Source of the DNA: Candidatus Vondammii sp. HM_W22
Lineage (GTDB): Bacteria > Pseudomonadota > Gammaproteobacteria > Chromatiales > Chromatiaceae
Reading direction: 5' to 3'
DNA: 64,000 bases
NCBI RefSeq assembly: GCF_022530855.2
Contig: NZ_CP099567.1
Location: 1,240,001 to 1,304,000 of the forward strand
Below, in pieces: positions 1 to 64,000 of the stretch; within the stretch, counting starts at the first letter, position 1; every line of letters begins with the position of its first letter. A model generated the notes under the pieces. The model was given only the letters and a program-made list of their open reading frames with translations. It made no database searches and was not told the DNA's origin. The translations under genes were made by a program, and so were the position numbers.

Positions 1-39
1 CGCTTCGGTGAGGATCTTGAGTCGTTTCTCTGTGGTCAT
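1..39 (-). CDS. Start of a minus-strand gene cut by the window edge (possibly a Tn3-type transposase)
   Basis: The reverse strand reads ATG from position 39 and gives MTTEKRLKILTEA before the window ends. A start of this kind (KRLKIL-EA) is reminiscent of the N terminus of DUF4158-containing Tn3-family transposases, but 13 residues are not enough to assign it. The setting of insertion-sequence debris to the right fits a mobile element. Confidence 0.3.
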   Translation of the reverse strand, partial: MTTEKRLKILTEA

Positions 40-188
40 AATCGTTACCTAAAGGCCACGATTCTAGCCAAATTACCCTAAAATGTTCGGAAATCGAAAA
101 GTACCCCTCTCGGGAAACGTAGGCGGGGAAAGGGATCTAGCCGTTTATGTCCGTTTACGAGGGAAAATCCCTAGGACCCCTATATGGC

Positions 189-433
189 ATGAATAAATCT
201 AAAAGACCACGAGATACAAACAAGCTTGCCAAGTCCATTGTATACTTGGCGACCGGCGATGCCGAGGAAGAAAGCCTGGATGAAGGTAAAGACCCCGCTG
301 CTGCTGCGCTTGGGCGCAAGGGTGGATTGAAAGGAGGCGAGGCACATGCAAAAAAAATTAACCGCAGAATAGCGGTCAGAGATTGCAAGGATTACAACTG
401 CAGCTAGGTGGAAAAAACTGAGGACTAAGACTG
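189..433 (+). pseudogene. Histone H1-like small basic protein, frameshifted
   Basis: The frame from the ATG at 189 begins MNKSKRPRDTNKLAKSIV and continues to a K/G-rich AALGRKGGLKGGEAHAKK, as in the small KRPRD-N-LAK proteins common in proteobacteria. Those proteins end in a stretch like LTPE-R-IA-KAA-ARW. Here that ending is seen only in another frame after a run of eight A (350-357), as LTAE-stop-RSEIARITTAARWKK. The gene therefore carries a frameshift in the A run plus a nonsense codon. An IS256 end begins directly after it. The function of the family is not firmly known. Confidence 0.55.
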
Positions 434-630
434 GAGACAGACCTAAATTCTGTGTAACTGCCTATCATTAAACCCAAACAAGGGAGAGGACAGGCAGATG
501 ATCGATAAGAAAGAGCTCCAAGCGGCCGCTAATCACATCAAAACTGAAGAAGATCACAACGAGTTCCGGCAAATGCTGGACAAAATCACGGTCGATGCAG
601 TACTTAACAAGTTGAACTGGATGATTTTAA
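434..630 (+). mobile_element. IS256-family element, 5' fragment
   Basis: The left terminal sequence (CTAAATTCTGTGTAACTG core at about 443-460) is followed by a leader and an ATG at 499 reading MIDKKELQAAANHIKTEEDH, the N terminus of the MIDKKEL transposase variant also found at 3601 on the other strand. The frame breaks up after about 40 residues, and a second IS256 left end starts at 631. This is a dead remnant. Confidence 0.75.
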
Positions 631-1573
631 GAGGGTGTCCTGAATTCTGTGTAACTATCTATCATTAAACCCAAGCGTGGTTGAGGATAGGCACTATGAA
701 CAAGAAAGAACTACAGGCGATCACTCATGCGGCCGCTAAAAATATCAAGACGGAAGACGACCTCAAAGACTGCCATCAGATGCTAACCAAGATTACGGTA
801 GAAGCGGCACTGAACGCTGAGTTAGATGATCATCTTGGCTTTGAAAGGCACGAGCAGTCCGAAGCTGATAATAACCGCAACGGCTATGCCAGTAAGACTA
901 ACCGAACGGAAGCTGGCCAGTTCGAGCTCGATACACCACGCGACAGAGCTGGGAGTTTCGAGCCCAAGCTCGTTAAAAAAACACCAGCGTCGATTTACTT
1001 CCATGGACGACAAGATTATTTTCTTGTATACCCAGGGGATGACAACACGAGAAATCGTCACGACCGTTAAAGAAATGTACGGTGCTGATGTCTCCGCCAC
1101 CTTGATTTCCAAAGTGACTGACGCTGTTATTGAACAAGTGATTGAACGGCAATCTAGGCCACTGGATGCGGTCTATCCCATTATTTACCTGGATTGTATT
1201 GTCGTAAAAATCCGGCAAGACAAGAAAGTGACCAATAAGGCAATTTATCTAGCACTGGGCGTGAACATGGAGGGCCACAAGGAATTGTTGGGGCTCTGTC
1301 TGTCAGAGAATGAGGGTGCCAAGTTCTGGCTCAATGTACTCACAGAGCTCCAGAATCGCGGCGTGAAGAATATCCTGATAGCCTGAAGGGCTTTTCAGAC
1401 GCAATCAATACAGCGTTTCCCGAGACTCAGATCCAGCTCTGTATTATTCACATGGTGCGCAACTCGATGAAGTATGTGCCCTGGAAAGACTACAAGGCAG
1501 TGACGGCAGACCTGAAGAAAATATATAAGTCTGTCACCGAAGATGAAGCGCTACTGGAACTTGATAATTTCTC
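631..1573 (+). mobile_element. IS256-family element with broken transposase, 3' truncated
   Basis: The left terminal repeat starts GAGGGTGTCCTGAATTCTG and is the same as in the complete copy at 20452. The transposase starts at ATG 696 (MNKKELQAITHAAAKNIK). Compared with the intact copy it has an extra A in the A-run near 976-982, which shifts the frame after KLVKK. It also has a small deletion near 1383 that removes the Cys-Val-Asp-Gly part of the catalytic region, and it ends abruptly after LELDNFS, where an inverted second element begins. It cannot make a full transposase. Confidence 0.8.
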
Positions 1574-2268
1574 GAGCTTGTAAAGTTTTCTGTGTAACTG
1601 CCTGGGTTAAATATATACCGCCAAGCGTTCTTCGAACTCAATCATAAATCTATTCAGTGCTAGTTTCCAATTACGGATCGGCATTATCCACTTTTTCGAT
1701 GCGGCCTGGATTGCCAGATAGATTACCTTCTTTGCCGAGTCATCGGTTGGAAATAATTTCCGTTTTTTGATCACTTTGCGAATGACGCTGTTCAGTGACT
1801 CAATGGCGTTGGTCGTGTAGATCACCTTTCGTATATCCTCCGGGTAGTTGAACAGCGTGTTCAGGTTCTCCCAATGGGCACGCCAGGAGCGGCTGATCCG
1901 GGGGTACTTGTTGTCCCACCGGTCAGAGAATTTATCCAGCGCCAATAAGGCTTCTTCCTTGGTGATGGACTGGTAAATCTTTTTCAAATTAGCCGTGACA
2001 GGCTTGTAGTCTTTCCAAGGCACGTACTTCATCGAGTTCCGTACCATATGCACGATACAGAGCTGGATCTGAGTCTCGGGAAACGCTGTATTGATTGCGT
2101 CTGGAAAGCCCTTCAGGCCATCAACACAGGCTATCAGGATATCCTTCACGCCGCGATTCTGGAGCTCTGTGAGTACATTGAGCCAGAACTTGGCACCCTC
2201 ATTCTCTGACAGCCAGAGCCTGACCTTCCCCCCATCTTAATACCAAGACTTGGATGAGATAATTCATT

Positions 2269-3087
2269 CTAAGCGGCCCTATTCACAAAGGCCACAGGTG
2301 ACAAATAATTTAATGCGCTATGAGGCCGCACGTGATTGTAGTGCTCTCGCCATTGATCAATTTCATGTCTAGCGTCATCAATGGACCTGAACCAATGCTG
2401 ATTTAAGCATTCATTTCTGAATTTACCGTTTAAGCTTTCTACAAACGCATTCTGAGTAGGCTTACCTGGCTGAATAAAACCTAGCTTAACGCCACTTTCT
2501 TTTTGCCAGTAGAACATCGCCTTGCTAGTAAACTCAGTACCGTTGTCGCAGATTATTTGATCCGGAGCGCTCCTTAGCTCAATCACCTGAGTTAAAAAAC
2601 GAGCGACCTGGTGACCATTGATCGAGAAGTCAGAGAGCTGGCCAATAACTTCTCTTGAGTAATCATCAATCACATTAAATACTCGAAAGCGGCGACCATT
2701 AGCCAACTGATCACTGACAAAATCCATTGACCAGCGTATATTTTTACCAATGGGCATAATCGTTGGCATTCTTGGTCGTATTATCTTCTTGCGTTTTTTA
2801 GTCCTCACTTGAAGACCTTCTTCGTTATAGACTCGGTAGGTCCGCTTCTTGTTTTTCACAAGCCCCTCTCCTCTCAGGAGGCCATGTAAAAACAAATAAC
2901 CATAACTCGGATGCTTTTTTGCCAGCTCAAGTAACCGTTTGCGTAGAGGCTCATCTTTTCCCCATTGAGTAACGTACCGAAAAGCGGTTCTACTTAAGCC
3001 TACTAATAGGCAAGCTCTACGCTCGCTTAATTTGAACCGCGACTTAAGGTAGCTCACGATTTGTTTTCTATCAGCAGGCTTTACCAC
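2269..3087 (-). CDS. IS3-family transposase OrfB (DDE integrase)
   Basis: The 272-residue frame has the rve integrase core: WSMDFVSDQLANGR gives the first Asp, ICDNGTEF the second, and AFVESLNGKFRNECL the catalytic Glu. The N terminus has the HTH-like segment usual in OrfB. The frame opens with GTG at 3087 inside the end of orfA. In this family the active enzyme is normally an OrfAB fusion made by -1 frameshifting, and an A6G stretch (AAAAAAG) near the end of orfA fits that. No internal stop is visible, so it may be active. Confidence 0.88.
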   Translation of the reverse strand: MVKPADRKQIVSYLKSRFKLSERRACLLVGLSRTAFRYVTQWGKDEPLRKRLLELAKKHPSYGYLFLHGLLRGEGLVKNKKRTYRVYNEEGLQVRTKKRKKIIRPRMPTIMPIGKNIRWSMDFVSDQLANGRRFRVFNVIDDYSREVIGQLSDFSINGHQVARFLTQVIELRSAPDQIICDNGTEFTSKAMFYWQKESGVKLGFIQPGKPTQNAFVESLNGKFRNECLNQHWFRSIDDARHEIDQWREHYNHVRPHSALNYLSPVAFVNRAA

Positions 3088-3347
3088 TTTTTTGAGAGCA
3101 CATCCTTCATCGCCTCAGCTTCAAGCATTTTCTCGGCAAGTAACTTCTTAAGCTTGTTATTTTCGCTTTCAAGCTCTTTGAGCCGTTTGGCTTCTGAGAC
3201 ATCCATCCCGGCGTATTTGCTTCGCCAGTTATAAAAGCACCCGGTTGAAATGCCGAACTGACGACAAATGTCATCAACTTTTACCCCTGACTCATGCTGC
3301 TTGATGGCACCAATAATTTGCTCTTCTCTGTAACGCTTCTTCTTCAT
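3081..3347 (-). CDS. IS3-family transposase OrfA
   Basis: An 88-residue protein from MKKKRYREEQIIGAIKQHES. It has a helix-turn-helix (VDDICRQFGISTGCFYNWRSKY) followed by a leucine-zipper-like coiled coil (LKELESENNKLKKLLAEKMLEAEAMKDVL). This is standard for OrfA, which binds the terminal repeats. The start at 3347 is preferred over upstream codons because it matches the conserved MKK-R-SEEQI start. It overlaps orfB by 7 bp with a slippery A6G run at the junction. Confidence 0.87.
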   Translation of the reverse strand: MKKKRYREEQIIGAIKQHESGVKVDDICRQFGISTGCFYNWRSKYAGMDVSEAKRLKELESENNKLKKLLAEKMLEAEAMKDVLSKKW

Positions 3348-3665
3348 GTTGAGATCTCCTAACATACAGACTAATTGGAAATCTCATCCTTGTCATGGCT
3401 CTATTTCTGGGGGAAAGGTCAGCCGTTACGGTTATTGTCAGCTTCGGACTGCTCGTGCCTTTCAAAGCCAAGATGATCATCTAACTCAGCGTTCAGTGCT
3501 GCTTCGACCGTAATTTTAGTTAGCATCTGATGGAAGTCTTTGAGGTGGTCTTCCGTCTTGATATTTTTAGCGGTCGCCTGTAGTTCTTTCTTGTCGATCA
3601 TCTGCCTGTCCTCACCCTTGTTTGGGTTTAATGATAGGCAATTACACAGAATTCAGGATAGTCTC

Positions 3666-4271
3666 CGAAATTAAGCTTCAGTAGCTTGTATATGCGGTAT
3701 ACCCGCTTATGGTTCCAGGGCTTTCCTTCACGCCGGAGCATGTCGAACATCAAACCAAATCCATACGTTGGTTATTTCGTCGCCAGCTGTTGCAGTGCAT
3801 CTATAACGGGCCGGTCTCGTTCTGTATCAGGTTCATAGTTATAACTGCTTCGACTAATATTGATCACCCTGCAGGCTGCACGTCGAGTCAGAACATGCTC
3901 GTCTTGCAGATAATCAACCAGTTCGCGCTTCTCAGCTGGCTTTAGAGCTTTTTTTCAATGACATCCTTAAGTGCGGCATGTTCCAGGCTTAAATTGGCGA
4001 ACATCTGCTTGAGACGCCTGTTCTCATTTTCAAGCTCTTTTAGACGCTTGATATCTGATGCCTGCATACCACCATATTTGCTCTTCCAGTTGTAGTAGGT
4101 GGCATCGGATATACCATACCTCCTTCACCTTCCTACCGCTCTCTACTTCCTTCAAAATACGGATAATCTGGCTTTCGGTATGTCTGCTCTTCTTCATCTT
4201 CGTTCTCCTGTCTGTGGTTAGTTTAACCGGAGAACTCTAATTTGTGATGGGCCTATTATCAGGGAGGATTA
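3666..4271 (-). pseudogene. IS3-family element remnant (orfA and start of orfB)
   Basis: The minus strand from ATG 4197 reads MKKSRHTESQIIRILKEVESG, then shifts frame near 4120. The HTH and zipper then continue as ATYYNWKSKYGGMQASDIKRLKELENENRRLKQMF. An orfB start (ALKPAEKRELVDYLQDEHVLTRRAACRVI) follows until it is cut at about 3666 by the IS256 end. Upstream, a terminal-repeat-like sequence ends near 4271. It is a different IS3 subtype from the 2221 element and is dead. Confidence 0.75.
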
Positions 4272-4495
4272 CATTAATCCAAACACAGCTCAGTATGAGC
4301 TATAATAAACAAGTCATAACGCAGTCTTATAAGCGAATTAATCGGGGTCGGAGACGAATGGCACTAAGTCTGGATTATTCGTGCTTTCTACATCTCTTTG
4401 TAAGTTCTTAATAAGGCCATACCCTCTTGGAAATATCTGCAAAAGAAAATCAAGCATAGCTCTTTGCGGGAACATGGTCACACGGGATTCAATAG
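4272..4495. other. Intergenic stretch with one copy of a dispersed motif
   Basis: No convincing gene is seen. Positions 4418-4446 (CATACCCTC, then ATATCTGCA) resemble the 5' half of an intergenic motif repeated at 27261, 32411, 37945, 45149 and 55865. No terminator is apparent for the operon that ends at 4496. Confidence 0.4.
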
Positions 4496-5059
4496 TTAGA
4501 CCGACTTCGCCTTCACACCATTAGCCAGCTTTGCAACCAGTATGCCTGCCACCATGCCAGAGGCATGCCCTACCCATGAGATATGTGGTCTGAAATCCAA
4601 CAGACTTATAATCAGGCCACCATACAAACAGGCGGTCACCGTTGCCAATAAGATATTTTTTGCTGAACGAGAGTAGTAGGCATCGGCCAGCAGATAGGCC
4701 CAATATCCGAACACCACACCACTGGCACCCGCATGATAGCCACTTGAGCCAAACCCCCAGGTTCCCAGGCCGCCCACGATTGTTAATAGCAGCGTAACTT
4801 CCCAAAATAGCACGCGCTCTTTGCTTTGGATTAGCCAGCCAAGCAGCAGAAACGGTATTGAATTACCCAGCAGATGCCAAATACCATGGTGTATAAAAGG
4901 AGCCAGAAGTATATGCCACAGCCCATCCAGGGTACGCGGCATAATCCCATAAGACCCAAACTCAAAACCGAGGAGTGTTTGGGTGCCCTGAATCACCCAC
5001 ATCAATATAAGCAGATAGAGTGCATCAGGAATGCGCAATATAGTTACTGATATAGACAC
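4496..5059 (-). CDS. Rhomboid family intramembrane serine protease
   Basis: A 187-residue membrane protein with about six hydrophobic segments and the rhomboid signatures. HHGIWHLLGNSIPF (residues 57-70) gives the conserved His/Asn of helix 2. GASG (111-114) gives the nucleophile Ser113. SWVGHASGMVAG gives the partner His165. Such proteases cleave transmembrane substrates within the membrane. It is the last gene of the polyamine/PspA/K+ channel operon and overlaps the channel gene by 16 bp, so it is probably co-translated with it. The substrate is unknown; a regulatory role toward other membrane proteins of the operon is only a guess. Confidence 0.85.
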   Translation of the reverse strand: MSISVTILRIPDALYLLILMWVIQGTQTLLGFEFGSYGIMPRTLDGLWHILLAPFIHHGIWHLLGNSIPFLLLGWLIQSKERVLFWEVTLLLTIVGGLGTWGFGSSGYHAGASGVVFGYWAYLLADAYYSRSAKNILLATVTACLYGGLIISLLDFRPHISWVGHASGMVAGILVAKLANGVKAKSV

Positions 5060-6147
5060 GTCCTAACCTGCTGTTCTGTTACTTTTTGACCATCATTGAG
5101 CAGGCTGATGATGGCATCACCACTGCAAATCCGAGTGGGGTCTGGATTGCACCGCACCTCACCATCGACTACATAGGCCATGGGTATACCCGCACCCGAT
5201 ATTACAAACCGGCAGATCAGATCTTGCCAGAATTGGTTCTGAAAGCCGATATCAAAACGTTGCATGTGCGCATTATCATGGGTAAAAAAGTCTTCCAGAA
5301 CCTCCTCAGTTCCCGGCGCAACGAGGGAGCGCACCAGAAAACCTGGATAGGCACGGATAGGACGCACCACAGCATTTGCCCCGGCTCTTTGCAGTCGTTT
5401 TCTATTTTCGTCATTGATGGCTTCTGCCAAAATCATGGCATTGGAGCCGATCTCTTGAATACGATCTAGCACATCAAAGGTGAGACTATCAGACTGCGGG
5501 TCAGCATAATCACTGGCAATAACAATAATGTAGCTTGCATCCGATACATTGACCGCGCGCAGGTTATCTGAATTCTCCGCATGACCAGTGAAATGCACCA
5601 CTCCAAGATCAGCAATATTTTTTGGCAGTGCCCCGGTAAACTTGTTTGTCAATATTTGCACTGGATATTCAGACAGTTCCGGGGTTGCTCTAATTTGCTG
5701 CACTAATTTATGCAGATAACTATCTGAATCAATATTCGGGGTATTTATTATCAGGATATGATCTTGCATATTCCATCTCCATCTACCGTATTTCTTTTCT
5801 GCACTAACCCACAATCTATGCTCAATAAACTCTGTGACAATATGGGCTAAAATTGAGATCCCGAAGGCATAGAGGCAGATAATGGTAATAATGCGACCGC
5901 CCGCTGTGCTTGGGCTTATATCGCCATAACCAACGGTGGTAACCGTAGTCAGTCCCATCCACAGCGCATCACCAAATGAGAGCCCCTCAAAAAACATCAT
6001 GCCTACTGCGCTAACAAAAACCAGCGTTAACAAGAGGGCAAGCAGTTTTATAAGCCTGACTGAAAAGTCAGGCGTGTAATGATGTGCATATTTACTGTAA
6101 CGATGCGGCTTCGATCGTCTAATTAGCAGGCGAATGAGAATCAACAA
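5044..6147 (-). CDS. Ion (K+) channel with RCK/TrkA-N domain
   Basis: A 367-residue protein. Two transmembrane helices flank the pore loop TTVGYGDISPS, whose TVGYGD selectivity filter lies at residues 71-76. A cytoplasmic TrkA-N/RCK-like domain follows (HILIINTPN through VVHFTGHAENSDNLRAVNVSDASYIIVIASD), ending with a C-terminal TrkA-C-like tail. Such channels gate K+ in response to nucleotides or ions. The TTG at 6147 overlaps the stop of the previous gene, suggesting coupled translation; the next in-frame ATG would remove the first helix. K+ channels of this type occur in the YjfI/PspA/spermidine-synthase gene neighbourhoods described by comparative genomics. Confidence 0.85.
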   Translation of the reverse strand: MLILIRLLIRRSKPHRYSKYAHHYTPDFSVRLIKLLALLLTLVFVSAVGMMFFEGLSFGDALWMGLTTVTTVGYGDISPSTAGGRIITIICLYAFGISILAHIVTEFIEHRLWVSAEKKYGRWRWNMQDHILIINTPNIDSDSYLHKLVQQIRATPELSEYPVQILTNKFTGALPKNIADLGVVHFTGHAENSDNLRAVNVSDASYIIVIASDYADPQSDSLTFDVLDRIQEIGSNAMILAEAINDENRKRLQRAGANAVVRPIRAYPGFLVRSLVAPGTEEVLEDFFTHDNAHMQRFDIGFQNQFWQDLICRFVISGAGIPMAYVVDGEVRCNPDPTRICSGDAIISLLNDGQKVTEQQVRTCLYQ

Positions 6148-6455
6148 GAGCTACCCTTTTCGTAGAAAAGATTGACCTCTTCTATAACATGACGTTTTAT
6201 CTCGGCTTCATCTGATGCATCCAGTTTGTAGTGTTGTGCCAGCTGAGCCAGCTCATCTTTATTAAAGGAGAGACCAACACGCGGGCGCTGTACTTTTACA
6301 TAGGTTAACCCGATGATTTTTCGTACAACATCACTAGGGACAATAGAGGCATTGGCTGCATCATGACGAATCTTTCGTAGAATGTCCTGTTGAAAAGTGA
6401 AGTGCATCTGCAACTTTTTAAGGACGCTCCTCTCCTTTGACCATTTATTACTCAC
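6141..6455 (-). CDS. Uncharacterised 104-residue protein of the polyamine/PspA operon
   Basis: I do not recognise the family. The likely start is GTG at 6455, giving VSNKWSKERSVLKKLQ. It overlaps the end of the upstream gene by 8 bp, and its own stop overlaps the channel start. The protein is charged and soluble, without a signal peptide. It is predicted to be mostly helical (FTFQQDILRKIRHDAANASIVPSDVVRKIIGL, then a second helical half ending EIKRHVIEEVNLFYEKGSSC). The tight overlaps on both sides argue that it is a real gene working with the DUF2491-like protein and the channel. Confidence 0.7.
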   Translation of the reverse strand: MSNKWSKERSVLKKLQMHFTFQQDILRKIRHDAANASIVPSDVVRKIIGLTYVKVQRPRVGLSFNKDELAQLAQHYKLDASDEAEIKRHVIEEVNLFYEKGSSC

Positions 6456-7068
6456 TGGGCCACATCTCCTCAATGACATCGAAGGGACAGAGCGCAGCCA
6501 GCGAGACATCAGTATCACCATCACCCCATATTTCAACAGAGAGGCAGCGCGTATCTACATTGCCAACACATTCGTGATAGCGTAGCTCTTCACTCTCATT
6601 ATCTTTCGGCACCACGCCTCCACAATCACGATTGTAGTAGTAGGCTTCGCCCTCTTTTATACGTTGTATATAACTGTCGGCAAGCCAGCTTGTCAGCTCT
6701 GCTAGCTTCTCTTTCACTGTTAATGTAACAAACTCTTCGCCCCAAAGCCCTGAAAATTCATCTTCATCAAACAGGGTAAACAGCATTGACTCTGGCAGTT
6801 TGATAGAGAAACAGAGCTGCGGGTCACCATCATTATCATCGACTGAAAGATAGTATGTTTTGTTATCTTCACTGCGCAAGGTTAGCTCTTTTGTGATCTC
6901 TGTTTCAGAGTATTGATAGCCGCCTACTTTAGTAACTTCCAACTGCTGGCCTTGCAGTTCATCCGGCAATGAACGGCGCTGTTTTAAAGCAACGATGTCA
7001 CCTATTTGCAACTGACCTGGATCAGTTAATGTGCGAGGCTTGTTACTACCAAAGAATGTTTTAAACAT
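6448..7068 (-). CDS. YjfK-like protein (DUF2491/DUF4178 type)
   Basis: A 206-residue soluble protein. The N-terminal half is a beta-rich module: LQIGDIVALKQRR, EVTKVGGYQY, KTYYLSVDDNDGDPQLCFSIKL. This pattern resembles DUF4178/DUF2491 proteins encoded beside PspA homologs, such as E. coli YjfK. The C-terminal half carries acidic and aromatic motifs (EGEAYYYNRDCGG). The function is unknown. It lies between pspA and the 104-residue gene, and a GCAA-loop hairpin lies just upstream. The assignment to one of the two DUFs rests on pattern memory, not on an alignment. Confidence 0.65.
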   Translation of the reverse strand: MFKTFFGSNKPRTLTDPGQLQIGDIVALKQRRSLPDELQGQQLEVTKVGGYQYSETEITKELTLRSEDNKTYYLSVDDNDGDPQLCFSIKLPESMLFTLFDEDEFSGLWGEEFVTLTVKEKLAELTSWLADSYIQRIKEGEAYYYNRDCGGVVPKDNESEELRYHECVGNVDTRCLSVEIWGDGDTDVSLAALCPFDVIEEMWPSE

Positions 7069-7088
7069 TTAACGTACCTAAAATGTCA

Positions 7089-7108
7089 AAGGCACCTTGC
7101 GGTGCCTT
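7089..7108 (-). terminator. Hairpin between pspA-like and yjfK-like genes
   Basis: The sequence forms an 8-bp perfect stem, AAGGCACC / GGTGCCTT, with a GCAA (GNRA-type) loop on the transcribed strand. Only a weak T-rich stretch follows. It could be a leaky terminator or a processing or stability element that sets the ratio of PspA to downstream products. Confidence 0.5.
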
Positions 7109-7113
7109 ATCAA

Positions 7114-7812
7114 TTAACCAGCTTTTTGTTTTGCTCTAATCTTTTCAAGAATTGAGTGTTTATTAGACCCCGTAGAGCCACCAATACCACTCTGCTTCAA
7201 TCGTGCATCAAGGTCATCGCCCTGCTCTTGCGTCTCCATCCATTCACCTGCTTCCATGTTATCACGCCAATTCTGCTGTTTAGTTTTGACGCGTTCCAAT
7301 GCCTTCGCAACACGGTGTTGACTGGAGCTGGTGGCAGCAACATTATCAGAGATACTTGTTGTTGCCTTTTGAACTTCTTTTATGGTCTTTACCTTTTCCA
7401 GGTCACGCCTGTTTTTTTGGATGATCTTTTCACGCGAACGAACCAGCTTATTGATAGCATTCACTTCACTTGAAAGTGCATTGTGTTCAGCTGTTTTATC
7501 ATCACGCTCGCTGGCGATCTCTTCCAGACGTTCAGCAACCTTTTCAGCCAATGACTCTTGACCGGCATTCAGCGCCTCAATGGCCTTGGCTTCGTAGTCA
7601 TCATAGTCTGTATTCAGACTATTGATTTCGCGTTTTAATTTAATTTCAGAGCCCTTCAGACGGGTCAGACTCTGCTTGGCTTTGGCGATAGCACTCTCGG
7701 CATCACGAATCTCCTGCTCTAAAATACGTATCGCGTTGGCATCGATAATTGCTTCACCAGCTTCATTGGCACCACCACGTATGGCGGTAAAAATATCTTT
7801 TAAAATACTCAT
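7114..7812 (-). CDS. PspA/IM30 family membrane-stress protein
   Basis: A 232-residue protein made almost entirely of heptad-rich helices (EQEIRDAESAIAKAKQSLTRLKG; later NKLVRSREKIIQKNRRDLEKVKTI). It begins MSILKDIFTAIRGGANEAGEAIIDANAIRILEQ, the typical amphipathic start of PspA/IM30 (ESCRT-III-like) proteins that bind and stabilise the inner membrane. It most resembles the YjfJ branch by neighbourhood: a DUF2170 gene upstream and a YjfK-like gene downstream. No PspF, PspB or PspC is present, so regulation must differ from the classical phage-shock system. Confidence 0.88.
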   Translation of the reverse strand: MSILKDIFTAIRGGANEAGEAIIDANAIRILEQEIRDAESAIAKAKQSLTRLKGSEIKLKREINSLNTDYDDYEAKAIEALNAGQESLAEKVAERLEEIASERDDKTAEHNALSSEVNAINKLVRSREKIIQKNRRDLEKVKTIKEVQKATTSISDNVAATSSSQHRVAKALERVKTKQQNWRDNMEAGEWMETQEQGDDLDARLKQSGIGGSTGSNKHSILEKIRAKQKAG

Positions 7813-7825
7813 AAAAAACCTCTGG

Positions 7826-8233
7826 TTATGCGAGTAATGATTGGATGGCTTCTAAAACATCAATGGTATTTTCTGCCTGAACTTCCAATTCATGAACAAT
7901 AATTTCAAAATTTGTACCCAGGGCTATCGCGCCAAACAGGATGTAGGTTTCATCCTGCAAGCCAAAGGCGCTCAGCGGTACAGCTGGAGCAAGTTGCAAT
8001 AGCATCTTATTGAGATTATCAACTTCATTTTCTGCTACTTCTGCCACGCTAAACAATGGGGTTACGGCAAGCAGTTGCGTATCAGTCAATGCTAAATGGA
8101 TAGGAAACTCATCATTATTCGAACAGACAACCTCTAGGACTCCATTGTCCAGCAGCAAGGCATCAAAGGATGTGCCTTCGTCCGTTACATGATCGTTTAG
8201 TCGAAACGCCAGCTCTTCAAGCGTGATGGTCAT
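7826..8233 (-). CDS. DUF2170 (YjfI-like) protein
   Basis: A 135-residue acidic protein starting MTITLEELAFRLNDH. The ATG at 8233 is chosen because an AGGAG lies 7 nt upstream and the start matches the WTLEEL-type N terminus of YjfI. It contains FPIHLALTDTQLLAVTPLF and YILFGAIALGTNFEIIVHELEVQAENTIDVLEAI, a pattern of one-domain proteins encoded next to PspA homologs. The function is unknown. It is 13 bp from the pspA-like gene and surely co-transcribed. Confidence 0.72.
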   Translation of the reverse strand: MTITLEELAFRLNDHVTDEGTSFDALLLDNGVLEVVCSNNDEFPIHLALTDTQLLAVTPLFSVAEVAENEVDNLNKMLLQLAPAVPLSAFGLQDETYILFGAIALGTNFEIIVHELEVQAENTIDVLEAIQSLLA

Positions 8234-8362
8234 ACAATGCTCCTGTTTGGTATCGGCTGCCATATTATGTCAACTGCCTTAAAATATATGTCATATTATG
8301 ACGTAGGTCAAACTTAATTTCACCTGGATCGTGCAAGCGATCGTGTGTGTAGGATTTAGGTT

Positions 8363-10075
8363 TTACTCTTTTGCAAAAAAAACACCATTCTGTTTTGACC
8401 AAGCCTCGTAGTGATACTGATATACTTGATGGCTTCCCAAGTAGTTTATCTCAATTGAATCAGTCTCTTCAAAGAATGATGGCGCAAAAATAAAAGCGGC
8501 TTCTAATGCGGCTTTTGAGAGCCAGGGGTCAGTTACTGGCAGCTCACTTATCTGGGCAATCCGCTGTGATGCGGTTAATCCTCGAATTGTACCAATGGTC
8601 CAACCCCACTCACCAAAGGTGGGCACATTGGTATGATACTGCTCGATTTTATAGCCCGCCGCCTGCATGGTTTTTCCAATAGAAATAAAGGCTTTCTTTG
8701 CATGATAGGGTGATGTCGACTGCACGGCAATGGCTCCGTCACCTGAGAGCAGCTCCTTCAGTCGTGCATAAAAGAAGTCGGAATAGAGCTTATTCAGATC
8801 AGGATGACTGGGATCAGTGAGATCAACAATGATGGTATCGAAATGACGCTTCCCTGTGACCAATCGTTCCACTTCAATAAAGGCATCTCCAATAATGATG
8901 GAGACCCTTGGGTCATTAAAGGCATCCTGATTAAGGCTCAGCAGCATCTGCTCGACATCAGCCGGGGCATCCGGATCTTCTCCTTTGAAGAGGGCGATCA
9001 TTGCCTCATCAAGGTCAATCAGTGTTACCTGCCTGGGGTTCCATCGCAGAATATCCCGCACGGCCATGCCATCACCACCGCCAATCACCAGTACACTGCC
9101 GCGTCGGGCAGAGGATAGCAGCGCCGGATAGGTCAAATAGCTGTGGTAGATATTTTCATCACTGCTGGAGAACTGTAGCCGCCCATTGATATAGAGACTC
9201 AGCAGGCTCGGTAGCCCCTGTCCTACATGACGGCGGGTCAGCGTGAGGTGTTGATAAGGCGTTACCTTGCTGTAGATGGGGGTGTCTTTAAACAGGGTGT
9301 AGTTCATCTGTAGAACCCAACCGCTACCATTAATGGCCAGCACGATGAGAACAATAGCCAACCCGGCATGCACAATCCACAACCTGACTGGCTGGATAAT
9401 TCTTGATTGATAACGCCAGAGAAAGATAAGTCCAATCAGCAGATTGACCGCAGCAGTCCCCACCGCAGCGGTGATAATCGGGATGTTGAGACAGATTCCA
9501 ACCCAGATTGCCGCCCCAATCCCCGCGCCAATATAATCTGCACCATAAATCGTGCCGGTATTGTGAGCCAGATGTTTTCCGTGAACCTGCTCACGCACCC
9601 GTGCGATGAGTGGAATCTCCATCCCAATCATTGCTCCTAAAATAAATCCTGCAACAAAAGGGGTGTAAAAAGCGAGGGTCTGCAGCGCAGCAATAAAGCC
9701 GCCATCTGTGGTGATTGAAGGGTGTAGCCCGTAGATCTGCTGTAGCCACACAGGCAGGGTGTAAGTAAGGGCGAGCATCCCTGCCATCACCAGAATTGAA
9801 CAGCCGCCCAGCAGGCCGATCCCGACCTCAAGCCAAGCAAAGCCAGTAAATGGGCACTTGACCCAGCGGGCTAGAAAGGCGCCGACGCCCATCGCTACGA
9901 TCATTATGCCAATCATGGCATAGATGGTACTTTCTACTGCGCCAACGATGCGCCCTGCATAGTGCGCCAGTAGATACTCATAGATCAGCCCGCATCCAGC
10001 CAAAATCAACATGCTGACAATTAGCAGTGCATCGTGACCCAATAACTGCCTGGATGACGGAGCTGTGGTTTCCAT
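8363..10075 (-). CDS. Membrane-embedded polyamine aminopropyltransferase (spermidine synthase-like)
   Basis: A 570-residue fusion. Residues 15-255 form about seven transmembrane helices. Residues 290-540 form a spermidine synthase domain: YINGRLQFSSSDENIYH (295-311), the SAM-type glycine loop VIGGGDGMA (330-338), and VDLTDP (417-422) with the catalytic Asp. In this family decarboxylated SAM donates an aminopropyl group to a polyamine such as putrescine. The partner speD, which makes the donor, is four genes upstream in the same operon. Why the enzyme is tied to the membrane is unknown; the acceptor may be a membrane-proximal amine. Confidence 0.9.
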   Translation of the reverse strand: METTAPSSRQLLGHDALLIVSMLILAGCGLIYEYLLAHYAGRIVGAVESTIYAMIGIMIVAMGVGAFLARWVKCPFTGFAWLEVGIGLLGGCSILVMAGMLALTYTLPVWLQQIYGLHPSITTDGGFIAALQTLAFYTPFVAGFILGAMIGMEIPLIARVREQVHGKHLAHNTGTIYGADYIGAGIGAAIWVGICLNIPIITAAVGTAAVNLLIGLIFLWRYQSRIIQPVRLWIVHAGLAIVLIVLAINGSGWVLQMNYTLFKDTPIYSKVTPYQHLTLTRRHVGQGLPSLLSLYINGRLQFSSSDENIYHSYLTYPALLSSARRGSVLVIGGGDGMAVRDILRWNPRQVTLIDLDEAMIALFKGEDPDAPADVEQMLLSLNQDAFNDPRVSIIIGDAFIEVERLVTGKRHFDTIIVDLTDPSHPDLNKLYSDFFYARLKELLSGDGAIAVQSTSPYHAKKAFISIGKTMQAAGYKIEQYHTNVPTFGEWGWTIGTIRGLTASQRIAQISELPVTDPWLSKAALEAAFIFAPSFFEETDSIEINYLGSHQVYQYHYEAWSKQNGVFFAKE

Positions 10076-10080
10076 TTTAG

Positions 10081-10968
10081 CTACCCAAGCAGTGAACTCA
10101 CAATCAACCCGACTGCAATAAAGAGCGTAGCTTCAATAGAGGCCACACCAATATTCTGCTGCTCATCTACCTCTTGGACCACATCAATATTGTGCAATAC
10201 CGCATGGCGCGCTAGCACTGCGAGCCCACTGATAACGGCTGTAATGGCCAGTGCCACAAACAGCCAGTTGAATATTAATCCGACAAAAGAAAGGGAGTGG
10301 TATGCAACGAGGCCAGAGGCAGCCTTAACACCAAATGCAGCGCTCATGAGATGTCCAAAATAACGAATAGCCAGAGCACTGTTGCCATTCTCCAGTGCCT
10401 GTTGCAGGACTTTACCATTATGTCGCTTTTCATAGATTCGACCGCGCAGTCGAGTAACGGCCAATAAGACAACCTGCGCCACAAAGAAGACCATAATCAC
10501 AGAAAGTATGCTTGGCCATGAGTCAGACTCCACCCAATGAGCCGCTGTATTAATGATCAGTCCCAATGCAATTAGATTAGCTGCTTGCACAATACCGGCG
10601 GCAATGTTCTTTTCATGCACCTGCTGTTTAAGTGAAAAATGGTGGAAGATCACCTGATCATTAATAATCGTCCCTACCTTCAATAGCACGATACCAATAA
10701 TCGCATAAATAATTACATTCCAGGCCTCATTGAGAATTCCTTCAGATGCCTCCCCACTGACCGCACCTGCCAAAACCAGCGCCAGAGCCAGTGTCCCACC
10801 CGCCACTGAAATGCCAAAGGCATAGTTATCCCGTGTTGCCAGCTCAGTCGTTGTATCCACCCCTGCCAACAGGCCTTGAAGATAACGCAACGCACAGATA
10901 GCACCTACAGCGATAAGCAGGTCTACAAAGACAATACTGATCGCCCATAGTGAAAAACCATTATTCAT
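10081..10968 (-). CDS. Tandem DUF350 membrane protein
   Basis: A 295-residue protein of about eight hydrophobic helices arranged as two similar halves. Each half has a NYAFGISVAGGTLAL or IGVASIEATLFIAVGLI type segment (the second half is degenerate) and a VIIYAIIGIVLLKVG segment. This is the DUF350 (YjfL) layout, normally one or two repeats per protein. It lies 5 bp upstream of the aminopropyltransferase gene. DUF350 proteins recur beside spermidine synthase-like and PspA genes; their transport or sensing role is not established. Confidence 0.8.
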   Translation of the reverse strand: MNNGFSLWAISIVFVDLLIAVGAICALRYLQGLLAGVDTTTELATRDNYAFGISVAGGTLALALVLAGAVSGEASEGILNEAWNVIIYAIIGIVLLKVGTIINDQVIFHHFSLKQQVHEKNIAAGIVQAANLIALGLIINTAAHWVESDSWPSILSVIMVFFVAQVVLLAVTRLRGRIYEKRHNGKVLQQALENGNSALAIRYFGHLMSAAFGVKAASGLVAYHSLSFVGLIFNWLFVALAITAVISGLAVLARHAVLHNIDVVQEVDEQQNIGVASIEATLFIAVGLIVSSLLG

Positions 10969-10987
10969 TTTGCTTCTCCGGTACTAC

Positions 10988-11977
10988 TTATTTTCCGCCA
11001 CTAAAGCTGCGGCTGGTGCGTGAGTATGAATTACGAGCAGAAGAACCGCCTCCAGCAAACTTACTCGGTGCTCTAAAGCTGCTGCGTTTGCTTTTACCCG
11101 AAAATTTATTGGCAGATTTAACAGAATTTCGCTTGGCTGCAGCTGATGCCCCTGCCTTGGTTTTGGCATATGGACTCTTGAATGACTGGCCACTTTTTTG
11201 AAATTTGAGCTTTGTTTTTGCTGCCTGGGTCTGCTGCCCTTTACGCTGTGATGGTGAGGTGTAGTAGTTACGCCCATAATCACTGTAGTAGCTGTAACCA
11301 CGATTACCTGCCCAGCCGCCATAGTAAATCGGGGGGCTAAGCACATGACTGAATAGCGAATACATGCCATACCACTCCCATAAGGAGCGCCCACTGCTAT
11401 TCTCTCGCCAGTGACCATAATTGGGATTGCCCACCAGCTGGCTACCCGCCCCATAATCGCCGCTCTGATTGGCCTGTTGCGTAGCCTCTTTGCTCATCGC
11501 CTCTACACGAGCCAGTTTGCCATTGGACATGTCCGCCAGCACATTGATGGGATCTGTCAGCATCATGCCAAATAGCGCAGGATCAGCCGCTACCTGAATA
11601 GCGTTAAACTCCTGCTGTAGCTGGATCACTGCCTGCTCACCCCCCTTAACCGCTTGGGGAACTGCTTTATTTGCGTTATCCAACCGCCCTTTTAATCCAC
11701 CCAAAATAGGGCCATTTGCTGTAGCATCCGTCGCTAATATTTCAACAATCCCTTTTAAGTCAGGAGACTGTTTCTTTACAACATCCGCATAAGATTTCAA
11801 CAACCTAACATTTCGAATAGATTGCCGGTTGATTTTAACAACGAGCTGTTTTAATTCAGCGTCTGTTTCAGACGAGGATGACTGTAGCGACTTTTGCCAC
11901 AATTCCTCATTCGAAGTGCATCCACTTAGCCCAAACAGGACAAGCAAGAGGATGCAAAGTATCGGGATAATTCTCAT
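10988..11977 (-). CDS. Putative lipoprotein with basic Ser/Gly-rich tail, polyamine operon
   Basis: A 329-residue protein from MRIIPILCILLLVLFGLSGCTS, a clear lipoprotein signal with lipobox LSGC. The first two thirds are helical (KINRQSIRNVRLLKSYADVVKKQSPDLKGIVEIL). A Tyr/Gly-rich stretch follows (PPIYYGGWAGNRGYSYYSDYGRNYY). The C terminus is strongly basic and rich in Ser, Lys and Gly, ending SRSFSGGK. It sits between speD and the DUF350 gene. I do not recognise a named family. The tail could bind an anionic surface or nucleic acid; that is inference. Confidence 0.72.
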   Translation of the reverse strand: MRIIPILCILLLVLFGLSGCTSNEELWQKSLQSSSSETDAELKQLVVKINRQSIRNVRLLKSYADVVKKQSPDLKGIVEILATDATANGPILGGLKGRLDNANKAVPQAVKGGEQAVIQLQQEFNAIQVAADPALFGMMLTDPINVLADMSNGKLARVEAMSKEATQQANQSGDYGAGSQLVGNPNYGHWRENSSGRSLWEWYGMYSLFSHVLSPPIYYGGWAGNRGYSYYSDYGRNYYTSPSQRKGQQTQAAKTKLKFQKSGQSFKSPYAKTKAGASAAAKRNSVKSANKFSGKSKRSSFRAPSKFAGGGSSARNSYSRTSRSFSGGK

Positions 11978-12017
11978 AGCACTCCCGTAGATCATCATGA
12001 ATTTTGTACCATATGCC

Positions 12018-12425
12018 TCACCCAACATATAAAGGATCAAATTGAGTATGATAAGTTGGGAAGTCTGCAGAGAGAGTCATTGCATTAAATGGCAGACCAC
12101 GATCAATAGCTTGCACAGAGGTTACGGCACCAGCACAGGCCGAGGTGATCACATCAGCAGCTCGTAGTGGCCTGCAATCACCACACATAAATACATCAAA
12201 GGCCGCATAATTATGCTCAGGCCAAGTATGCACCGTCATGTGTGATTCAGCCAACAGCACCACCCCCGTTATGCCTTTGCCTGTGCCAAACGGATGAAAA
12301 TAAGCCTGCAATACAGAGGCACTACCCGCTTTGGCCGCTGACACAAGCAGTCTCTCCAGCTCTTTTTCACTGAGATGGGCATGCTGTCCCTGACATTCGA
12401 TAATTAGATGGCGACCAATATTCAA
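12018..12425 (-). CDS. speD: S-adenosylmethionine decarboxylase proenzyme
   Basis: A 135-residue class 1B enzyme. The motif LLAESHMTVHTWPE contains the self-cleavage site, with Ser61 becoming the pyruvoyl group, and FMCGDC supplies the conserved catalytic Cys region. It converts SAM to decarboxylated SAM, the aminopropyl donor for the synthase encoded downstream. Translation probably starts at the TTG at 12425, 8 nt after GAGG; the next candidate lies inside the conserved domain. It is the first gene of the ten-gene operon, and an extended -10 promoter lies directly upstream. Confidence 0.93.
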   Translation of the reverse strand: MNIGRHLIIECQGQHAHLSEKELERLLVSAAKAGSASVLQAYFHPFGTGKGITGVVLLAESHMTVHTWPEHNYAAFDVFMCGDCRPLRAADVITSACAGAVTSVQAIDRGLPFNAMTLSADFPTYHTQFDPLYVG

Positions 12426-12447
12426 CCGTTACCTCGATTTCACCTGC

Positions 12448-12456
12448 ATTATAACA
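12448..12456 (-). promoter_or_regulatory. Probable extended -10 promoter of the speD operon
   Basis: On the minus strand TG-T-TATAAT is a perfect -10 with an extended TGN, 20-30 nt before the TTG start of speD. A TTGACA nearby is only 9 nt away and cannot serve as its -35. No regulator site was recognised. Confidence 0.45.
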
Positions 12457-12548
12457 AGAATTTGTCAAACCTAAAGATTCTGCTCAAGATCCGCAATTGA
12501 TTGTGGATCTCAGGTTCTAGCTTGCTCCTCTGAATAGCCCTCATGACT

Positions 12549-13320
12549 TTAGACCACTCCGCTATTCATTTTGAAACGGTCTTCGTACTGCTGGGGTGAC
12601 AGCAAACCATTTGTACCATGTCTGCGTGTCGAGTTGTAAAATAATTCAATGTAATTAAACATATTTTCTCTGGCTTCCCCTCTGGTTTTGTAAATTTTAC
12701 GGTGTATGCGCTCTCGTTTAAGTAGCTGGAAGAAACTCTCAGCTACCGCATTATCATGGCAATTACCTCGTCGCCTCATGCTCGGTTTAAGATTCTTGTC
12801 TTTTAAAAAAGACAACTATTCGTTGCCAGTGAACTGTGAACCCTGATCAGAATGAATGAGCACCTATTCGACAGGCTTACGTCGCCAAACAGCCATCCCT
12901 AACGCGTTGGGATAAAAGTAGTATCCGATACCCATGCCTTATCCGGCATTTCGACATCAAAGTGACGTTTAAGCCTGTCTGTCGCTGGTTGCAGAGTATT
13001 CTTCGAGTCGGTTGTAATGATAAACTTTTGGCCATCTTTGACTGAATACCGTGCTTCATCATCAGCCTAGCAACACGATTAACACCGATCTGCTCACCGG
13101 TATCGACCAGATCCTGATGTATCCTAGGTGAGCCGTAGATCTTACGACTGGCTTTATGAAACAGGCTGATTTTTCTCACGAGTTGACGATTGCACTTAGC
13201 TCGGGTGTTTTCCGGTCTGTCTCGCCATGCGTAGTACCCGCTGGGTGATACCTCCAGTGTCTGGCAGAGTCGGGTAACGTTATACTCCATACTGTTAGCT
13301 TGGATATAAGGTGTACTTCA
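12549..13320 (-). pseudogene. IS3-family transposase OrfB, frameshifted
   Basis: The minus strand reads MEYNVTRLCQTLEVSPSGYYAWRDRPENTRAK, then the HTH_21 region SRKIYGSPRIHQDL, and loses frame after about residue 90. The C-terminal part resumes at 12815 as LKPSMRRRGNCHDNAVAESFFQLLKRERI, which holds the catalytic Glu region. It then runs to 12549. Because of the frameshift and the missing middle Asp region it cannot be active. Confidence 0.8.
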
Positions 13321-13347
13321 CTTCAGCTCCTTTGCAAAGTACACCGC

Positions 13348-15221
13348 TGTAGATTCAATGGGTTGATGCAACACATTATACTCAATGATCAATTTATGGG
13401 GATTATGTGATGGCAAGACTTGGCAGACCTGGACTCACAGATAATCAAAAACAAGAACTATGGTCACGTTGGCGGAAGGGAGAATCACTTAGTGATATAG
13501 GCCGTGCCCTCGAAAAACAGCCTGCATCAATTTTTGGTGTGCTAAGATTATTTGGAGGGTATTGCCCTTCAGTTGAGTTATAGTCAAATCTGGTGTTTAG
13601 CTAGTTGAATCAAGCGGCAACCTGATCGATTCCTGCTACCTCAACACCCTCTTTAAATTTGATTCCGGTTATCACCTTCGCCAGGTAATCGAAACCCCGT
13701 AATCGTCTCCACTTCTTCTCGGCACACAGGCCGAGTTTGAACATCATGTGTAGCATGCCGTCACGCGATAGGCAGCCCTTGGAACGCTTGGTTCGATGGC
13801 GGATTATCCCGAAGGTGGATTCAATCGGATTGCTGGTCCGAATGCTCTGCCAGTGCTGCGCAGGAAATTGATAGAAAGCCATCAGTTCCTCTCGGTCTTT
13901 GTGCAGACAGATGGTAGCCTTCGGATACTTTGGCTCATACGTTTTGATAAACAGATCAAAGGCCTTTTCCGCATCGGCCTGGGTCTCCGACTGCCAGATG
14001 TTATGCAGTGCCTGCTTCGCTTTCGGCTGAGCTGACCTTGGCAGGCAGTTCAGCACGTTCATGGTCTTGTGCATCCAGCAGCGCTGCTGGCGCGTCTCCG
14101 GATACACTTCCTCCAGCACAGCCCGGAATCCCATGGCACCGTCACCGATCGCCAATTTGGGCGGGGTCAGTCCGCGTGACTTCAGTTTCAACAGTACCTA
14201 CCACCAGCTCTGTGCGGACTCCCGTACACCATCCTCAATTGCCAGAAAATACTTCTCACCACGCTCATTCACGCCGATCACCACCAGGGCACACAGCTTC
14301 GTCTGCTCTGCTCTCTGCCCACACTACACCCAATGGCCCTTATCCAGGCGCTCCTCGTACCAGCTCCGATATTCTTCTGCCCAGACCTGCTTCAGACGCG
14401 ACACCGTGCCGGCCGACAAGCCTGTTGCATCCGGACCCACCAGTACTTTCAGGGCTTCACCCATCTCTCCACTGGAAATCCCCTTCAGGTAGAGCCACGC
14501 CAGCGCCGCTTCCAGTGACTTCGTCTTGCGTGCATACGGCGGCACCAGCTCGCCGTTCTTCGCACGAACTTTGGGGATCTTGACCGTGACCGGCCCCAAT
14601 CCTGTCTGCAGTTTACGAGCTGGCAGGTGACCATTACGCACCACACCCGTCTTGCCATCCTCTGTCCGTCGCTCGACGTGCTCCGCCAACAGCTCCAGCA
14701 GCTCGGCCTCCACCACCTGGTAGATCAACTGCTCTGCACCGCTTCTCGGCAACTCTGTCAGCGGATCGATAATCGTATCTCGACCTGCCAGCTTAACAAC
14801 GTTATTCTTACTCATGGTGGCGTATCTCCAATGGTTGTTTTGATGTCTCGCAACAACAAATCAACCAGATACCCCGCTTTTTTTCAATTCCTTTCAAACA
14901 ACACTTTCAGTTGTAACTCGGTACAGTCATTAACTTGGGATAGGGGGATGGAGCTTTCCGGTCACAAGAAATTTACTATGGCGACAGATGCAAAAGTCTA
15001 CTTTTGTGACCCATAAAATACATGGAAAAGAGGGACCAATGAAAATACAAATCGGCTATTGAGGCAGTACTTTCAGAAGAAAACAGACTTATCGATTTAC
15101 TCTCAGGCACAATTAGATCGCGTGGCGAAAAAACTCAATTAACGACCGAGAAAAACATTGGACTTCGCCACTTCTGCAGATAAACTAAATGACGGTGTTG
15201 CATCGACCACTTGAATCTACA
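13348..15221 (+). mobile_element. IS30-family element split by an IS256 element
   Basis: The ends are TGTAGATTCAA at 13348 and TTGAATCTACA at 15221, followed inward by a GGTYGATGCAACAC sequence on both sides. A 2-bp GC flanks each end, as expected for IS30. The transposase start is at 13410 (MARLGRPGLTDNQKQELWSRW). After about 55 residues it is interrupted. The C terminus reappears at about 14900-15210 (LTWDRGMELSGHKKF, then NENTNRLLRQYFQKKTDLSIYSQAQLDRV) with stop codons and frameshifts. About 160 middle residues are missing. Confidence 0.75.
13575..14919 (-). mobile_element. IS256-family element (second type), decayed transposase
   Basis: It lies inside the IS30 remnant. The ends share GAGTTA..AGTC-AAA..GTGTT on opposite strands. 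The transposase starts at ATG 14815 (MSKNNVVKLAGRDTIIDPLTELPRSGAEQ) and matches the intact protein at 22103-23335 along its length. It has a stop after GHWV (near 14324) where about nine residues are lost, and a second stop near 14198. The DDE-region piece then runs from 14191 to 13610. No 8-bp target duplication is seen, consistent with loss of the adjacent IS30 middle. Confidence 0.8.
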
Positions 15222-15624
15222 GCGGCTTTTTTTAGTATTTAAAGCTTATCTTTTAACCGCTCGTTTTCCCGCTGTAGCGTGGTAATCTCTCTTTTTTTAC
15301 CTACCCAGATTACCGGTAAATGCCTGTTCACCCTTGCTATCCAACCGCTCCTTCCATTTGTAAAGTTGGTTTCTTCGGATCCCAAGCTCCAGGGCTATCT
15401 CTGAGGCAGGCTTGTCAGACTCATCCATCAGTCTGATAGCCTCCTGCTTGAACTCTCCTGTATAGGTTTTATATGGCTTGCGCTTTCTAGTCATTTGAAC
15501 ACTCCTTAAGCGACATTGTCGCGGATTAAAAGTGTCCGTTAAACTGGGGGAGGTTCACCCTGACCCCTACTCCTCTTTATTCCTTTTGTTGAACGTAAAT
15601 CAGCCCATGGAAACGACGAATAAA

Positions 15625-16112
15625 GCAGGTTATTGAAACGAAAAATATGACCAGGAGTCATTCCATGGCAGCGGCTCAGCCGTTTTTCAAACAGAGCTTC
15701 GTACAGCGCGTAGGGTTTATCTTCGTTGATGCGAGAAAGATTTAAGCGGGAAAGTTTTACACTGTCAAGATGATAGAGCCGATGCGCTTGTGCCGAGATA
15801 TTCTTGACAATATCACGTAGACTATTTCAGCCTGACAGCTGTGCCATCATGAGAGTCACGAACTGTGATCAGCGAGAAGCAGTCCGAAAGGAACGACCCA
15901 TATGATGCTGTTTTTTCAGTGTCCAGAATTCATGTCTCGGCACAAATTATAGTATTTGAAAGAAGATTGTATTACAATGATCCATGGCATGATTCTCTAT
16001 TTTTATTCAACAAGTTTATAGATAAATTCATTGTATCAATTACGGATGAATAAGGCCTCCTTAATCACCCGTTAACAGGATAGCAGTGATTCTGGTTATA
16101 GAATTACGAGCC
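15625..16112 (-). pseudogene. IS4-family (DUF4372-type) element, 5' fragment
   Basis: This stretch is nearly the same as 24007-24510, which is the N-terminal coding part and end of an IS4-type element (minus strand: MAQMSGRN-type start, SAQAHRLYHL, INEDKPYALYEALFGK). Only the first 100 or so codons remain, with stops. It is cut on both sides. Confidence 0.65.
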
Positions 16113-16261
16113 TTATCCAATAGTCTCCCCGTTCTATTCCAAACTGAAAACACAGATATTTCTCTGTACATACTCAAGGCCCAGGCTTCCATACAGAACG
16201 CGGGAATGAGCCATGTTATTTATCTTTATTTAATACTCAAACAATATAAGAGGATCACCCT

Positions 16262-17854
16262 TTGATAACCGGTAGTAAATACATTTCCAGCAATAAGCTC
16301 ATCATTCTGATTGCCATTTTTTTAACCCTATTTTACAACATTACCTTCTTCACCAACCTTGTCAGAGTATACCCAATCAATTTGAATAACTTAGGGTTTA
16401 TTGTATCCATCGCACTTGTTCTCGTCTGTGCTTTTATTTTACTTCTATCATTTACCTGCTATCGAAAGACCATTAAACCGATAATCATAACTCTCTTGAT
16501 AGTTTCAGCTTAATCTGCCTACTTTATGGATAGTTATAACGTAGTCATTGATGATCAGATGATCCGGAATATGGTCATGACCGACACCAGCTAGGCGATT
16601 GACCTAGTTAGTCTGAAGCTGGCTATGTATCTTCTTTTACTGGGAATCGCGCCATCAATATTTGTTTACCGTGCAGCCATAGATAAGCGCCAGATCAGAC
16701 AGGCGGTCACGTCAAGAATCATCCTGTCAGTTACCGTTTTATCTCTGGCAGTCGCTGTAGTATTTATGTTCAGCAGTCATTATGCATCGTTTATCCGTGA
16801 GCACAAACCACTGCGCTATTACACCAATCCGGCCACCTTTATCTATTCAACAATAAAATATGCAAAAGGATTTACAAAAAATAAAATAGATGTACTGCAA
16901 CCTATAGGTCAGGACGCAATAATTCCAGCGGACGACGAACACAGGGAATTGATTATTTTTGTTGTAGGTGAGTCTGCCAGATATGACCGTTTTTCCCTGA
17001 ACGGATATCAAAAGGAAACTAATCCCCTATTGAAACAGGAAGACGTTATCAGCTATAACAACTTCTGGTCATGCGGTACCTCAACAGCAGTTTCAGTACC
17101 CTGCATGTTCTCCATCTATAGCCGATCAGAATATGATAGTTCGAAAGTACAATCAACAGAGAATGTACTCGATATTCTGCAGCGTTCCGGTGTCAACGTC
17201 TTATGGAGAGATAATAACTCATCATCCAAAGGTGTTGCACTGAGAGTGCCTTATGAAAGTTTTAGAACAGCAGATACCAATCCGCTATGTGATGGTGAGT
17301 GTCGTGATGAAGGCATGTTGAATGGACTACAGAGATACATCAACAACCATAAATCCGGTGATATTTTTATTGTACTGCACCAACTTGGCAACCATGAACC
17401 GGCCTATTATAAACGTTATCCAGAATCCTTCGAGCGTTTCACTCCGGTCTGCAAGACCAATCAACTTGAAGAGTGCAGCAAAGAGGAGGTCAACAACACA
17501 TACGATAACATTATCCTTTATACCGATTATTTTTTATCGAAAGTTATTGCATTTCTGAAAGAAAATTCTGCAAATTTCGAGACTGGAATGATGTATGTGA
17601 GTGATCATGGCGAATCGCTTGGAGAAAACAGGTTGTTCTTGCACGGCCTGCCCTATCTCTTTTCTCCAGAGGAGCAGCGGCACGTCCCTGCGATTATGTG
17701 GTTTGGAGAAAGTTTCGACGATATGGATATTACCGCTTTACAACAAAAAATCGGAAAACGCTACTCGCATGACAATTTGTTTCACACCATCTTGGCTCTA
17801 CTGGAGATCGAAACCAACGTCTATGATAGTGAAATGGATATTTTAAAAAACTGA
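16262..17854 (+). pseudogene. eptA: Phosphoethanolamine-lipid A transferase (EptA-like) with two in-frame stops
   Basis: A single frame of 530 codons reads as an EptA/sulfatase-fold enzyme. N-terminal transmembrane helices (KLIILIAIFLTLFYNITFF) and a periplasmic catalytic domain carry FVVGESARYDRFSLNGY, the nucleophile region CGTSTAVSVPCMFS, and the metal motifs YVSDHGESLGE and FLHGLPY. The only lesions are TAA at 16511 and TAG at 16592, both in the membrane part, with no frameshift. The start is probably TTG 16262 behind AGAGGATC. Such enzymes add phosphoethanolamine to lipid A. The catalytic domain could only be expressed separately or by readthrough. Confidence 0.85.
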
Positions 17855-17933
17855 TTGTCACCTGCATTCCTTCTCTGAACGACGCGGGAAGGAACTCGCT
17901 TTCCAGGATGGCAAGAGTAACTGTCATCATTTT

Positions 17934-18395
17934 TTATGGTTGCTCTTCCATCAATTCTTTGATAATTTGAATGACCTCAACCCATCCTACTCCATCGGAT
18001 CCAGTGCCTTGTAACGAATCAACCCAGCAGCATCGATGAGGTAGCTTGTGGGTAATACACGAGCCTGCCAGCGATTGAATGTCTGTCCATCCTGATCCAG
18101 CAAAATCGTAAAATCCACATCCAGGCGCTGCAATATTCGCTGAACCGGATTTCTGCGCTCGGAAACACCAATCGTAGCGATCTCCAGCGGACGCCCATCC
18201 ATGATGTCTGATAAACGCTGCATCGCCGGCATCTCTTTGATGCAGGGTGTACACCAACTGGCCCAGAAGTTTATAAGTACCACTTTTCTCCGGTATTCCT
18301 CCGGGGTGGCAGGCGATTATCGAGGTCTTTCAACTCAAAAGAGAACTCTTTTCTTTCATCCTGATAAAGTTTAATCACACCGCCTGCCATGACTG
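17934..18395 (-). pseudogene. TlpA-like thioredoxin-fold protein, frameshifted
   Basis: The minus strand gives KEFSFELKDLDNRLPP, then after a one-base shift near 18300 YRRKVVLINFWASWCTPCIKEMPAM with the CxxC redox centre. The segment continues PTSYLIDAAGLIRYKALDPME, shifts again near 17985, and ends EVIQIIKELMEEQP. The order of parts is that of ResA/TlpA disulfide reductases. Two frameshifts make it a pseudogene; an intact relative lies at 43047. Confidence 0.8.
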
Positions 18396-18538
18396 GGTTG
18401 ACTCTCCAGAGGAGAGAAAACATTACAATTATTGTAATTGAACCATACGTTATTCATTTATCCTTGAGATGGTGCGCGCCAGCCGGCTACATAGTAGTAT
18501 AGTCAGTAATTAATCGATTAATATAACCGGTGAACATC

Positions 18539-18751
18539 ATGTCCAGAACACCAACGCTAACAGCCGCACTACTTACCACTCTATTAACCGCCTGCAATTC
18601 CGGTGGAGATGAGACAGGTTTAACATCGACAAATACGAATCATGTCTGGAAAGAGCAGATGAAAATGCTGGAAAAAGCCAGAGAGGTTGAAAAAAAAGTT
18701 CTGGAGGCCGCCGAACAACGGCAAAGAACCATCGACAGACTGAGTGAATAG
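18539..18751 (+). CDS. Small putative lipoprotein
   Basis: From MSRTPTLTAALLTTLLTACNSGG the protein has a short signal peptide with lipobox LTAC and then about 45 charged residues predicted as coiled coil (KEQMKMLEKAREVEKKVLEAAEQRQRTIDRL). No family is recognised. An alternative start is ATG 18530. The gene follows a palindrome (ATTAATCGATTAAT near 18510) and precedes a Mut7-C remnant. Confidence 0.55.
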   Translation: MSRTPTLTAALLTTLLTACNSGGDETGLTSTNTNHVWKEQMKMLEKAREVEKKVLEAAEQRQRTIDRLSE

Positions 18752-18772
18752 TATACTTGGCTGACGAATCAT

Positions 18773-19036
18773 GTTGATTGCCATATTTCGTTTCTACGAA
18801 GAACTGAACCACTTTCTACCCAGCGATCGACGCAAGGCATCCATCAAAGACTGCATCGAATCCATGGGCGTGCCACATACCGAGATTGTCCTGATCCTGG
18901 TTACCAGTGATCGATGAAATTCTTCTGCATACTTGCAGACAAAGACCGGGTAAGTATCTACCCCACATTTGAGAGACAGGGTGTTACCGATACCACTTAC
19001 CTTCGAGCTAAACTCCTGAGAGATTCCCGTTTTGAA
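18773..19036 (+). pseudogene. Mut7-C family protein, ubiquitin-like N-terminal remnant
   Basis: MLIAIFRFYEELNHFLPSDRRKASIKDCIESMGVPHTEIVLILV matches the ubiquitin-like domain found at the N terminus of Mut7-C RNase proteins. After a stop near 18917 the other frame continues with FFCILADKDRVSIYPTFERQG and LRAKLLRDSRF, again as in that family. The C-terminal RNase domain is absent because an IS4 element begins at about 19040. Confidence 0.65.
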
Positions 19037-20451
19037 AAAATGGGGTCAGGTTGGAATGCTACTTACTTAAGTTTTTTGGGTTGGCCATTTTTCCGAATAT
19101 TCTCTCGCGTAATAGCCCTTGGTTTGGTAAGTAGCGGGAATTGTCTGGGTCTTCGTTTTATAGCTCGCGGCTCCATACGTCCCGGTTGTTTTCCAACCTG
19201 CTGCGGTGCAATGAGGATAAAAAGGCCCTCAATTTTATCGATGTCGTAACGACCGATTTTTTGCCACACAATCCATAGCTGCAAAGTATGCTTGAAGCTA
19301 AGTTGTCGAGGAATGATGTCAGCCAGTAATGCCGCCTGAGCCATCAGTAAACGGATCAAGTTGTAAGCCAAAAGATAGACCCACAGCTCTTTTTCCGCCA
19401 TTTCCGGTGTGCGACAACTTAATGTTTCCATTCCCAGAGTGGTCTTGATGTTGCGTATATCTAACTCTACCTGCCAACGGTTCCGATAGAGTGCCTTCAG
19501 GGCGGCTTTGCTCGTACTTTTTGAGCAAAGTAGTGTTGTCACCAGGATCTTACCGCCAGCACGCAACTCCCGCACTTTCAATCTATCGGGGGTTTGATCA
19601 TACTCTGCCTGACTCATCCAGGCGGGTTTGACTTTTGGCTTGTCTATTTCGATAAGATGATCTCGCGGGCCCAGACGCTCTCCTTGGCGAAAATCCGTGT
19701 TGCGCCGCCGTGAACCATATTGCTCGAAAACGCCATCCACTCCTTTGGCCTGAAGAGCACACAATAGAAAATAGGTGGCATAAAAAGCATCCCCCAGAAG
19801 GAGATCACCAGCGTCCAAGGTACCAAGTATGGTTCTAAGCAATGACTGCTCATCGCTTCCTTTTCCGCGACAAGGTCCCAATGCTGCATCAAGTACAGCA
19901 CCGCTGGCGAGGCAGACGATACCAACCACCCGGCAAAGAGGGAAACCCAATCCGGGTTGCTGGCTACGGGGTTGAGGATAGACAGCCTGGTTCTCTTCTG
20001 TATCGGGCAACGTAACGGTAGCGCCATCCACCAGTCTGACCGGTCGCCCCCGCCAGTGCCAGGAATCCGGGGTGTGCTCAGTCATCATACGCCCCGTGTA
20101 ACGGGCTAGCGTAGAGACCATGTCCAATGGCAGCCGTTTCCGTGCGCGACAGTATGCTCCCGTATGCGTACTACAGATTGGCAGCTCACCCATCAATCGC
20201 TTGACTGCAGCAGCATCAACTATGTTCTGGCAAGAACGATCAGCACTCATTGCTTGAGCCAGAAACATCGATAACGTCTCTGTTGGCGGAAACAGCCTTT
20301 CCCGATGTTCCGGTAGCAATGATTCGATTTGATTGAAAAACTCTGGGCCGGTTAGCAGATTAAAGAAAGCATAGGAATCACTGGCTGTAGCGTAGGTTGT
20401 GAGACCTTTTTGTTGATGTATGCAGGTGCGTTGATTAGGATGCATTAAGGC
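19037..20451 (-). mobile_element. IS4-family element
   Basis: The left end reads GGGGTCAGGTTGGAATGC at about 19041, a common type of IS4 end. The right end is not seen because an IS256 element begins at 20452, only 6 bp upstream of the transposase start. It holds one intact transposase gene. Confidence 0.75.
19063..20445 (-). CDS. IS4-family transposase
   Basis: A 460-residue DDE transposase. RPVRLVDGATVTLPDT holds the first Asp, LLLGDAFYATYFLL the second, and YRNRWQVELDIRNIKTTLGM the YREK-like region with the catalytic Glu, followed by a C-terminal hydrophobic segment. No frame breaks are visible. Because the upstream end of the element was lost to the adjacent IS256, the enzyme may be made but the element itself is probably immobile. 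Confidence 0.88.
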   Translation of the reverse strand: MHPNQRTCIHQQKGLTTYATASDSYAFFNLLTGPEFFNQIESLLPEHRERLFPPTETLSMFLAQAMSADRSCQNIVDAAAVKRLMGELPICSTHTGAYCRARKRLPLDMVSTLARYTGRMMTEHTPDSWHWRGRPVRLVDGATVTLPDTEENQAVYPQPRSQQPGLGFPLCRVVGIVCLASGAVLDAALGPCRGKGSDEQSLLRTILGTLDAGDLLLGDAFYATYFLLCALQAKGVDGVFEQYGSRRRNTDFRQGERLGPRDHLIEIDKPKVKPAWMSQAEYDQTPDRLKVRELRAGGKILVTTLLCSKSTSKAALKALYRNRWQVELDIRNIKTTLGMETLSCRTPEMAEKELWVYLLAYNLIRLLMAQAALLADIIPRQLSFKHTLQLWIVWQKIGRYDIDKIEGLFILIAPQQVGKQPGRMEPRAIKRRPRQFPLLTKPRAITRENIRKNGQPKKLK

Positions 20452-21776
20452 GAGGGTGTCCTGAATTCTGTGTAACTGTCTATCATTAAACCCAAGCGTG
20501 GTTGAGGATAGGCGCTATGAACAAGAAAGAACTACAGGCGATCGCTCATGCGGCCGCTAAAAATATCAAGACGGAAGACGACCTCAAAGACTTCCATCAG
20601 ATGCTAACCAAGATTACGGTCGAAGCGGCACTGAACGCTGAGTTAGATGATCATCTTGGCTTTGAAAGGCACGAGCAGTCCGAAGCTGACAATAACCGCA
20701 AGGGCTATGCCAGTAAGACGAACCGAACGGAAGCCGGCCAGTTCGAGCTCGATACACCACGCGACAGAGCTGGGAGTTTCGAACCCAAGCTCGTTAAAAA
20801 ATACCAGCGTCGATTTACTTCCATGGACGACAAGATTATTTTCTTGTATGCCCAGGGCATGACAACACGAGAAATCGTCACGACCGTTAAAGAAATGTAC
20901 GGTGCTGATGTCTCCGCCACCTTGATTTCCAAAGTGACTGACGCTGTTATTGAACAAGTGATTGAATGGCCATCTAGGCCATCTAGGCCATCTAGGCCAC
21001 TGGATGCGGTCTATCCCATTATTTACCTGGATTGTATTGTCGTAAAAATCCGGCAAGACAAGAAAGTGATCAATAAGGCAATTTCTCTGGCACTGGGCGT
21101 GAACATGGAGGGCCACAAGGAATTGTTGGGGCTCTGGCTGTCAGAGAATGAGGGTGCCAAGTTCTGGCTCAATGTACTCACAGAGCTCCAGAATCGCGGC
21201 GTGAAGGATATACTGATAGCCTGTGTTGATGGCCTGAAGGGCTTTCCAGACGCAATCAATATAGCGTTTCCAGAGACTCAGATCCAGCTCTGTATTGTTC
21301 ACATGGTGCGCAACTCGATGAAGTACGTGCCCTGGAAAGACTACAAGGCAGTGACGGCAGACCTGAAGAAAATATATAAGCCTGTCACCGAAGATGAAGC
21401 GCTACTGGAACTTGATAATTTCTCTAACCGATGGGACGACAAATATCCCCAGCTCAGCCGTTCGTGGCGTAGCCACTGGCACAATCTTAATGCCCTGTTT
21501 GGCTACCCTGAGGACATCCGCAGGGCAATCTATACAACCAATGCCATCGAGTCAATGAACAGCGTGGTTCGTAAGGCAATTAAAAAACGGAAGCTATTTC
21601 CGACCGACGACTCGGCAATGAAAGTGGTGTACCTGACGGTGCAGCAAGCATCAAAAAAATGGACCATGCCGATTCGCAATTGGAAACCAGCACTGAATAG
21701 ATTTATGATTGAGTTCGAAAAACGCTTAGCGAAATATATTTAATCCAGGCAGTTACACAGAAAACTTTAGAGGCTC
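20452..21776 (+). mobile_element. IS256-family element, complete copy
   Basis: Left end GAGGGTGTCCTGAATTCTG at 20452. The right end, read on the other strand from 21776, is GAGCCTCTAAAGTTTTCTG. Both continue TGTAACTG inward. The length is 1,325 bp. Flanking 8-mers do not match, so the insertion site has since recombined. Five other remnants of the same group occur at 434, 631, 1574, 43640 and 52678. Confidence 0.88.
20517..21743 (+). CDS. IS256-family (mutator-type) transposase
   Basis: A 408-residue protein starting at ATG 20517 (MNKKELQAIAHAAAKNIKTED) behind GAGG. It has the mutator-type core: YLDCIVVKIRQDKK (first Asp), ILIACVDGLKGFPDAI (second Asp), CIVHMVRNSMKYV, and TTNAIESMNSVVRKAIKKRKLFP with the catalytic Glu. 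It carries a threefold repeat of a 9-bp unit (CCATCTAGG) near 20970-20999, giving PSRPSRPSRP where other copies have a single QSRP. The insertion keeps the frame. Confidence 0.88.
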   Translation: MNKKELQAIAHAAAKNIKTEDDLKDFHQMLTKITVEAALNAELDDHLGFERHEQSEADNNRKGYASKTNRTEAGQFELDTPRDRAGSFEPKLVKKYQRRFTSMDDKIIFLYAQGMTTREIVTTVKEMYGADVSATLISKVTDAVIEQVIEWPSRPSRPSRPLDAVYPIIYLDCIVVKIRQDKKVINKAISLALGVNMEGHKELLGLWLSENEGAKFWLNVLTELQNRGVKDILIACVDGLKGFPDAINIAFPETQIQLCIVHMVRNSMKYVPWKDYKAVTADLKKIYKPVTEDEALLELDNFSNRWDDKYPQLSRSWRSHWHNLNALFGYPEDIRRAIYTTNAIESMNSVVRKAIKKRKLFPTDDSAMKVVYLTVQQASKKWTMPIRNWKPALNRFMIEFEKRLAKYI

Positions 21777-22072
21777 TGACAGTTTTAATAAAAGGTATAC
21801 CTCGCCTCGTATTCCACTGGGCTTATATATCCAAAATCACTGTTGTCCCGTTAACTTTCATATCAAAGCGATCTGATTGATGAAATGTTGATTGGCGCGG
21901 AGAGGATCACCTCGTAGCAAGGCAATCAGGTTCCGTTTCTCGAAGAGATTGAGCTGCAATAAACGTAGTATTTGCTGCATGCTTTTCTTCAGCTTTGACT
22001 GGAACTTAATAAATGCCAAAAGCAGATATACACACAATGCAATCCAGATCTGCGTCATTACTGTATTCTTAC

Positions 22073-23433
22073 GAGCTATGGTCAAATCTGGTGTATAAGC
22101 CATCAAGTAGCTTCCTGTTTAACTCGGATCCCATCTTTAAGTTGCACACCTTCAATTACATCGGCGAGCAGTTGATAGCCTCTTAAGCGGTGCCATCTTT
22201 TTTGTGCAGTGTGCATCAACTTAAATGCCATGGCCAACGTCGTTAATCGACTACCGCAGTTCTTTGTTCTCGTGGTTCTAAGCCGCACTGTGGCAAACAC
22301 CGATTCAATCGGGTTGCTGGTTCGTATATGCCCCCAGTGTTCCGCAGAAAAATCATAAAAAGTCAGCATCTTGTCTCGGTCTTTTTGTAAGCAATGCATC
22401 GCTTTCGGGTACTTATCCTCATATTTTCGCAAGCATAAATCAAAGGCTTTTTCGGCATTGGTTCGAGAGTCAGACATCCAAATATCATGCAGATTCTCTT
22501 TGACTTTAGGCTGTATCGCCCTAGGCACTTTGTTGAGCACATTGGCGGTCTTGTGCACCCAACAACGCTGGTGCTTCGTCGTTGGCCAATGCTTGGTAAT
22601 GGCCTTCCAGAAGCCTAGTGCACCGTCACCAACGGCCACCTCTGGCGGCACCGTAAAACCTTGTTCTGTGAGCTGCTCTAACAACTCTAACCAGCTCGCT
22701 TCTGACTCACGGTAGCCATCCGTAAGCTCAATGACTTCCTTACGACCTGTGCTGTCGGAACCCATGATCACCAGCAAGCAAAGCTTGTCGTCTTGCCTTA
22801 CGTTGCAATAAACACCGTCGGCCCAAATGTACACATAGCGCCGCTTTGATAAATCGCGCTTACGCCACTGACCATATTCGCCTTCCCAAGTTTGCTTGAG
22901 GCGGCTTATGGTATTGGAGGACAAACCTTTGGCATCAGCGCCAAGCAAACCTGCCAGTGCGTCCTTGAAGTCGCCTGTAGAGATGCCTTTCAAGTACAAC
23001 CAGGGCAGCAGCTCTTCAATGGTCTTCGCTCGCTTCAAGTACGGTGGCACCAAACCGCTGTTGAACTTGATGCCTTGCCCGGTACAATCTCTTACTTTGG
23101 GAACCTTGACCCCAATATCACCAAGCCCTGTTTGGATCATACGTTCCGGCAGGTGCCCATTGCGTACAACACCTTGTAAGCCTGATTCTCTCAGCAACCC
23201 TTGGTATTGTGCTAACAGGGTGGCGACTTCCGCCTCTATGGCTTGGGCTAATAGTTGCTGGGATCCGGTATGTAAAAGCTCAGAAAGGACATCTCGCGCT
23301 GGCCTATTCAGCCCGACAATATTATCATTCTTCATGTAGCGTACTCTTGTTGGTTGGTGATCGGCTAGGATCTTTTCCTTCCAACAGGATATGCTGCTTT
23401 AATTCCTCATATACCAGAAATGACTATACCTCC
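22073..23433 (-). mobile_element. IS256-family element (second type), complete
   Basis: The ends share GAG-TAT-GTCA--TCTGGT on opposite strands. It is flanked by ATTCTTAC (22065-22072) and ATTCTTAT (23434-23441), an 8-bp target duplication with one mismatch, which is the length expected for IS256. It interrupts an IS4-type transposase gene, and the two host halves line up across it. Confidence 0.85.
22103..23335 (-). CDS. IS256-family transposase, intact
   Basis: A 410-residue mutator-type transposase. YIWADGVYCNVRQDDKLCLLVIMG gives the first catalytic Asp, VAVGDGALGFWKAI the second, CWVHKTANVLNKVPRAIQ follows, and HIRTSNPIESVFATVRLRTTRTK gives the Glu. Start MKNDNIVGLNRPARDVLSELL. It is about 60% alike by eye to the decayed copy at 13610-14815 and is the probable reference for it. 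The clean target duplication suggests recent activity. Confidence 0.9.
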   Translation of the reverse strand: MKNDNIVGLNRPARDVLSELLHTGSQQLLAQAIEAEVATLLAQYQGLLRESGLQGVVRNGHLPERMIQTGLGDIGVKVPKVRDCTGQGIKFNSGLVPPYLKRAKTIEELLPWLYLKGISTGDFKDALAGLLGADAKGLSSNTISRLKQTWEGEYGQWRKRDLSKRRYVYIWADGVYCNVRQDDKLCLLVIMGSDSTGRKEVIELTDGYRESEASWLELLEQLTEQGFTVPPEVAVGDGALGFWKAITKHWPTTKHQRCWVHKTANVLNKVPRAIQPKVKENLHDIWMSDSRTNAEKAFDLCLRKYEDKYPKAMHCLQKDRDKMLTFYDFSAEHWGHIRTSNPIESVFATVRLRTTRTKNCGSRLTTLAMAFKLMHTAQKRWHRLRGYQLLADVIEGVQLKDGIRVKQEAT

Positions 23434-24630
23434 ATTCTTATTTTGTTCCGATGAAAGACTTGATCTTCAGATTCTGTTTGACCCATTTAAAAAAACAGTT
23501 CCACCTGCCAGCACGCCTTATAGATATCGGCAATAGTTTTCGCTGCCAGTTTGAAATTGTTGGTCAGGAACACGTAATGCTTACTTGTTTCTGGATCGCG
23601 GCAACCGATGCGCCGAGGTTGGCCTGGACATTTATTTGCCGTCCGGACACCGGTAAATTGGATGGTCTGATCGCTGGTTAGCCCCTTGTCTGCCAGGGCC
23701 GGATGACGGTGCATAACTCGTGATTTCGCATTAGACTTGAGACGAGTAACAAAGAAAATTTCTTTCGCCGTTAATTGCTTATACCAAGCATAATCGTTAT
23801 AGCCCCAGATCGATGGCTACAATACTGCCTTTGGGGGATTTCAGTGTACGGCTAATCTCAATGCTACTTGTCTTGTCTTTGGTTATGGCGGCGAACTCCG
23901 GAAGATAGCCATCATGATTCAAGCCGATATGGAGTTTAATGGCATCCTTGGTTGAACGGAAATCAGCCGAGGGAAACGCGGACAGGCAGAGGTAGATTGT
24001 AGAAGAATCCAACGAATAAAGCAGGTTATTGAAACGAAAACCATGACCAGGAGTCATTCCCTGGCAGCGGCTCAGCCGTTTTCCAAACAGAGCTTCGTAC
24101 AGCGCGTAGGGTTTATCTTCGTTGATGCGAGAAAGATTTTAGCGGGAAAGCTTTACACTGCCAAGATGATAGGGCTGATGCGCTTGTGCCGAGATATTCT
24201 CGACAATATTACGCAGACTATTTCGGCCTGACATCTGTGCCATTATGAGAGTCACGAACTGTGACCAACGAGAAGCAGTCCGAAAGGAACGATCCGCATG
24301 CTGTTTTGCCTGTGTCCAGAATTCATGTCACGGCACAAATTTTAGTATTTTCAAGAAGATCGTATTACAATGAGCCGCGGCCTGATCCTCATGTTTTAAT
24401 TCAATAAGTTATAGATAAACTCAATTGTATCAATTACGGATGAATCAGGCCTCCTTAATCACCCGTTAACGGGACAGCAGTGATTTGGGGTATATAGTCC
24501 AGTGGAATACGAGGCGAGGTATGCCTCTCATTAAATGAGTCCGTAAAACTGGGAGAACCTCAGAGCAATCCTCTACGAGTTACGCGAAAAAGTGCATATA
24601 GGACAAAAGTAGTATCTGGCAAAGAGCGGA

Positions 24631-26298
24631 TTATAACACCAGCTCAGTCACATCAACATAGAGTTTCAGCCGCTGACCCGGCTGCAGATACTTGCTTGGC
24701 AGAGTATTCCATTTCCTCAGGCTCGCTACTGTGACGTTGAACTTCTGGGCGATGCACGCCAGGGAATCTCCCTTGCGGACACGGTAGTGGAGTGAGCTGA
24801 GGGTATTGATTGGTGAGGTGGCGAAAGGCTGGAGAGGCGCTGAGTTGGCCACCTTTTCATTGCTCTTCGTCTTGGTCCAGATCGCCAGTTCCCGACCTAG
24901 TTTAAGTGTGTCCTTTGGTGACAAGCCGTTCCAGCGGGCCAGTGCCTTGTGGCTGACCTTATAACTGCGTGCTATGTCCCAGAGTGTATCGCCGCGCTTA
25001 ACCGTGTAAATACGTTTTTTGCCACTGCGCTTGCTGTTCAGGTTTTTTGCCATCCGCTGGTCGGCGGAGAGGCTGTACTGATTGAGTTGTTTCGATGCCA
25101 CAGCGATAAGCAGGTGTTTACCCGCACGGATACGGTCATCTCTGAGCTTATTGACCTGTTGCAGCAGTGCAATGGTTGTATTGTGTTTGCGGGCGATAGC
25201 GCTCAGGTTATCTCCATTGCGGATTTTGTAGCGTTTCCACTGCAGCCGTTTTTTCGGGTCAAGGGCTGCCAGTTTGTCGGTAAATCCATCGACCTTGTCA
25301 ACCGGGATATTCAGCCGATGAGGGCCTTGAGGGGCTGTGGCCCAGCGGTTGAAGCCGGGGTTGAGCCGGTAGAGCTCTTCAATGGATATATCAGCCATAT
25401 CCGCCGACAGAGCGAGATCCAGCTGGGATTCGATATCGATGCTATGGAAATAGGGTGAGTTGGCAATTGTCGGGAGTGTGATTCCGTAATCTATGGGTTT
25501 GCCAATGATACTGGCAATTGCCAGCAGGCGGGGCACGTAACCTTCAGTCTCCTTGGGTAGTTTGAGAGACCAGAAATCGATCGGTTTGTTCTTTTTTCTG
25601 TTACGGCGAATCGCTTTCGAAACACTGCCGCCACCTGCATTGTAGGCGGCCAGTGCCAGTTCCCAATCCCCATCGAACCGCTCTGCCATCTTCTTGAGGT
25701 AATCCAGAGCTGCTCGGGTGGAGGCGACGACATCCCGGCGGCCGTCATACCACCAGTTCTGTTTCAGCCCATAGATTTTTCCCGTCGAAGGGATGAACTG
25801 CCAGATGCCGGCAGCCCTGCCCGGTGAATAGGCAAATGGTTGAAATGCGCTCTCTACTACTGGGAGTAGGGCCATCTCCATGGGCATGCCTCTTTTTTCC
25901 ACCTCTTCCACGATAAAGTGGAGGTAGGGTAGGGCGTGCTGCTGAATTCGGTCAATATAGGCCGGGTGAGAGGCGTACCATTGAATCTCCTGGGATATCC
26001 TTGGATTATCCGGTACCTGCATCTGATAGCCGACTCGAATACGTTCCCAAAGGTCTGGGGGGAGTGAGATCTTTTCCGGCAGCGGTGTGGTCTGCAGCTC
26101 AGTTACTGTTTCAGCCCATGCAGGCATGGCCGGCTTTTCAGTAATGTATTCAATGGGATCGGGCTGGGGGGGAAGATGATTTTCTGTTGAGGAATCACTC
26201 TCAATCGGGGTTTTCGCTGGAACGCTGTTACAACCTGCCATTGTCAGAAGGGCCGACAATAGCGTGGATATGATCAGTTTGTTGTGGATAAATTGCAT
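24631..26298 (-). CDS. mltD: Membrane-bound lytic murein transglycosylase D
   Basis: A 555-residue lipoprotein (lipobox MAGC near residue 22). The SLT lysozyme-like domain holds the catalytic Glu in LLPVVESAFQPFAYSPGRAAGIWQFIPSTG and later ALAAYNAGGGSVSKAI. Three LysM peptidoglycan-binding repeats follow (YKIRNGDNLSAIARKHN, YTVKRGDTLWDIARSYK, YRVRKGDSLACIAQKFN). It cleaves glycan strands to anhydromuropeptides. The usual neighbour gloB is not present; the next gene is the divergent methyltransferase. Confidence 0.93.
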   Translation of the reverse strand: MQFIHNKLIISTLLSALLTMAGCNSVPAKTPIESDSSTENHLPPQPDPIEYITEKPAMPAWAETVTELQTTPLPEKISLPPDLWERIRVGYQMQVPDNPRISQEIQWYASHPAYIDRIQQHALPYLHFIVEEVEKRGMPMEMALLPVVESAFQPFAYSPGRAAGIWQFIPSTGKIYGLKQNWWYDGRRDVVASTRAALDYLKKMAERFDGDWELALAAYNAGGGSVSKAIRRNRKKNKPIDFWSLKLPKETEGYVPRLLAIASIIGKPIDYGITLPTIANSPYFHSIDIESQLDLALSADMADISIEELYRLNPGFNRWATAPQGPHRLNIPVDKVDGFTDKLAALDPKKRLQWKRYKIRNGDNLSAIARKHNTTIALLQQVNKLRDDRIRAGKHLLIAVASKQLNQYSLSADQRMAKNLNSKRSGKKRIYTVKRGDTLWDIARSYKVSHKALARWNGLSPKDTLKLGRELAIWTKTKSNEKVANSAPLQPFATSPINTLSSLHYRVRKGDSLACIAQKFNVTVASLRKWNTLPSKYLQPGQRLKLYVDVTELVL

Positions 26299-26458
26299 GT
26301 AAAACCCCGGGTCGTCCTAAATATGGCTGGAGCACAGCCCTATCGAAGGCCGATACCGGCAGACTATACTGAATACAGTGTGCTTTTTCCAGAAATCAGG
26401 CGAGGTTTTAGGGTGTTTGGCGACACGCTTTTCGTTTGTGATGTATGCTCCAATCCTT

Positions 26459-27235
26459 ATGATCACAAAACAGCGATCTTTCTGCAAATCTGCGCCTATA
26501 CTGGCCCAGGAGCTGAGGCACTGGTTCAATAGCTCCCCCGGACGGGATCTTCTGGCACTGGAACAGCAGTGTCTCGAGCAATTGCTGTCGAGGCTGTTTG
26601 GTTATTATCTGCTGCATGTCGGCTGCCTTGGATATCAGACAGAACCTCTCTTTGCGAGCCGCATACGCTCCCAGTTCGTTCTCTCTCCCGATAGCATCGG
26701 GTCAGATCAAAAACATTGGATTACCGGCAGTCCGATGCAGTTGCCCATTGCTTCAGAAAGTATGGATGTGGTGGTGCTCGCCCATGCTCTGGATTTCTCT
26801 CAGGATCCCCATCAAGTGCTGCGTGAGATGGAGCGAGTGCTGATTCCGGAGGGCCGGGTGATTATTCTGGGTTTCAATCCATGGAGCCTCTGGGGTCTCA
26901 GGCGGCTGTTTTGCCTGGATAAGACCCAGGTTCCCTGGTGCGGCTATTTTCTCTCCCGGCAGCGGATTAATGATTGGCTCTCCTTGTTGGGCTTTGAAGT
27001 GCAGATGCACCGGGCTTTGATGTTCTGCCCGCCAATCAGGCAGCAGGGGGTGATGGAGCGTTTGGCTGTGATGGAGAAGGTAGGCGAAAAATTCTGGCCC
27101 CCTCTCTCTGGCGTCTATGCGGTTCAGGCCGTGAAACGTGTTTCCCGGTTGACACCGGTTAAACCAATGTGGAAGCTACGCGCCCGTGTGCAGAGCGGCC
27201 GGATTGCTGAGCCGACAGCACGTTCTGGAAGGTAA
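26459..27235 (+). CDS. SAM-dependent methyltransferase (YafS-like)
   Basis: A class I methyltransferase of about 258 residues. YYLLHVGCLGYQ is the (degenerate) SAM glycine loop, and SMDVVVLAHALDFSQDPHQVLREMERVLIPEGRVIILGFNPWSLWGLR is the typical Methyltransf_11 core. The position between mltD and rnhA matches yafS of E. coli. The start at ATG 26459 is provisional; ATG 26441 is also in frame and no strong ribosome site decides. The substrate is unknown. Confidence 0.8.
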   Translation: MITKQRSFCKSAPILAQELRHWFNSSPGRDLLALEQQCLEQLLSRLFGYYLLHVGCLGYQTEPLFASRIRSQFVLSPDSIGSDQKHWITGSPMQLPIASESMDVVVLAHALDFSQDPHQVLREMERVLIPEGRVIILGFNPWSLWGLRRLFCLDKTQVPWCGYFLSRQRINDWLSLLGFEVQMHRALMFCPPIRQQGVMERLAVMEKVGEKFWPPLSGVYAVQAVKRVSRLTPVKPMWKLRARVQSGRIAEPTARSGR

Positions 27236-27274
27236 GTTTTCAATAAGTTTGAGTGGTGGACCCCCATAACCTTT

Positions 27275-27482
27275 CCTGATTACCTATGAAGCTCAGCTAT
27301 GACGCAAGAAACATAATTACCTTGGATTCACTAGGTTACAGGGGCGTTATGTGCTGTTGTTTTTATATTAACGATAATTCGTATTATTTCGGCAGCACTA
27401 TTGGACCTCAAACGAAGTATTTATGGGGTCTACAGCCCACAATTCGGCTGAGCAATAGCTGAGCTTCATAGGTAATCAGGTA
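27275..27482. mobile_element. 208-bp MITE with perfect 26-bp terminal inverted repeats
   Basis: The left end CCTGATTACCTATGAAGC... (27275-27300) is an exact inverted copy of 27457-27482. TAACCTTT directly flanks both ends (27267-27274 and 27483-27490), an 8-bp target duplication. The interior has no coding capacity and is AT-rich. Removing the insert and one TAACCTTT rejoins a dispersed intergenic motif. No transposase with the same ends was found in the window, so the parent family is unknown. Confidence 0.88.
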
Positions 27483-27537
27483 ACCTTTTGTCAACATCTG
27501 CACGATGTTATCGAGGTTTTGTAAAGAGAGAATCTAT

Positions 27538-27981
27538 GTGTCTAAAAGAGTAGAAATATTTACTGACGGCGCCTGTAAGGGTAACCCCGGCCCCGGGGGC
27601 TGGGGGGCGGTATTGCGTTATAAAGGCACTGAAAAGCAGCTCTATGGCGGTGAACGGGAGACTACCAACAACCGCATGGAACTGCTCGCCGTGATCCGGG
27701 CACTGGAGGCGTTAACCCGGCCAACCCGGATTCTGATCACCACCGATTCGCAATATGTAAAAAAAGGGATGACAGAATGGATCACCAACTGGAAGCGGAA
27801 TGGCTGGAAAACAGCCGCCAGGAAGCCGGTAAAGAACAGCGATCTCTGGCGTCAGCTGGATCAGCTTGTAGGCCAGTACGACATCGATTGGGCCTGGGTC
27901 AAAGGGCACAGCGGACATCCTGAGAATGAGTTGGCGGACAGCCTAGCCAATAGAGGCGTGGAAGAGCTAATAGGCTCCTAG
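27538..27981 (+). CDS. rnhA: Ribonuclease HI
   Basis: A 147-residue enzyme from GTG 27538 ([24 protein letters not shown]) behind AGAGAG. The catalytic carboxylates are visible: Asp10 in IFTDGAC, Glu in [10 protein letters not shown], Asp in ITTDSQYV, and Asp in [10 protein letters not shown], with the His of KGHSGH. It degrades RNA in RNA-DNA hybrids. The longer frame start at 27505 lacks family similarity. dnaQ follows 28 bp downstream in the same direction. Confidence 0.94.
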
Positions 27982-28009
27982 GCTATTTTTAACACTATCT
28001 GGAACTTAT

Positions 28010-28714
28010 ATGCGTCAAATTGTATTGGATACTGAAACGACGGGTCTGGAGCCGAGGCAGGGGCATCGGATTATTGAGATCGGTTGTGTGGAGATGATCG
28101 ACCGGCAACTCACGGGTAATAATTTTCATCAGTACCTTCAGCCTGACAGAGTGATCGATCAGGTCGCTATGGATGTGCATGGTATTACCAATGAATTTCT
28201 GGCAGACAAGCCCCACTTTGAAGATTTGGTGGGTGATTTTATGGAGTATATCAGCGGGGCGGAGTTGATTATTCACAATGCTCCGTTTGATGTTGGCTTC
28301 ATTGATAACGAATTGCAGTTGCTTGGAAAAGAGTGGCAGAAGCTATCAACCTATTGCCAGGTGGTCGACACCCTGGTGATGGCGAAGAAGTTGCACCCTG
28401 GGCAGCGGAACAGTCTTGATGCACTGTGCAAGCGCTATGAAATTGATAACAGCCACCGTGAACTCCATGGTGCGTTGCTCGACTCTGAGATTCTGGCAGA
28501 AGTCTATTTGACCATGACCGGCGGGCAGATAGTGTTATCGCTGGATGGGTTATCAGATAGTCAGGGTGCTGCTGTTGGGGAGATCAGGCGGATATCACCA
28601 GAACGCACTGGTCTGAGAGTCATCAGAGCCAGCAGTGATGAGCTGGATGCCCATGAGGCGCGGCTAGATTTTATCGAAAAGAGAAGTGATGGTAACTGCC
28701 ACTGGCGCCGCTGA
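28010..28714 (+). CDS. dnaQ: DNA polymerase III epsilon subunit (3'-5' exonuclease)
   Basis: A 234-residue protein with the three Exo motifs of the DEDDh class: IVLDTETTGLEP (Exo I), HNAPFDVGFIDNEL (Exo II), and HGALLDSEILAEVYL (Exo III with His). The C-terminal region of about 50 residues would contact the polymerase alpha subunit. It gives proofreading in the replicative polymerase. It follows rnhA, as in E. coli and relatives, where the two are divergent; here they point the same way. Confidence 0.93.
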   Translation: MRQIVLDTETTGLEPRQGHRIIEIGCVEMIDRQLTGNNFHQYLQPDRVIDQVAMDVHGITNEFLADKPHFEDLVGDFMEYISGAELIIHNAPFDVGFIDNELQLLGKEWQKLSTYCQVVDTLVMAKKLHPGQRNSLDALCKRYEIDNSHRELHGALLDSEILAEVYLTMTGGQIVLSLDGLSDSQGAAVGEIRRISPERTGLRVIRASSDELDAHEARLDFIEKRSDGNCHWRR

Positions 28715-28737
28715 TTGAGTGTGCCTCACTTGCTTGC

Positions 28738-29502
28738 TTATGGGTACTGACGTTCGTTACCATCTATTTTTTCTTGTAAAATAATGGCTTGTAGGCGCTT
28801 TTTCTGCAGCAGTTGGATATGTTTGCGCTTTACATTCAACAGGCCGTCACCCTGAAAACGGGTGAAGAGTCGGCTGATGGTCTCTACTGCAAGCCCTAAG
28901 TAGTTTCCGATTTCATGGCGGGACATGCTGAGATAGAAGTCACTGGAGGAGAAGCCGCGTCGTTTGAACCGGTCTGACAGACCCAACAGAAAAGCAGCCA
29001 GACGCTCTTCCGCATTTCGTTTTCCCAGCAGCATAAGCATATTCTCGTCCTGACCGATTTCTCTGCTAAGTAGTCGGTACATCTGATGTTGCAGGCTGGG
29101 GATGTTGCTGCTCAGCTCCTCTAGGTGGTAGAACGGGATTTCGCAGATGGCGGTGGTTTCCAGCACTTTTGCCGAGCATTGATGACTTCCGTCCTCAATG
29201 GCGTCTAGTCCAATCAGCTCTCCCGGGAGGTGGAAGCCAAGAACCTGCTCACCACCATCTTCACTGGGCGCATAGGTTTTGACTGAACCGGTTTTAACTA
29301 CATATATACTGAGGAATTTGTCGTCATCGCGGAACAGATGATCACCCCGGTGCAGCGGACGGCTTCGTTTGACGATGGCGTCGAGCTTTTCAATATCATC
29401 CGCTTCCAGTTCCATGGGAAGGCAGAGCGCCACCAAGCTACAGTTTCTGCAGGCAATCTTAATGTTTTCAAGTGAAATATTTTTTTGTCCGCTCACACGC
29501 AC
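28738..29502 (-). CDS. fnr: FNR-type oxygen-responsive transcription regulator
   Basis: A 254-residue CRP/FNR protein. The N-terminal cysteines C18, C21 and C27 (ACRNCSLVALCLP) and the central C109 (GSHQCSAKV) are the four ligands of the oxygen-labile [4Fe-4S] cluster of FNR. The cyclic-nucleotide-fold sensor domain follows. The HTH recognition helix is in SRHEIGNYLGLAVETISRLFTRFQ with the E--SR contacts of true FNR. Two perfect FNR boxes lie directly upstream, so autoregulation is likely. It converges with dnaQ. Confidence 0.93.
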   Translation of the reverse strand: MRVSGQKNISLENIKIACRNCSLVALCLPMELEADDIEKLDAIVKRSRPLHRGDHLFRDDDKFLSIYVVKTGSVKTYAPSEDGGEQVLGFHLPGELIGLDAIEDGSHQCSAKVLETTAICEIPFYHLEELSSNIPSLQHQMYRLLSREIGQDENMLMLLGKRNAEERLAAFLLGLSDRFKRRGFSSSDFYLSMSRHEIGNYLGLAVETISRLFTRFQGDGLLNVKRKHIQLLQKKRLQAIILQEKIDGNERQYP

Positions 29503-29546
29503 GCCGTGTCTCTATCCTTTATATTCGCTCCATTTTGCAGACTAGG

Positions 29547-29582
29547 TTGATGTGGATCAAGTGATTTTTTGATACGAATCAA
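29547..29582. promoter_or_regulatory. Two perfect FNR boxes between fnr and pyrG
   Basis: TTGATGTGGATCAA at 29547-29560 and TTGATACGAATCAA at 29569-29582 both match TTGAT-N4-ATCAA exactly. Their centres are 22 bp apart, close to two helical turns, so two dimers could bind on one face. They lie 45-80 bp before the fnr start and about 210 bp before pyrG. Control of fnr itself is the most likely role. Confidence 0.8.
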
Positions 29583-29780
29583 CAAAGAGAGGATAGACGC
29601 TTGAAATTCAGCGCCGTTTTGGACAAGAAAATTGAGGAAAGAACGAGAATTTTTCTCATTGTATCGGCTATTTATTGCTTTTTGGGGCGGCGTTTCGATT
29701 GTGAAAACCGGTCGCTTCTAGTATTCTCTAGCCCCGTCCTGGTTATTTTTATCGCATACCCTTTTTTGCCTACTTTCTAA

Positions 29781-31435
<1,655 letters not shown>

Positions 31436-31436
<1 letters not shown>

Positions 31437-32269
31437 TGCAGTTGTGTGGATTTGAAGTTGGATTGGAAAGACCTCTGTTTCTGATAGCCGGCCCCTGTGT
31501 GGTAGAGAGCGAACAACTAGCGCTGGATACGGCTGGCAAGCTGAAAGAGATTACCGAAGAGATGGGGATTCCGTTCATCTATAAATCCTCGTTCGACAAG
31601 GCAAACCGGTCTTCCGGGGAGAGTTTTCGTGGGTCAGGTCTTGAAGAGGGGTTGCGGATACTGGAGATGGTTAAGCAGCAGACCGATGTCCCCCTGCTGA
31701 CAGATGTCCACGAATATACCCCATTGAATGAGGTAGCTTCAGTGGTGGATGTCTTACAGACCCCGGCTTTTCTCTGCCGTCAGACCAACTTTATCCATGC
31801 GGTGGCCAAACAGGGATTACCGGTCAATATTAAAAAGGGGCAGTTTCTGGCGCCTTGGGATATGAAACATGTGGTTGAGAAGGCCAGGAGCGTTGGTAAT
31901 CAACAGATTATGGTTTGCGAGCGCGGTGTCTCCTTCGGTTATAACAATCTGGTTTCCGATATGCGTTCACTGGCTGTGATGCGCGAAACCAACGCCCCGG
32001 TCGTATACGATGCCACTCACTCTGTTCAGTTGCCCGGTGGCCAGGGCAGCTCCTCAGGAGGGCAGCGTGAATTCGTCCCTGTATTGGCCAGGGCTGCGGT
32101 AGCTGCTGGTATCTCCGGTCTGTTTATGGAGACCCACCCAAACCCAGAGAAAGCGCTGAGTGACGGTCCGAACTCCTGGCCCCTGGATCAGATGTACGAG
32201 CTGCTTGAAATGCTCAAGACGCTTGATCAAACTGTTAAATCCAAGCCGTTTCCCGAAGCAGGACTTTAA
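31436..32269 (+). CDS. kdsA: 3-deoxy-8-phosphooctulonate (KDO-8P) synthase
   Basis: A 277-residue TIM-barrel aldolase. [28 protein letters not shown] and [21 protein letters not shown] are diagnostic, and the Asn in KANRSS suggests the metal-independent class. It condenses arabinose-5-phosphate with PEP for lipopolysaccharide KDO. Translation is coupled to pyrG by a 1-bp overlap. Confidence 0.96.
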
Positions 32270-32410
32270 AGAATTCTGGCTGCAATAGGTTCGTTTGTGT
32301 TTGTTTGAGAACAGTGTCAAAGAGTGCTCGTTTAGAATCTTCAAGAAGGAACGCAGAGTACGCGGCGATTTTTCCTGTTTTTTTAATGCGTAATATTTGT
32401 GTGCTATAGA

Positions 32411-32450
32411 TTCTCAATAACACGGTGCAGATGTTTAAGCGAGGGTATGG
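32411..32450 (-). repeat. Dispersed intergenic motif, copy C
   Basis: On the minus strand it reads CCATACCCTC, a short spacer, AACATCTGCACCGTGTTATT and GAGAATC. It matches the motif in five other gaps of this window (see 37945, 45149 and 55865). It lies in the 266-bp space between kdsA and eno, where no gene is visible. Confidence 0.65.
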
Positions 32451-32520
32451 GTTTTGGTGACCTTACCGCCCATGCTTTTGATTTTTTCTAACAGGCACTG
32501 GTTAGTTAAACAAATATTGA

Positions 32521-33813
<1,293 letters not shown>

Positions 33814-33821
33814 TCCAACTG

Positions 33822-34115
33822 ATGCTACGAATCCTGACAGTGCTGCTGCTACTGATACTGATTACGCTTCAGTTTCGTCTCTGGGTGGGTGAGGGGAGCT
33901 TGGCGGAGGTACATGCCCTGCAAAAAGAGGCAGCGCTGCAGAAAAACCAGTTGGGAAAAATGCGGCAGCGTAATCAGGCACTTCAGGCAGAGGTGGCCGA
34001 TCTTAAACAGGGACTTGAGGCGATTGAAGAGCGCGCCCGCAGTGAACTTGGGATGATTAGGAAAGACGAGGTCTTTTACCAGGTGATTGAGCCCAAAACG
34101 AGGCAGAAGGATTGA
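33822..34115 (+). CDS. ftsB: Cell division protein FtsB
   Basis: A 97-residue bitopic membrane protein. A single N-terminal transmembrane helix (ILTVLLLLILITLQFRLWVG) is followed by a leucine-zipper coiled coil (QKNQLGKMRQRNQALQAEVADLKQGLEAIEERARSELGMIRKDEVFYQ), exactly the FtsB/DivIC layout. It acts with FtsL and FtsQ in the divisome. It lies between eno and ispD, as in other gammaproteobacteria, and overlaps ispD by TGATG. Confidence 0.93.
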   Translation: MLRILTVLLLLILITLQFRLWVGEGSLAEVHALQKEAALQKNQLGKMRQRNQALQAEVADLKQGLEAIEERARSELGMIRKDEVFYQVIEPKTRQKD

Positions 34116-34816
34116 TGTCCAGTCACTGGGCCATTGTTCCGGCTGCGGGTGTTGGTCGTCGTATGGGAAGCGCTGTTCCCAAGCAGTACCTTGATCTTGG
34201 TGGCCGTCCGGTTATTGAGTATGCCCTGGAGTCATTGCTCAACCATCCTGAGATAAAAGAGGTGCTGGTCCCCCTATCTGAATCTGATGAATGGTGGAGT
34301 GAGACCGCGTTCGCCACTGATCCGCGGATACGTCGTGTTAGTGGTGGCCGAGAGCGTTGTGATTCCGTGCTGAATGCCCTGCGCATGCTTGCTGATGAAG
34401 CAGACCCGGATGACTGGGTGCTTGTACACGATGCCGCCAGACCCTGCCTGCGCAGTTTTGACCTTGATAAGTTGATAAATACCCTCCGGAATCACCCTGT
34501 CGGCGGTCTGCTGGCGGTTCCTTTGCATGACACTGTCAAGCGTGCGAATGAATCAGGAGGCGTGCTTGAGACGCTGCCAGGTGAGTCGTTGTGGCGGGCT
34601 TATACGCCCCAGATGTTTCGCTATTCCACTCTCTGTTCCTCGCTGGAAGATGCGTTGGCAGCGGGTAAACGTGTTACAGATGAGGCCAGTGCCATTGAAT
34701 TGTCCGGCCTTTCGCCGTTGCTGGTTGAAGGGGCTGCAGATAATATCAAGATTACCCGACCGGAGGATTTGCAGTTGGCGGCTTTCTATCTGGCTGGTCA
34801 ATATTTTTGTGTGTAA
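34115..34816 (+). CDS. ispD: 2-C-methyl-D-erythritol 4-phosphate cytidylyltransferase
   Basis: A 233-residue nucleotidyltransferase from ATG 34115. The CTP-binding motif is AIVPAAGVGRRMGSAVPKQYL. VLVHDAARPCL and ITRPEDLQLA are further family signatures. It makes CDP-ME in the MEP isoprenoid pathway; the pathway partner ispF lies 800 bp downstream, separated by a DsrC-like gene on the other strand. Confidence 0.95.
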   Translation: MSSHWAIVPAAGVGRRMGSAVPKQYLDLGGRPVIEYALESLLNHPEIKEVLVPLSESDEWWSETAFATDPRIRRVSGGRERCDSVLNALRMLADEADPDDWVLVHDAARPCLRSFDLDKLINTLRNHPVGGLLAVPLHDTVKRANESGGVLETLPGESLWRAYTPQMFRYSTLCSSLEDALAAGKRVTDEASAIELSGLSPLLVEGAADNIKITRPEDLQLAAFYLAGQYFCV

Positions 34817-34915
34817 GCGGGAAAAAATCCTGTCATGGGCTCTCCATCCCTTCTTATATCATATGCAGGAGGTTATTAAGGGGGGCCCGGCTCTGTGTGT
34901 GATGCAGAGATCAAA

Positions 34916-34943
34916 AAGAAGGCAGAGAGGGTTCTGCCTTCTT
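34916..34943. terminator. Bidirectional terminator between ispD and the dsrC-like gene
   Basis: A perfect 10-bp stem AAGAAGGCAG / CTGCCTTCTT closes an 8-nt loop. The stem ends and their flanks are T-rich on the + strand (TTCTTTA) and A-rich upstream, so it can stop transcription from both convergent genes. Confidence 0.75.
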
Positions 34944-34967
34944 TACGAATGCCACATTCTGGTCTGA

Positions 34968-35315
34968 TCAGTGAACGCTGCCAAACGATAGATCAAGTGC
35001 ATAGGCAGGCAGCGGGATGCCGGAAATTTTACAGGCCTGTACGACGGGGCCGTGTGGGAAGAGAGTATAGGGGTATCGTTTGCCTCCTTGCTTTTTGAAT
35101 GCCCCGGAGAGTGCTCTAATTAACAGTCTTGCGCTACAGCTGGTGCCGTTTTGCTCGCAGTGTCCGCGAAGAAAGTGGATCACTTCCCAGTGGGCGTCGG
35201 TCAGTTCAATATCCTCTTCGGCTGCCAACGTTCTGGCCGTTGCTTCACTCCACTCGTTAAAGCTTTCAGGGGCCTTGCTGGTTTCGGTTGCCAGGGGGTC
35301 TGGTATCGGTATCAT
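34968..35315 (-). CDS. DsrC/TusE-family sulfur relay protein lacking the terminal cysteine
   Basis: A 115-residue protein starting at ATG 35315 after GGAG (the longer upstream frame shows no family similarity). The core ELTDAHWEVIHFLRGHCEQNG...ALSGAFKKQGGKRYPYTLFPHGPVVQACKISGIP matches DsrC/TusE. In true DsrC two C-terminal cysteines about 10 residues apart carry the sulfur. Here only the first (QACK) is present, and the tail LPAYALDLSFGSVH has none. It may therefore be a regulatory-type paralog. DsrC-type proteins are hallmarks of dissimilatory sulfur oxidisers. Confidence 0.8.
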   Translation of the reverse strand: MIPIPDPLATETSKAPESFNEWSEATARTLAAEEDIELTDAHWEVIHFLRGHCEQNGTSCSARLLIRALSGAFKKQGGKRYPYTLFPHGPVVQACKISGIPLPAYALDLSFGSVH

Positions 35316-35551
35316 CTCTACTCCTTCAGTATAGGGATCTGTTATATTTTTCCGGCACCACTTTTTATTGAGGTATAGGTGCCCTCCTTGAAGATAGTAG
35401 AGATTTTCAAAAATAATAGACGGAATTAGTAGGGTATTTGGCGGGCACTGTGCCGATCTGATGCGGTATGCTGTTTTTTCATGTTGTGACAAACAGTGAT
35501 TTACAGTCAGGTATGACAGTTTTCCCATAAGTCTGTGTGAGGGAGGGCATC

Positions 35552-35583
35552 TCTATACCCTCTGCTAAATAGTCATTGAGAAG
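35552..35583 (+). repeat. Weak copy of the dispersed intergenic motif, upstream of ispF
   Basis: CTATACCCTCTGCTAAATAG then TCATTGAGAAG keeps the left CCCTC part and the right TTGAGAAG part of the motif but lacks the ATCTGCACGGTG centre. It ends about 30 bp before the ispF start. It may be a decayed copy or a chance match. Confidence 0.35.
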
Positions 35584-35615
35584 ATACTCGGGAACGGGTT
35601 ATCAGGAGTTGAAAT

Positions 35616-36089
35616 ATGCGCATTGGACAGGGCTATGATGCCCACCGTTTTACCCGGGAGAGACGTTTGATACTGGGTGGTGTGGCGATTGACTATGAGT
35701 TGGGGCTGGAGGCGCACTCCGATGGTGATGTATTAATCCATGCGCTTTGTGATGCGCTGCTGGGTGCTGCCGGGCTGGGCGATATCGGACAACACTTCCC
35801 TGACAGCGGAGCGGAGTTTAAGAATATCGATAGCCGAATACTACTGCGGCGGGTGACAGACCTGCTTGTCTCTCAGAGCATGAAGGTGGGCAATGTCGAT
35901 GTGACGATCGTCGCACAGACCCCAAAATTATCTCCCTACATTGATGCCATGCGTGAAAAACTGGCGTTGGATATGGATGTCGGCAGTTCAAAAGTGAATG
36001 TCAAGGCGACCACTACCGAGGGGATGGGATTTGCCGGACGTGGAGAGGGTATTGCTTGCTATGCTGTTGCGTTGATTGAAAAGCGGTAA
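35616..36089 (+). CDS. ispF: 2-C-methyl-D-erythritol 2,4-cyclodiphosphate synthase
   Basis: A 157-residue trimeric enzyme. MRIGQGYDAHRFT contains the Zn ligands Asp8 and His10, and LEAHSDGDVLIHALCDALLGAAGLGDIG the third ligand and the signature motif. It closes the cyclodiphosphate in the MEP pathway after IspD and IspE. truD follows at 78 bp. Confidence 0.96.
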   Translation: MRIGQGYDAHRFTRERRLILGGVAIDYELGLEAHSDGDVLIHALCDALLGAAGLGDIGQHFPDSGAEFKNIDSRILLRRVTDLLVSQSMKVGNVDVTIVAQTPKLSPYIDAMREKLALDMDVGSSKVNVKATTTEGMGFAGRGEGIACYAVALIEKR

Positions 36090-36102
36090 ATTCTCCATGA
36101 GT

Positions 36103-36142
36103 CTATACCCTCTCATAACAGTAAGTGTTGTGTTATTAAGAT
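36103..36142 (+). repeat. Weak copy of the dispersed intergenic motif, upstream of truD
   Basis: CTATACCCTCTCATAACAGT followed by AAGTGTTGTGTTATTAAG resembles the motif at its left end and at the GTGTTATT end, with a diverged centre. It lies 26 bp before the truD start. Confidence 0.35.
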
Positions 36143-36167
36143 GTTACGAAAAGAGCAATGAATAACA

Positions 36168-37206
36168 ATGAGTATCCTGCCAAATCCCTCTGTTTCTGAA
36201 TTACCCTTCGCCTTTGGCGGTCCTCCCTGCACGGGTGTAATCCGCGCCGTGCCGGAAGATTTTCTGGTTGATGAGATTTCACTGTTTGACCCCGATGGTG
36301 AAGGCGAACACCAGCTCCTGCGGATTGAGAAACGAAACACCAACACGGAATGGGTGGCGGGTCTATTGGCCAGGCATGCCAGTGTCCCCAGGCGGGACGT
36401 CAGTTATGCGGGACAGAAGGACCGCAATGCCGTTACCCGGCAGTGGTTTTCAGTGAGGCTCGCAGGTCAGCCAGAGCCTGACTGGAGTGAACTTGACTGT
36501 TCTGGAATAAAGATTTTGGAGAGTGCCCGCCATGGTAGAAAACTCCGGACGGGTGCTCTGAAAGGCAATCGCTTTACCATCAGAGTAAGTAAGTTTGATG
36601 GGGACCAGACCGTGCTGAAAAAGTGCCTGGCACGGGTGGCGGAAGAGGGGGCACCCAACTATTTTGGCGAACAGCGTTTTGGACGGGGGGGAGGGAATAT
36701 CGTCTCTGCGGAAGCACTGTTCAGGGGAGAGTTGAAACGGCTGAAACGGCAAAAGCGTGGTATCTATGCTCTCTGCGGCACGTTCGCTGCTGTTTAACCG
36801 GGTACTTGCGTTTCGCGTCACGTCAGGCAGTTGGAACACTCCCCTGCTAGGAGAGCGTCTGATGCTGGATGGCAGCCGTAGCAGTTTTCTTGCGGAACAG
36901 ATTGATAGTGAGCTGGAGCAGCGCTATCACAGTATGGATATTCATACATCCGGTCCGCTCTGGGGGCAGGGAGATGTGATGATCAGCGGTAAAATCGCCG
37001 AGATGGAGGCCGCTGTTGTTGAAAATGAGGCGCTGTTGAGGGAGGGGCTGGAAAGGTATGGCTTGAAAATGGAACGTCGCGCTTTGCGGATGCCTGTCAG
37101 CGATCTTAACTGGTCCATTCAGGGGACGCGGTTAACCCTTGAGTTCAGCCTGCCAAAAGGGAGTTTTGCAACATCACTCCTTCGCGAGTGCATTAGTTAC
37201 AGCTAG
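36168..37206 (+). pseudogene. truD: tRNA pseudouridine(13) synthase TruD, one frameshift
   Basis: The first frame (209 residues) holds the catalytic Asp85 in SYAGQKDRNAVTRQWF, and GNRFTIRVSKFDGD, PNYFGEQRFGRGGGN. It ends in a wrong-frame ALCGTFAAV. Skipping one base near 36768 (an extra G in TATGCTCTC) restores RGIY-LSAARSLLFNRVLAFRV, and the protein continues to SLLRECISYS at 37206 with normal total length. Everything else is well conserved, so this is a very recent lesion, a sequencing error, or a frameshift event. It lies between ispF and surE as usual. Confidence 0.85.
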
Positions 37207-37228
37207 CAGCCCATTATTGGATATTGCG

Positions 37229-37792
37229 CTAGTCATGATGCCTGTGCTTCTCCTCACCTTTCCTGGAGAGCAGAACATAGGTGGCGCCCGTTCCGCCATC
37301 GAATCTGGGGGCTGAGCAGAAAGCCAATACCTCCGGCCGCTGCCTTAACCACTGATTGACCTTCTGTTTCAGAACAGGTTGTTGTCCTTCAGAGCCGTAG
37401 CCTTTTCCATGGATAATCTGGATAACCCGCAATTTGTGCCGGCGGGCGTGGACAAGGAACTGTGCAAGGAGTGAACGCGCCTCAACGACCCTCAGTCCAT
37501 GGAGATCAAGCATCTCTTGTGGGAGGATGTGGCCACGGCGTAGCTCCTGAAACAGACGTTGCTGAATGCCCGGTCGGACAAACAGCAATTCTTCGCCGGT
37601 CTCCAGGGGTAGATCCACAAAGCTGTCATCCAGCAGTTCATCGGTGACAGACGGGTTTGGTGGCAGGGGGATAGGTCTTAATGATTTCCTGAAGGGGATT
37701 CTCTTGTCGTGATCATGGTGAACCGTCCCCTCCATTTCTTCCTTGAAGAGGGCTGCGGCCTCTCTATTCTCCAGATCTTCTTTACTGCTCAT
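37229..37792 (-). CDS. Smr-domain protein (SmrA/YfcN-like)
   Basis: A 187-residue protein with a charged N-terminal half (LPPNPSVTDELLDDSFVDLPLETGEELLFVRPGIQ) and a C-terminal Smr domain: LDLHGLRVVEARSLLAQFLVHARRHKLRVIQIIHGKGYGS, then VLAFCSAPRFDGGTGATYVLL. The LDLHG and HGKG motifs are the nuclease signature of Smr proteins, which act on DNA or on mRNA at collided ribosomes. Start MSSKEDLEN is chosen as the first ATG with family-like sequence. It faces truD and diverges from surE. Confidence 0.88.
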   Translation of the reverse strand: MSSKEDLENREAAALFKEEMEGTVHHDHDKRIPFRKSLRPIPLPPNPSVTDELLDDSFVDLPLETGEELLFVRPGIQQRLFQELRRGHILPQEMLDLHGLRVVEARSLLAQFLVHARRHKLRVIQIIHGKGYGSEGQQPVLKQKVNQWLRQRPEVLAFCSAPRFDGGTGATYVLLSRKGEEKHRHHD

Positions 37793-37944
37793 GCCATTAA
37801 CCCATTTTTGCATTTGAGTATATCAGCCGGAAGCGTTCCTGTTCAGCCATCATGGGGTGAGACCTTCGGGTATTTCCAGTATAGTCTGCGTTTTAGATTG
37901 TTTGAGATGAGTTTTCAATAAGCTCGTGTTCTGGATGGTATCCT

Positions 37945-37984
37945 CATACCCTCAGGTCGATATTTGCACGGTGTTATTGGAAAG
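37945..37984 (+). repeat. Dispersed intergenic motif, copy D (upstream of surE)
   Basis: CATACCCTC, then ATATTTGCACGGTGTTATTG and GAAAG. This is one of the best-conserved copies. It ends 34 bp before the surE ATG, so it may act in initiation of the surE operon. Confidence 0.6.
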
Positions 37985-38017
37985 TTGCCGTTTGAGAAGG
38001 ATTGGGTGCCCCGGGGC

Positions 38018-38770
38018 ATGAAGATTTTATTAAGTAACGATGATGGCTTTCAGGCTCCGGGTTTGGCTGCCCTGGCAGCGGAGCTTTCGCAAATGGCAGA
38101 CATCACTGTCGTGGCGCCTGAGCGTAACCGCAGTGGCGCAAGTAACTCGCTTACACTGGATCACCCATTGCGGGCAGAGCGGTCTGAGAATGGATTTATC
38201 CGGGTGGATGGGACGCCTACGGATTGCGTCCATCTGGCGATTACCGGTTTGCTCGAAAGCGAGCCGGATATGGTGATCGCCGGTATTAATGCCGGTGCCA
38301 ATCTCGGGGATGACGTGCTCTATTCAGGGACCGTTGCCGCTGCTACCGAAGGGCGCTTTCTTGGCTACCCAGCAATTGCCGTCTCAATGAACGCTCATCA
38401 GCCCAGACACTATGATGCCGGTGCCAAAGTGGCGGCTGAACTGATCAGGCACCTGCAGGAGGAGCCGCTGGCTCCTGATACCATTCTTAACGTCAATATT
38501 CCTGATTTCCCCTACGCGGAGGTGAAAGGCTACCGGGTGACTCGACTGGGGCACAGGCACAAGGCTGAACCTGTGGTAAAAACCACCGATCCCCGTGGCC
38601 GCATCATCTATTGGGTTGGGCCGGCGGGATTGGAGCAGGATGCCGGTCCCGGAACTGATTTTTACGCTGTGCGAGAAGGTTATATTTCGGTTACGCCACT
38701 GCAAGTTGATTTGACACGTCATTCGGCACTTGAGCAGATGAGTGACTGGGTCAGCAGGATTGGCCGGTAA
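38018..38770 (+). CDS. surE: 5'/3'-nucleotidase SurE
   Basis: A 250-residue phosphatase starting [16 protein letters not shown], whose DD pair binds metal. [15 protein letters not shown] and [26 protein letters not shown] hold the remaining metal and phosphate ligands. The ATG at 38018 is chosen because family proteins start exactly here. It removes phosphate from nucleoside monophosphates and acts in stationary-phase survival. Coupled to pcm by TAATG. Confidence 0.95.
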
Positions 38771-39429
38771 TGAATAGGCTGCATCGCGGTATCGGTATGA
38801 CCTCTTTACGTACCCGGGATCGGCTGATTCAGCGTCTGCGGAGTGAAGGTATCGGAGATCTTCGGGTCCTGGAGGTAATGCGTAACACCCCCAGGCATAT
38901 TTTCGTTGATGAGGCGCTTGCCAGCCGCGCTTATGAGGATACGGCGCTGCCTATAGGTTACGGCCAGACAATTTCACAACCCTTTATTGTTGCACGGATG
39001 ACCGAATTGCTGTTGGAGTCAGGCCCGTTGGATACGGTGCTTGAGATCGGTACTGGATCGGGTTATCAGACGGCAGTGCTTGCCGGATTGGTGGCACGTG
39101 TTTACAGCGTGGAAAGAATAGAGGCTTTGCAGAAACAGGCACGAAGAAAATTTCAGGAGCTGGGTATTCGTAATATTCGACTGCGCTATACCGATGGCGG
39201 TATGGGGCTGCCGGAGCATGCGCCGTTCGATGGCATAATTGTCACTGCGGCGCCTGAAGGGATCCCCAAGGCTTTGGTTGAGCAGTTGAAGCCGGGAGGG
39301 CGTATGATTCTTCCTATTGGCAGGCGTACCGAGCAAGTGATGGTTCGAGTGACCCGCACCGTTTCCGGGTACGATAGGGAGTTGTTGGAGAGAGTGGCCT
39401 TTGTGCCCCTGTTGGGAGGTATGCAGTAA
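38770..39429 (+). CDS. pcm: Protein-L-isoaspartate O-methyltransferase
   Basis: A 219-residue repair methyltransferase. [37 protein letters not shown] is the family signature with the substrate Ser, and [18 protein letters not shown] the SAM loop. [15 protein letters not shown]-type sequence follows. It methylates isoaspartyl residues in aged proteins. It overlaps surE and yqaA by single bases, so the three are translated together ahead of nlpD-rpoS. Confidence 0.95.
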
Positions 39430-40007
39430 TGAAGCCGTTTTCAACACTCTATGAGCGGGTGATGCGGTGGTCAAAGCATCGCCATGCTGCACGTTATCTG
39501 TTCGGGCTCAGTTTTGCGGAGTCCTCTTTTTTCCCCATTCCACCGGATGTTATGTTGGCACCCATGGCATTGGCTACACCCTCCAAGGCGTGGAATTTTG
39601 CGGCTCTGACAACTGCGGCATCAGTGCTTGGCGGACTACTTGGCTATTTTATTGGACTGTTCGCCTTTGACATGGTCGAACCATTGCTTCGAGAGGGTGG
39701 CTACTATCCGAGGTATCTGCAGGCGAAGGGCTGGTTTGATGAGTGGGGCTTCTGGGCTATTTTTGTAGCCGGATTTTCACCCATACCCTATAAGATATTC
39801 ACCATTACTGCCGGTGTTATATCCATGGCGCTGATTCCGTTTGTTCTGGCCTCAGCTATTGGCCGAGGCGCCCGGTTTTTTCTGGTTTCTGCCTTGATGG
39901 CCTGGGGTGGAGAGCGGATGGATGGTATGTTGAAGAAATATATCGACTGGATCGGTTGGCTGGTGGTGATTCTGGTGGCGGCGGTAGTAGTCGTTGTCAA
40001 ACTATAA
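39429..40007 (+). CDS. yqaA: YqaA/DedA (SNARE-associated) family membrane protein
   Basis: A 192-residue protein with about five hydrophobic segments. ESSFFPIPPDVMLAPMALA and FVAGFSPIPYKIFTITAGVISM are the re-entrant DedA/VTT-domain motifs with the conserved F-PIP. It is a likely lipid scramblase or transporter of the inner membrane. The location between pcm and nlpD is common in gammaproteobacteria. Confidence 0.88.
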   Translation: MKPFSTLYERVMRWSKHRHAARYLFGLSFAESSFFPIPPDVMLAPMALATPSKAWNFAALTTAASVLGGLLGYFIGLFAFDMVEPLLREGGYYPRYLQAKGWFDEWGFWAIFVAGFSPIPYKIFTITAGVISMALIPFVLASAIGRGARFFLVSALMAWGGERMDGMLKKYIDWIGWLVVILVAAVVVVVKL

Positions 40008-40029
40008 GTGTAAAAATGAGTCTCTTGCG

Positions 40030-40845
40030 ATGACCACCAGATGGTGGGCTTTTTTTTCGCCCAGTGGGCGGCTGGTTCCATCATTGTTATTGCTTCTCTG
40101 TATCTCTAGTGGATTACTGAGTAGTTGCAGTTCACCGCCCAAAGCGCCGGTGGTTTCCAGAGAAGCGCCAGCGCATCGAATAACCAAACGTCCAAAGTAT
40201 TACCGGATTAAGCGGGGGGATACCCTCTACTCTATCGCCTGGCGTTTTGGCCTTTCTTACCGTACATTAGCGAGATGGAACAATATACGGCCTCCGTATA
40301 CCATCTATCCCGGCAAGCGTTTACGGTTTGCCTCCGTTACTGGCAATGAAACCGTAAAACCCAGGACTATCCGGATAACCAAGAGACCGCCCAGTAGAAA
40401 GAAACAGGCAAAGAGCGGGGGCAAGCAAACTGCCTCATCCACTAAAACGAGTAAGTCAGCCAAAGCGGTAGCGTTGCGCTGGGGCTGGCCGACGAAAGGT
40501 GTGGTGGCGCAGTTTTTTGTCAAAGGGGATTTGATGCGTCAGGGTATTAAGATCAGGGGGCGGACCGGACAACGGGTATTGGCGGCGGAGGTTGGCAAGG
40601 TGGTGTATGTCGGCAGCGGACTGATTGGCTATGGCCGCCTGATCATTATAAAACATAATAAAAACTATCTGAGCGCCTACGGGTACAACAGAAAAATATT
40701 GGTGAAGGATGGGGATGAAGTAGCTAAAGGTGAACGCATAGCTGAAATGGGGGGCGATGACAGTAATAAACCATTGCTACATTTTGAGATCCGGCGAAAT
40801 GGAACGCCGGTGAATCCGGTGAAATTACTGCCACGCCAGCATTGA
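40030..40845 (+). CDS. nlpD: Murein hydrolase activator NlpD (LysM + degenerate LytM)
   Basis: A 271-residue lipoprotein (lipobox LLSSC). LysM repeat YYRIKRGDTLYSIAWRFGLSYRTLARWNNI is followed by a basic linker. The C-terminal M23/LytM domain runs from WGWPTKGVVAQFF to LHFEIRRNGTPVNPVKLL. The first zinc His of active LytM enzymes (H-GID) is replaced (RQGIKIRG), as in NlpD/EnvC activators, which switch on cell-division amidases. Start ATG 40030 keeps the signal peptide near the N terminus. rpoS follows at 45 bp. Confidence 0.93.
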   Translation: MTTRWWAFFSPSGRLVPSLLLLLCISSGLLSSCSSPPKAPVVSREAPAHRITKRPKYYRIKRGDTLYSIAWRFGLSYRTLARWNNIRPPYTIYPGKRLRFASVTGNETVKPRTIRITKRPPSRKKQAKSGGKQTASSTKTSKSAKAVALRWGWPTKGVVAQFFVKGDLMRQGIKIRGRTGQRVLAAEVGKVVYVGSGLIGYGRLIIIKHNKNYLSAYGYNRKILVKDGDEVAKGERIAEMGGDDSNKPLLHFEIRRNGTPVNPVKLLPRQH

Positions 40846-40890
40846 TGTGGCGCGTGAGCTACAGCTGATCCGCCAGTGAGGAGGAATTGT

Positions 40891-41874
40891 ATGGTAGAGC
40901 GTTCGGATGACGAGTCCGTTGATACCAAGCTTGAAAAGTTAACTAAAAATAAGTCGGCCGGATCAAGATCGAAGAAGAATGATCTCTCTGAGGCTGTGGC
41001 GGTGTCAACCAATGCTATTTCGGCAGAAGCGCTCTCTGTCAGCCAGATGGATGCCACTAGGCTCTATTTAAGTGAGATCGGAAGTTCCAAACTACTGACG
41101 GCGGAAGAGGAGGTCTATTTTTCCCGGTTGGCCCAGAGTGGGGACATGCCATCCAGACAACGGATGATCGAAAGCAACCTGCGTCTGGTGGTAAAAATTG
41201 CCCGTCGCTATATGAACAGAGGGCTTGCCCTGCTGGATCTGATTGAGGAGGGTAATCTGGGGCTCATTCGTGCGGTGGAGAAATTTGATCCGGAAAAAGG
41301 ATTTCGATTCTCAACCTATGCCACTTGGTGGATCCGTCAGACTATCGAGCGGGCCATTATGAACCAGACCCGTACTATTCGCCTACCCATACATGTGGTC
41401 AAAGAGATCAAGGTCTATCTCAGGACGGCCCGCAAGCTGGCTCAAACCCTTGATCATGAGCCATCGGCCGAAGAGATAGCTACACTGTTGGACAAGCCTT
41501 TGGATGAGGTGAAGCGAATGCTCGGTCTCAATGAGCGTATAACCTCTGTGGATGCACCTTTTGGTAAAGACGCGGATAAGCCTTTGCTGGATACAATTCC
41601 CGACAGGAAGAATCGGGATCCAACTATTGACATTCAGAATGAAGGACTCCACGCCAACCTGGATGAGTGGCTAGGCAAGCTGAATGACAAGCAACGTGAG
41701 GTGGTGGAGCGGCGTTTTGGACTTCATGGGTATGAAAACTCTACCTTGGAGCAGGTGGCTAACGAATTGGGTGTGACCCGTGAAAGGGTGCGCCAGATTC
41801 AGATGGGTGCTTTGAAGCGGCTGCGGATTATTCTTGAGAAGGATGGTTTTTCGATTGATGCTATTTTTAAATAG
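40891..41874 (+). CDS. rpoS: RNA polymerase sigma factor RpoS
   Basis: A 327-residue sigma-70 family protein starting [11 protein letters not shown] behind GAGGAGG. Region 1.2 is [27 protein letters not shown]. Region 2 is [55 protein letters not shown]. Region 4.2 carries the [31 protein letters not shown]. It directs the general stress and stationary-phase response. The nlpD-rpoS pairing supports rpoS over other group 2 sigma genes. Confidence 0.96.
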
Positions 41875-41918
41875 GTCATGACCGGCTTTATTCGTACCCC
41901 GTTATACTTATTCGATAC

Positions 41919-42812
41919 GTGAAAGGTGGTAAATGGATAAAGTTGGGTAGCGATCTATCGCCAGCTCTCCAGGAATACGCCAGAATAGCGGTGTTAGGTA
42001 AGGGAATGCCCACATTGGCTGATAGGTTTATCACAGATGCTCAGTTAAAACCAAACACTCTTAAGCAGTACCGACAAGCAGCAGCAACAATAAAATCAAC
42101 ATTTTCTGATTTTGGCCCAGATCAAGTTAGGCCAGAGGATGTATTCCGCTTCATGGGTCACCATGACTCTACTCCAAATATGGCAAATAGAATGCGCTCA
42201 GTCCTAAAAATGCTCTTTGAATGCGCTGTGTTATCTGGACAGTGCGCGGGGAACTTGGTTCTACCCGTTAAACGTTTCAAAGAGGCACAGAAGGTATTTG
42301 ACTGATACAGAGTACGCTGCAATCCATAAGGCGGCCCCACCAGCAATGAAAGCGATTATGGACATAGCTTACTTGACGGCACAAAGAATCGGGGATGTGC
42401 TGAGAATTCGCTTGTCTGATATCAACAAAGGCGGCGTAGCGTTCGAACAGGAGAAAACCGGAAAGCGTTTGATTGTAGGAATGTCGCCAGTACTTAAAAT
42501 GGCGACAAATGCCGAAAGAAGGATGCACGGAAGCAAGATAATTTCGACCTATCTATCAGGACAGAGAAACGGCAAGATGCGTTACTTATGGAGGAGTGCG
42601 GATCTATTTAAGAGATCTACAGAGATATCTGGTGTTAAAAATGCTCATCTGCATGACCTGAGGGCAAAGAACATTACCGATGCCAAAAAATAAGGCTAGA
42701 TCCCCAATCGTTAGCTGGGCATACCACCAAATTGCAGACAGTGAGATACATCAGAGACAAGGAGATACACGTTGTAAAGGGTCCAAGTTTTAGGCGACAG
42801 TCATAAATTTTA
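41919..42812 (+). pseudogene. Tyrosine recombinase (phage-type integrase), frameshifted
   Basis: The N-terminal SAM-like part (ARIAVLGKGMPTLADRFI, KPNTLKQYRQAAATIKSTF) ends at 42304. The catalytic part continues in another frame from about 42290: YLTDTEYAAIHKAAPPAMKAIMDIAYLTAQRIGDVLRI contains the first Arg, and NAHLHDLRAKNITDA the H-x-x-R. After a further shift near 42690 LAGHTTKLQTVRYIRDKE supplies the Tyr region. All catalytic parts are present but split over three frames. It probably marks an old integration next to rpoS; no attachment repeat was found. Confidence 0.8.
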
Positions 42813-43046
42813 GACAACTGTAACTTACTGAGTGAAAAGGAACGGTAATCATACTACGATGATTTGTCAATAGCACTGTGCCCGTGTTAATAGACGTTGT
42901 GAGGATGCTGTTTCTGGAACTGTAGGCGGCAGGTGTGCCAATCTCAGGCGCAGACGTACCTAGAGGTGCCCATGACTTTTGTTGCACAGATTTATTGAGA
43001 ACTTACGAATGAAAAAAATATTGGTCGAACGTGACTGGAGAGAATT
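42813..43046. other. Intergenic stretch without recognised features
   Basis: No gene, terminator or repeat is apparent between the integrase remnant and tlpA. Confidence 0.4.
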
Positions 43047-43556
43047 ATGCGGAAATTTTTGACTATCAAGTTTGCTCTGTTGTTATGGTTGGTGATCTTT
43101 CCTGTGTCCGTGATGGCTGAGCCAATTGACTTTACGCTCCCGGATTTGGATGGCAAGGAGCGCTCACTCTCCGATTTTCGCGGGAAATGGGTGTTGGTGA
43201 ACTACTGGGCCACCTGGTGTCCGCCATGTCTGGCGGAGATGCCGGAGCTCGAACTGTTTCACAACCAACATAAAGAGAAGGATGCCATGGTAATCGGCGT
43301 TGCCATGGATGATATGGACTCTAAGCGATTGAAGGTGTTTCTGGAAAGGCAGTTTATCAGTTACCCTATATTGCAGAGATCTTCAGGTACCCATACTGAA
43401 TTAGGTACTGTGCCTGCATTGCCGACATCTTATCTGATCTCTCCCGAGGGAGAGATAGTGGCACGTCAGGTTGGAACGGTTACCGGTGAGGTTATTGAAA
43501 ACTACATTAAAAAACACAATAAACAGCAACAGATTGCGGGACGGGAGGTGAAATGA
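43047..43556 (+). CDS. TlpA/ResA-type thiol-disulfide reductase
   Basis: A 169-residue periplasmic thioredoxin-fold protein. The signal peptide is RKFLTIKFALLLWLVIFPVSVMA. DFTLPDLDGKERSLSDFRGKWVLVNYWATWCPPCLAEMPEL carries the redox-active CPPC, and VPALPTSYLISPEGEIV the cis-Pro loop. It is likely to reduce cytochrome c or other periplasmic disulfides. A second gene overlapped its stop (ATGA), with a signal-peptide-like start, but is lost after about 30 codons where an IS256 remnant begins. Confidence 0.9.
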   Translation: MRKFLTIKFALLLWLVIFPVSVMAEPIDFTLPDLDGKERSLSDFRGKWVLVNYWATWCPPCLAEMPELELFHNQHKEKDAMVIGVAMDDMDSKRLKVFLERQFISYPILQRSSGTHTELGTVPALPTSYLISPEGEIVARQVGTVTGEVIENYIKKHNKQQQIAGREVK

Positions 43557-43639
43557 CGTATGCGCATCGTTTGATCTGGCTTTTCTGTTTTTGACTGTCG
43601 GGCTGGCACAGACTGCAGCTCCCTGTGATCTTGGCAGCT

Positions 43640-44745
43640 CAAAACTAAAGAAGATCACAACGAGTTTCGGCAAATTCTGGCCAAAATTACGATCGATGCA
43701 GCAGCAATCCGAAGCGAGTAATAGCCGTAACGGCACTACTGGCAAGACCTTGCAAACGGAAGATGGCCAGTTTGAACTGGATACTCCACGAGAAAGAACG
43801 GGCAGCTTTAAACCCCGGCTGGTTAAAAAGCACCAGCGTCGATTTACCTCAATGGATGACAAGATCCTCTTCTTGTATGCTCAGGGTATGACGACCCGCG
43901 AAATCGTCACGGCATTCAAGGAAATGTACGGAGCCGATGTCTCCGCCACACTCATATCCAAAGTCACTGATGCGGTTATCGAGCAGATTGACGAATGGTA
44001 ATCTTGCCCCCTGGATGCGATTCAGCCTATTGTTTATCTGGACAGCATTGTCATTAAAATCCGGAAAGACAAGAAAGTGATCAACAAAGCAATTTACCTC
44101 GCTTTGGGCGTCAACTTGGAAGGCCACAAGGAATTATCGGGGATGTGGCCGCCGGGGAAGAGGGTGCCTAGTTCTGGCTAAACCTGCTGACAGAGCTTCA
44201 GAATCGCGGTGTGAAGGATACTTTGATTGCCTGTGTCGATGGCTTAAAGGGCTTTCCTGATGCAATCAACACGGCTTTTCCGAATGTCCAGCTGTGTATT
44301 GTGCATATGCTACGGAACTCGATGAAGTAGGTGCCCTGGAAAGACTACAAGCCTGTGGCGGCTGATTTGAAAAAGAGTTACCAGCCCATCACCGGGGAAG
44401 AAGCCTTACCGGCGCTGGATAAATCCTCTGATCGATGGGACAACAAACACCCCCGGATCAGCCGCTCCTGGAGTGCCCATTGGCAGAATCTCAACACGCT
44501 GTTCAACTACCCGTAGGACAGACGAAAAATGATCGCAAAGCGATCAAAAAACGGAAGTTGTTTCCAACCGATGATTCGGCGAAGAAGGTCATCTACCTGG
44601 CAATCCAGGCCGCATCGAAAAAGTGAACAATGCCGATCCGTCATTGGGAACCAGCACTGAATAGATTTATGATTGAGTTCGAAGAACGCTTAGCGGTATA
44701 TATTTAACCCTGGCTGTTACATAGAAAACTTTACAGGCTCAGAAG
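43640..44745 (+). pseudogene. IS256-family element remnant
   Basis: The frame resembles the 20517 transposase from SEASNSRNGTTGKTLQTEDGQFELDTPRERTGSF to the end RFMIEFEERLAVYI near 44706. It has stops after DEW (44000), at VP- (44329) and near 44515, and a deletion after LFNYP. The right end TGTTACATAGAAAACTTTACAGGCTC is visible at about 44714-44740. The left end and the first 40 codons are lost. The sequence is closer to the MIDKKEL variant. Confidence 0.8.
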
Positions 44746-44770
44746 AATTCCTCTTTATAAGAGCCCCTAG

Positions 44771-45019
44771 GTGCGTGCGACGCTTATTTTTGCATTTTTT
44801 GATCTCAATGACAATCCCATCAAACGTGCTCACCTCACGGGCGCTACCAATGGTCCTGAAGAGTTTCTATGGCTAAGTGAACTGGATGGTACGGTGGAAG
44901 TGGTGGCTTGCGGTGAATTATCGGCGATTGATCAATTCAAAGCATGGTTGACTCGTGGATCCCCAGGTGCCAGAGTGAGCGGCGTTTCCTGTGAACTTAT
45001 GGATAAACGGAGTTTTTAG
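44771..45019 (+). pseudogene. Acylphosphatase-like C-terminal remnant
   Basis: LDGTVEVVACGELSAIDQFKAWLTRGSPGARVSGVSCELM matches the second half of acylphosphatases (DGRVEV-A-GE...WL--GP..A-V--V). The N-terminal phosphate-binding loop (GRVQGV-FR) is missing; the sequence before LDGT is unlike the family. An IS256 end abuts the left side, so the gene is probably 5'-truncated. Confidence 0.5.
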
Positions 45020-45148
45020 GGATTTACTGTCGGTTGACGTAATATCTCAAATAGTCCGTACGGCGGGCCTTCCAAGAGACGCAGTAAATACTCCCTGTAA
45101 GCTTGATGGCGGCACTCTTGCCGCCCACACTCTTGGAAATGGCATCTC

Positions 45149-45187
45149 CGTACCCTCCTGAAAACATCTACGCAGTGTTAATGAGAA
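45149..45187 (+). repeat. Dispersed intergenic motif, copy E (upstream of sfsA)
   Basis: CCGTACCCTC, then AACATCTACGCAGTGTTAAT and GAGAA. It ends 30 bp before the sfsA ATG, the same spacing as copy D before surE. Confidence 0.6.
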
Positions 45188-45216
45188 CCTGACGAATTAT
45201 CGAATTTAACCAGACT

Positions 45217-45924
45217 ATGCAGCTCCCTCCACTGACCAAAGGCGTGATTCTCTACCGCTATAAACGATTTCTTGCCGATGTAGAGCTGGATGATGGCTCC
45301 CTGGTGACGGCACACTGTCCCAATACTGGCCGGATGACGGGTTGTTGGGAGCCGGGGGCACCAGTGGAACTCAGTTACAGCGACAACCCTAAGCGTAAGC
45401 TGGCCTGGACTCTGGAAAGAGTCGATATGGGCCGGGGATGGGTTGGGGTAAATACCGCCAGAACCAACAGCATTGTGGCGGAGGCGATTACTGAAGGTAG
45501 AGTGCCTCCGCTTTCAGGTTATGCCCGGCTGCAGTGGGAGGTGAAATATGACTTCCCGGATCACCCGCCATCACGCCTTGATCTGATGCTGAGCGAAGGT
45601 GACAGTTCCGATGCATTGGTTGAGATAAAAAATGTAACCCTGCTGGTCGGGGACACTCTGCAGTTTCCGGATGCAGTCAGTGTACGGGCAAAAAAACACC
45701 TGGATGTCCTGATGGGCGCTGTAGAGAGGGGGTTACGGGGCATTATCTTGTTTGCGCTGAATCGACCGGAGGGCGATACTTTCGCCCCAGCCGCAGAGAT
45801 AGATCCAGGTTATGCCGTTCGGTTAAAAGAGGTTATTGACAACGGGGTTGAGGCATATGCCTTACGCCTTAATCATCAAGAGAAAGGTATTGTAGGCGGA
45901 GGGATGGTTTCCGTAAGCCGGTAG
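45217..45924 (+). CDS. sfsA: SfsA family DNA-binding protein / sugar fermentation stimulation homolog
   Basis: A 235-residue protein of normal length. LTKGVILYRYKRFLADVELDDGSLVTAHCPNTGRMTGCWEPG is the N-terminal OB-like part. The C-terminal nuclease-like fold has PSRLDLMLSE, ALVEIKNVTL and FPDAVSVRAKKHLDVL, with Asp, Glu and Lys residues arranged as in restriction-type active sites. The biological function of the family is not settled. It is intact among decayed neighbours. Confidence 0.92.
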   Translation: MQLPPLTKGVILYRYKRFLADVELDDGSLVTAHCPNTGRMTGCWEPGAPVELSYSDNPKRKLAWTLERVDMGRGWVGVNTARTNSIVAEAITEGRVPPLSGYARLQWEVKYDFPDHPPSRLDLMLSEGDSSDALVEIKNVTLLVGDTLQFPDAVSVRAKKHLDVLMGAVERGLRGIILFALNRPEGDTFAPAAEIDPGYAVRLKEVIDNGVEAYALRLNHQEKGIVGGGMVSVSR

Positions 45925-45945
45925 TTACCATGAGACTCTGACTTC

Positions 45946-46955
45946 CTAGGCTGAGCTGCGGTTGGCAATAAAGGTAATGTCTTTATGTTTGATGATAGTC
46001 CCCGGTGTTGGCACAGCATGGTTTTTGCGGGGACAAAGTCGGCCAGAGTGGTGTATTTTCCCATCGGCAGCTTAATCACAAGTTCTTCGCAAAGGTCATC
46101 GAGTTCGATGCGTGCATTGACCAGATACTCATTTTCGCCAACACACTGAATTAATTTTCCAGAACCAGCTGTGCTGTCATATTCGTCTTCCAGCTCCATC
46201 ACCACCTCTCAAGCCGGTTTCTGGCTACTTTTGAAGCGGTGAATCTAAACATCCTTGACGACTATGGTTTTACCTTCTGAAGGCAGTTCTCCTTCTGACA
46301 GAGATGCTGCAAAATGTTGGGCGATGTCTGCTCTGGGTGTCAGGTGTCTCGCCGCCCAATTCAAATATCCGATCGATGAACCCTGCTTCGTGCTGATTTA
46401 GGGCACCCTGGCCCACCGCATCATGCGCCAGCGTTCAGTAACAATATTACCTTTGGAGCGCTCTTTTCCGACAATCATTCGAAATGAAAAATTCGGATGC
46501 ATGCCGGGCTATCCAGCGTATGGGGGTGATGCATCGGGCGAAAAGTTCAATCGGGCGGCTCTCTGAGCTGGCGAAGGCTATGTTTTTTATCGCCAGAGCC
46601 TTTGGTATGATTTCACCAAACAGCAATAGAACAGGTACCATGATCAGCAGGTTATACGGTTTACTGTCCGTGCCGAACAGCTGAATGACCACAGAGGCTG
46701 AGATAACAGATGCAGTGACGTTGACGAACTCATTGCCGATCAGAATATGACGATGAGGCGTCTGGGTTCGCCCAGCAGACACTGGATTAGCTCTGAACGC
46801 GGGACTGCCATCCTGGCGCGCATCTCTCCAGATGGACGCTGTTGAGCGAGGGCATGGCAGTCTCTGAGCGTGAGAAAAAATCGGAAAGTCCAAATAGAAA
46901 GATAAACAGGGCCAATTCCAGCCAGAATGCCAAGTCCACGCAGTTTTTTCTCTGC
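45946..46955 (-). pseudogene. CorC/CNNM (DUF21) family membrane protein, decayed
   Basis: Read on the minus strand, pieces in different frames give the DUF21 membrane part (FLFGLSDFFS, then IGNEFVNVTASVISASVVIQLFGTD and LLIMVPVLLLFGEIIPKALAIKNIAFAS) and, at the end, the CorC_HlyC domain (DEYDSTAGSGKLIQCVGENEYLVNARIELDDLCEEL). The CBS region is largely lost. Several frameshifts and stops make it clearly nonfunctional. Confidence 0.75.
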
Positions 46956-48410
46956 TCAGTCTGAGAGTGAGTTGATGATTGAAGTCAATGGCTCTACGGG
47001 GTATCTGAATGGATACACTTTGTCTCCTATCTGTGCCATGACGCCGATCCAGTTGGAGTCGCCACCGTAGACAATACAGTGGTTTTTTATATCGTTCACA
47101 TTTTCCCATATGGTCTCATCGGTTGACATGGGTGTGTGCCCGACAATAAAGATGGTCTCCGGCGATACACCAAGGCATTTGCGGAATTTCTTGATATCAC
47201 CCTTTGTATAACCTGACATCCGGCTTGGGGTTTTCAGCCGTCTGTTGATCAGTTCATCCATAAGACCAGGATGCTTTCTTATGTTTATCAGCTTCTCCAT
47301 ACTGCAGGAGGAGGTGGGTGGCGCTGCGTGACAGGCGATATAGTGTTTTGAAAATACCACATAGGGGATCTGGTCGTAAAAACGCTCTATCTCTTTTCGA
47401 TACTCTTTGCCCCGTGATTTATTCAGCTTCTTTTCCCATAGCAGACCCTGGGGAATGCCTCTCTTGGCGATCTCTTCTGAAAAACTGTCATGATTCCCCC
47501 GAATATAGAACACCTGCTTGGGAAAGCGGACTTTGAGCTTGAAGATAAAGTCCATTATCAGCAATGAACTCTCCATCTTATCCATCTCCCCTTCCTCCTC
47601 GGAATGGACCGCATCGCCCAGGATGATCAGAGAAGCACTCCCTTGTTCAAGGTCTTCAAGAAAGCCATTCTGCGTTAGTATTACCAGGAGACTATCAAGC
47701 TTTGTATGCAAGTCACCAAGAATAAAAGCGGTGGTCTCTTTCGGCAGACATAAAACACCACCGGGCCGGCCGCTGGCATCCGGCTGACAGTATTTTTCCT
47801 CTTTCAGGATAGCATTGACTTTCTGAATCAACGAGAGAGCCTCTTTGCTTGGAAGCGTTTCTATGGGGCCGCCAAAAATATCACGCAGTTTCCTGAGTTT
47901 TTTCTTTCGCCAGTTGAATATCTGATTGATTTTTTTCTCTTTGTAGAGTGGCGCAATACAGCTTCCTGACTTTGAGTCATGGTTTTTGAATATCAGTTTC
48001 CCATTGTCGTTGGTTATGCTGAGATGACGCTCCATGATATTTTTTGAGATATTCAGGAAGGCACGCTGTTGGCTGTTATTGCGGCTCAGGGTTAACTTCT
48101 TACCCACTTTAAGGCGAAAAAAACCGCTGATTTTCGAGTAATAGGTGTCGGGATCAAACAGAATATAGCTTTTAAGTGAGCGATTATTCTGTTTGTCTGT
48201 AAGACAATTTTCAGGATACAGGTGGAGTGCTTTTCCATCGGGACCAATGTTCAACTGAATCGGGTAAACATGGAGAGGGACCACGATTTTTTTATCCGGC
48301 AGGTGGTAAGATTCCTTGATATCGATCTCTTCACACTGGGTAAGGCCGACGAAGGTTGATTTCAGTCTTTTCAGAAAGCTCTTCTGTTGTTTGGAGCTTG
48401 ATTTTGCCAT
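46956..48410 (-). CDS. FHA-domain metallophosphoesterase (PPP-type phosphatase)
   Basis: A 484-residue protein. Residues about 95-155 look like an FHA phosphothreonine-binding domain (LTLSRNN..MERHLSITNDNGKLIFKNHDSKSGSCI). Residues 228-470 form a calcineurin-like phosphatase: LGDLHTKLDS (GDxHG variant, 231-240), ILGDAVHSEEE (GDxxDRG variant), IRGNHDSF (304-310), IACHAAPP and IVGHTPMS. It probably removes phosphate from proteins or nucleotides recognised through FHA. It lies 3 bp after the P-loop ATPase gene, so the two should act together. Confidence 0.8.
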   Translation of the reverse strand: MAKSSSKQQKSFLKRLKSTFVGLTQCEEIDIKESYHLPDKKIVVPLHVYPIQLNIGPDGKALHLYPENCLTDKQNNRSLKSYILFDPDTYYSKISGFFRLKVGKKLTLSRNNSQQRAFLNISKNIMERHLSITNDNGKLIFKNHDSKSGSCIAPLYKEKKINQIFNWRKKKLRKLRDIFGGPIETLPSKEALSLIQKVNAILKEEKYCQPDASGRPGGVLCLPKETTAFILGDLHTKLDSLLVILTQNGFLEDLEQGSASLIILGDAVHSEEEGEMDKMESSLLIMDFIFKLKVRFPKQVFYIRGNHDSFSEEIAKRGIPQGLLWEKKLNKSRGKEYRKEIERFYDQIPYVVFSKHYIACHAAPPTSSCSMEKLINIRKHPGLMDELINRRLKTPSRMSGYTKGDIKKFRKCLGVSPETIFIVGHTPMSTDETIWENVNDIKNHCIVYGGDSNWIGVMAQIGDKVYPFRYPVEPLTSIINSLSD

Positions 48411-48413
48411 GTG

Positions 48414-49046
48414 TTAATTCTCTGGGTCGATAATGCGGAGGGGAAGCCCCTCGGTTCCTTCGCGGATATAGACATTGAGTCCCTGCTGATGAAGATAGTG
48501 TGCAATTATCTGATAAGTTATAATTTGCCTGTTCACTTGATCGATTTCTATATTGGCATCCACATGATGAGTGCCGCTCTGGCTTCGTTTCTGGCGTTGC
48601 TCAAAAAGCATGCCCCTGGGTGGCAACAGAAATTCAAATACATACCTGGCGTGCCAGTCGACCGATAAGAGGTGGCGTTTAAGCGGCGGGATTTTGATTC
48701 TTTCCAGCTCCAGCTCCAGTGGAAGGTCTGCCTCTGTCCACTCTTTCTCGAAGACTGCAAGCGCTTTCTTGAAACCTTTGAAAGGGAGCCCCAGGTGGAT
48801 CTCCCGGGGACGCAGTGCCAGGGATTGGGCAGCCCACCATTTATGCATGGTAAGATCGGTGTAGCCTTCTTCCAGCCAGCCTCCGAGCTTTCTTACCAGA
48901 GTGCTTTTCCCCGCGCCTGGGGGACCGCTGATGAGCAATTTTCGAAAAGAGACATCACTCGGGAAGGGGATGTCCTTGATCACCTTCAGCTTTTCAATTG
49001 GTTTACTCTTTAAGCAAAACATTGTTTTATCTTGGTGGCTGATCAT
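48414..49046 (-). CDS. P-loop ATPase/kinase partner of the FHA-phosphatase
   Basis: A 210-residue protein with a Walker A GPPGAGKSTLVRKLGGWLEEG at 41-49 and onward, and a helical remainder (FEKEWTEADLPLELELERIKI, then HHVDANIEIDQVNRQIITYQIIAHYLHQQGLNVYI). The layout resembles small nucleotide or polynucleotide kinases with a P-loop, but I cannot name the family. Start ATG 49046, alternative ATG 49022. The downstream FHA-phosphatase gene follows at once, suggesting an opposed kinase-phosphatase pair. Confidence 0.7.
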   Translation of the reverse strand: MISHQDKTMFCLKSKPIEKLKVIKDIPFPSDVSFRKLLISGPPGAGKSTLVRKLGGWLEEGYTDLTMHKWWAAQSLALRPREIHLGLPFKGFKKALAVFEKEWTEADLPLELELERIKIPPLKRHLLSVDWHARYVFEFLLPPRGMLFEQRQKRSQSGTHHVDANIEIDQVNRQIITYQIIAHYLHQQGLNVYIREGTEGLPLRIIDPEN

Positions 49047-49120
49047 CTTTAATCAGTCTATCTGATATCACCTGACAAAAGCACAATAATCAATATAGCC
49101 CTAAAAAGTAAATCAGTTAA

Positions 49121-49281
49121 GGAGCCTCTGGTTAATTCTGGATCGGATGGATGACGAGTTGAAACCTTCCGGGTCAAGGCGAAAATTGCCGGTAATAGTT
49201 GGCTATTGCCAAGATTTTGAACGCACAGAGCCGGGATATTTCAGCCGTCAGACACCGATTCATGAATTGATCAGAGGCTTC
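49121..49281. mobile_element. IS5-type MITE, copy 1
   Basis: The 161-bp element has near-perfect 18-bp ends (GGAGCCTCTGGTTAATTC and inverted GAATTGATCAGAGGCTTC) flanked by TTAA and TTAT. It is nearly the same as 60681-60829 over its length. The ends match those of the IS5-type remnant at 56000. It lies between the ATPase gene and the pit terminator. Confidence 0.8.
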
Positions 49282-49299
49282 TTATGAAATATCAGTGAT

Positions 49300-49326
49300 A
49301 AAAAAAGCCCCCCACTGGGAGGCTTT
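49300..49326 (-). terminator. Rho-independent terminator after pit
   Basis: On the minus strand AAAGCCTCCC-AGT-GGGGGGCTTT is followed by a run of seven T. It lies 18 bp after the pit stop codon. Confidence 0.85.
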
Positions 49327-49344
49327 CTCTCCTTCGGGCCAGTA

Positions 49345-50610
49345 TCAGCTAAAGATTCCTTTGAACAGGAAGAAGAAGGCTGCGGCCAGAATTGCACCGG
49401 CAGGTAGTGTAATGATCCAGGAGATGACAATGTTCCCGATTACGCGCAGATCCAGAGCGCCAACACCCCGTGCCAAGCCAACACCCATGACACAGCCTAC
49501 AGCGATTTGGGTAGTGGAAACCGGAAGACCCGTCTTGGATGCAAGCACCACGGTGGTGGCTGCCGCCAGAGTGGCGCAGTAGCCACGGGTCGGTGTCAGT
49601 TCGGTAATCTTGGTGCCGATAGTCTGCATCACCTTATAACCCATGGTAGTCAGACCAATCACGATACCTACACCGCCGAGTATCAGGATCCAAATCGGCA
49701 GTCCAGCCTTCTGTGCCACTTCACCACCGCTGTCGATGATGGATACGACAGCCGCCAGAGGACCAATGCCGTTGGCAACATCGTTTGATCCATGGGCGAA
49801 GGCCATGGCGCAGGCTGTGAAGATCATCAATGGCGTGAAGATCTTCTCTACACTGGCATAATGAAAGTTTTTGTCTGCATCTTTATCCACTTTCACTCGG
49901 CTGATCATCATTTTACCGATAATGGCGACGATGATGCCGAACACGGTGGCAGCGACGAAACTCTCGATAACCGTGAGTTCGAGTTTGAGATGCTTGAGGC
50001 CCTTGAAGATGGTGACCAGGGAGACGATCCAGCCTACCAGGAATACATACATGGGTGCCCACCTTTGGGCTTTTTCAAATGCATTATCGGCATTGAGAAT
50101 AAGCTTGCGGATACTGATCATCAGCAACAGCGCAATAACGCCACCAACCAGAGGCGATACCAGCCAGCTGGCAATGATGCCGCTAATTTTCCCCCAGTTG
50201 ACCGCGTCAACGCCGATACCGACCGAGGCGAAACCCACAATGGCGCCAACGATGGTATGGGTAGTGGAGACCGGCCAGCCACGGGTGGAGGCGATCATCA
50301 GCCAGATAGCTGCTGCCAGCAGTGCGGCCAGCATGCCGTACACCAGCAGTTCAGGTGATCCTGAAATTGCGCTGGGATCGATAATTCCCTTGCGGATGGT
50401 TCCAGTTACCGTGCCACCCGCGATAAAGGCACCGGCAAACTCAAAAATTGCAGCGATGATAATCGCCTGTTTTATGGTGATGGCACCGGAACCGACAGAG
50501 GTGCCCATGGCATTGGCGACATCGTTTGCACCTATGCCCCATGTCATGTAGAAGCCAAAAATAACGGCCATTACCAGGAACGCAGTGCCCCATTCAGAGA
50601 TGATTTCCAT
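49345..50610 (-). CDS. pit: Inorganic phosphate transporter, Pit family
   Basis: A 421-residue membrane protein with two inverted PHO4 repeats: GIGANDVANAMGTSVGSGAITIKQA near the N terminus and AFAHGSNDVANGIGPLAAVV in the second half, both with the GANDVANA signature. It imports phosphate, or metal-phosphate, with protons or sodium. Start ATG 50610 is chosen because AAGGA precedes it. A DUF47 (PhoU-like) gene lies upstream in the same direction, the usual pairing for regulated Pit transporters. Confidence 0.93.
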   Translation of the reverse strand: MEIISEWGTAFLVMAVIFGFYMTWGIGANDVANAMGTSVGSGAITIKQAIIIAAIFEFAGAFIAGGTVTGTIRKGIIDPSAISGSPELLVYGMLAALLAAAIWLMIASTRGWPVSTTHTIVGAIVGFASVGIGVDAVNWGKISGIIASWLVSPLVGGVIALLLMISIRKLILNADNAFEKAQRWAPMYVFLVGWIVSLVTIFKGLKHLKLELTVIESFVAATVFGIIVAIIGKMMISRVKVDKDADKNFHYASVEKIFTPLMIFTACAMAFAHGSNDVANGIGPLAAVVSIIDSGGEVAQKAGLPIWILILGGVGIVIGLTTMGYKVMQTIGTKITELTPTRGYCATLAAATTVVLASKTGLPVSTTQIAVGCVMGVGLARGVGALDLRVIGNIVISWIITLPAGAILAAAFFFLFKGIFS

Positions 50611-50734
50611 AATGGAATCCTTAAAACCCAATCACAGGAACGCACAATTTTTTGTATATGCGCCCGATCTGTTGAAATCAAGAAGCGTGAAAATAGACCC
50701 TTCACCGGTGAGTGTCGGGGAAGGTGTCGGCCGG

Positions 50735-51415
50735 TTACCGGGCGATCAGCAAGCGCATCCGATTGCCCACCTCTTCAGCGTTGTCTGCCAGATCGCCTAT
50801 CCACTGGATCATCTGATACCAGAACATGACAGATACAGGCTTCATATCATCTTCTTTCGAGAAGAGTATGCGAGCTAGCCCCATTCCCATCTCATCCGTC
50901 TCGTCTTCAATTTTATTGAGCTTGGCGACCATCTCTTCTACTTTGGTCACTTCTTTTCCCCGGAAACCCATTTCAAGCAGTTCATCCAGCTCTTCAATAA
51001 TGGTTGCAGCATGGTTGCAGGTGTCGACGCAGCGTTGTACCAGTGCTCTGAGAGGGGCTTCCATGCCTTCAGGCACCGACATGTCTCGCTCCATCATAAG
51101 GCCGACGATATCCTGAGCGGTGTCTGCAATGCTGTCCTGAACCGTCAGCACGTCCAGAAAATCACGTCTGTCGACTGGCATGAAAAGACTTTTTGGTAGA
51201 TGGGTGCGCAGGCTATGCTCCAGATCGTCGGCTTCCTGTTCTTTGGCAAATATCCGCTCTTTATGGGCAGCGACCTCTTTCTGATTTCCGGCAATCAGAG
51301 CATCAAATAGACCAGGCACTTCAGCTACGCACTCTCTGACGATTCGCATGTGCGCCTGCATGGGTTTGAAAGGGGAGCTTCCCATCAGGGAGGCAATCGG
51401 ATTTTTTTTCAGCAT
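50735..51415 (-). CDS. DUF47 family (PhoU-like) phosphate transport regulator
   Basis: A 226-residue, all-helical protein. MGSSPFKPMQAHMRIVRECVAEVPGLFDALIAG and ADDLEHSLRTHLPKSLFMPVDRRDFLDVLTVQDSIADTAQDI are typical of the TIGR00153/DUF47 family, which binds metals through repeated E/D-x-x-x-D motifs. It is usually encoded directly upstream of pit and is thought to modulate the transporter. The gap to pit is 124 bp. Confidence 0.9.
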   Translation of the reverse strand: MLKKNPIASLMGSSPFKPMQAHMRIVRECVAEVPGLFDALIAGNQKEVAAHKERIFAKEQEADDLEHSLRTHLPKSLFMPVDRRDFLDVLTVQDSIADTAQDIVGLMMERDMSVPEGMEAPLRALVQRCVDTCNHAATIIEELDELLEMGFRGKEVTKVEEMVAKLNKIEDETDEMGMGLARILFSKEDDMKPVSVMFWYQMIQWIGDLADNAEEVGNRMRLLIAR

Positions 51416-51454
51416 TTATTTCTTCTCCAAAAGTGAACAAGGTGGATTCAAGTT

Positions 51455-51610
51455 GTAAGCGTACCACCTGTACTTTTCAGAAAGACTTTGTTGAGTGTCT
51501 GATAATTGAGGCATTTCCGAGGTCGATTGTTGAGTTTTTCCACTACAGTTACGAGTATTAGATCAGTGACCTTTCGCCAATCAGTTCTTTTAGAAAAGCA
51601 ATGACGTAGC
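51455..51610 (-). pseudogene. IS30-family transposase, C-terminal remnant
   Basis: The minus strand reads KRTDWRKVTDLI and then VVEKLNNRPRKCLNYQTLNKVFLKST, the C-terminal end of an IS30 transposase (LNNRPRK-L-Y-TP-EVF). The rest is absent. It sits between the DUF47 gene and an ISL3 copy and may have displaced the promoter of the phosphate operon. Confidence 0.55.
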
Positions 51611-51649
51611 AGCTCATCGGTGTTTTCATTTAATTGAGTGGTTAGGTTA

Positions 51650-52677
51650 ACGTACCCCCTATGAGAGATAAAGATCTATACACCCAGATCCTGGATATCA
51701 AGAACCCTTGGCAGGTTATCAGTGTGGAGTTGGCTCTGTCAGAGGGGGAGAGGTAATGGTACAGGTTGAGCAGGAGGCAGGTGCCAAGCAGTGTTGTTCA
51801 ACCTGTGGGCAGATCTTACCGGGCTATGACCCACGCAAGCGCCGCTGGCGGAACCGGGCTCTGGATTTACTGCAATGTTTGAGGCACTGGTGATCGACTG
51901 GTTGAAAGAGGTATCGATCTCGGCAGTCTCCCGATTGATGGGGCTGAGTTAGAATGCCATTGATGGAATTATGCAGCGAGCGGTTAAGCGAGGACTGGCA
52001 CGTAGAACAGAGATCAGCCCAACACGACAGGTGTTGATGAGACGGTCTTCAAGAAACGCCATGATTATGCAACAGTCTTATCAGGCCAGGATGCAGGTAC
52101 AGTGCCACATGTGGGCAGTGACCGCAAAAAGGCGACGCGTACGAAAGTCTGACAGAGGAGCAGCGAGAAGCGATAGAGAGTGTCTCCATGGATATGTGGC
52201 CAGCCTTTATCAATGCCACACGGGAAAGCCTGCCTAGGGCTGAAGAGAGGATTATCTTTGGTAAATGCCATGTCGCCAAGCACCTAGGTGAGGCGGTAGA
52301 CGAGGTACGCCGCCAAGAGCACAAAGCGAAGACCCTAAAGGCAGCCAGTATGACTGGCTCTACAGCCCGGAGAATATGACGCGCAGACAGGAATTGCGGT
52401 TCAAGGCGCTACGTGACAGCACACTGGAGACTGCCTGTGCCTGGGCGGTCAAAGAGTTTGCCATGTCATTCTCAAGACACGGGCAAGGAAAGGCTGGGAG
52501 CGGTGGTTGTCATGGGCGGTGCGCAGTGGCCTGGAGCCAATCAAGAAAGTGGCGGGAATAATCAAGGATCATCTGTTGGGAATATTGAACGCCGTTATTT
52601 TGCCGGCAGAAGGTCTCAACAGCCGGATCAAGATGATCAAGGTGCGTAGCAAGGTTTCCGCAACAGAAGCGGGTCTG
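51650..52677 (+). pseudogene. ISL3-family element, copy 1 (decayed)
   Basis: From ATG 51661 the sequence reads MRDKDLYTQILDIKNPWQVISVELAL, then zinc-finger-like cysteines (CCSTCGQILPGYDPRKRRWR) in another frame, then FEALVIDWLKEVSISAVSRLMGLS, and later MDMWPAFINATRESLPRAEERIIFGKCHVAKHLGEAVD. The order is that of ISL3 transposases, but there are many frameshifts. The 3' end is cut by an IS256 element. The upstream TTAACGTACCCCC is shared with copy 2 at 57569 in inverted orientation. Confidence 0.8.
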
Positions 52678-53613
52678 GGGACAGACCTAAATTCTGTGTA
52701 ACTGTCTATCATTAAACCCAAGCGTGGTTGAGGATAGGCACTATGAACAAGAAAGAACTACAGGCGATCGCTCATGCGGCCGCTAAAAATATCAAGACGG
52801 AAGACGACCACAAAGACTTCCAGCAGATGCTAACCAAGATTACGACCGAAGCGGCACTGAACGCTGAGTTAGATGATCATCTTGGCTTTGAAAGGCACGA
52901 GCAGTCCGAAGCTGCCAATAACCGCAACGGCTATGCCAGTAAGACTAACCGAACGGAAGCTGGCCAGTTCGAGCTCGATACACCACGCGACAGAGCTGGG
53001 AGTTTCGAGCCCAAGCTCGCTAAAAAACACCAGCGTCGATTTACTTCCATGGACGACAAGATTATTTTCTTGTATGCCCAGGGGATGACAACACGAGAAA
53101 TCGTCACGACCGTTAAAGAAATGTACGGTGCTGATGTCTCCGCCACCTTGATTTCCAAAGTGACTGACGCTGTTATTGAACAAGTGATTGAATGGCAATC
53201 TAGGCCACTGGATGCGGTCTATCCCATTATTTACCTGGATTGTATTGTCGTAAAAATCCGGCAAGACAAGAAAGTGACCAATAAGGCAATTTATCTAGCA
53301 CTGGGCGTGAACATGGAGGGCCACAAGGAATTGTTGGGGCTCTGGCTGTCAGAGAATGAGGGTGCCAAGTTCTGGCTCAATGTACTCACAGAGCTCCAGA
53401 ATCGCGGCGTGAAGGATATCCTGATAGCCTGTGTCGATGGCCTGAAGGGCTTTCCAGACGCAATCAATACAGCGTTTCCAGAGACTCAGATCCAGCTCTG
53501 TATTGTTCACATGGTGCGCAACTCGATGAAGTACGTGCCCTGGAAAGACTACAAGGCAGTGACGGCAGACCTGAAGAAAATATATAAGCCTGTCACCGAA
53601 GATGAAGCGCTAC
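52678..53613 (+). mobile_element. IS256-family element, 3' truncated
   Basis: The left end GACAGACCTAAATTCTGTG is as in the 434 fragment. The transposase from ATG 52743 is undamaged for about 290 codons (through CIVHMVRNSMKYVPWKDYKAV and KPVTEDEAL) and is then replaced at 53614 by IS30 sequence. The catalytic Glu region is missing, so the product would be inactive. It is nearly identical to the 20517 copy, without the 9-bp triplication. Confidence 0.85.
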
Positions 53614-53997
53614 AGCGGTTCATTCCCCCATTGCGCTGAATTTCCCTGCTTATGGTTGAGGGTGAGCGATCAAGGTCTCTTGCTATCTGACGCAAAGACA
53701 AGCCTACGGAAAGCCCTCTGGATATTTCTTCACGTTCTTCCAGGCTGAGAGCATTTTGAGATCGTTTCCGAACTGAAGGGCAATACCCTCAAAATAGTCT
53801 TAGCACACCAAAAATTGATCCAGGCTGTTTTTCGAGGGCACGGCCTATATCACTAAGTGATTCTCCCTTCCGTCAACGTGACCATAGTTCTTGTTTTTGA
53901 TCATCTGTGAGTCCAGGTCTGCCAAGTCTTGCCATCACATAATCCCCATAAATTGATCATTGAGTATAATGTGTTGCATCAACCCCTTGAATCTACA
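53614..53997 (-). pseudogene. IS30-family element, N-terminal remnant
   Basis: The minus strand starts at about 53935 with MARLGRPGLTDDQKQELWSR, then a TGA stop, RKGESLSDIGRALEKQPGSIFGVLRLF, another TGA, and then RKRSQNALSLEEREEISRGLSVGLSLRQIARDLDRSPSTISREIQRNGG. It is a near-twin of the IS30 at 13348 but keeps more of the N-terminal HTH. The end TGTAGATTCAAGGGG is at 53997. Confidence 0.75.
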
Positions 53998-54019
53998 ATG
54001 GCGCGCTTTGCGTGGGGGC

Positions 54020-54300
54020 TCACCACTTTTTTGCTTGTATCTCCTTCATGACCTCTACTTCCAGGTCACGTTCTGCTAGCAGCTTTTTGAGCCGCATGTT
54101 CTCATCCTTGACTCGCTTTAGCTCCCGCACATCTGAAACTTCCATCCCGGCATACTTGTTGTGCCAACGGTAGATCGACTGCTCCGATACGCCGTGTTTG
54201 CGTGCTGCCGCCACGGCTGTTTTGCCTCTGCATCGCGCAGTACAGCCACGATCTACTCATCCGAAAAATGTCCCTTCTTCATCCTGGTCCTCCTCAGGTA
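54020..54300 (-). pseudogene. IS3-family OrfA remnant
   Basis: From ATG 54282 the minus strand gives MKKGHFSDE, a stop, IVAVLRDAEAKQ, then after a frameshift AAARKHGVSEQSIYRWHNKYAGMEVSDVRELKRVKDENMRLKKLLAERDLEVEVMKEI, the HTH and zipper of OrfA. OrfB is absent; IS30 sequence begins at 53997. Confidence 0.75.
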
Positions 54301-54475
54301 GAGGAAAACCTAACATACCACTGGTCTAGTGTTCGGGGGGCAATCCAAGCGAAGGAAAATAGCAAGAAACCGGAATACGCAGGAAGAGAACGCCCGCTAG
54401 AATGCTACTCAAGTCAGTGATGCTGGGGCAATGAACCCTTCAGTCAATCTCCAGATGGGTACTAAGGAGTGGGTA

Positions 54476-55225
54476 ATGTTGCTGACATTATCCACGCTCT
54501 GCGGTGGCTCTTTTTCCCTCATCGAGGTAACTATATCCGAATTGTCGCCCTTGACAATTATACTTCTACGCATGACCCTGGCAGCAGCTGCGCTCCGGTT
54601 CTTCGCTTGACTGTCAGAGCATGGAGGGCATTTCTCATAATGAGATTGCTCAATAAGGTTATTCTATTCACTCTCATTGTCTGAGGGGCGGCAAACCTGT
54701 ATAGTTCCAGATTTGCCTCTATCCTAGACGCCTCCACACTGCTTTTCACTGTCACCGTGGTCGGGGTTCTTTTGGCAGATGAACGTACAACACGGATGAA
54801 GCTGTTCGGCAATTTCTTGGCGTCTGGGTCATTTTAGTAATTGGGTCTTCCACGCTTTGTCGGCTTTGGGTGCGGATGTTTCAGCCCAGGTTACAGTGCC
54901 TAGCGTAGTGATGTCGTACACATTTGCAAGCGTGTTCGGTCGCCGGTTCAAGGCGATGGGGATAAACTTGGTTGTCGCTGCAGCGGGTCAGGTTACTGCT
55001 GCGTCTTCAATTGTTCTGCCCTGTTGCTGTCTATACAGACCGGCCGTTCAGTCTTGAGATTTCTGGGATGGGTACAGTTGCCGTAATCATCAGTCTGGCC
55101 ATCTTATCCACTGCGGTAGCCTACATCCTGTACTTTCGGATTTTTGCATCGGCTGGAGCGACTAATCTCTTACTTGTCACTTTTCTGATTCCGGAATTCC
55201 GGCTATCCTCCTCAGTTGCCTGATA
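54476..55225 (+). pseudogene. EamA/DMT-family permease, decayed
   Basis: From ATG 54476: MLLTLSTLCGGSFFLIEVTISELSPLTIILLRMTLAAAALRFFA, then WRAFLIMRLLNKVILFTLIV-stop, SRFASILDASTLLFTVTVVGVLLADERTTRMKLFG, and in other frames FGRRFKAMGINLVVAAAGQVTAAS and LAILSTAVAYILYFRIFASAGATNLLLVTFLIP. The order is that of a ten-helix drug/metabolite transporter. At least three frameshifts and several stops are present. It lies between IS remnants. Confidence 0.8.
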
Positions 55226-55357
55226 CCCGATGAATCGCTGGGTTCATGCACCTCCTCGAAATGGCTTTAGAGATAAGATGGAAAGGCTAGGAGGCGTAAG
55301 TGGATGCTGAAACACCAATCAGCAGCCTGAAAGGAAGCCTTTATTGCAACCACAAAC

Positions 55358-55384
55358 AAAGCCCCGCCATATAGGCGGGGCTTT
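55358..55384. terminator. Terminator after the cold-shock gene
   Basis: The 11-bp stem AAAGCCCCGCC / GGCGGGGCTTT encloses ATATA. On the minus strand it follows the csp stop by 38 bp and ends in TTTGTTTG; on the plus strand it ends in TTTTATT. It probably works in both directions. Confidence 0.85.
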
Positions 55385-55421
55385 TATTCTGGATAAAGTC
55401 GATCCTGCAATTCGTTCTACA

Positions 55422-55622
55422 TTATGGCTGAACGTTTACTGCGCTGAGGCCTTTTTGGCCTTGCTCTGTATCAAAAGTCACTTGTTGACCTTCAACCAAA
55501 GTTTTGAAACCTGAGTTCTGAATTGCGCTGTAATGTACGAATACATCATCGCTGCCATCGGAGGGGGCAATAAATCCAAAACCTTTACTTTCGTTGAACC
55601 ACTTTACTATGCCTGTAGCCAT
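55422..55622 (-). CDS. Cold-shock protein (CspA family)
   Basis: A 66-residue single-domain nucleic-acid-binding protein. [35 protein letters not shown] carries RNP-1 (KGFGFI) and RNP-2 (VFVHY). The remainder ends [12 protein letters not shown]. It acts as an RNA chaperone. Start ATG 55622 matches the family exactly. An upstream untranslated region is likely, as usual for csp genes. It is intact although surrounded by IS remnants and a decayed permease. Confidence 0.95.
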
Positions 55623-55652
55623 TACGGTTACCTCAAACAATTTTAAAAACAA

Positions 55653-55999
55653 TGCATTAGCGTGCAGATCGTTGTTGCGAAATAACGGAAGGTTTTGCTA
55701 TATACACTGCTATAGATCTACCGAAACTGCTACAAGATAATACTGTCACTGTCCGAACCATATAATATACCCATTCAAAATGTCAAATAGAAACAAACAA
55801 TATTTTTCAATAGTTTCTTCCATCTGTCGACTGTTTTCCAAAAAATCCGTGTCCTTGAGAGCTCTCCTTACCCTCTCGTAAGCATCTGCACGTGTTATTT
55901 CTTGGCCTGCTTAGAGTATGGTTAACATGTTAATGTTACAGAAAATTTAGTTGCTTTTCTCTCGGTAGGTAGGAGTGATCTAAATGTGCTGTATGTTAG
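55653..55999. other. Intergenic stretch upstream of the cold-shock gene
   Basis: No gene is seen in 347 bp. The part next to csp probably holds its promoter and leader. Positions 55865-55900 carry dispersed motif copy F. An IS5-type end follows at 56000. Confidence 0.5.
55865..55900 (+). repeat. Dispersed intergenic motif, copy F
   Basis: CCTTACCCTCTCGTAAGCAT followed by CTGCACGTGTTATTTC matches the CATCTGCACGGTGTTATT core with one base missing. No gene start follows; an IS5-type end lies 100 bp to the right. Confidence 0.55.
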
Positions 56000-56395
56000 G
56001 GCATCTCTGATTAATTCTAGAAATCGTATACCATCACCCTATTGATTACCGATGTCAGGAAAATAATGGAGCAGCAAAGCTTAGAAGCCAACGGATTCGA
56101 GAAATACCGAAAAAAATCGCAAGGAACAGTTTCTGGATGAGATGGAGCAAGTCATCCCGCTGGAAGGAGCTTGGTGAGGTTATAGCACCCTGTTACCCAA
56201 ATCCAAGGGAGCAGATAGAAAGTCCATTGGTCTAGAACGCATGCTACGCATCCACAGAACCAAACTGATCCACTCAATAGTGGTGACACCGGCCAATGTC
56301 CATGGCTCCCAGGTGTTGGAAGACCTGATACATGGAAACGAAACACGTGTATGGGGAGATCCTGCCTATGCAGGACAATATAAATTGCTGGAAGT
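56000..56395 (+). pseudogene. IS5-family element remnant
   Basis: The left end GGCATCTCTGATTAATTC follows TTAG, a target of the YTAR type. The transposase starts at about 56066 (MEQQSLEANGFEKYRKKS, then EQFLDEMEQVIP). The next recognisable part is IGLERMLRI joined directly to HRTKLIHSIVVTPANVHGSQVLEDLIHGNETRVWGDPAYAGQ, so the first catalytic half is deleted. The right end is replaced by ISL3 sequence. Confidence 0.75.
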
Positions 56396-57580
56396 AGATT
56401 GCATTGGCAAACCACGTAAACCTCTGCTACGCACCTTGATCATCTTGATTCGGCTGTTGAGGCCTTCTGCCGGACCATTACTTACTTCCAAAACAACAGC
56501 GTTCAATATTTCCCACAGATGATCCTTGATTGTTCCCGCCATCTTCTTGATTGGCTCCAGGCGACTGCGTGCTGCCTATGACAACCACCGCTCCCAGCCT
56601 TTCCTTGCCCATGCCTTGCTGGCATAGTGCCAGAGCGACATGGCAAACTCTTTTGATCGCCCAGGCGCGGGCAGTCTTCAGCTGTGCTGAACCTCAATTT
56701 CTGTCTGCACGTCATGTTCTCCGGGTTGCAGAGCCAGTCATACTGGCTGACTTTAAGGGTCCTCATAGCCTTCAGCCATCAGCCATCAGCGCTTTGTGCT
56801 CTTGGCAGCGTGTACCTTGTCTACTGCTTCACCGAGATACTTGGCGACATGGAGTTTATCAAAGGCAATCTTCTCTTCAGCCCTAGGCAGGCTTTTCAGT
56901 GTGGCATTGATAAAGGCTGGCCACATATCCATGGAGACACTCTCTATCGCTTCTCGCTGCTCCTCTGTCAGACTTTCGTACCATGTGCTTTAAGCGTCGC
57001 CTTTTTGCGGTCACTGCCCACGTGTGGCACTGTACCTGCATCCTGGCCTGGTAAGACTGTTGCATAATCATGGCGTTTCTTGAAGACCGTCTCATCAACA
57101 CCTATCGTGTTGAGCTGATCTCTGTTCTACGTGCCAGTCCTCGCTTAACCTCTCGCTGCATAATTCCATCAATGGCATTCTAACCCAGCCCCATCAATCG
57201 GGAGACTACCGAGATCGATACCTCTTTCAACCAGTCGATCACCAGTGCCTCAAACATTGCAGTAAATCCATAGCACGGTTCCGCCCAGGAAACTGGCACG
57301 GTGACCATCCCATGTTCTTCACACTTCACTCTGGGCGCATCTGCTATCAGAATAGTGTTGTACTGGCAGAGGTATCCAGGTGCCGCCAGCGGGGCTTGCG
57401 TGAGTCATAGCCTGATGAGATCTTCCCACAGGTTGAACAACACTGCTTGGCACCTGCCTCCTGCTCAACCTGTACCGTTACCTCTCCCTCTGACAGAGCC
57501 AACTCTACACTGCTAACCTGCCAAGGGCTTGATACCCAGGATCTGGGCGTGTAGATCTTTATCTCTCATAGGGGGTACGT
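56396..57580 (-). pseudogene. ISL3-family element, copy 2 (decayed), inverted
   Basis: Start ATG 57569 on the minus strand (MRDKDLYTPRSWVSSPWQ-type after a shift) with the same zinc-finger, HTH and C-terminal parts as copy 1, ending at about 56396 with MIKVRSRGLRG. Many frameshifts. The two copies face each other 3.7 kb apart, around IS256, IS30, IS3, the EamA remnant, csp and IS5. Confidence 0.75.
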
Positions 57581-57871
57581 TAATCTACCCACTCTATTGG
57601 GGGAAGAGTAATAAAAGAGGTCAAGTTGTCTCTGCTATCCTATTTTCCATATCCGTTCATAGGCTCTCATTGACGAACATAAATCCGTTTCAACAGGCGG
57701 CATTTTAGTGCTGCCGGAATAACGCTGAAAGATCTGTTTTTTTGCTCCATAAAGGTTCTTTATTTAGTATGGTTACCGATGAGTGAATTCTGCTGACCTG
57801 GTTGTATTTTGTCTCTTTCGGTCAGTTTTAAAAACATGTTGGTTCACAGTATTATTTATGGGAAAGATCTG
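57581..57871. other. Leader region of the TRAP operon
   Basis: No gene is recognised. The region is AT-rich before 57872 and probably holds the promoter. No clear operator or riboswitch was found. Confidence 0.4.
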
Positions 57872-58765
57872 ATGAAAATGCAAAATTGGTGGAGGTTGAG
57901 CCTCAAGGGAGTGATTGCTGCCACAGCAATTTCACTGTTCGCTGCCGGTGTTGCAATGGCGGAGACACGGATTGCCTATAAATCAGCTAAATCCACGTCA
58001 TCTTATTATCAGATGGCGGTGCAGATTGCTGAGGCGGTTAAGCGGGGTTCCAATGGCGATTTTATTACCACCGTTGAAGAGAGCCAGGGCTCTGTTCAGA
58101 ATGTCAAAGAGGTGGCCCATCGGAGCGGAAATTATGTCTTTACCACACCACCGATGCTGATCAAGTTAGCCCAGGGTGGCAAAAAGATGTTCAAGGATGC
58201 CAGTCCCAACTATCAAAAAATCCGTGCTCTGTTTGTTATCCCGTCGCTCACCATGCATCTGGTTGTGCGAAAGGATTCCGGTACTAAGCAGTTCCGTGAC
58301 CTGACCGGTAAAAAATTCCTCATCGGCAAGGGGAGTTTTGGTGCCAGGGAAGCGGCAAAATATATCAAACTGTTTGGTCTGGAAGGGAAGGTCGATCTGG
58401 TCGATGTGGAGCTCAACTCTGCCGCCGGGACTGAAATCAGCCTGATCAGCATGACGGATGAACAGGTGGTTAAAACCAAGCGCACCAAACTGGTGATCCC
58501 GGCGGGTACCTATCCCGGTGTTAACTACGATGTGACCACCACCTCATTGCCCGTTGGCGCCTATACAACCACCGCCATGGACGATACAACAGCCTACCGG
58601 CTGACCAAAACCTACTGGGAGCAGAAACAGGCAATGGGCGAAGCCAATCCCTGGTGGAATGCGGTGACGTTTGACAGCTTGAAGACGCTGGGTGGGAAGC
58701 TCCATCCAGGCGCCGTGATATACTATAAGGAAGCCGGTGCGACAATCCCTGAACAGCTACTCTGA
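57872..58765 (+). CDS. TAXI-type TRAP transporter substrate-binding protein, internally shortened
   Basis: A 297-residue periplasmic protein with signal peptide GVIAATAISLFAAGVAMA. RIAYKSAKSTSSYYQMAVQIAEAVKR and VEESQGSVQNVKEVA are typical of TAXI (NMT1-like) binding proteins, as is KTKRTKLVIPAGTYPGVNYDV. From memory of the family, about 30-35 residues (the ...LKNG-IDGF-TAGS-P... segment) should lie between VDVELNSAA and GTEISLISM; here they are absent without loss of frame. That segment lines the ligand site, so binding may be lost. Confidence 0.8.
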   Translation: MKMQNWWRLSLKGVIAATAISLFAAGVAMAETRIAYKSAKSTSSYYQMAVQIAEAVKRGSNGDFITTVEESQGSVQNVKEVAHRSGNYVFTTPPMLIKLAQGGKKMFKDASPNYQKIRALFVIPSLTMHLVVRKDSGTKQFRDLTGKKFLIGKGSFGAREAAKYIKLFGLEGKVDLVDVELNSAAGTEISLISMTDEQVVKTKRTKLVIPAGTYPGVNYDVTTTSLPVGAYTTTAMDDTTAYRLTKTYWEQKQAMGEANPWWNAVTFDSLKTLGGKLHPGAVIYYKEAGATIPEQLL

Positions 58766-58820
58766 TTGTGTTGAACAACTTCCCGTGCCGAGGAGGTGTG
58801 GGGAGTCAATGAACACTTGA

Positions 58821-60610
58821 ATGATTACTCTGCTGCGCCGATACGGGGTGATTGTGCTGGCAATCATCTCGGTCTTTTTTCATCTCTATCTGATTTTCAC
58901 CGGGCTTATACCAAATCTGATCAGCAGGCCGATTCACCTAGCTCTCGCACTGCCCTGGATCTTTCTCATCGAAGTAAAAGGAGGGCTGCTGCAGCGGATC
59001 AGCAGCTACCTTATCTGTGCCTTTGGGCTTTCTGCCTGTGCCTATATAGCACTCAACCGGAATCAGCTGGTTGAGCAATACGCCTACCTTGAGGGAACGG
59101 GCCAATATATTCTCGCCATCGGTTTGATTCTGGTGGTGCTTGAAATGGCCCGGAGAGCAATTAAACTGGCTCTCCCCACGGTTGCTTTTATCGCCCTGAT
59201 GTACGGTGTCCTGGGGCAATATTTCCCCGGTGAATTTGGTCACCCCGGACTTCCATTGGGCAGTTTTCTCGGAACACTGATTATCGCGGAGGGCGGTATC
59301 TGGGGACCCCTGACCGGTGTATCGGTTAATGTTGTGGCCGTTTTTGTGATACTAGGCGCGTTTGTCGGCGCAGGTGAGGGCGGCACTGCCTTTATGTCGC
59401 TGGCGACCAAACTGGCCAGCCGCTACCGGGCAGGTGCAGCCAAGGTGTCGGTACTCTCATCGGCATTCTTCGGTTCTATCTCCGGTTCCGCCTCTGCCAA
59501 TGTGGCATCCACCGGTGCCATTACGTTGCCGACGATGAAGCGCCTTGGCTACCCGGCGAGTTTTGCCGCTGCGGTTGAGGCGGTTGCCTCCAGCGGCGGG
59601 CAAATTATGCCGCCGCTGATGGGGGCGGGCGCATTTGTCATGATGGAGCTGTTGCGCACCGGTTACACCGACATTATGACGGCGGCACTGCTACCGGCGA
59701 TACTCTTCTTTTTAGCGGCCTGGATCGGTGTCGATCTGTTTGCACGGCGTTATGGATTGACCGCGATGAAAAGGGAAGAGATTCCCGATGGGCTGACTGT
59801 TTCCCGGTTGGCCCCGTTTTTTCTGATCCCTTTTACTGTCTTGCTGACGGTGCTCTTTTTTACCGGCTATACGCCTCAGTTTGCCGCTGCAGGCGCTATT
59901 TTTTCTTCCGCATTACTGTTGATTACAGATGACAGATTCAAATTTTCACTGAGCCGCTGGATAACCCGGCTCTCCAATGCTTGCATCAATGCATCAATGC
60001 AGCACGGCAGATTGCCGGGATAGCCTCGATTATTATCTGTGCCGGGCTGGTGATCGGTGTGTTGAACCAGACCGGACTGGGCATCAAAGTCACTTCGGTG
60101 ATATTGAATCTCGCCGGAGGCCAGTTATGGCTGGCGCTGCTATTGACGGCTCTGGCCTGCCTGATTCTGGGAATGGAGGTGCCAACCACAGCTGCTTACG
60201 TGATCTGTGTTTCGGTTGCAGGCCCGGCATTGCAGGAACTTGGCATGGCACCTCTGCATGCACATCTGTTTGTCTTCTGGTATGCACTGCTCTCCACGAT
60301 AACGCCGCCGGTGTGTGGCACGGTCTTTATCGCAGCAGGTATGGCGCAGACTTCATGGGTGCCGGTCGCCGGTCAGGCGATGCGTCTCGGTCTTGGGCTC
60401 TATATTGTGCCGCTCGCTTTTGTCGCCAATACAGCACTGCTCTATCCAGGCGATAATCTCCTGTTGGCACTGGCGGCGTTTGCCAAGGTTGCGGTAGGTT
60501 TATGGTTGATGAGCAGGGGCCTGATTGGTGGTCAAATCGCTTTCTGGCAGCGGCCTCTTTTGTTCATCCTCGGCTTGGGGGGCATTTTTGCTTTCGGCAT
60601 CTCTGCATGA
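58821..60610 (+). pseudogene. TRAP transporter fused 4TM/12TM permease, frameshifted by an 8-bp duplication
   Basis: The first frame (400 codons) holds the small-permease helices and then GVSVNVVAVFVILGAFVGAGEGG, SSAFFGSISGSASANVASTGAITLPTMKRLGY and SSGGQIMPPLMGAGAFVM, typical of DctQM fusions. CATCAATG is present twice in tandem at 59984-59999. Removing one copy restores NACINAARQIAGIASIIICAGLVIGVLNQTGLG, which then continues to 60610. Without slippage the last 200 residues are not made. Confidence 0.88.
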
Positions 60611-60680
60611 CTTGGTTTTCATGCTGAAAGTATAAAATTTTATAAGGATCGTGCTGCATCCTCTGATGGGTGAAGTTTAG

Positions 60681-60829
60681 GGAGCCTCTGATTAATTCTG
60701 GATCGGATGGATGACGAGTTGAAATCTTTCGGATCAAGGCGATAATAGTCGGCTATTGCCAAGATTTTCAACGCAGAGCTGGGAGATTTCAGCCGTCAGA
60801 CACCGATTCATGAATTAATCAGAGGCTCC
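60681..60829. mobile_element. IS5-type MITE, copy 2
   Basis: A 149-bp element with perfect 18-bp inverted ends (GGAGCCTCTGATTAATTC) and TTAG on both sides (60677-60680 and 60830-60833), a clean 4-bp target duplication. The interior is nearly the same as copy 1 at 49121. It follows the broken TRAP permease gene. Confidence 0.87.
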
Positions 60830-60839
60830 TTAGCATAAA

Positions 60840-61224
60840 GATGGCAACCTCATCGACCTTGTTGAGATTCAGCAGCGGTAGATAGGCGGGTGTTGTCGGG
60901 AGACTGGCGGCCGGGGCAATAACCGGCTGTCGAAGCTGGAAAAAGATAAAGGCCTTAGTCGCATGACTACCAGTGACTGGCGGGATAAAGGCGTTATGAC
61001 CTCGATTCAGGGCAATGGCACGGGGATGGAACAGGATCAGCTCAGCCGGATATTCAATCCATTCTACAGCACCCAGAGTGCAAGGGGAGGGAACCGGACT
61101 TGGGTTATCGGTAAGTTATGGCTTGATTCGGCGTTATGATGGAAACACCACAGTTGAATCCGAATTAGGTAAAGGCACCACCTTTTCGTCTGGTTACCGT
61201 GAAGAGCCTGTACTGGTCTCTTGA
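60840..61224 (+). pseudogene. Sensor histidine kinase, C-terminal remnant
   Basis: Pieces in different frames give the HATPase signature: [21 protein letters not shown], then [34 protein letters not shown]. These are the G1, F and G2 boxes of a histidine kinase of the NtrB-like kind. The phosphoacceptor His domain is not visible, and a frameshift lies near 61085. Only the end of a gene remains. Confidence 0.7.
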
Positions 61225-61309
61225 TGAAGAGGCCATAGCAGAGCCACTTCACGCGATTGAATCAGATCAGCGAATCCCGGGCATGAATGGAGAGAAAAAC
61301 CGCCATTCA

Positions 61310-61935
61310 TAGCGGCAACTTCACCATCACCCTTGTTCCTTCACCAAGTGTGCTGCTGATGACCAGATTCCCACCGTGGGCCTCAGCGATTACGCGGCAA
61401 AGGTAGAGACCCAACCCGTAGCCACCTGTTTCACGTCGTCGGAGAGGGTACTTATCGGGCGAATCAGGCGCAATATCAGACGATACAGAATGAACAGTAT
61501 CAGCAGCGGCAGTAGCAGATGAACAAGGCCTTCCCCCGTGCTCTCAGGATGCCGATGTAGACGGTTGTATCACCCAACCGAGCCCAGAAGAACTCCAGGT
61601 CATCACCCCGGGCCATGCCATACATCTGTATCATTGTGATAGAAGCTGCGTTTAAACCTTAAATCCTCGGTATTGATTGAGTGGCCATTTGAAGACCAGC
61701 GGCCATCCGGTTCGTCAAAGTAGATATCCACTTTCAGTTTTTCCGCCAGAGTCGCGGCCCGCTGCCGGTCAGGCGGGATACCGATATCCTGCTGCATATA
61801 TTCAGCATATTGGATTAAATGCGGCCGGATATTCGCTTCAAATGACGAGCACGACAAACAGCACCCCCACAACCAGAAAAAGCAGCAGCAGTTTTCCGGT
61901 CAGCGAGGGGCGGTGCTCTTTTGACCAGAATCTCA
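61310..61935 (-). pseudogene. Sensor histidine kinase partner of the response regulator, decayed
   Basis: Downstream of the regulator, the minus strand starts with MRFWSKEHRPSLTGKLLLLFLVVGVLFVVLVI, a membrane anchor, followed by stop-ridden sequence. A HAMP-like LILRLIRPI is near 61470, and GGYGLGLYLCRVIAEAHGGNLVISSTLGEGTRVMVKL (HATPase G2 box) lies near 61330-61430. The DHp and much of the periplasmic domain are lost. Confidence 0.7.
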
Positions 61936-62577
61936 TGATAGGTTACCGACAAACAGATAACCACTGCCACGAATGGTTTTGATTATTTCAAGTGGTTTGA
62001 GTTTTTGCCGCAGTCTGCTGACGGCAATATCGACTGAACGGCTGAACAACTCCGTCTCCACCCCTTTCAGCGCGTTAAGAATATCATCCCGGCTTTTGGT
62101 GATTCCGGCATTCTGCGCCAGAAACTCCAATAGCTGATACTCCATGGTACTCAGATGAATCTCCTGATTGTTGAGAACAACCCGCTTCATGCCGGTATCG
62201 ATCTCCAGCTCGCCAAAGCAGAGCTTATGGGGCTGGTGTGTCTGGTGTGCAGAGCGCTTTAGAATGCTCTGTATTCGCGCCACCAGCTCACGGGGCTCGA
62301 AGGGTTTTGGCAAGTAGTCATCGGCACCCAGTTCCAGCCCGACAACCCGGTCCATCACATCACCCCGAGCGGTCAGCATGATGATCGGTATTTGGCTGGT
62401 TTTACGGATGAGTTTACACACCTCGAAGCCATCCCTCTCAGGTAACATGACATACAGAATCACCAGCGCATAGCCCCCTTTTTCGAGCCGTTTCAAGCCG
62501 CAACTCGTAGCGATCAAAATACTGAACCAGCAGGCTGGCCAGTCTCTCATCATCATCGATCAGCAGGATATTATGCA
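61933..62577 (-). pseudogene. OmpR-family response regulator, frameshifted and lacking the phosphoacceptor Asp
   Basis: ATG 62577 begins MHNILLIDDDERLASLLVQYF, the normal receiver start. The frame then changes near 62490 with loss of some residues. It continues GYALVILYVMLPERDGFEVCKLIRK, where the phosphoacceptor Asp of the usual LD-MLP is Tyr. IIMLTARGD and GADDYLPKPFEPRELVARI follow, then the DNA-binding winged helix (IHLSTMEYQLLEFLAQNAG to IRGSGYLFV). The DNA-binding domain alone is intact. The neighbouring Spy/CpxP remnant suggests a CpxR-like envelope-stress regulator. Confidence 0.8.
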
Positions 62578-62667
62578 TGGGCAAAGGGTAACTTTAATTG
62601 AAGATAATCTGTAGGGATGGGATAGAATGCCCACCCCCTATGATTTGTATCCTCATCGGCCACAACT

Positions 62668-62860
62668 CAGTTATAGCGATGCTCACTATGGCGACGTAAA
62701 AACCCCCGAATCTCATTTTGCTGCCGGGTCGTCAGGCTGTCATAGAAATCACCAAAGGCAGCGATAACAACAGGCGCCCGTTCATCGACAAACCGGGTCT
62801 GTGAATTCACCAGAGCAACCGCTTTATCCTGATAGGGAAATTTTGGTTACACGTTTCATT
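62668..62860 (-). pseudogene. Spy/CpxP-like periplasmic protein remnant
   Basis: The start MKRVTKISLSG (ATG near 62860) runs into a stop, and the sequence continues in another frame as YQDKAVALVNSQTRFVDERAPVVIAAFGDFYDSLTTRQQNEIRGFLRRHSEHR. This looks like the C-terminal part of Spy/CpxP proteins (LT--Q--+-----). The signal peptide and first half were deleted. Such genes are classical targets of CpxR-type regulators. Confidence 0.6.
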
Positions 62861-62928
62861 TTTCTCTCCGTTCGTTGATTTGACAGAGATAGAGTAGTCT
62901 CCCCAAGAAGTCGAAACCTCGCCGTTGG

Positions 62929-62953
62929 GTAACAGTGTGTAACAGTTTGTAAC
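62929..62953. promoter_or_regulatory. Triple GTAAC direct repeat, CpxR-like operator
   Basis: GTAAC occurs at 62929, 62939 and 62949, each separated by exactly 5 bp (AGTGT and AGTTT). The 10-bp period and GTAA-N5-6-GTAA form match OmpR-family sites such as CpxR boxes. It lies about 70 bp upstream of the Spy/CpxP-like start and would have driven that gene. Confidence 0.65.
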
Positions 62954-63072
62954 GCGGCCAGAAGGAGAGGGTAAATTCTACGGCATTCAGGCACCAAGGT
63001 GTCGCCTACATTGGGTATGAACAGGTTGTTCGCAGAGATCAGTAGGTAGCAAATATCTCTCAGAGGGTGCAA

Positions 63073-63430
63073 ACACTTTGCCTATCGCTGCATAAATCCA
63101 AAGATTTCGACAAACTAATCTAAATCTATTCCCTAATTGTCTGAATCTGTTAATATTCTTCAGCAGTATGATGCTTTTTTACATACGCCATAATTCGGCA
63201 GCCAAAAGCATTGCCGCAGATTCATAGAGGGCAGTATATGATTCCACTGGAAGGAGCCCACAACGAAAGAGAGACCCGGGAGCAGAACGCTAGGGTGTTA
63301 ATTCTCGTGGGGACCACCAGGCAAAGCCGAAACAGAGTATGGTCCAGTCTGCGGAATATTTTCAAATTGACTAATTTTCCTACCCCAAAGGCTATAACTG
63401 TTGGGGTGGTTTGATCACAGTGAAGAGCCG
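63073..63430. other. Intergenic stretch upstream of hsdM
   Basis: About 350 bp without a recognised gene. A 67-codon open frame at 63211-63414 has no family-like features. No clear terminator or repeat was seen. Confidence 0.4.
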
Positions 63431-64000
63431 ATGACCGAAGACCAAAAGAAAAAACTGGAACAACAGCTCTGGAGCATTGCCAACGAACTGCGAGGCAAAA
63501 TGAATGCCGACGAATTCCGCGACTACTGCCTGGGTTTCATCTTCTTACAAATACCTCTCGGAAACACTGCACCAGTATGCTAACACCATTCTGAGTGAAG
63601 ATGGTATCGATTTTACCGAGATCGATGAGAGCAGCGAGCAGGGGCAGGCGATGCTCGCCGCCATCGAAGAGGAGTCCGTCGCTCAACTGGGTTATTTTCT
63701 AAAACCTTCCGAGCTGTTCAGCAGCATGGCTCAACGGGGTGCCCACAAGGGTGATGAAGCGGCAGATGACATCATTGTCGATAACTTTATCCTCGATGAC
63801 CTGGCCAAAGTGCTCAACCATATCGAACGCTCCACCATGGGCACCGAGAGTGAAGACGACTTCGACCACCTGTTCGAAGATCTCGATCTTACCTCCACCA
63901 AACTGGGCCGGACGGAAAAAGCCAAAAATGCCCTCATCGCCAAAATACTGCTTCACCTCGACAAGATCGACTTCGGTATGCACGATGCCGAAAGTGATTA
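63431..64000 (+). pseudogene. hsdM: Type I restriction-modification methylase HsdM, 5' part, one frameshift
   Basis: MTEDQKKKLEQQLWSIANELRGKMNADEFRDYCLGFIF is the HsdM N-terminal helical domain. One extra T near 63549 shifts the frame; the next frame reads YKYLSETLHQYANTILSEDGIDFTEIDESSEQGQAMLAAIEEESVAQLGYFLKPSELFSSM and stays open to the window end (LDKIDFGMHDAESD). The SAM-binding and NPPF motifs lie outside the window. Depending on read accuracy this is a recent pseudogene or a sequencing error. Confidence 0.82.

What the first reader, a model, noticed from the sequence alone, without database searches (positions are those of the whole stretch)
4496..12456. Ten-gene polyamine / PspA / K+ channel / rhomboid operon
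Seen: speD, lipoprotein, tandem DUF350, membrane-anchored aminopropyltransferase, DUF2170, PspA/IM30, YjfK-like, 104-residue unknown, RCK K+ channel and rhomboid, all on one strand with overlaps or short gaps, behind one extended -10 promoter. Known: comparative-genomics work has linked YjfI/J/K/L-type genes with AdoMet decarboxylase, spermidine synthase, K+ channels and often a glutathionylspermidine-synthase-like ATP-grasp (YjfC). Here the ATP-grasp is absent and a rhomboid and a lipoprotein with a basic tail are added. Inference: the operon couples a modified polyamine, made at the membrane, to PspA membrane repair and K+ flux, with regulated intramembrane cleavage. It is intact while genes on both sides are decayed, so it is under selection.
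Basis: partly seen in the sequence, partly recalled or inferred. Interest (0 to 1): 0.82.

Follow-up and report, generated by a model that had tools for sequence, protein, structure and literature searches.

The report
Extended PspA stress operon with rhomboid
A ten-gene bacterial membrane-stress operon of a recently described kind, here in an extended form with a potassium channel and a membrane protease, and with conserved DNA sites that suggest its own small DNA-binding protein is the switch.

Summary
The ten genes are real, intact and co-linear. "YjfK-like" belongs to a DUF4178-like family (19 of 43 members hit DUF4178, none DUF2491); the "unknown" 104-mer is probably ribbon-helix-helix. 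The lipoprotein is standard (77 of 80 relatives). The rhomboid is a clade-specific extra: the same ten genes occur in 9 of 80 relatives, and a rhomboid also directly follows one group-3 operon. The channel slot holds channels of different builds.

New here: a palindrome, GNCATAWTATGNC, lies before DUF2170 in 73 of 81 loci with the RHH gene and 2 of 21 without (both cut contigs); independent contrasts are few. The window has two copies around a promoter inside the operon, so "one promoter" fails. The genome has one SpeD, one aminopropyltransferase and no putrescine enzyme in the four families searched, so the acceptor is probably not home-made putrescine. The lipoprotein ends in -GK in 83 of 85. 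Acceptor, channel ligand and rhomboid substrate remain unknown.

The parts
12018..12425 (-). speD, class 1b S-adenosylmethionine decarboxylase (135 aa, TTG start)
   Evidence: TIGR03330 106.3 bits over cut-off 75.65; only AdoMet_dc match in the genome
12454..12454 (-). point where homology with L083 and L095 begins; the palindrome found at speD in six relatives is not intact here
   Evidence: blastn; sites at speD in relatives
10988..11977 (-). lipoprotein (329 aa), helical domain plus disordered Ser/Arg/Gly tail ending in -GK
   Evidence: lipobox read; -GK in 83 of 85; model with low confidence at 284-329
10081..10968 (-). tandem DUF350 membrane protein (YjfL family, double length)
   Evidence: PF03994, two stretches, 111.8 bits
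8363..10075 (-). aminopropyltransferase (APT): N-terminal membrane domain, about 7 TM, plus SpeE-like domain
   Evidence: NF002956 572.9 bits; one match in the genome; hydropathy
8306..8311 (-). -35-like element TTGACC of a promoter inside the operon
   Evidence: TTGAC in 8 of 8 close loci
8283..8288 (-). -10-like element TATATT of that promoter
8290..8302 (.). palindrome site 1, GTCATAATATGAC, between -35 and -10
8259..8271 (.). palindrome site 2, GACATAATATGGC on the - strand, just before DUF2170
7826..8233 (-). DUF2170 (CesT/Tir-type, YjfI/BacA family); start at 8233 has GGAG before it in 8 of 8 close loci; the listed ATG at 8263 lies inside site 2
   Evidence: PF09938 78.7 bits
7114..7812 (-). 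PspA/IM30
   Evidence: PF04012 109.5 bits; one match in the genome
6448..7068 (-). member of a DUF4178-like family (not YjfK/DUF2491)
   Evidence: 19 of 43 members hit DUF4178, 0 DUF2491; the window copy alone hits nothing
6141..6455 (-). 104-aa probable ribbon-helix-helix protein, perhaps two RHH units; candidate repressor
   Evidence: AlphaFold model pLDDT 86.8; best structural matches Arc, CopG, NikA, PutA, Z 4.3-4.6; weak Pfam hits in relatives
5044..6147 (-). K+ channel, 2TM pore with TVGYGD filter and RCK/TrkA-N domain
   Evidence: PF07885 58.2 bits, PF02254 25.4 bits
4496..5059 (-). rhomboid protease (187 aa, GTG start overlapping the channel gene), HAGASG and HISWVGH motifs
   Evidence: PF01694 73.3 bits; motifs in 12 of 12 operon copies
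12549..13290 (-). IS3-type transposase pieces upstream
   Evidence: rve_2, rve_3 and HTH_21 hits
1607..4197 (-). Mutator/IS256 and IS3-type transposase pieces downstream

Best explanation
This is an RHH-controlled envelope-maintenance operon of the PspA/CesT-Tir type built on aminopropyl chemistry. SpeD makes decarboxylated AdoMet; the membrane-bound APT moves its aminopropyl group to an amine at the membrane that is probably not home-made putrescine; DUF350 and a lipoprotein with a basic tail are its usual membrane partners. PspA with DUF2170 and DUF4178 is the membrane-binding or repair arm, and the channel adds K+ flux. In this clade a rhomboid, whose gene overlaps that of the channel, probably cleaves or clears a membrane component of the set. 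The RHH protein represses the PspA module, and in relatives also the speD module, by binding GNCATAWTATGNC. Shown by sequence: gene set, order, conservation, palindromes and promoter-like elements. Inferred: RHH as their binder, repression, the acceptor, and the roles of channel and rhomboid.
For: Gene set and order: 72 of 80 named loci have all five core families; the full ten genes in 9 of 80. Chemistry: SpeD over its curated cut-off; SpeE-domain residues 306, 307, 310, 311, 335, 356, 397, 418 and 421 invariant in 92 of 92. Acceptor: one AdoMet_dc and one APT match in the genome, sole PF02784 hit LysA-like (293.0 bits, cut-off 297.9), no PF01276, PF00491 or PF01862. Five of 80 loci keep only speD, lipoprotein, DUF350 and APT, so these can stand as a unit. 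Channel: of 36 loci with RHH and channel frames, 31 have them overlapping or at most 50 bases apart, frames taken stop to stop; builds differ (window; 4 of the 16 non-RCK ones typed). Regulation: palindrome in 73 of 81 RHH loci against 2 of 21 without; 138 sites in 38,760 bases around the DUF2170 frame start against 37 in 1,965,769 elsewhere, 29 of those 37 at speD or the lipoprotein; of 118 permuted half-sites the best was in 1 of 102 regions, the real one in 63 of 102. L089, inside the rhomboid clade, lacks both RHH and palindrome.
Against: Independent contrasts between RHH and palindrome are few: 3 pairs, the same way in 1.4 on average, the other way in 0, no power; much of the count is shared inheritance. 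No binding data. L107 has RHH but its best site has 5 mismatches; L059 and L080 have only a 2-mismatch site, and the same 2-mismatch site stands in L066, L069 and L072, where no RHH was found (L072 ends at a contig end). The one SpeD could itself be a neofunctionalised ornithine or arginine decarboxylase, as known for other SpeD homologues (PMC10407285, passages read); I did not test this. Nine of 11 relatives with the rhomboid operon have more than one PF02784 hit, so lack of putrescine synthesis is not general. The rhomboid has no known substrate and its nearest homologues in the class are encoded away from the operon. The RHH assignment rests on a model with Foldseek E-values above 1 and Z under 5; 18 of 62 relatives hit a phage family instead, 9 NikA-like, 3 RHH_1, 1 RHH_10.
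Confidence: 0.55

Rival explanations
1. Ordinary polyamine synthesis: SpeD and APT make spermidine or a relative from imported putrescine (or from putrescine made by an unrecognised route), placed at the membrane; the other genes respond to envelope stress and are merely co-regulated.
For: All SpeE-domain acidic and Tyr/His motif residues checked are invariant; closest solved relatives are polyamine aminopropyltransferase, spermidine synthase and thermospermine synthase; P. aeruginosa SpeE2, next to a class 1b SpeD, was identified as a thermospermine synthase (PMC11107197, passages read).
Against: No ABC ATPase over the PotA cut-off among 39 hits; no putrescine enzyme in four families; other uptake families were not searched. 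APT fails the SpeE equivalog cut-off (105.6 of 249.55 bits). Li et al. 2019 reported that such fusions do not replace spermidine synthase (recalled; paper not held).
Confidence: 0.22
2. The palindrome is bound by another regulator encoded elsewhere, and the RHH protein has a different role (for instance a protein partner of PspA).
For: RHH and palindrome share most of their history (4 and 6 changes on the PspA tree); the RHH fold assignment is weak; L066 and L069 have a 2-mismatch site without RHH.
Against: 19 of 21 loci without RHH lack the exact site, L089 among them. L067 and L076 keep RHH and the site without APT, and the four Moritella loci, with APT but no RHH, have one site in all.
Confidence: 0.2
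3. The extra genes (channel, rhomboid) are passengers: neighbours fixed by shared ancestry, without a joint function.
For: Rhomboid-bearing loci form nearly one clade (12 of 14 rows of a supported set, 3 changes, quick tree); rhomboids of the same subfamily sit alone in other genomes.
Against: Channels of different builds fill the same slot. A rhomboid also directly follows a group-3 PspA operon in L071. Frame overlap and catalytic motifs are kept in loci labelled Methylococcaceae and Thiotrichaceae.
Confidence: 0.15

Closest known systems
Second CesT/Tir-PspA operon group of Ravi et al. 2024 (PMC11237479; passages read; figures and tables not seen)
   Same: CesT/Tir (DUF2170), PspA, 7TM-fused spermidine synthase domain, 8TM DUF350, lipoprotein, DUF4178, sometimes an RHH last gene
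   Different: Adds speD, an RCK K+ channel and a rhomboid; the passages read name neither for this group ('rhomboid' 0 hits in the main text). An operator is not mentioned in the passages read
Third CesT/Tir-PspA group, E. coli yjf type (same paper)
   Same: CesT/Tir-PspA, DUF350, K+ channel, a lipoprotein; in L071 followed by a rhomboid
   Different: ATP-grasp, DUF2491, DUF1190 and 4TM DUF350 instead of APT, DUF4178, this lipoprotein and double-length DUF350
AdoMetDC / MFS-SpdSyn fusion / DUF350 clusters of Li et al. 2019, Biochem J 476:2579 (recalled abstract; paper not held)
   Same: SpeD with a membrane-SpeE fusion and DUF350; acceptor thought not to be putrescine
   Different: PspA module, channel, rhomboid and operator are not part of what I recall
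P. aeruginosa bac operon (PMC10948618, passages read)
   Same: DUF2170 (BacA) with a PspA homologue (BacB); linked to biofilm
   Different: No spermidine synthase in or around it; a putative sigma-54 site is reported there, whereas here a -35/-10 with this palindrome

Membership tests
Ravi group 2 PspA operon | DUF2170 (CesT/Tir) next to PspA | tested here: met
   adjacent genes 7826-8233 and 7114-7812
Ravi group 2 PspA operon | spermidine-synthase domain fused to N-terminal 7TM domain | tested here: met
   NF002956; 7 hydropathy peaks
Ravi group 2 PspA operon | double-length (8TM) DUF350 protein | tested here: met
   two DUF350 stretches in 295 aa; TM number itself not resolved
Ravi group 2 PspA operon | novel lipoprotein (Ctha_1186 domain) | tested here: inconclusive
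   lipoprotein present and conserved; no Ctha_1186 profile was at hand
Ravi group 2 PspA operon | DUF4178 protein | tested here: met
   at family level: 19 of 43 members, best E 2.4e-8; window copy alone has no hit
Ravi group 2 PspA operon | RHH protein at the end (in some) | tested here: inconclusive
   RHH-like by model and some relatives, all weak; followed here by channel and rhomboid
Ravi group 3 (YjfC) operon | ATP-grasp glutathionylspermidine-synthetase-like ligase | tested here: not met
   no PF03738 match in the whole genome
Ravi group 3 (YjfC) operon | DUF2491 (YjfK) | tested here: not met
   0 of 43 members; L071, a group-3 operon, gives 272.4 bits
Ravi group 3 (YjfC) operon | DUF1190 lipoprotein | tested here: not met
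   window lipoprotein has no DUF1190 hit; L071 has one, 171.2 bits
Canonical spermidine synthase SpeE | TIGR00417 equivalog score | tested here: not met
   105.6 bits, cut-off 249.55
Canonical spermidine synthase SpeE | activity on putrescine | not testable with these tools
   needs an enzyme assay
S-adenosylmethionine decarboxylase class 1b | TIGR03330 score and processing-serine motif | tested here: met
   106.3 of 75.65 bits; ESHMTVHTWPEH (motif recalled). Substrate not tested
Rhomboid protease | catalytic Ser (GxSG) and His | tested here: met
   12 of 12 copies, one as GASA
Rhombosortase | TIGR03902 score | tested here: not met
   26 of 84 bits
RCK K+ channel | selectivity filter and RCK domain | tested here: met
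   T[VI]GYGD in 22 of 25 close homologues

The most novel reading that the evidence does not exclude
The APT does not make a free polyamine but adds aminopropyl groups to the lipoprotein's basic Ser/Arg/Gly tail, whose C-terminal Gly-Lys is kept in 83 of 85 homologues, or to a membrane lipid. It may do so on the outer face: seven predicted TM helices with the positive-inside pattern in 92 of 92 homologues put the catalytic domain outside, so the membrane domain would have to pass decarboxylated AdoMet. This would be covalent charging of the envelope, read out by PspA, K+ channel and rhomboid and switched by the RHH repressor.
Probability: 0.08. Interest if true: 0.9.

Novelty: new variant of a known kind. 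Interest (0 to 1): 0.52.

Why it matters
Why PspA operons carry aminopropyl chemistry is an open question (Ravi et al. propose polyamine sensing or aminopropylation of other substrates; passages read). The operon gives three direct handles on it: a candidate repressor-operator pair that can be footprinted, a nearly invariant lipoprotein C-terminus that can be read by mass spectrometry, and a host whose genome shows no putrescine enzyme in the families searched. The channel slot filled by unlike channels argues that K+ flux belongs to the system. The rhomboid adds a protease whose substrate may be encoded beside it.

Tried and rejected
Rejected: the yjf/YjfC reading. Rejected: rhombosortase; the lipoprotein tail is predicted disordered, without a C-terminal helix to be sorted. 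Rejected: EAGR-box meaning of the lipoprotein hit (21.4 bits, cut-off 27).

Tried without result: a palindrome TAGACTnnAGTCTA before speD is exact in only 3 relatives. The ATP-grasp was looked for elsewhere in the genome and not found. The rhomboid neighbourhood in five other operon-bearing genomes, and in seven further genomes, shows no operon genes. APT acceptor pocket: Phe487 is invariant (92 of 92) where B. subtilis SpeE 1iy9 has Tyr, but the solved aminopropyltransferase 7xif also has Phe there, so this does not settle the acceptor. Li et al. 2019 could not be read. The operator in print: the two exact 13-mers gave one unrelated plant paper. Papers with at least three of rhomboid, PspA, potassium channel, spermidine synthase: two in the listing, Ravi et al. 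with rhomboid 0 times and a mitochondrial paper. AlphaFold was not available for APT after the two jobs went to RHH and the lipoprotein. Not searched: agmatine deiminase, and polyamine uptake other than PotA.

Rows dropped or special: one search used a wrong frame for the lipoprotein, so its lipoprotein rows are void; corrected. The 8 RHH loci without a site include L067 and L118, which have exact sites outside my search interval (L067 10507 and 10522, L118 11864), and L063, L101 and L122 with one mismatch. L081 and L152, with site but no RHH, are contigs cut within the operon; they were left out of the pair test (98 rows). L072 and L124 are identical in APT. Three of 25 channels lack the exact filter pattern. 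In the class sample, besides the window's genome, five operon-bearing genomes have a hit to the window rhomboid and others (for example G108, G110, G172, G211, G229, G235, G339) have none.
Full report
What is there. Ten unbroken frames run on the - strand from 12425 to 4496: speD, a lipoprotein, tandem DUF350, a membrane aminopropyltransferase (APT), DUF2170, PspA, a DUF4178-like protein, a probable ribbon-helix-helix (RHH) protein, an RCK K+ channel and a rhomboid. With the starts I prefer, gaps run from -16 to 45 bases except one of about 130 between APT and DUF2170. SpeD, APT and PspA each give one match in the 3.35 Mb genome. The ten flanking frames scanned are transposase pieces of IS3 and Mutator/IS256 type.

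Which known kind. Ravi et al. 2024 (PMC11237479, passages read) describe several CesT/Tir-PspA operon groups. The window fits the second: DUF2170, PspA, 7TM-SpeE fusion, 8TM DUF350, lipoprotein, DUF4178, sometimes RHH. The window copy itself hits neither, so this identification is by family.

Conservation. I aligned 11 APTs and scanned one genome for each of 84,980 species; the best 80 of 438 relatives were kept. With profiles built from the window proteins the 80 loci hold, in one linked cluster: DUF350 in 78, lipoprotein 77, DUF2170, PspA and DUF4178 73 each, RHH 70, speD 25, RCK channel 21, another channel 16, rhomboid 11; all five core families in 72. The full ten genes occur in 9 of 80, in the window's order; L087 has eight, cut by a contig end; L092 lacks only the channel. 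Five loci have only speD, lipoprotein, DUF350 and APT, which suggests an aminopropyl unit and a PspA unit. The 80 are the closest relatives, so the tallies describe this neighbourhood of the family and not all of it. In an even draw of 369 genomes of the class, 27 have DUF2170, and these include operons of other kinds. The one genome of the same genus and most of the same family have no full-length relative of this APT.

Rhomboid. On a quick APT tree of 92 rows the 12 rhomboid-bearing rows lie in a supported set of 14 (SH-aLRT 96); the other two are L089, whose contig ends in the channel gene, and L091, labelled Desulfocapsaceae, which lacks it. The set includes MAGs named Sedimenticola, Oceanospirillaceae, Methyloprofundus and Thiotrichaceae, so the variant has moved between families or is old. 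The catalytic Ser and His motifs are kept in 12 of 12, with GASA in one. In L071 a rhomboid directly follows a complete group-3 operon (DUF2170, PspA, channel, DUF2491, DUF350, DUF1190, GSP_synth), an independent link, seen once. Against a tight link: 83 of 369 genomes have a hit to this rhomboid; the five best after the window's own are all in operon-bearing genomes but lie on other contigs with unrelated neighbours, and other operon-bearing genomes have no hit.

Channel. Of 36 loci with RHH and channel frames, 31 have them overlapping or at most 50 bases apart. Different channels in one slot argue that the ion flux itself is selected.

Regulation. The APT-DUF2170 gap is strikingly conserved among close relatives: TTGAC at -35, 17 bases, TAT..T at -10 in 8 of 8 loci compared, with a palindrome 9 bases after the start of the -35 hexamer and a second 31 bases further on. 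The window sites are 8290-8302 and 8259-8271; within the window alone, 3 matches at up to one mismatch are not unusual (chance mean 1.03; 9 of 100 shuffles reach 3), so the evidence is comparative. Across 102 loci with DUF2170, the pattern G-N-CATAWTATG-N-C occurs 138 times in 38,760 bases around the DUF2170 frame start and 37 times in 1,965,769 other bases; 29 of the 37 are at speD or the lipoprotein. Of 118 permuted half-sites the best occurs in 1 of 102 regions, the real strict palindrome in 63. It is present in 73 of 81 loci with RHH and 2 of 21 without, the two being cut contigs. L089 lacks RHH and the site together. Against: L107 has RHH but no near site; L059 and L080 have only a 2-mismatch site, which also stands in L066, L069 and L072, where no RHH was found. 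RHH and site have few independent changes on the tree, so the pair test has no power (3 pairs). I conclude, as inference, that the RHH protein is an autorepressor. In six relatives a site also lies at speD; in the window, homology with L083 and L095 starts only at 12454, inside that region, so control of the speD module has probably been altered there.

Chemistry. SpeD is over its curated cut-off and the SpeE-domain residues listed above are invariant in 92 of 92 APTs. But the genome shows no decarboxylase of PF01276, no agmatinase/arginase and no pyruvoyl arginine decarboxylase, and its one PF02784 protein is a LysA-type enzyme just under the LysA cut-off (293.0 of 297.9 bits). No ABC ATPase reaches the PotA cut-off (0 of 39). 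Carboxyspermidine-type enzymes would also show in PF02784 (recalled). A SpeD homologue can itself be an ornithine or arginine decarboxylase (PMC10407285, passages read); this was not tested for the window's SpeD. Among 11 genomes with the rhomboid operon, 2 have a single PF02784 hit, LysA in both by NCBIfam (L164, L174), and 9 have two or three, four of these counting a hit under the cut-off; so the lack of putrescine enzymes is not a general rule. Li et al. 2019, recalled and not read, concluded for such fusions that the acceptor is not putrescine; the genome result agrees.

Lipoprotein tail and APT side. The lipoprotein has a confident helical domain and a low-confidence, disordered tail that ends in Gly-Lys in 83 of 85 homologues, where for the other nine proteins the commonest last dipeptide covers at most about a third. 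Of the two exceptions L092 ends in Ser-Lys and L091 is a split frame. The APT membrane part shows seven hydropathy peaks, and positive charge favours the N-terminus and loops 2, 4 and 6 over loops 1 and 3 in 92 of 92 rows, which puts the catalytic domain outside if all seven cross. Against this, the 25 residues after the last helix carry 3.0 Lys/Arg on average, and the donor is made in the cytosol. This is a simple calculation, not a trained predictor; it is a lead only.

Verdict. A well-supported new variant of a known operon kind. The new and testable parts are the candidate operator, the rhomboid clade, the interchangeable channel and the nearly invariant lipoprotein end. The function of the aminopropyl transfer stays open.

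Noticed in passing
L083:7542, L084:305, L095:7565: A second palindrome, TAGACTnnAGTCTA, lies 78 bases before the speD frame in three close relatives; not in the window, whose upstream region is not homologous.
   Followed up: partly
window:12487-12510: Near-perfect 24-base palindrome AGATCCACAATCAATTGCGGATCT just upstream of the homology break before speD; meaning unknown.
   Followed up: no
L071:15172-15726: Rhomboid directly behind a group-3 PspA operon with GSP_synth.
   Followed up: yes
L089 (DUF4178 12949-13581, channel 13596-14612): RHH gene and palindromes are missing together in one member of the rhomboid clade.
   Followed up: partly
L091:5797-6888: Operon in a MAG labelled Desulfocapsaceae, with the lipoprotein split over two frames: transfer between phyla or mis-binning.
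   Followed up: no
L228-L232: The five genomes whose rhomboid is most like the window's, apart from its own, all carry the operon, but the rhomboid lies elsewhere with unrelated neighbours.
   Followed up: partly
L071:13265-13981: The DUF1190 lipoprotein of the group-3 operon also ends in a Ser/Gly/Arg-rich tail, like the group-2 lipoprotein.
   Followed up: no
window:16625-17854: 409-aa frame whose translation looks like a sulfatase/phosphoethanolamine transferase (from reading only; not tested).
   Followed up: no
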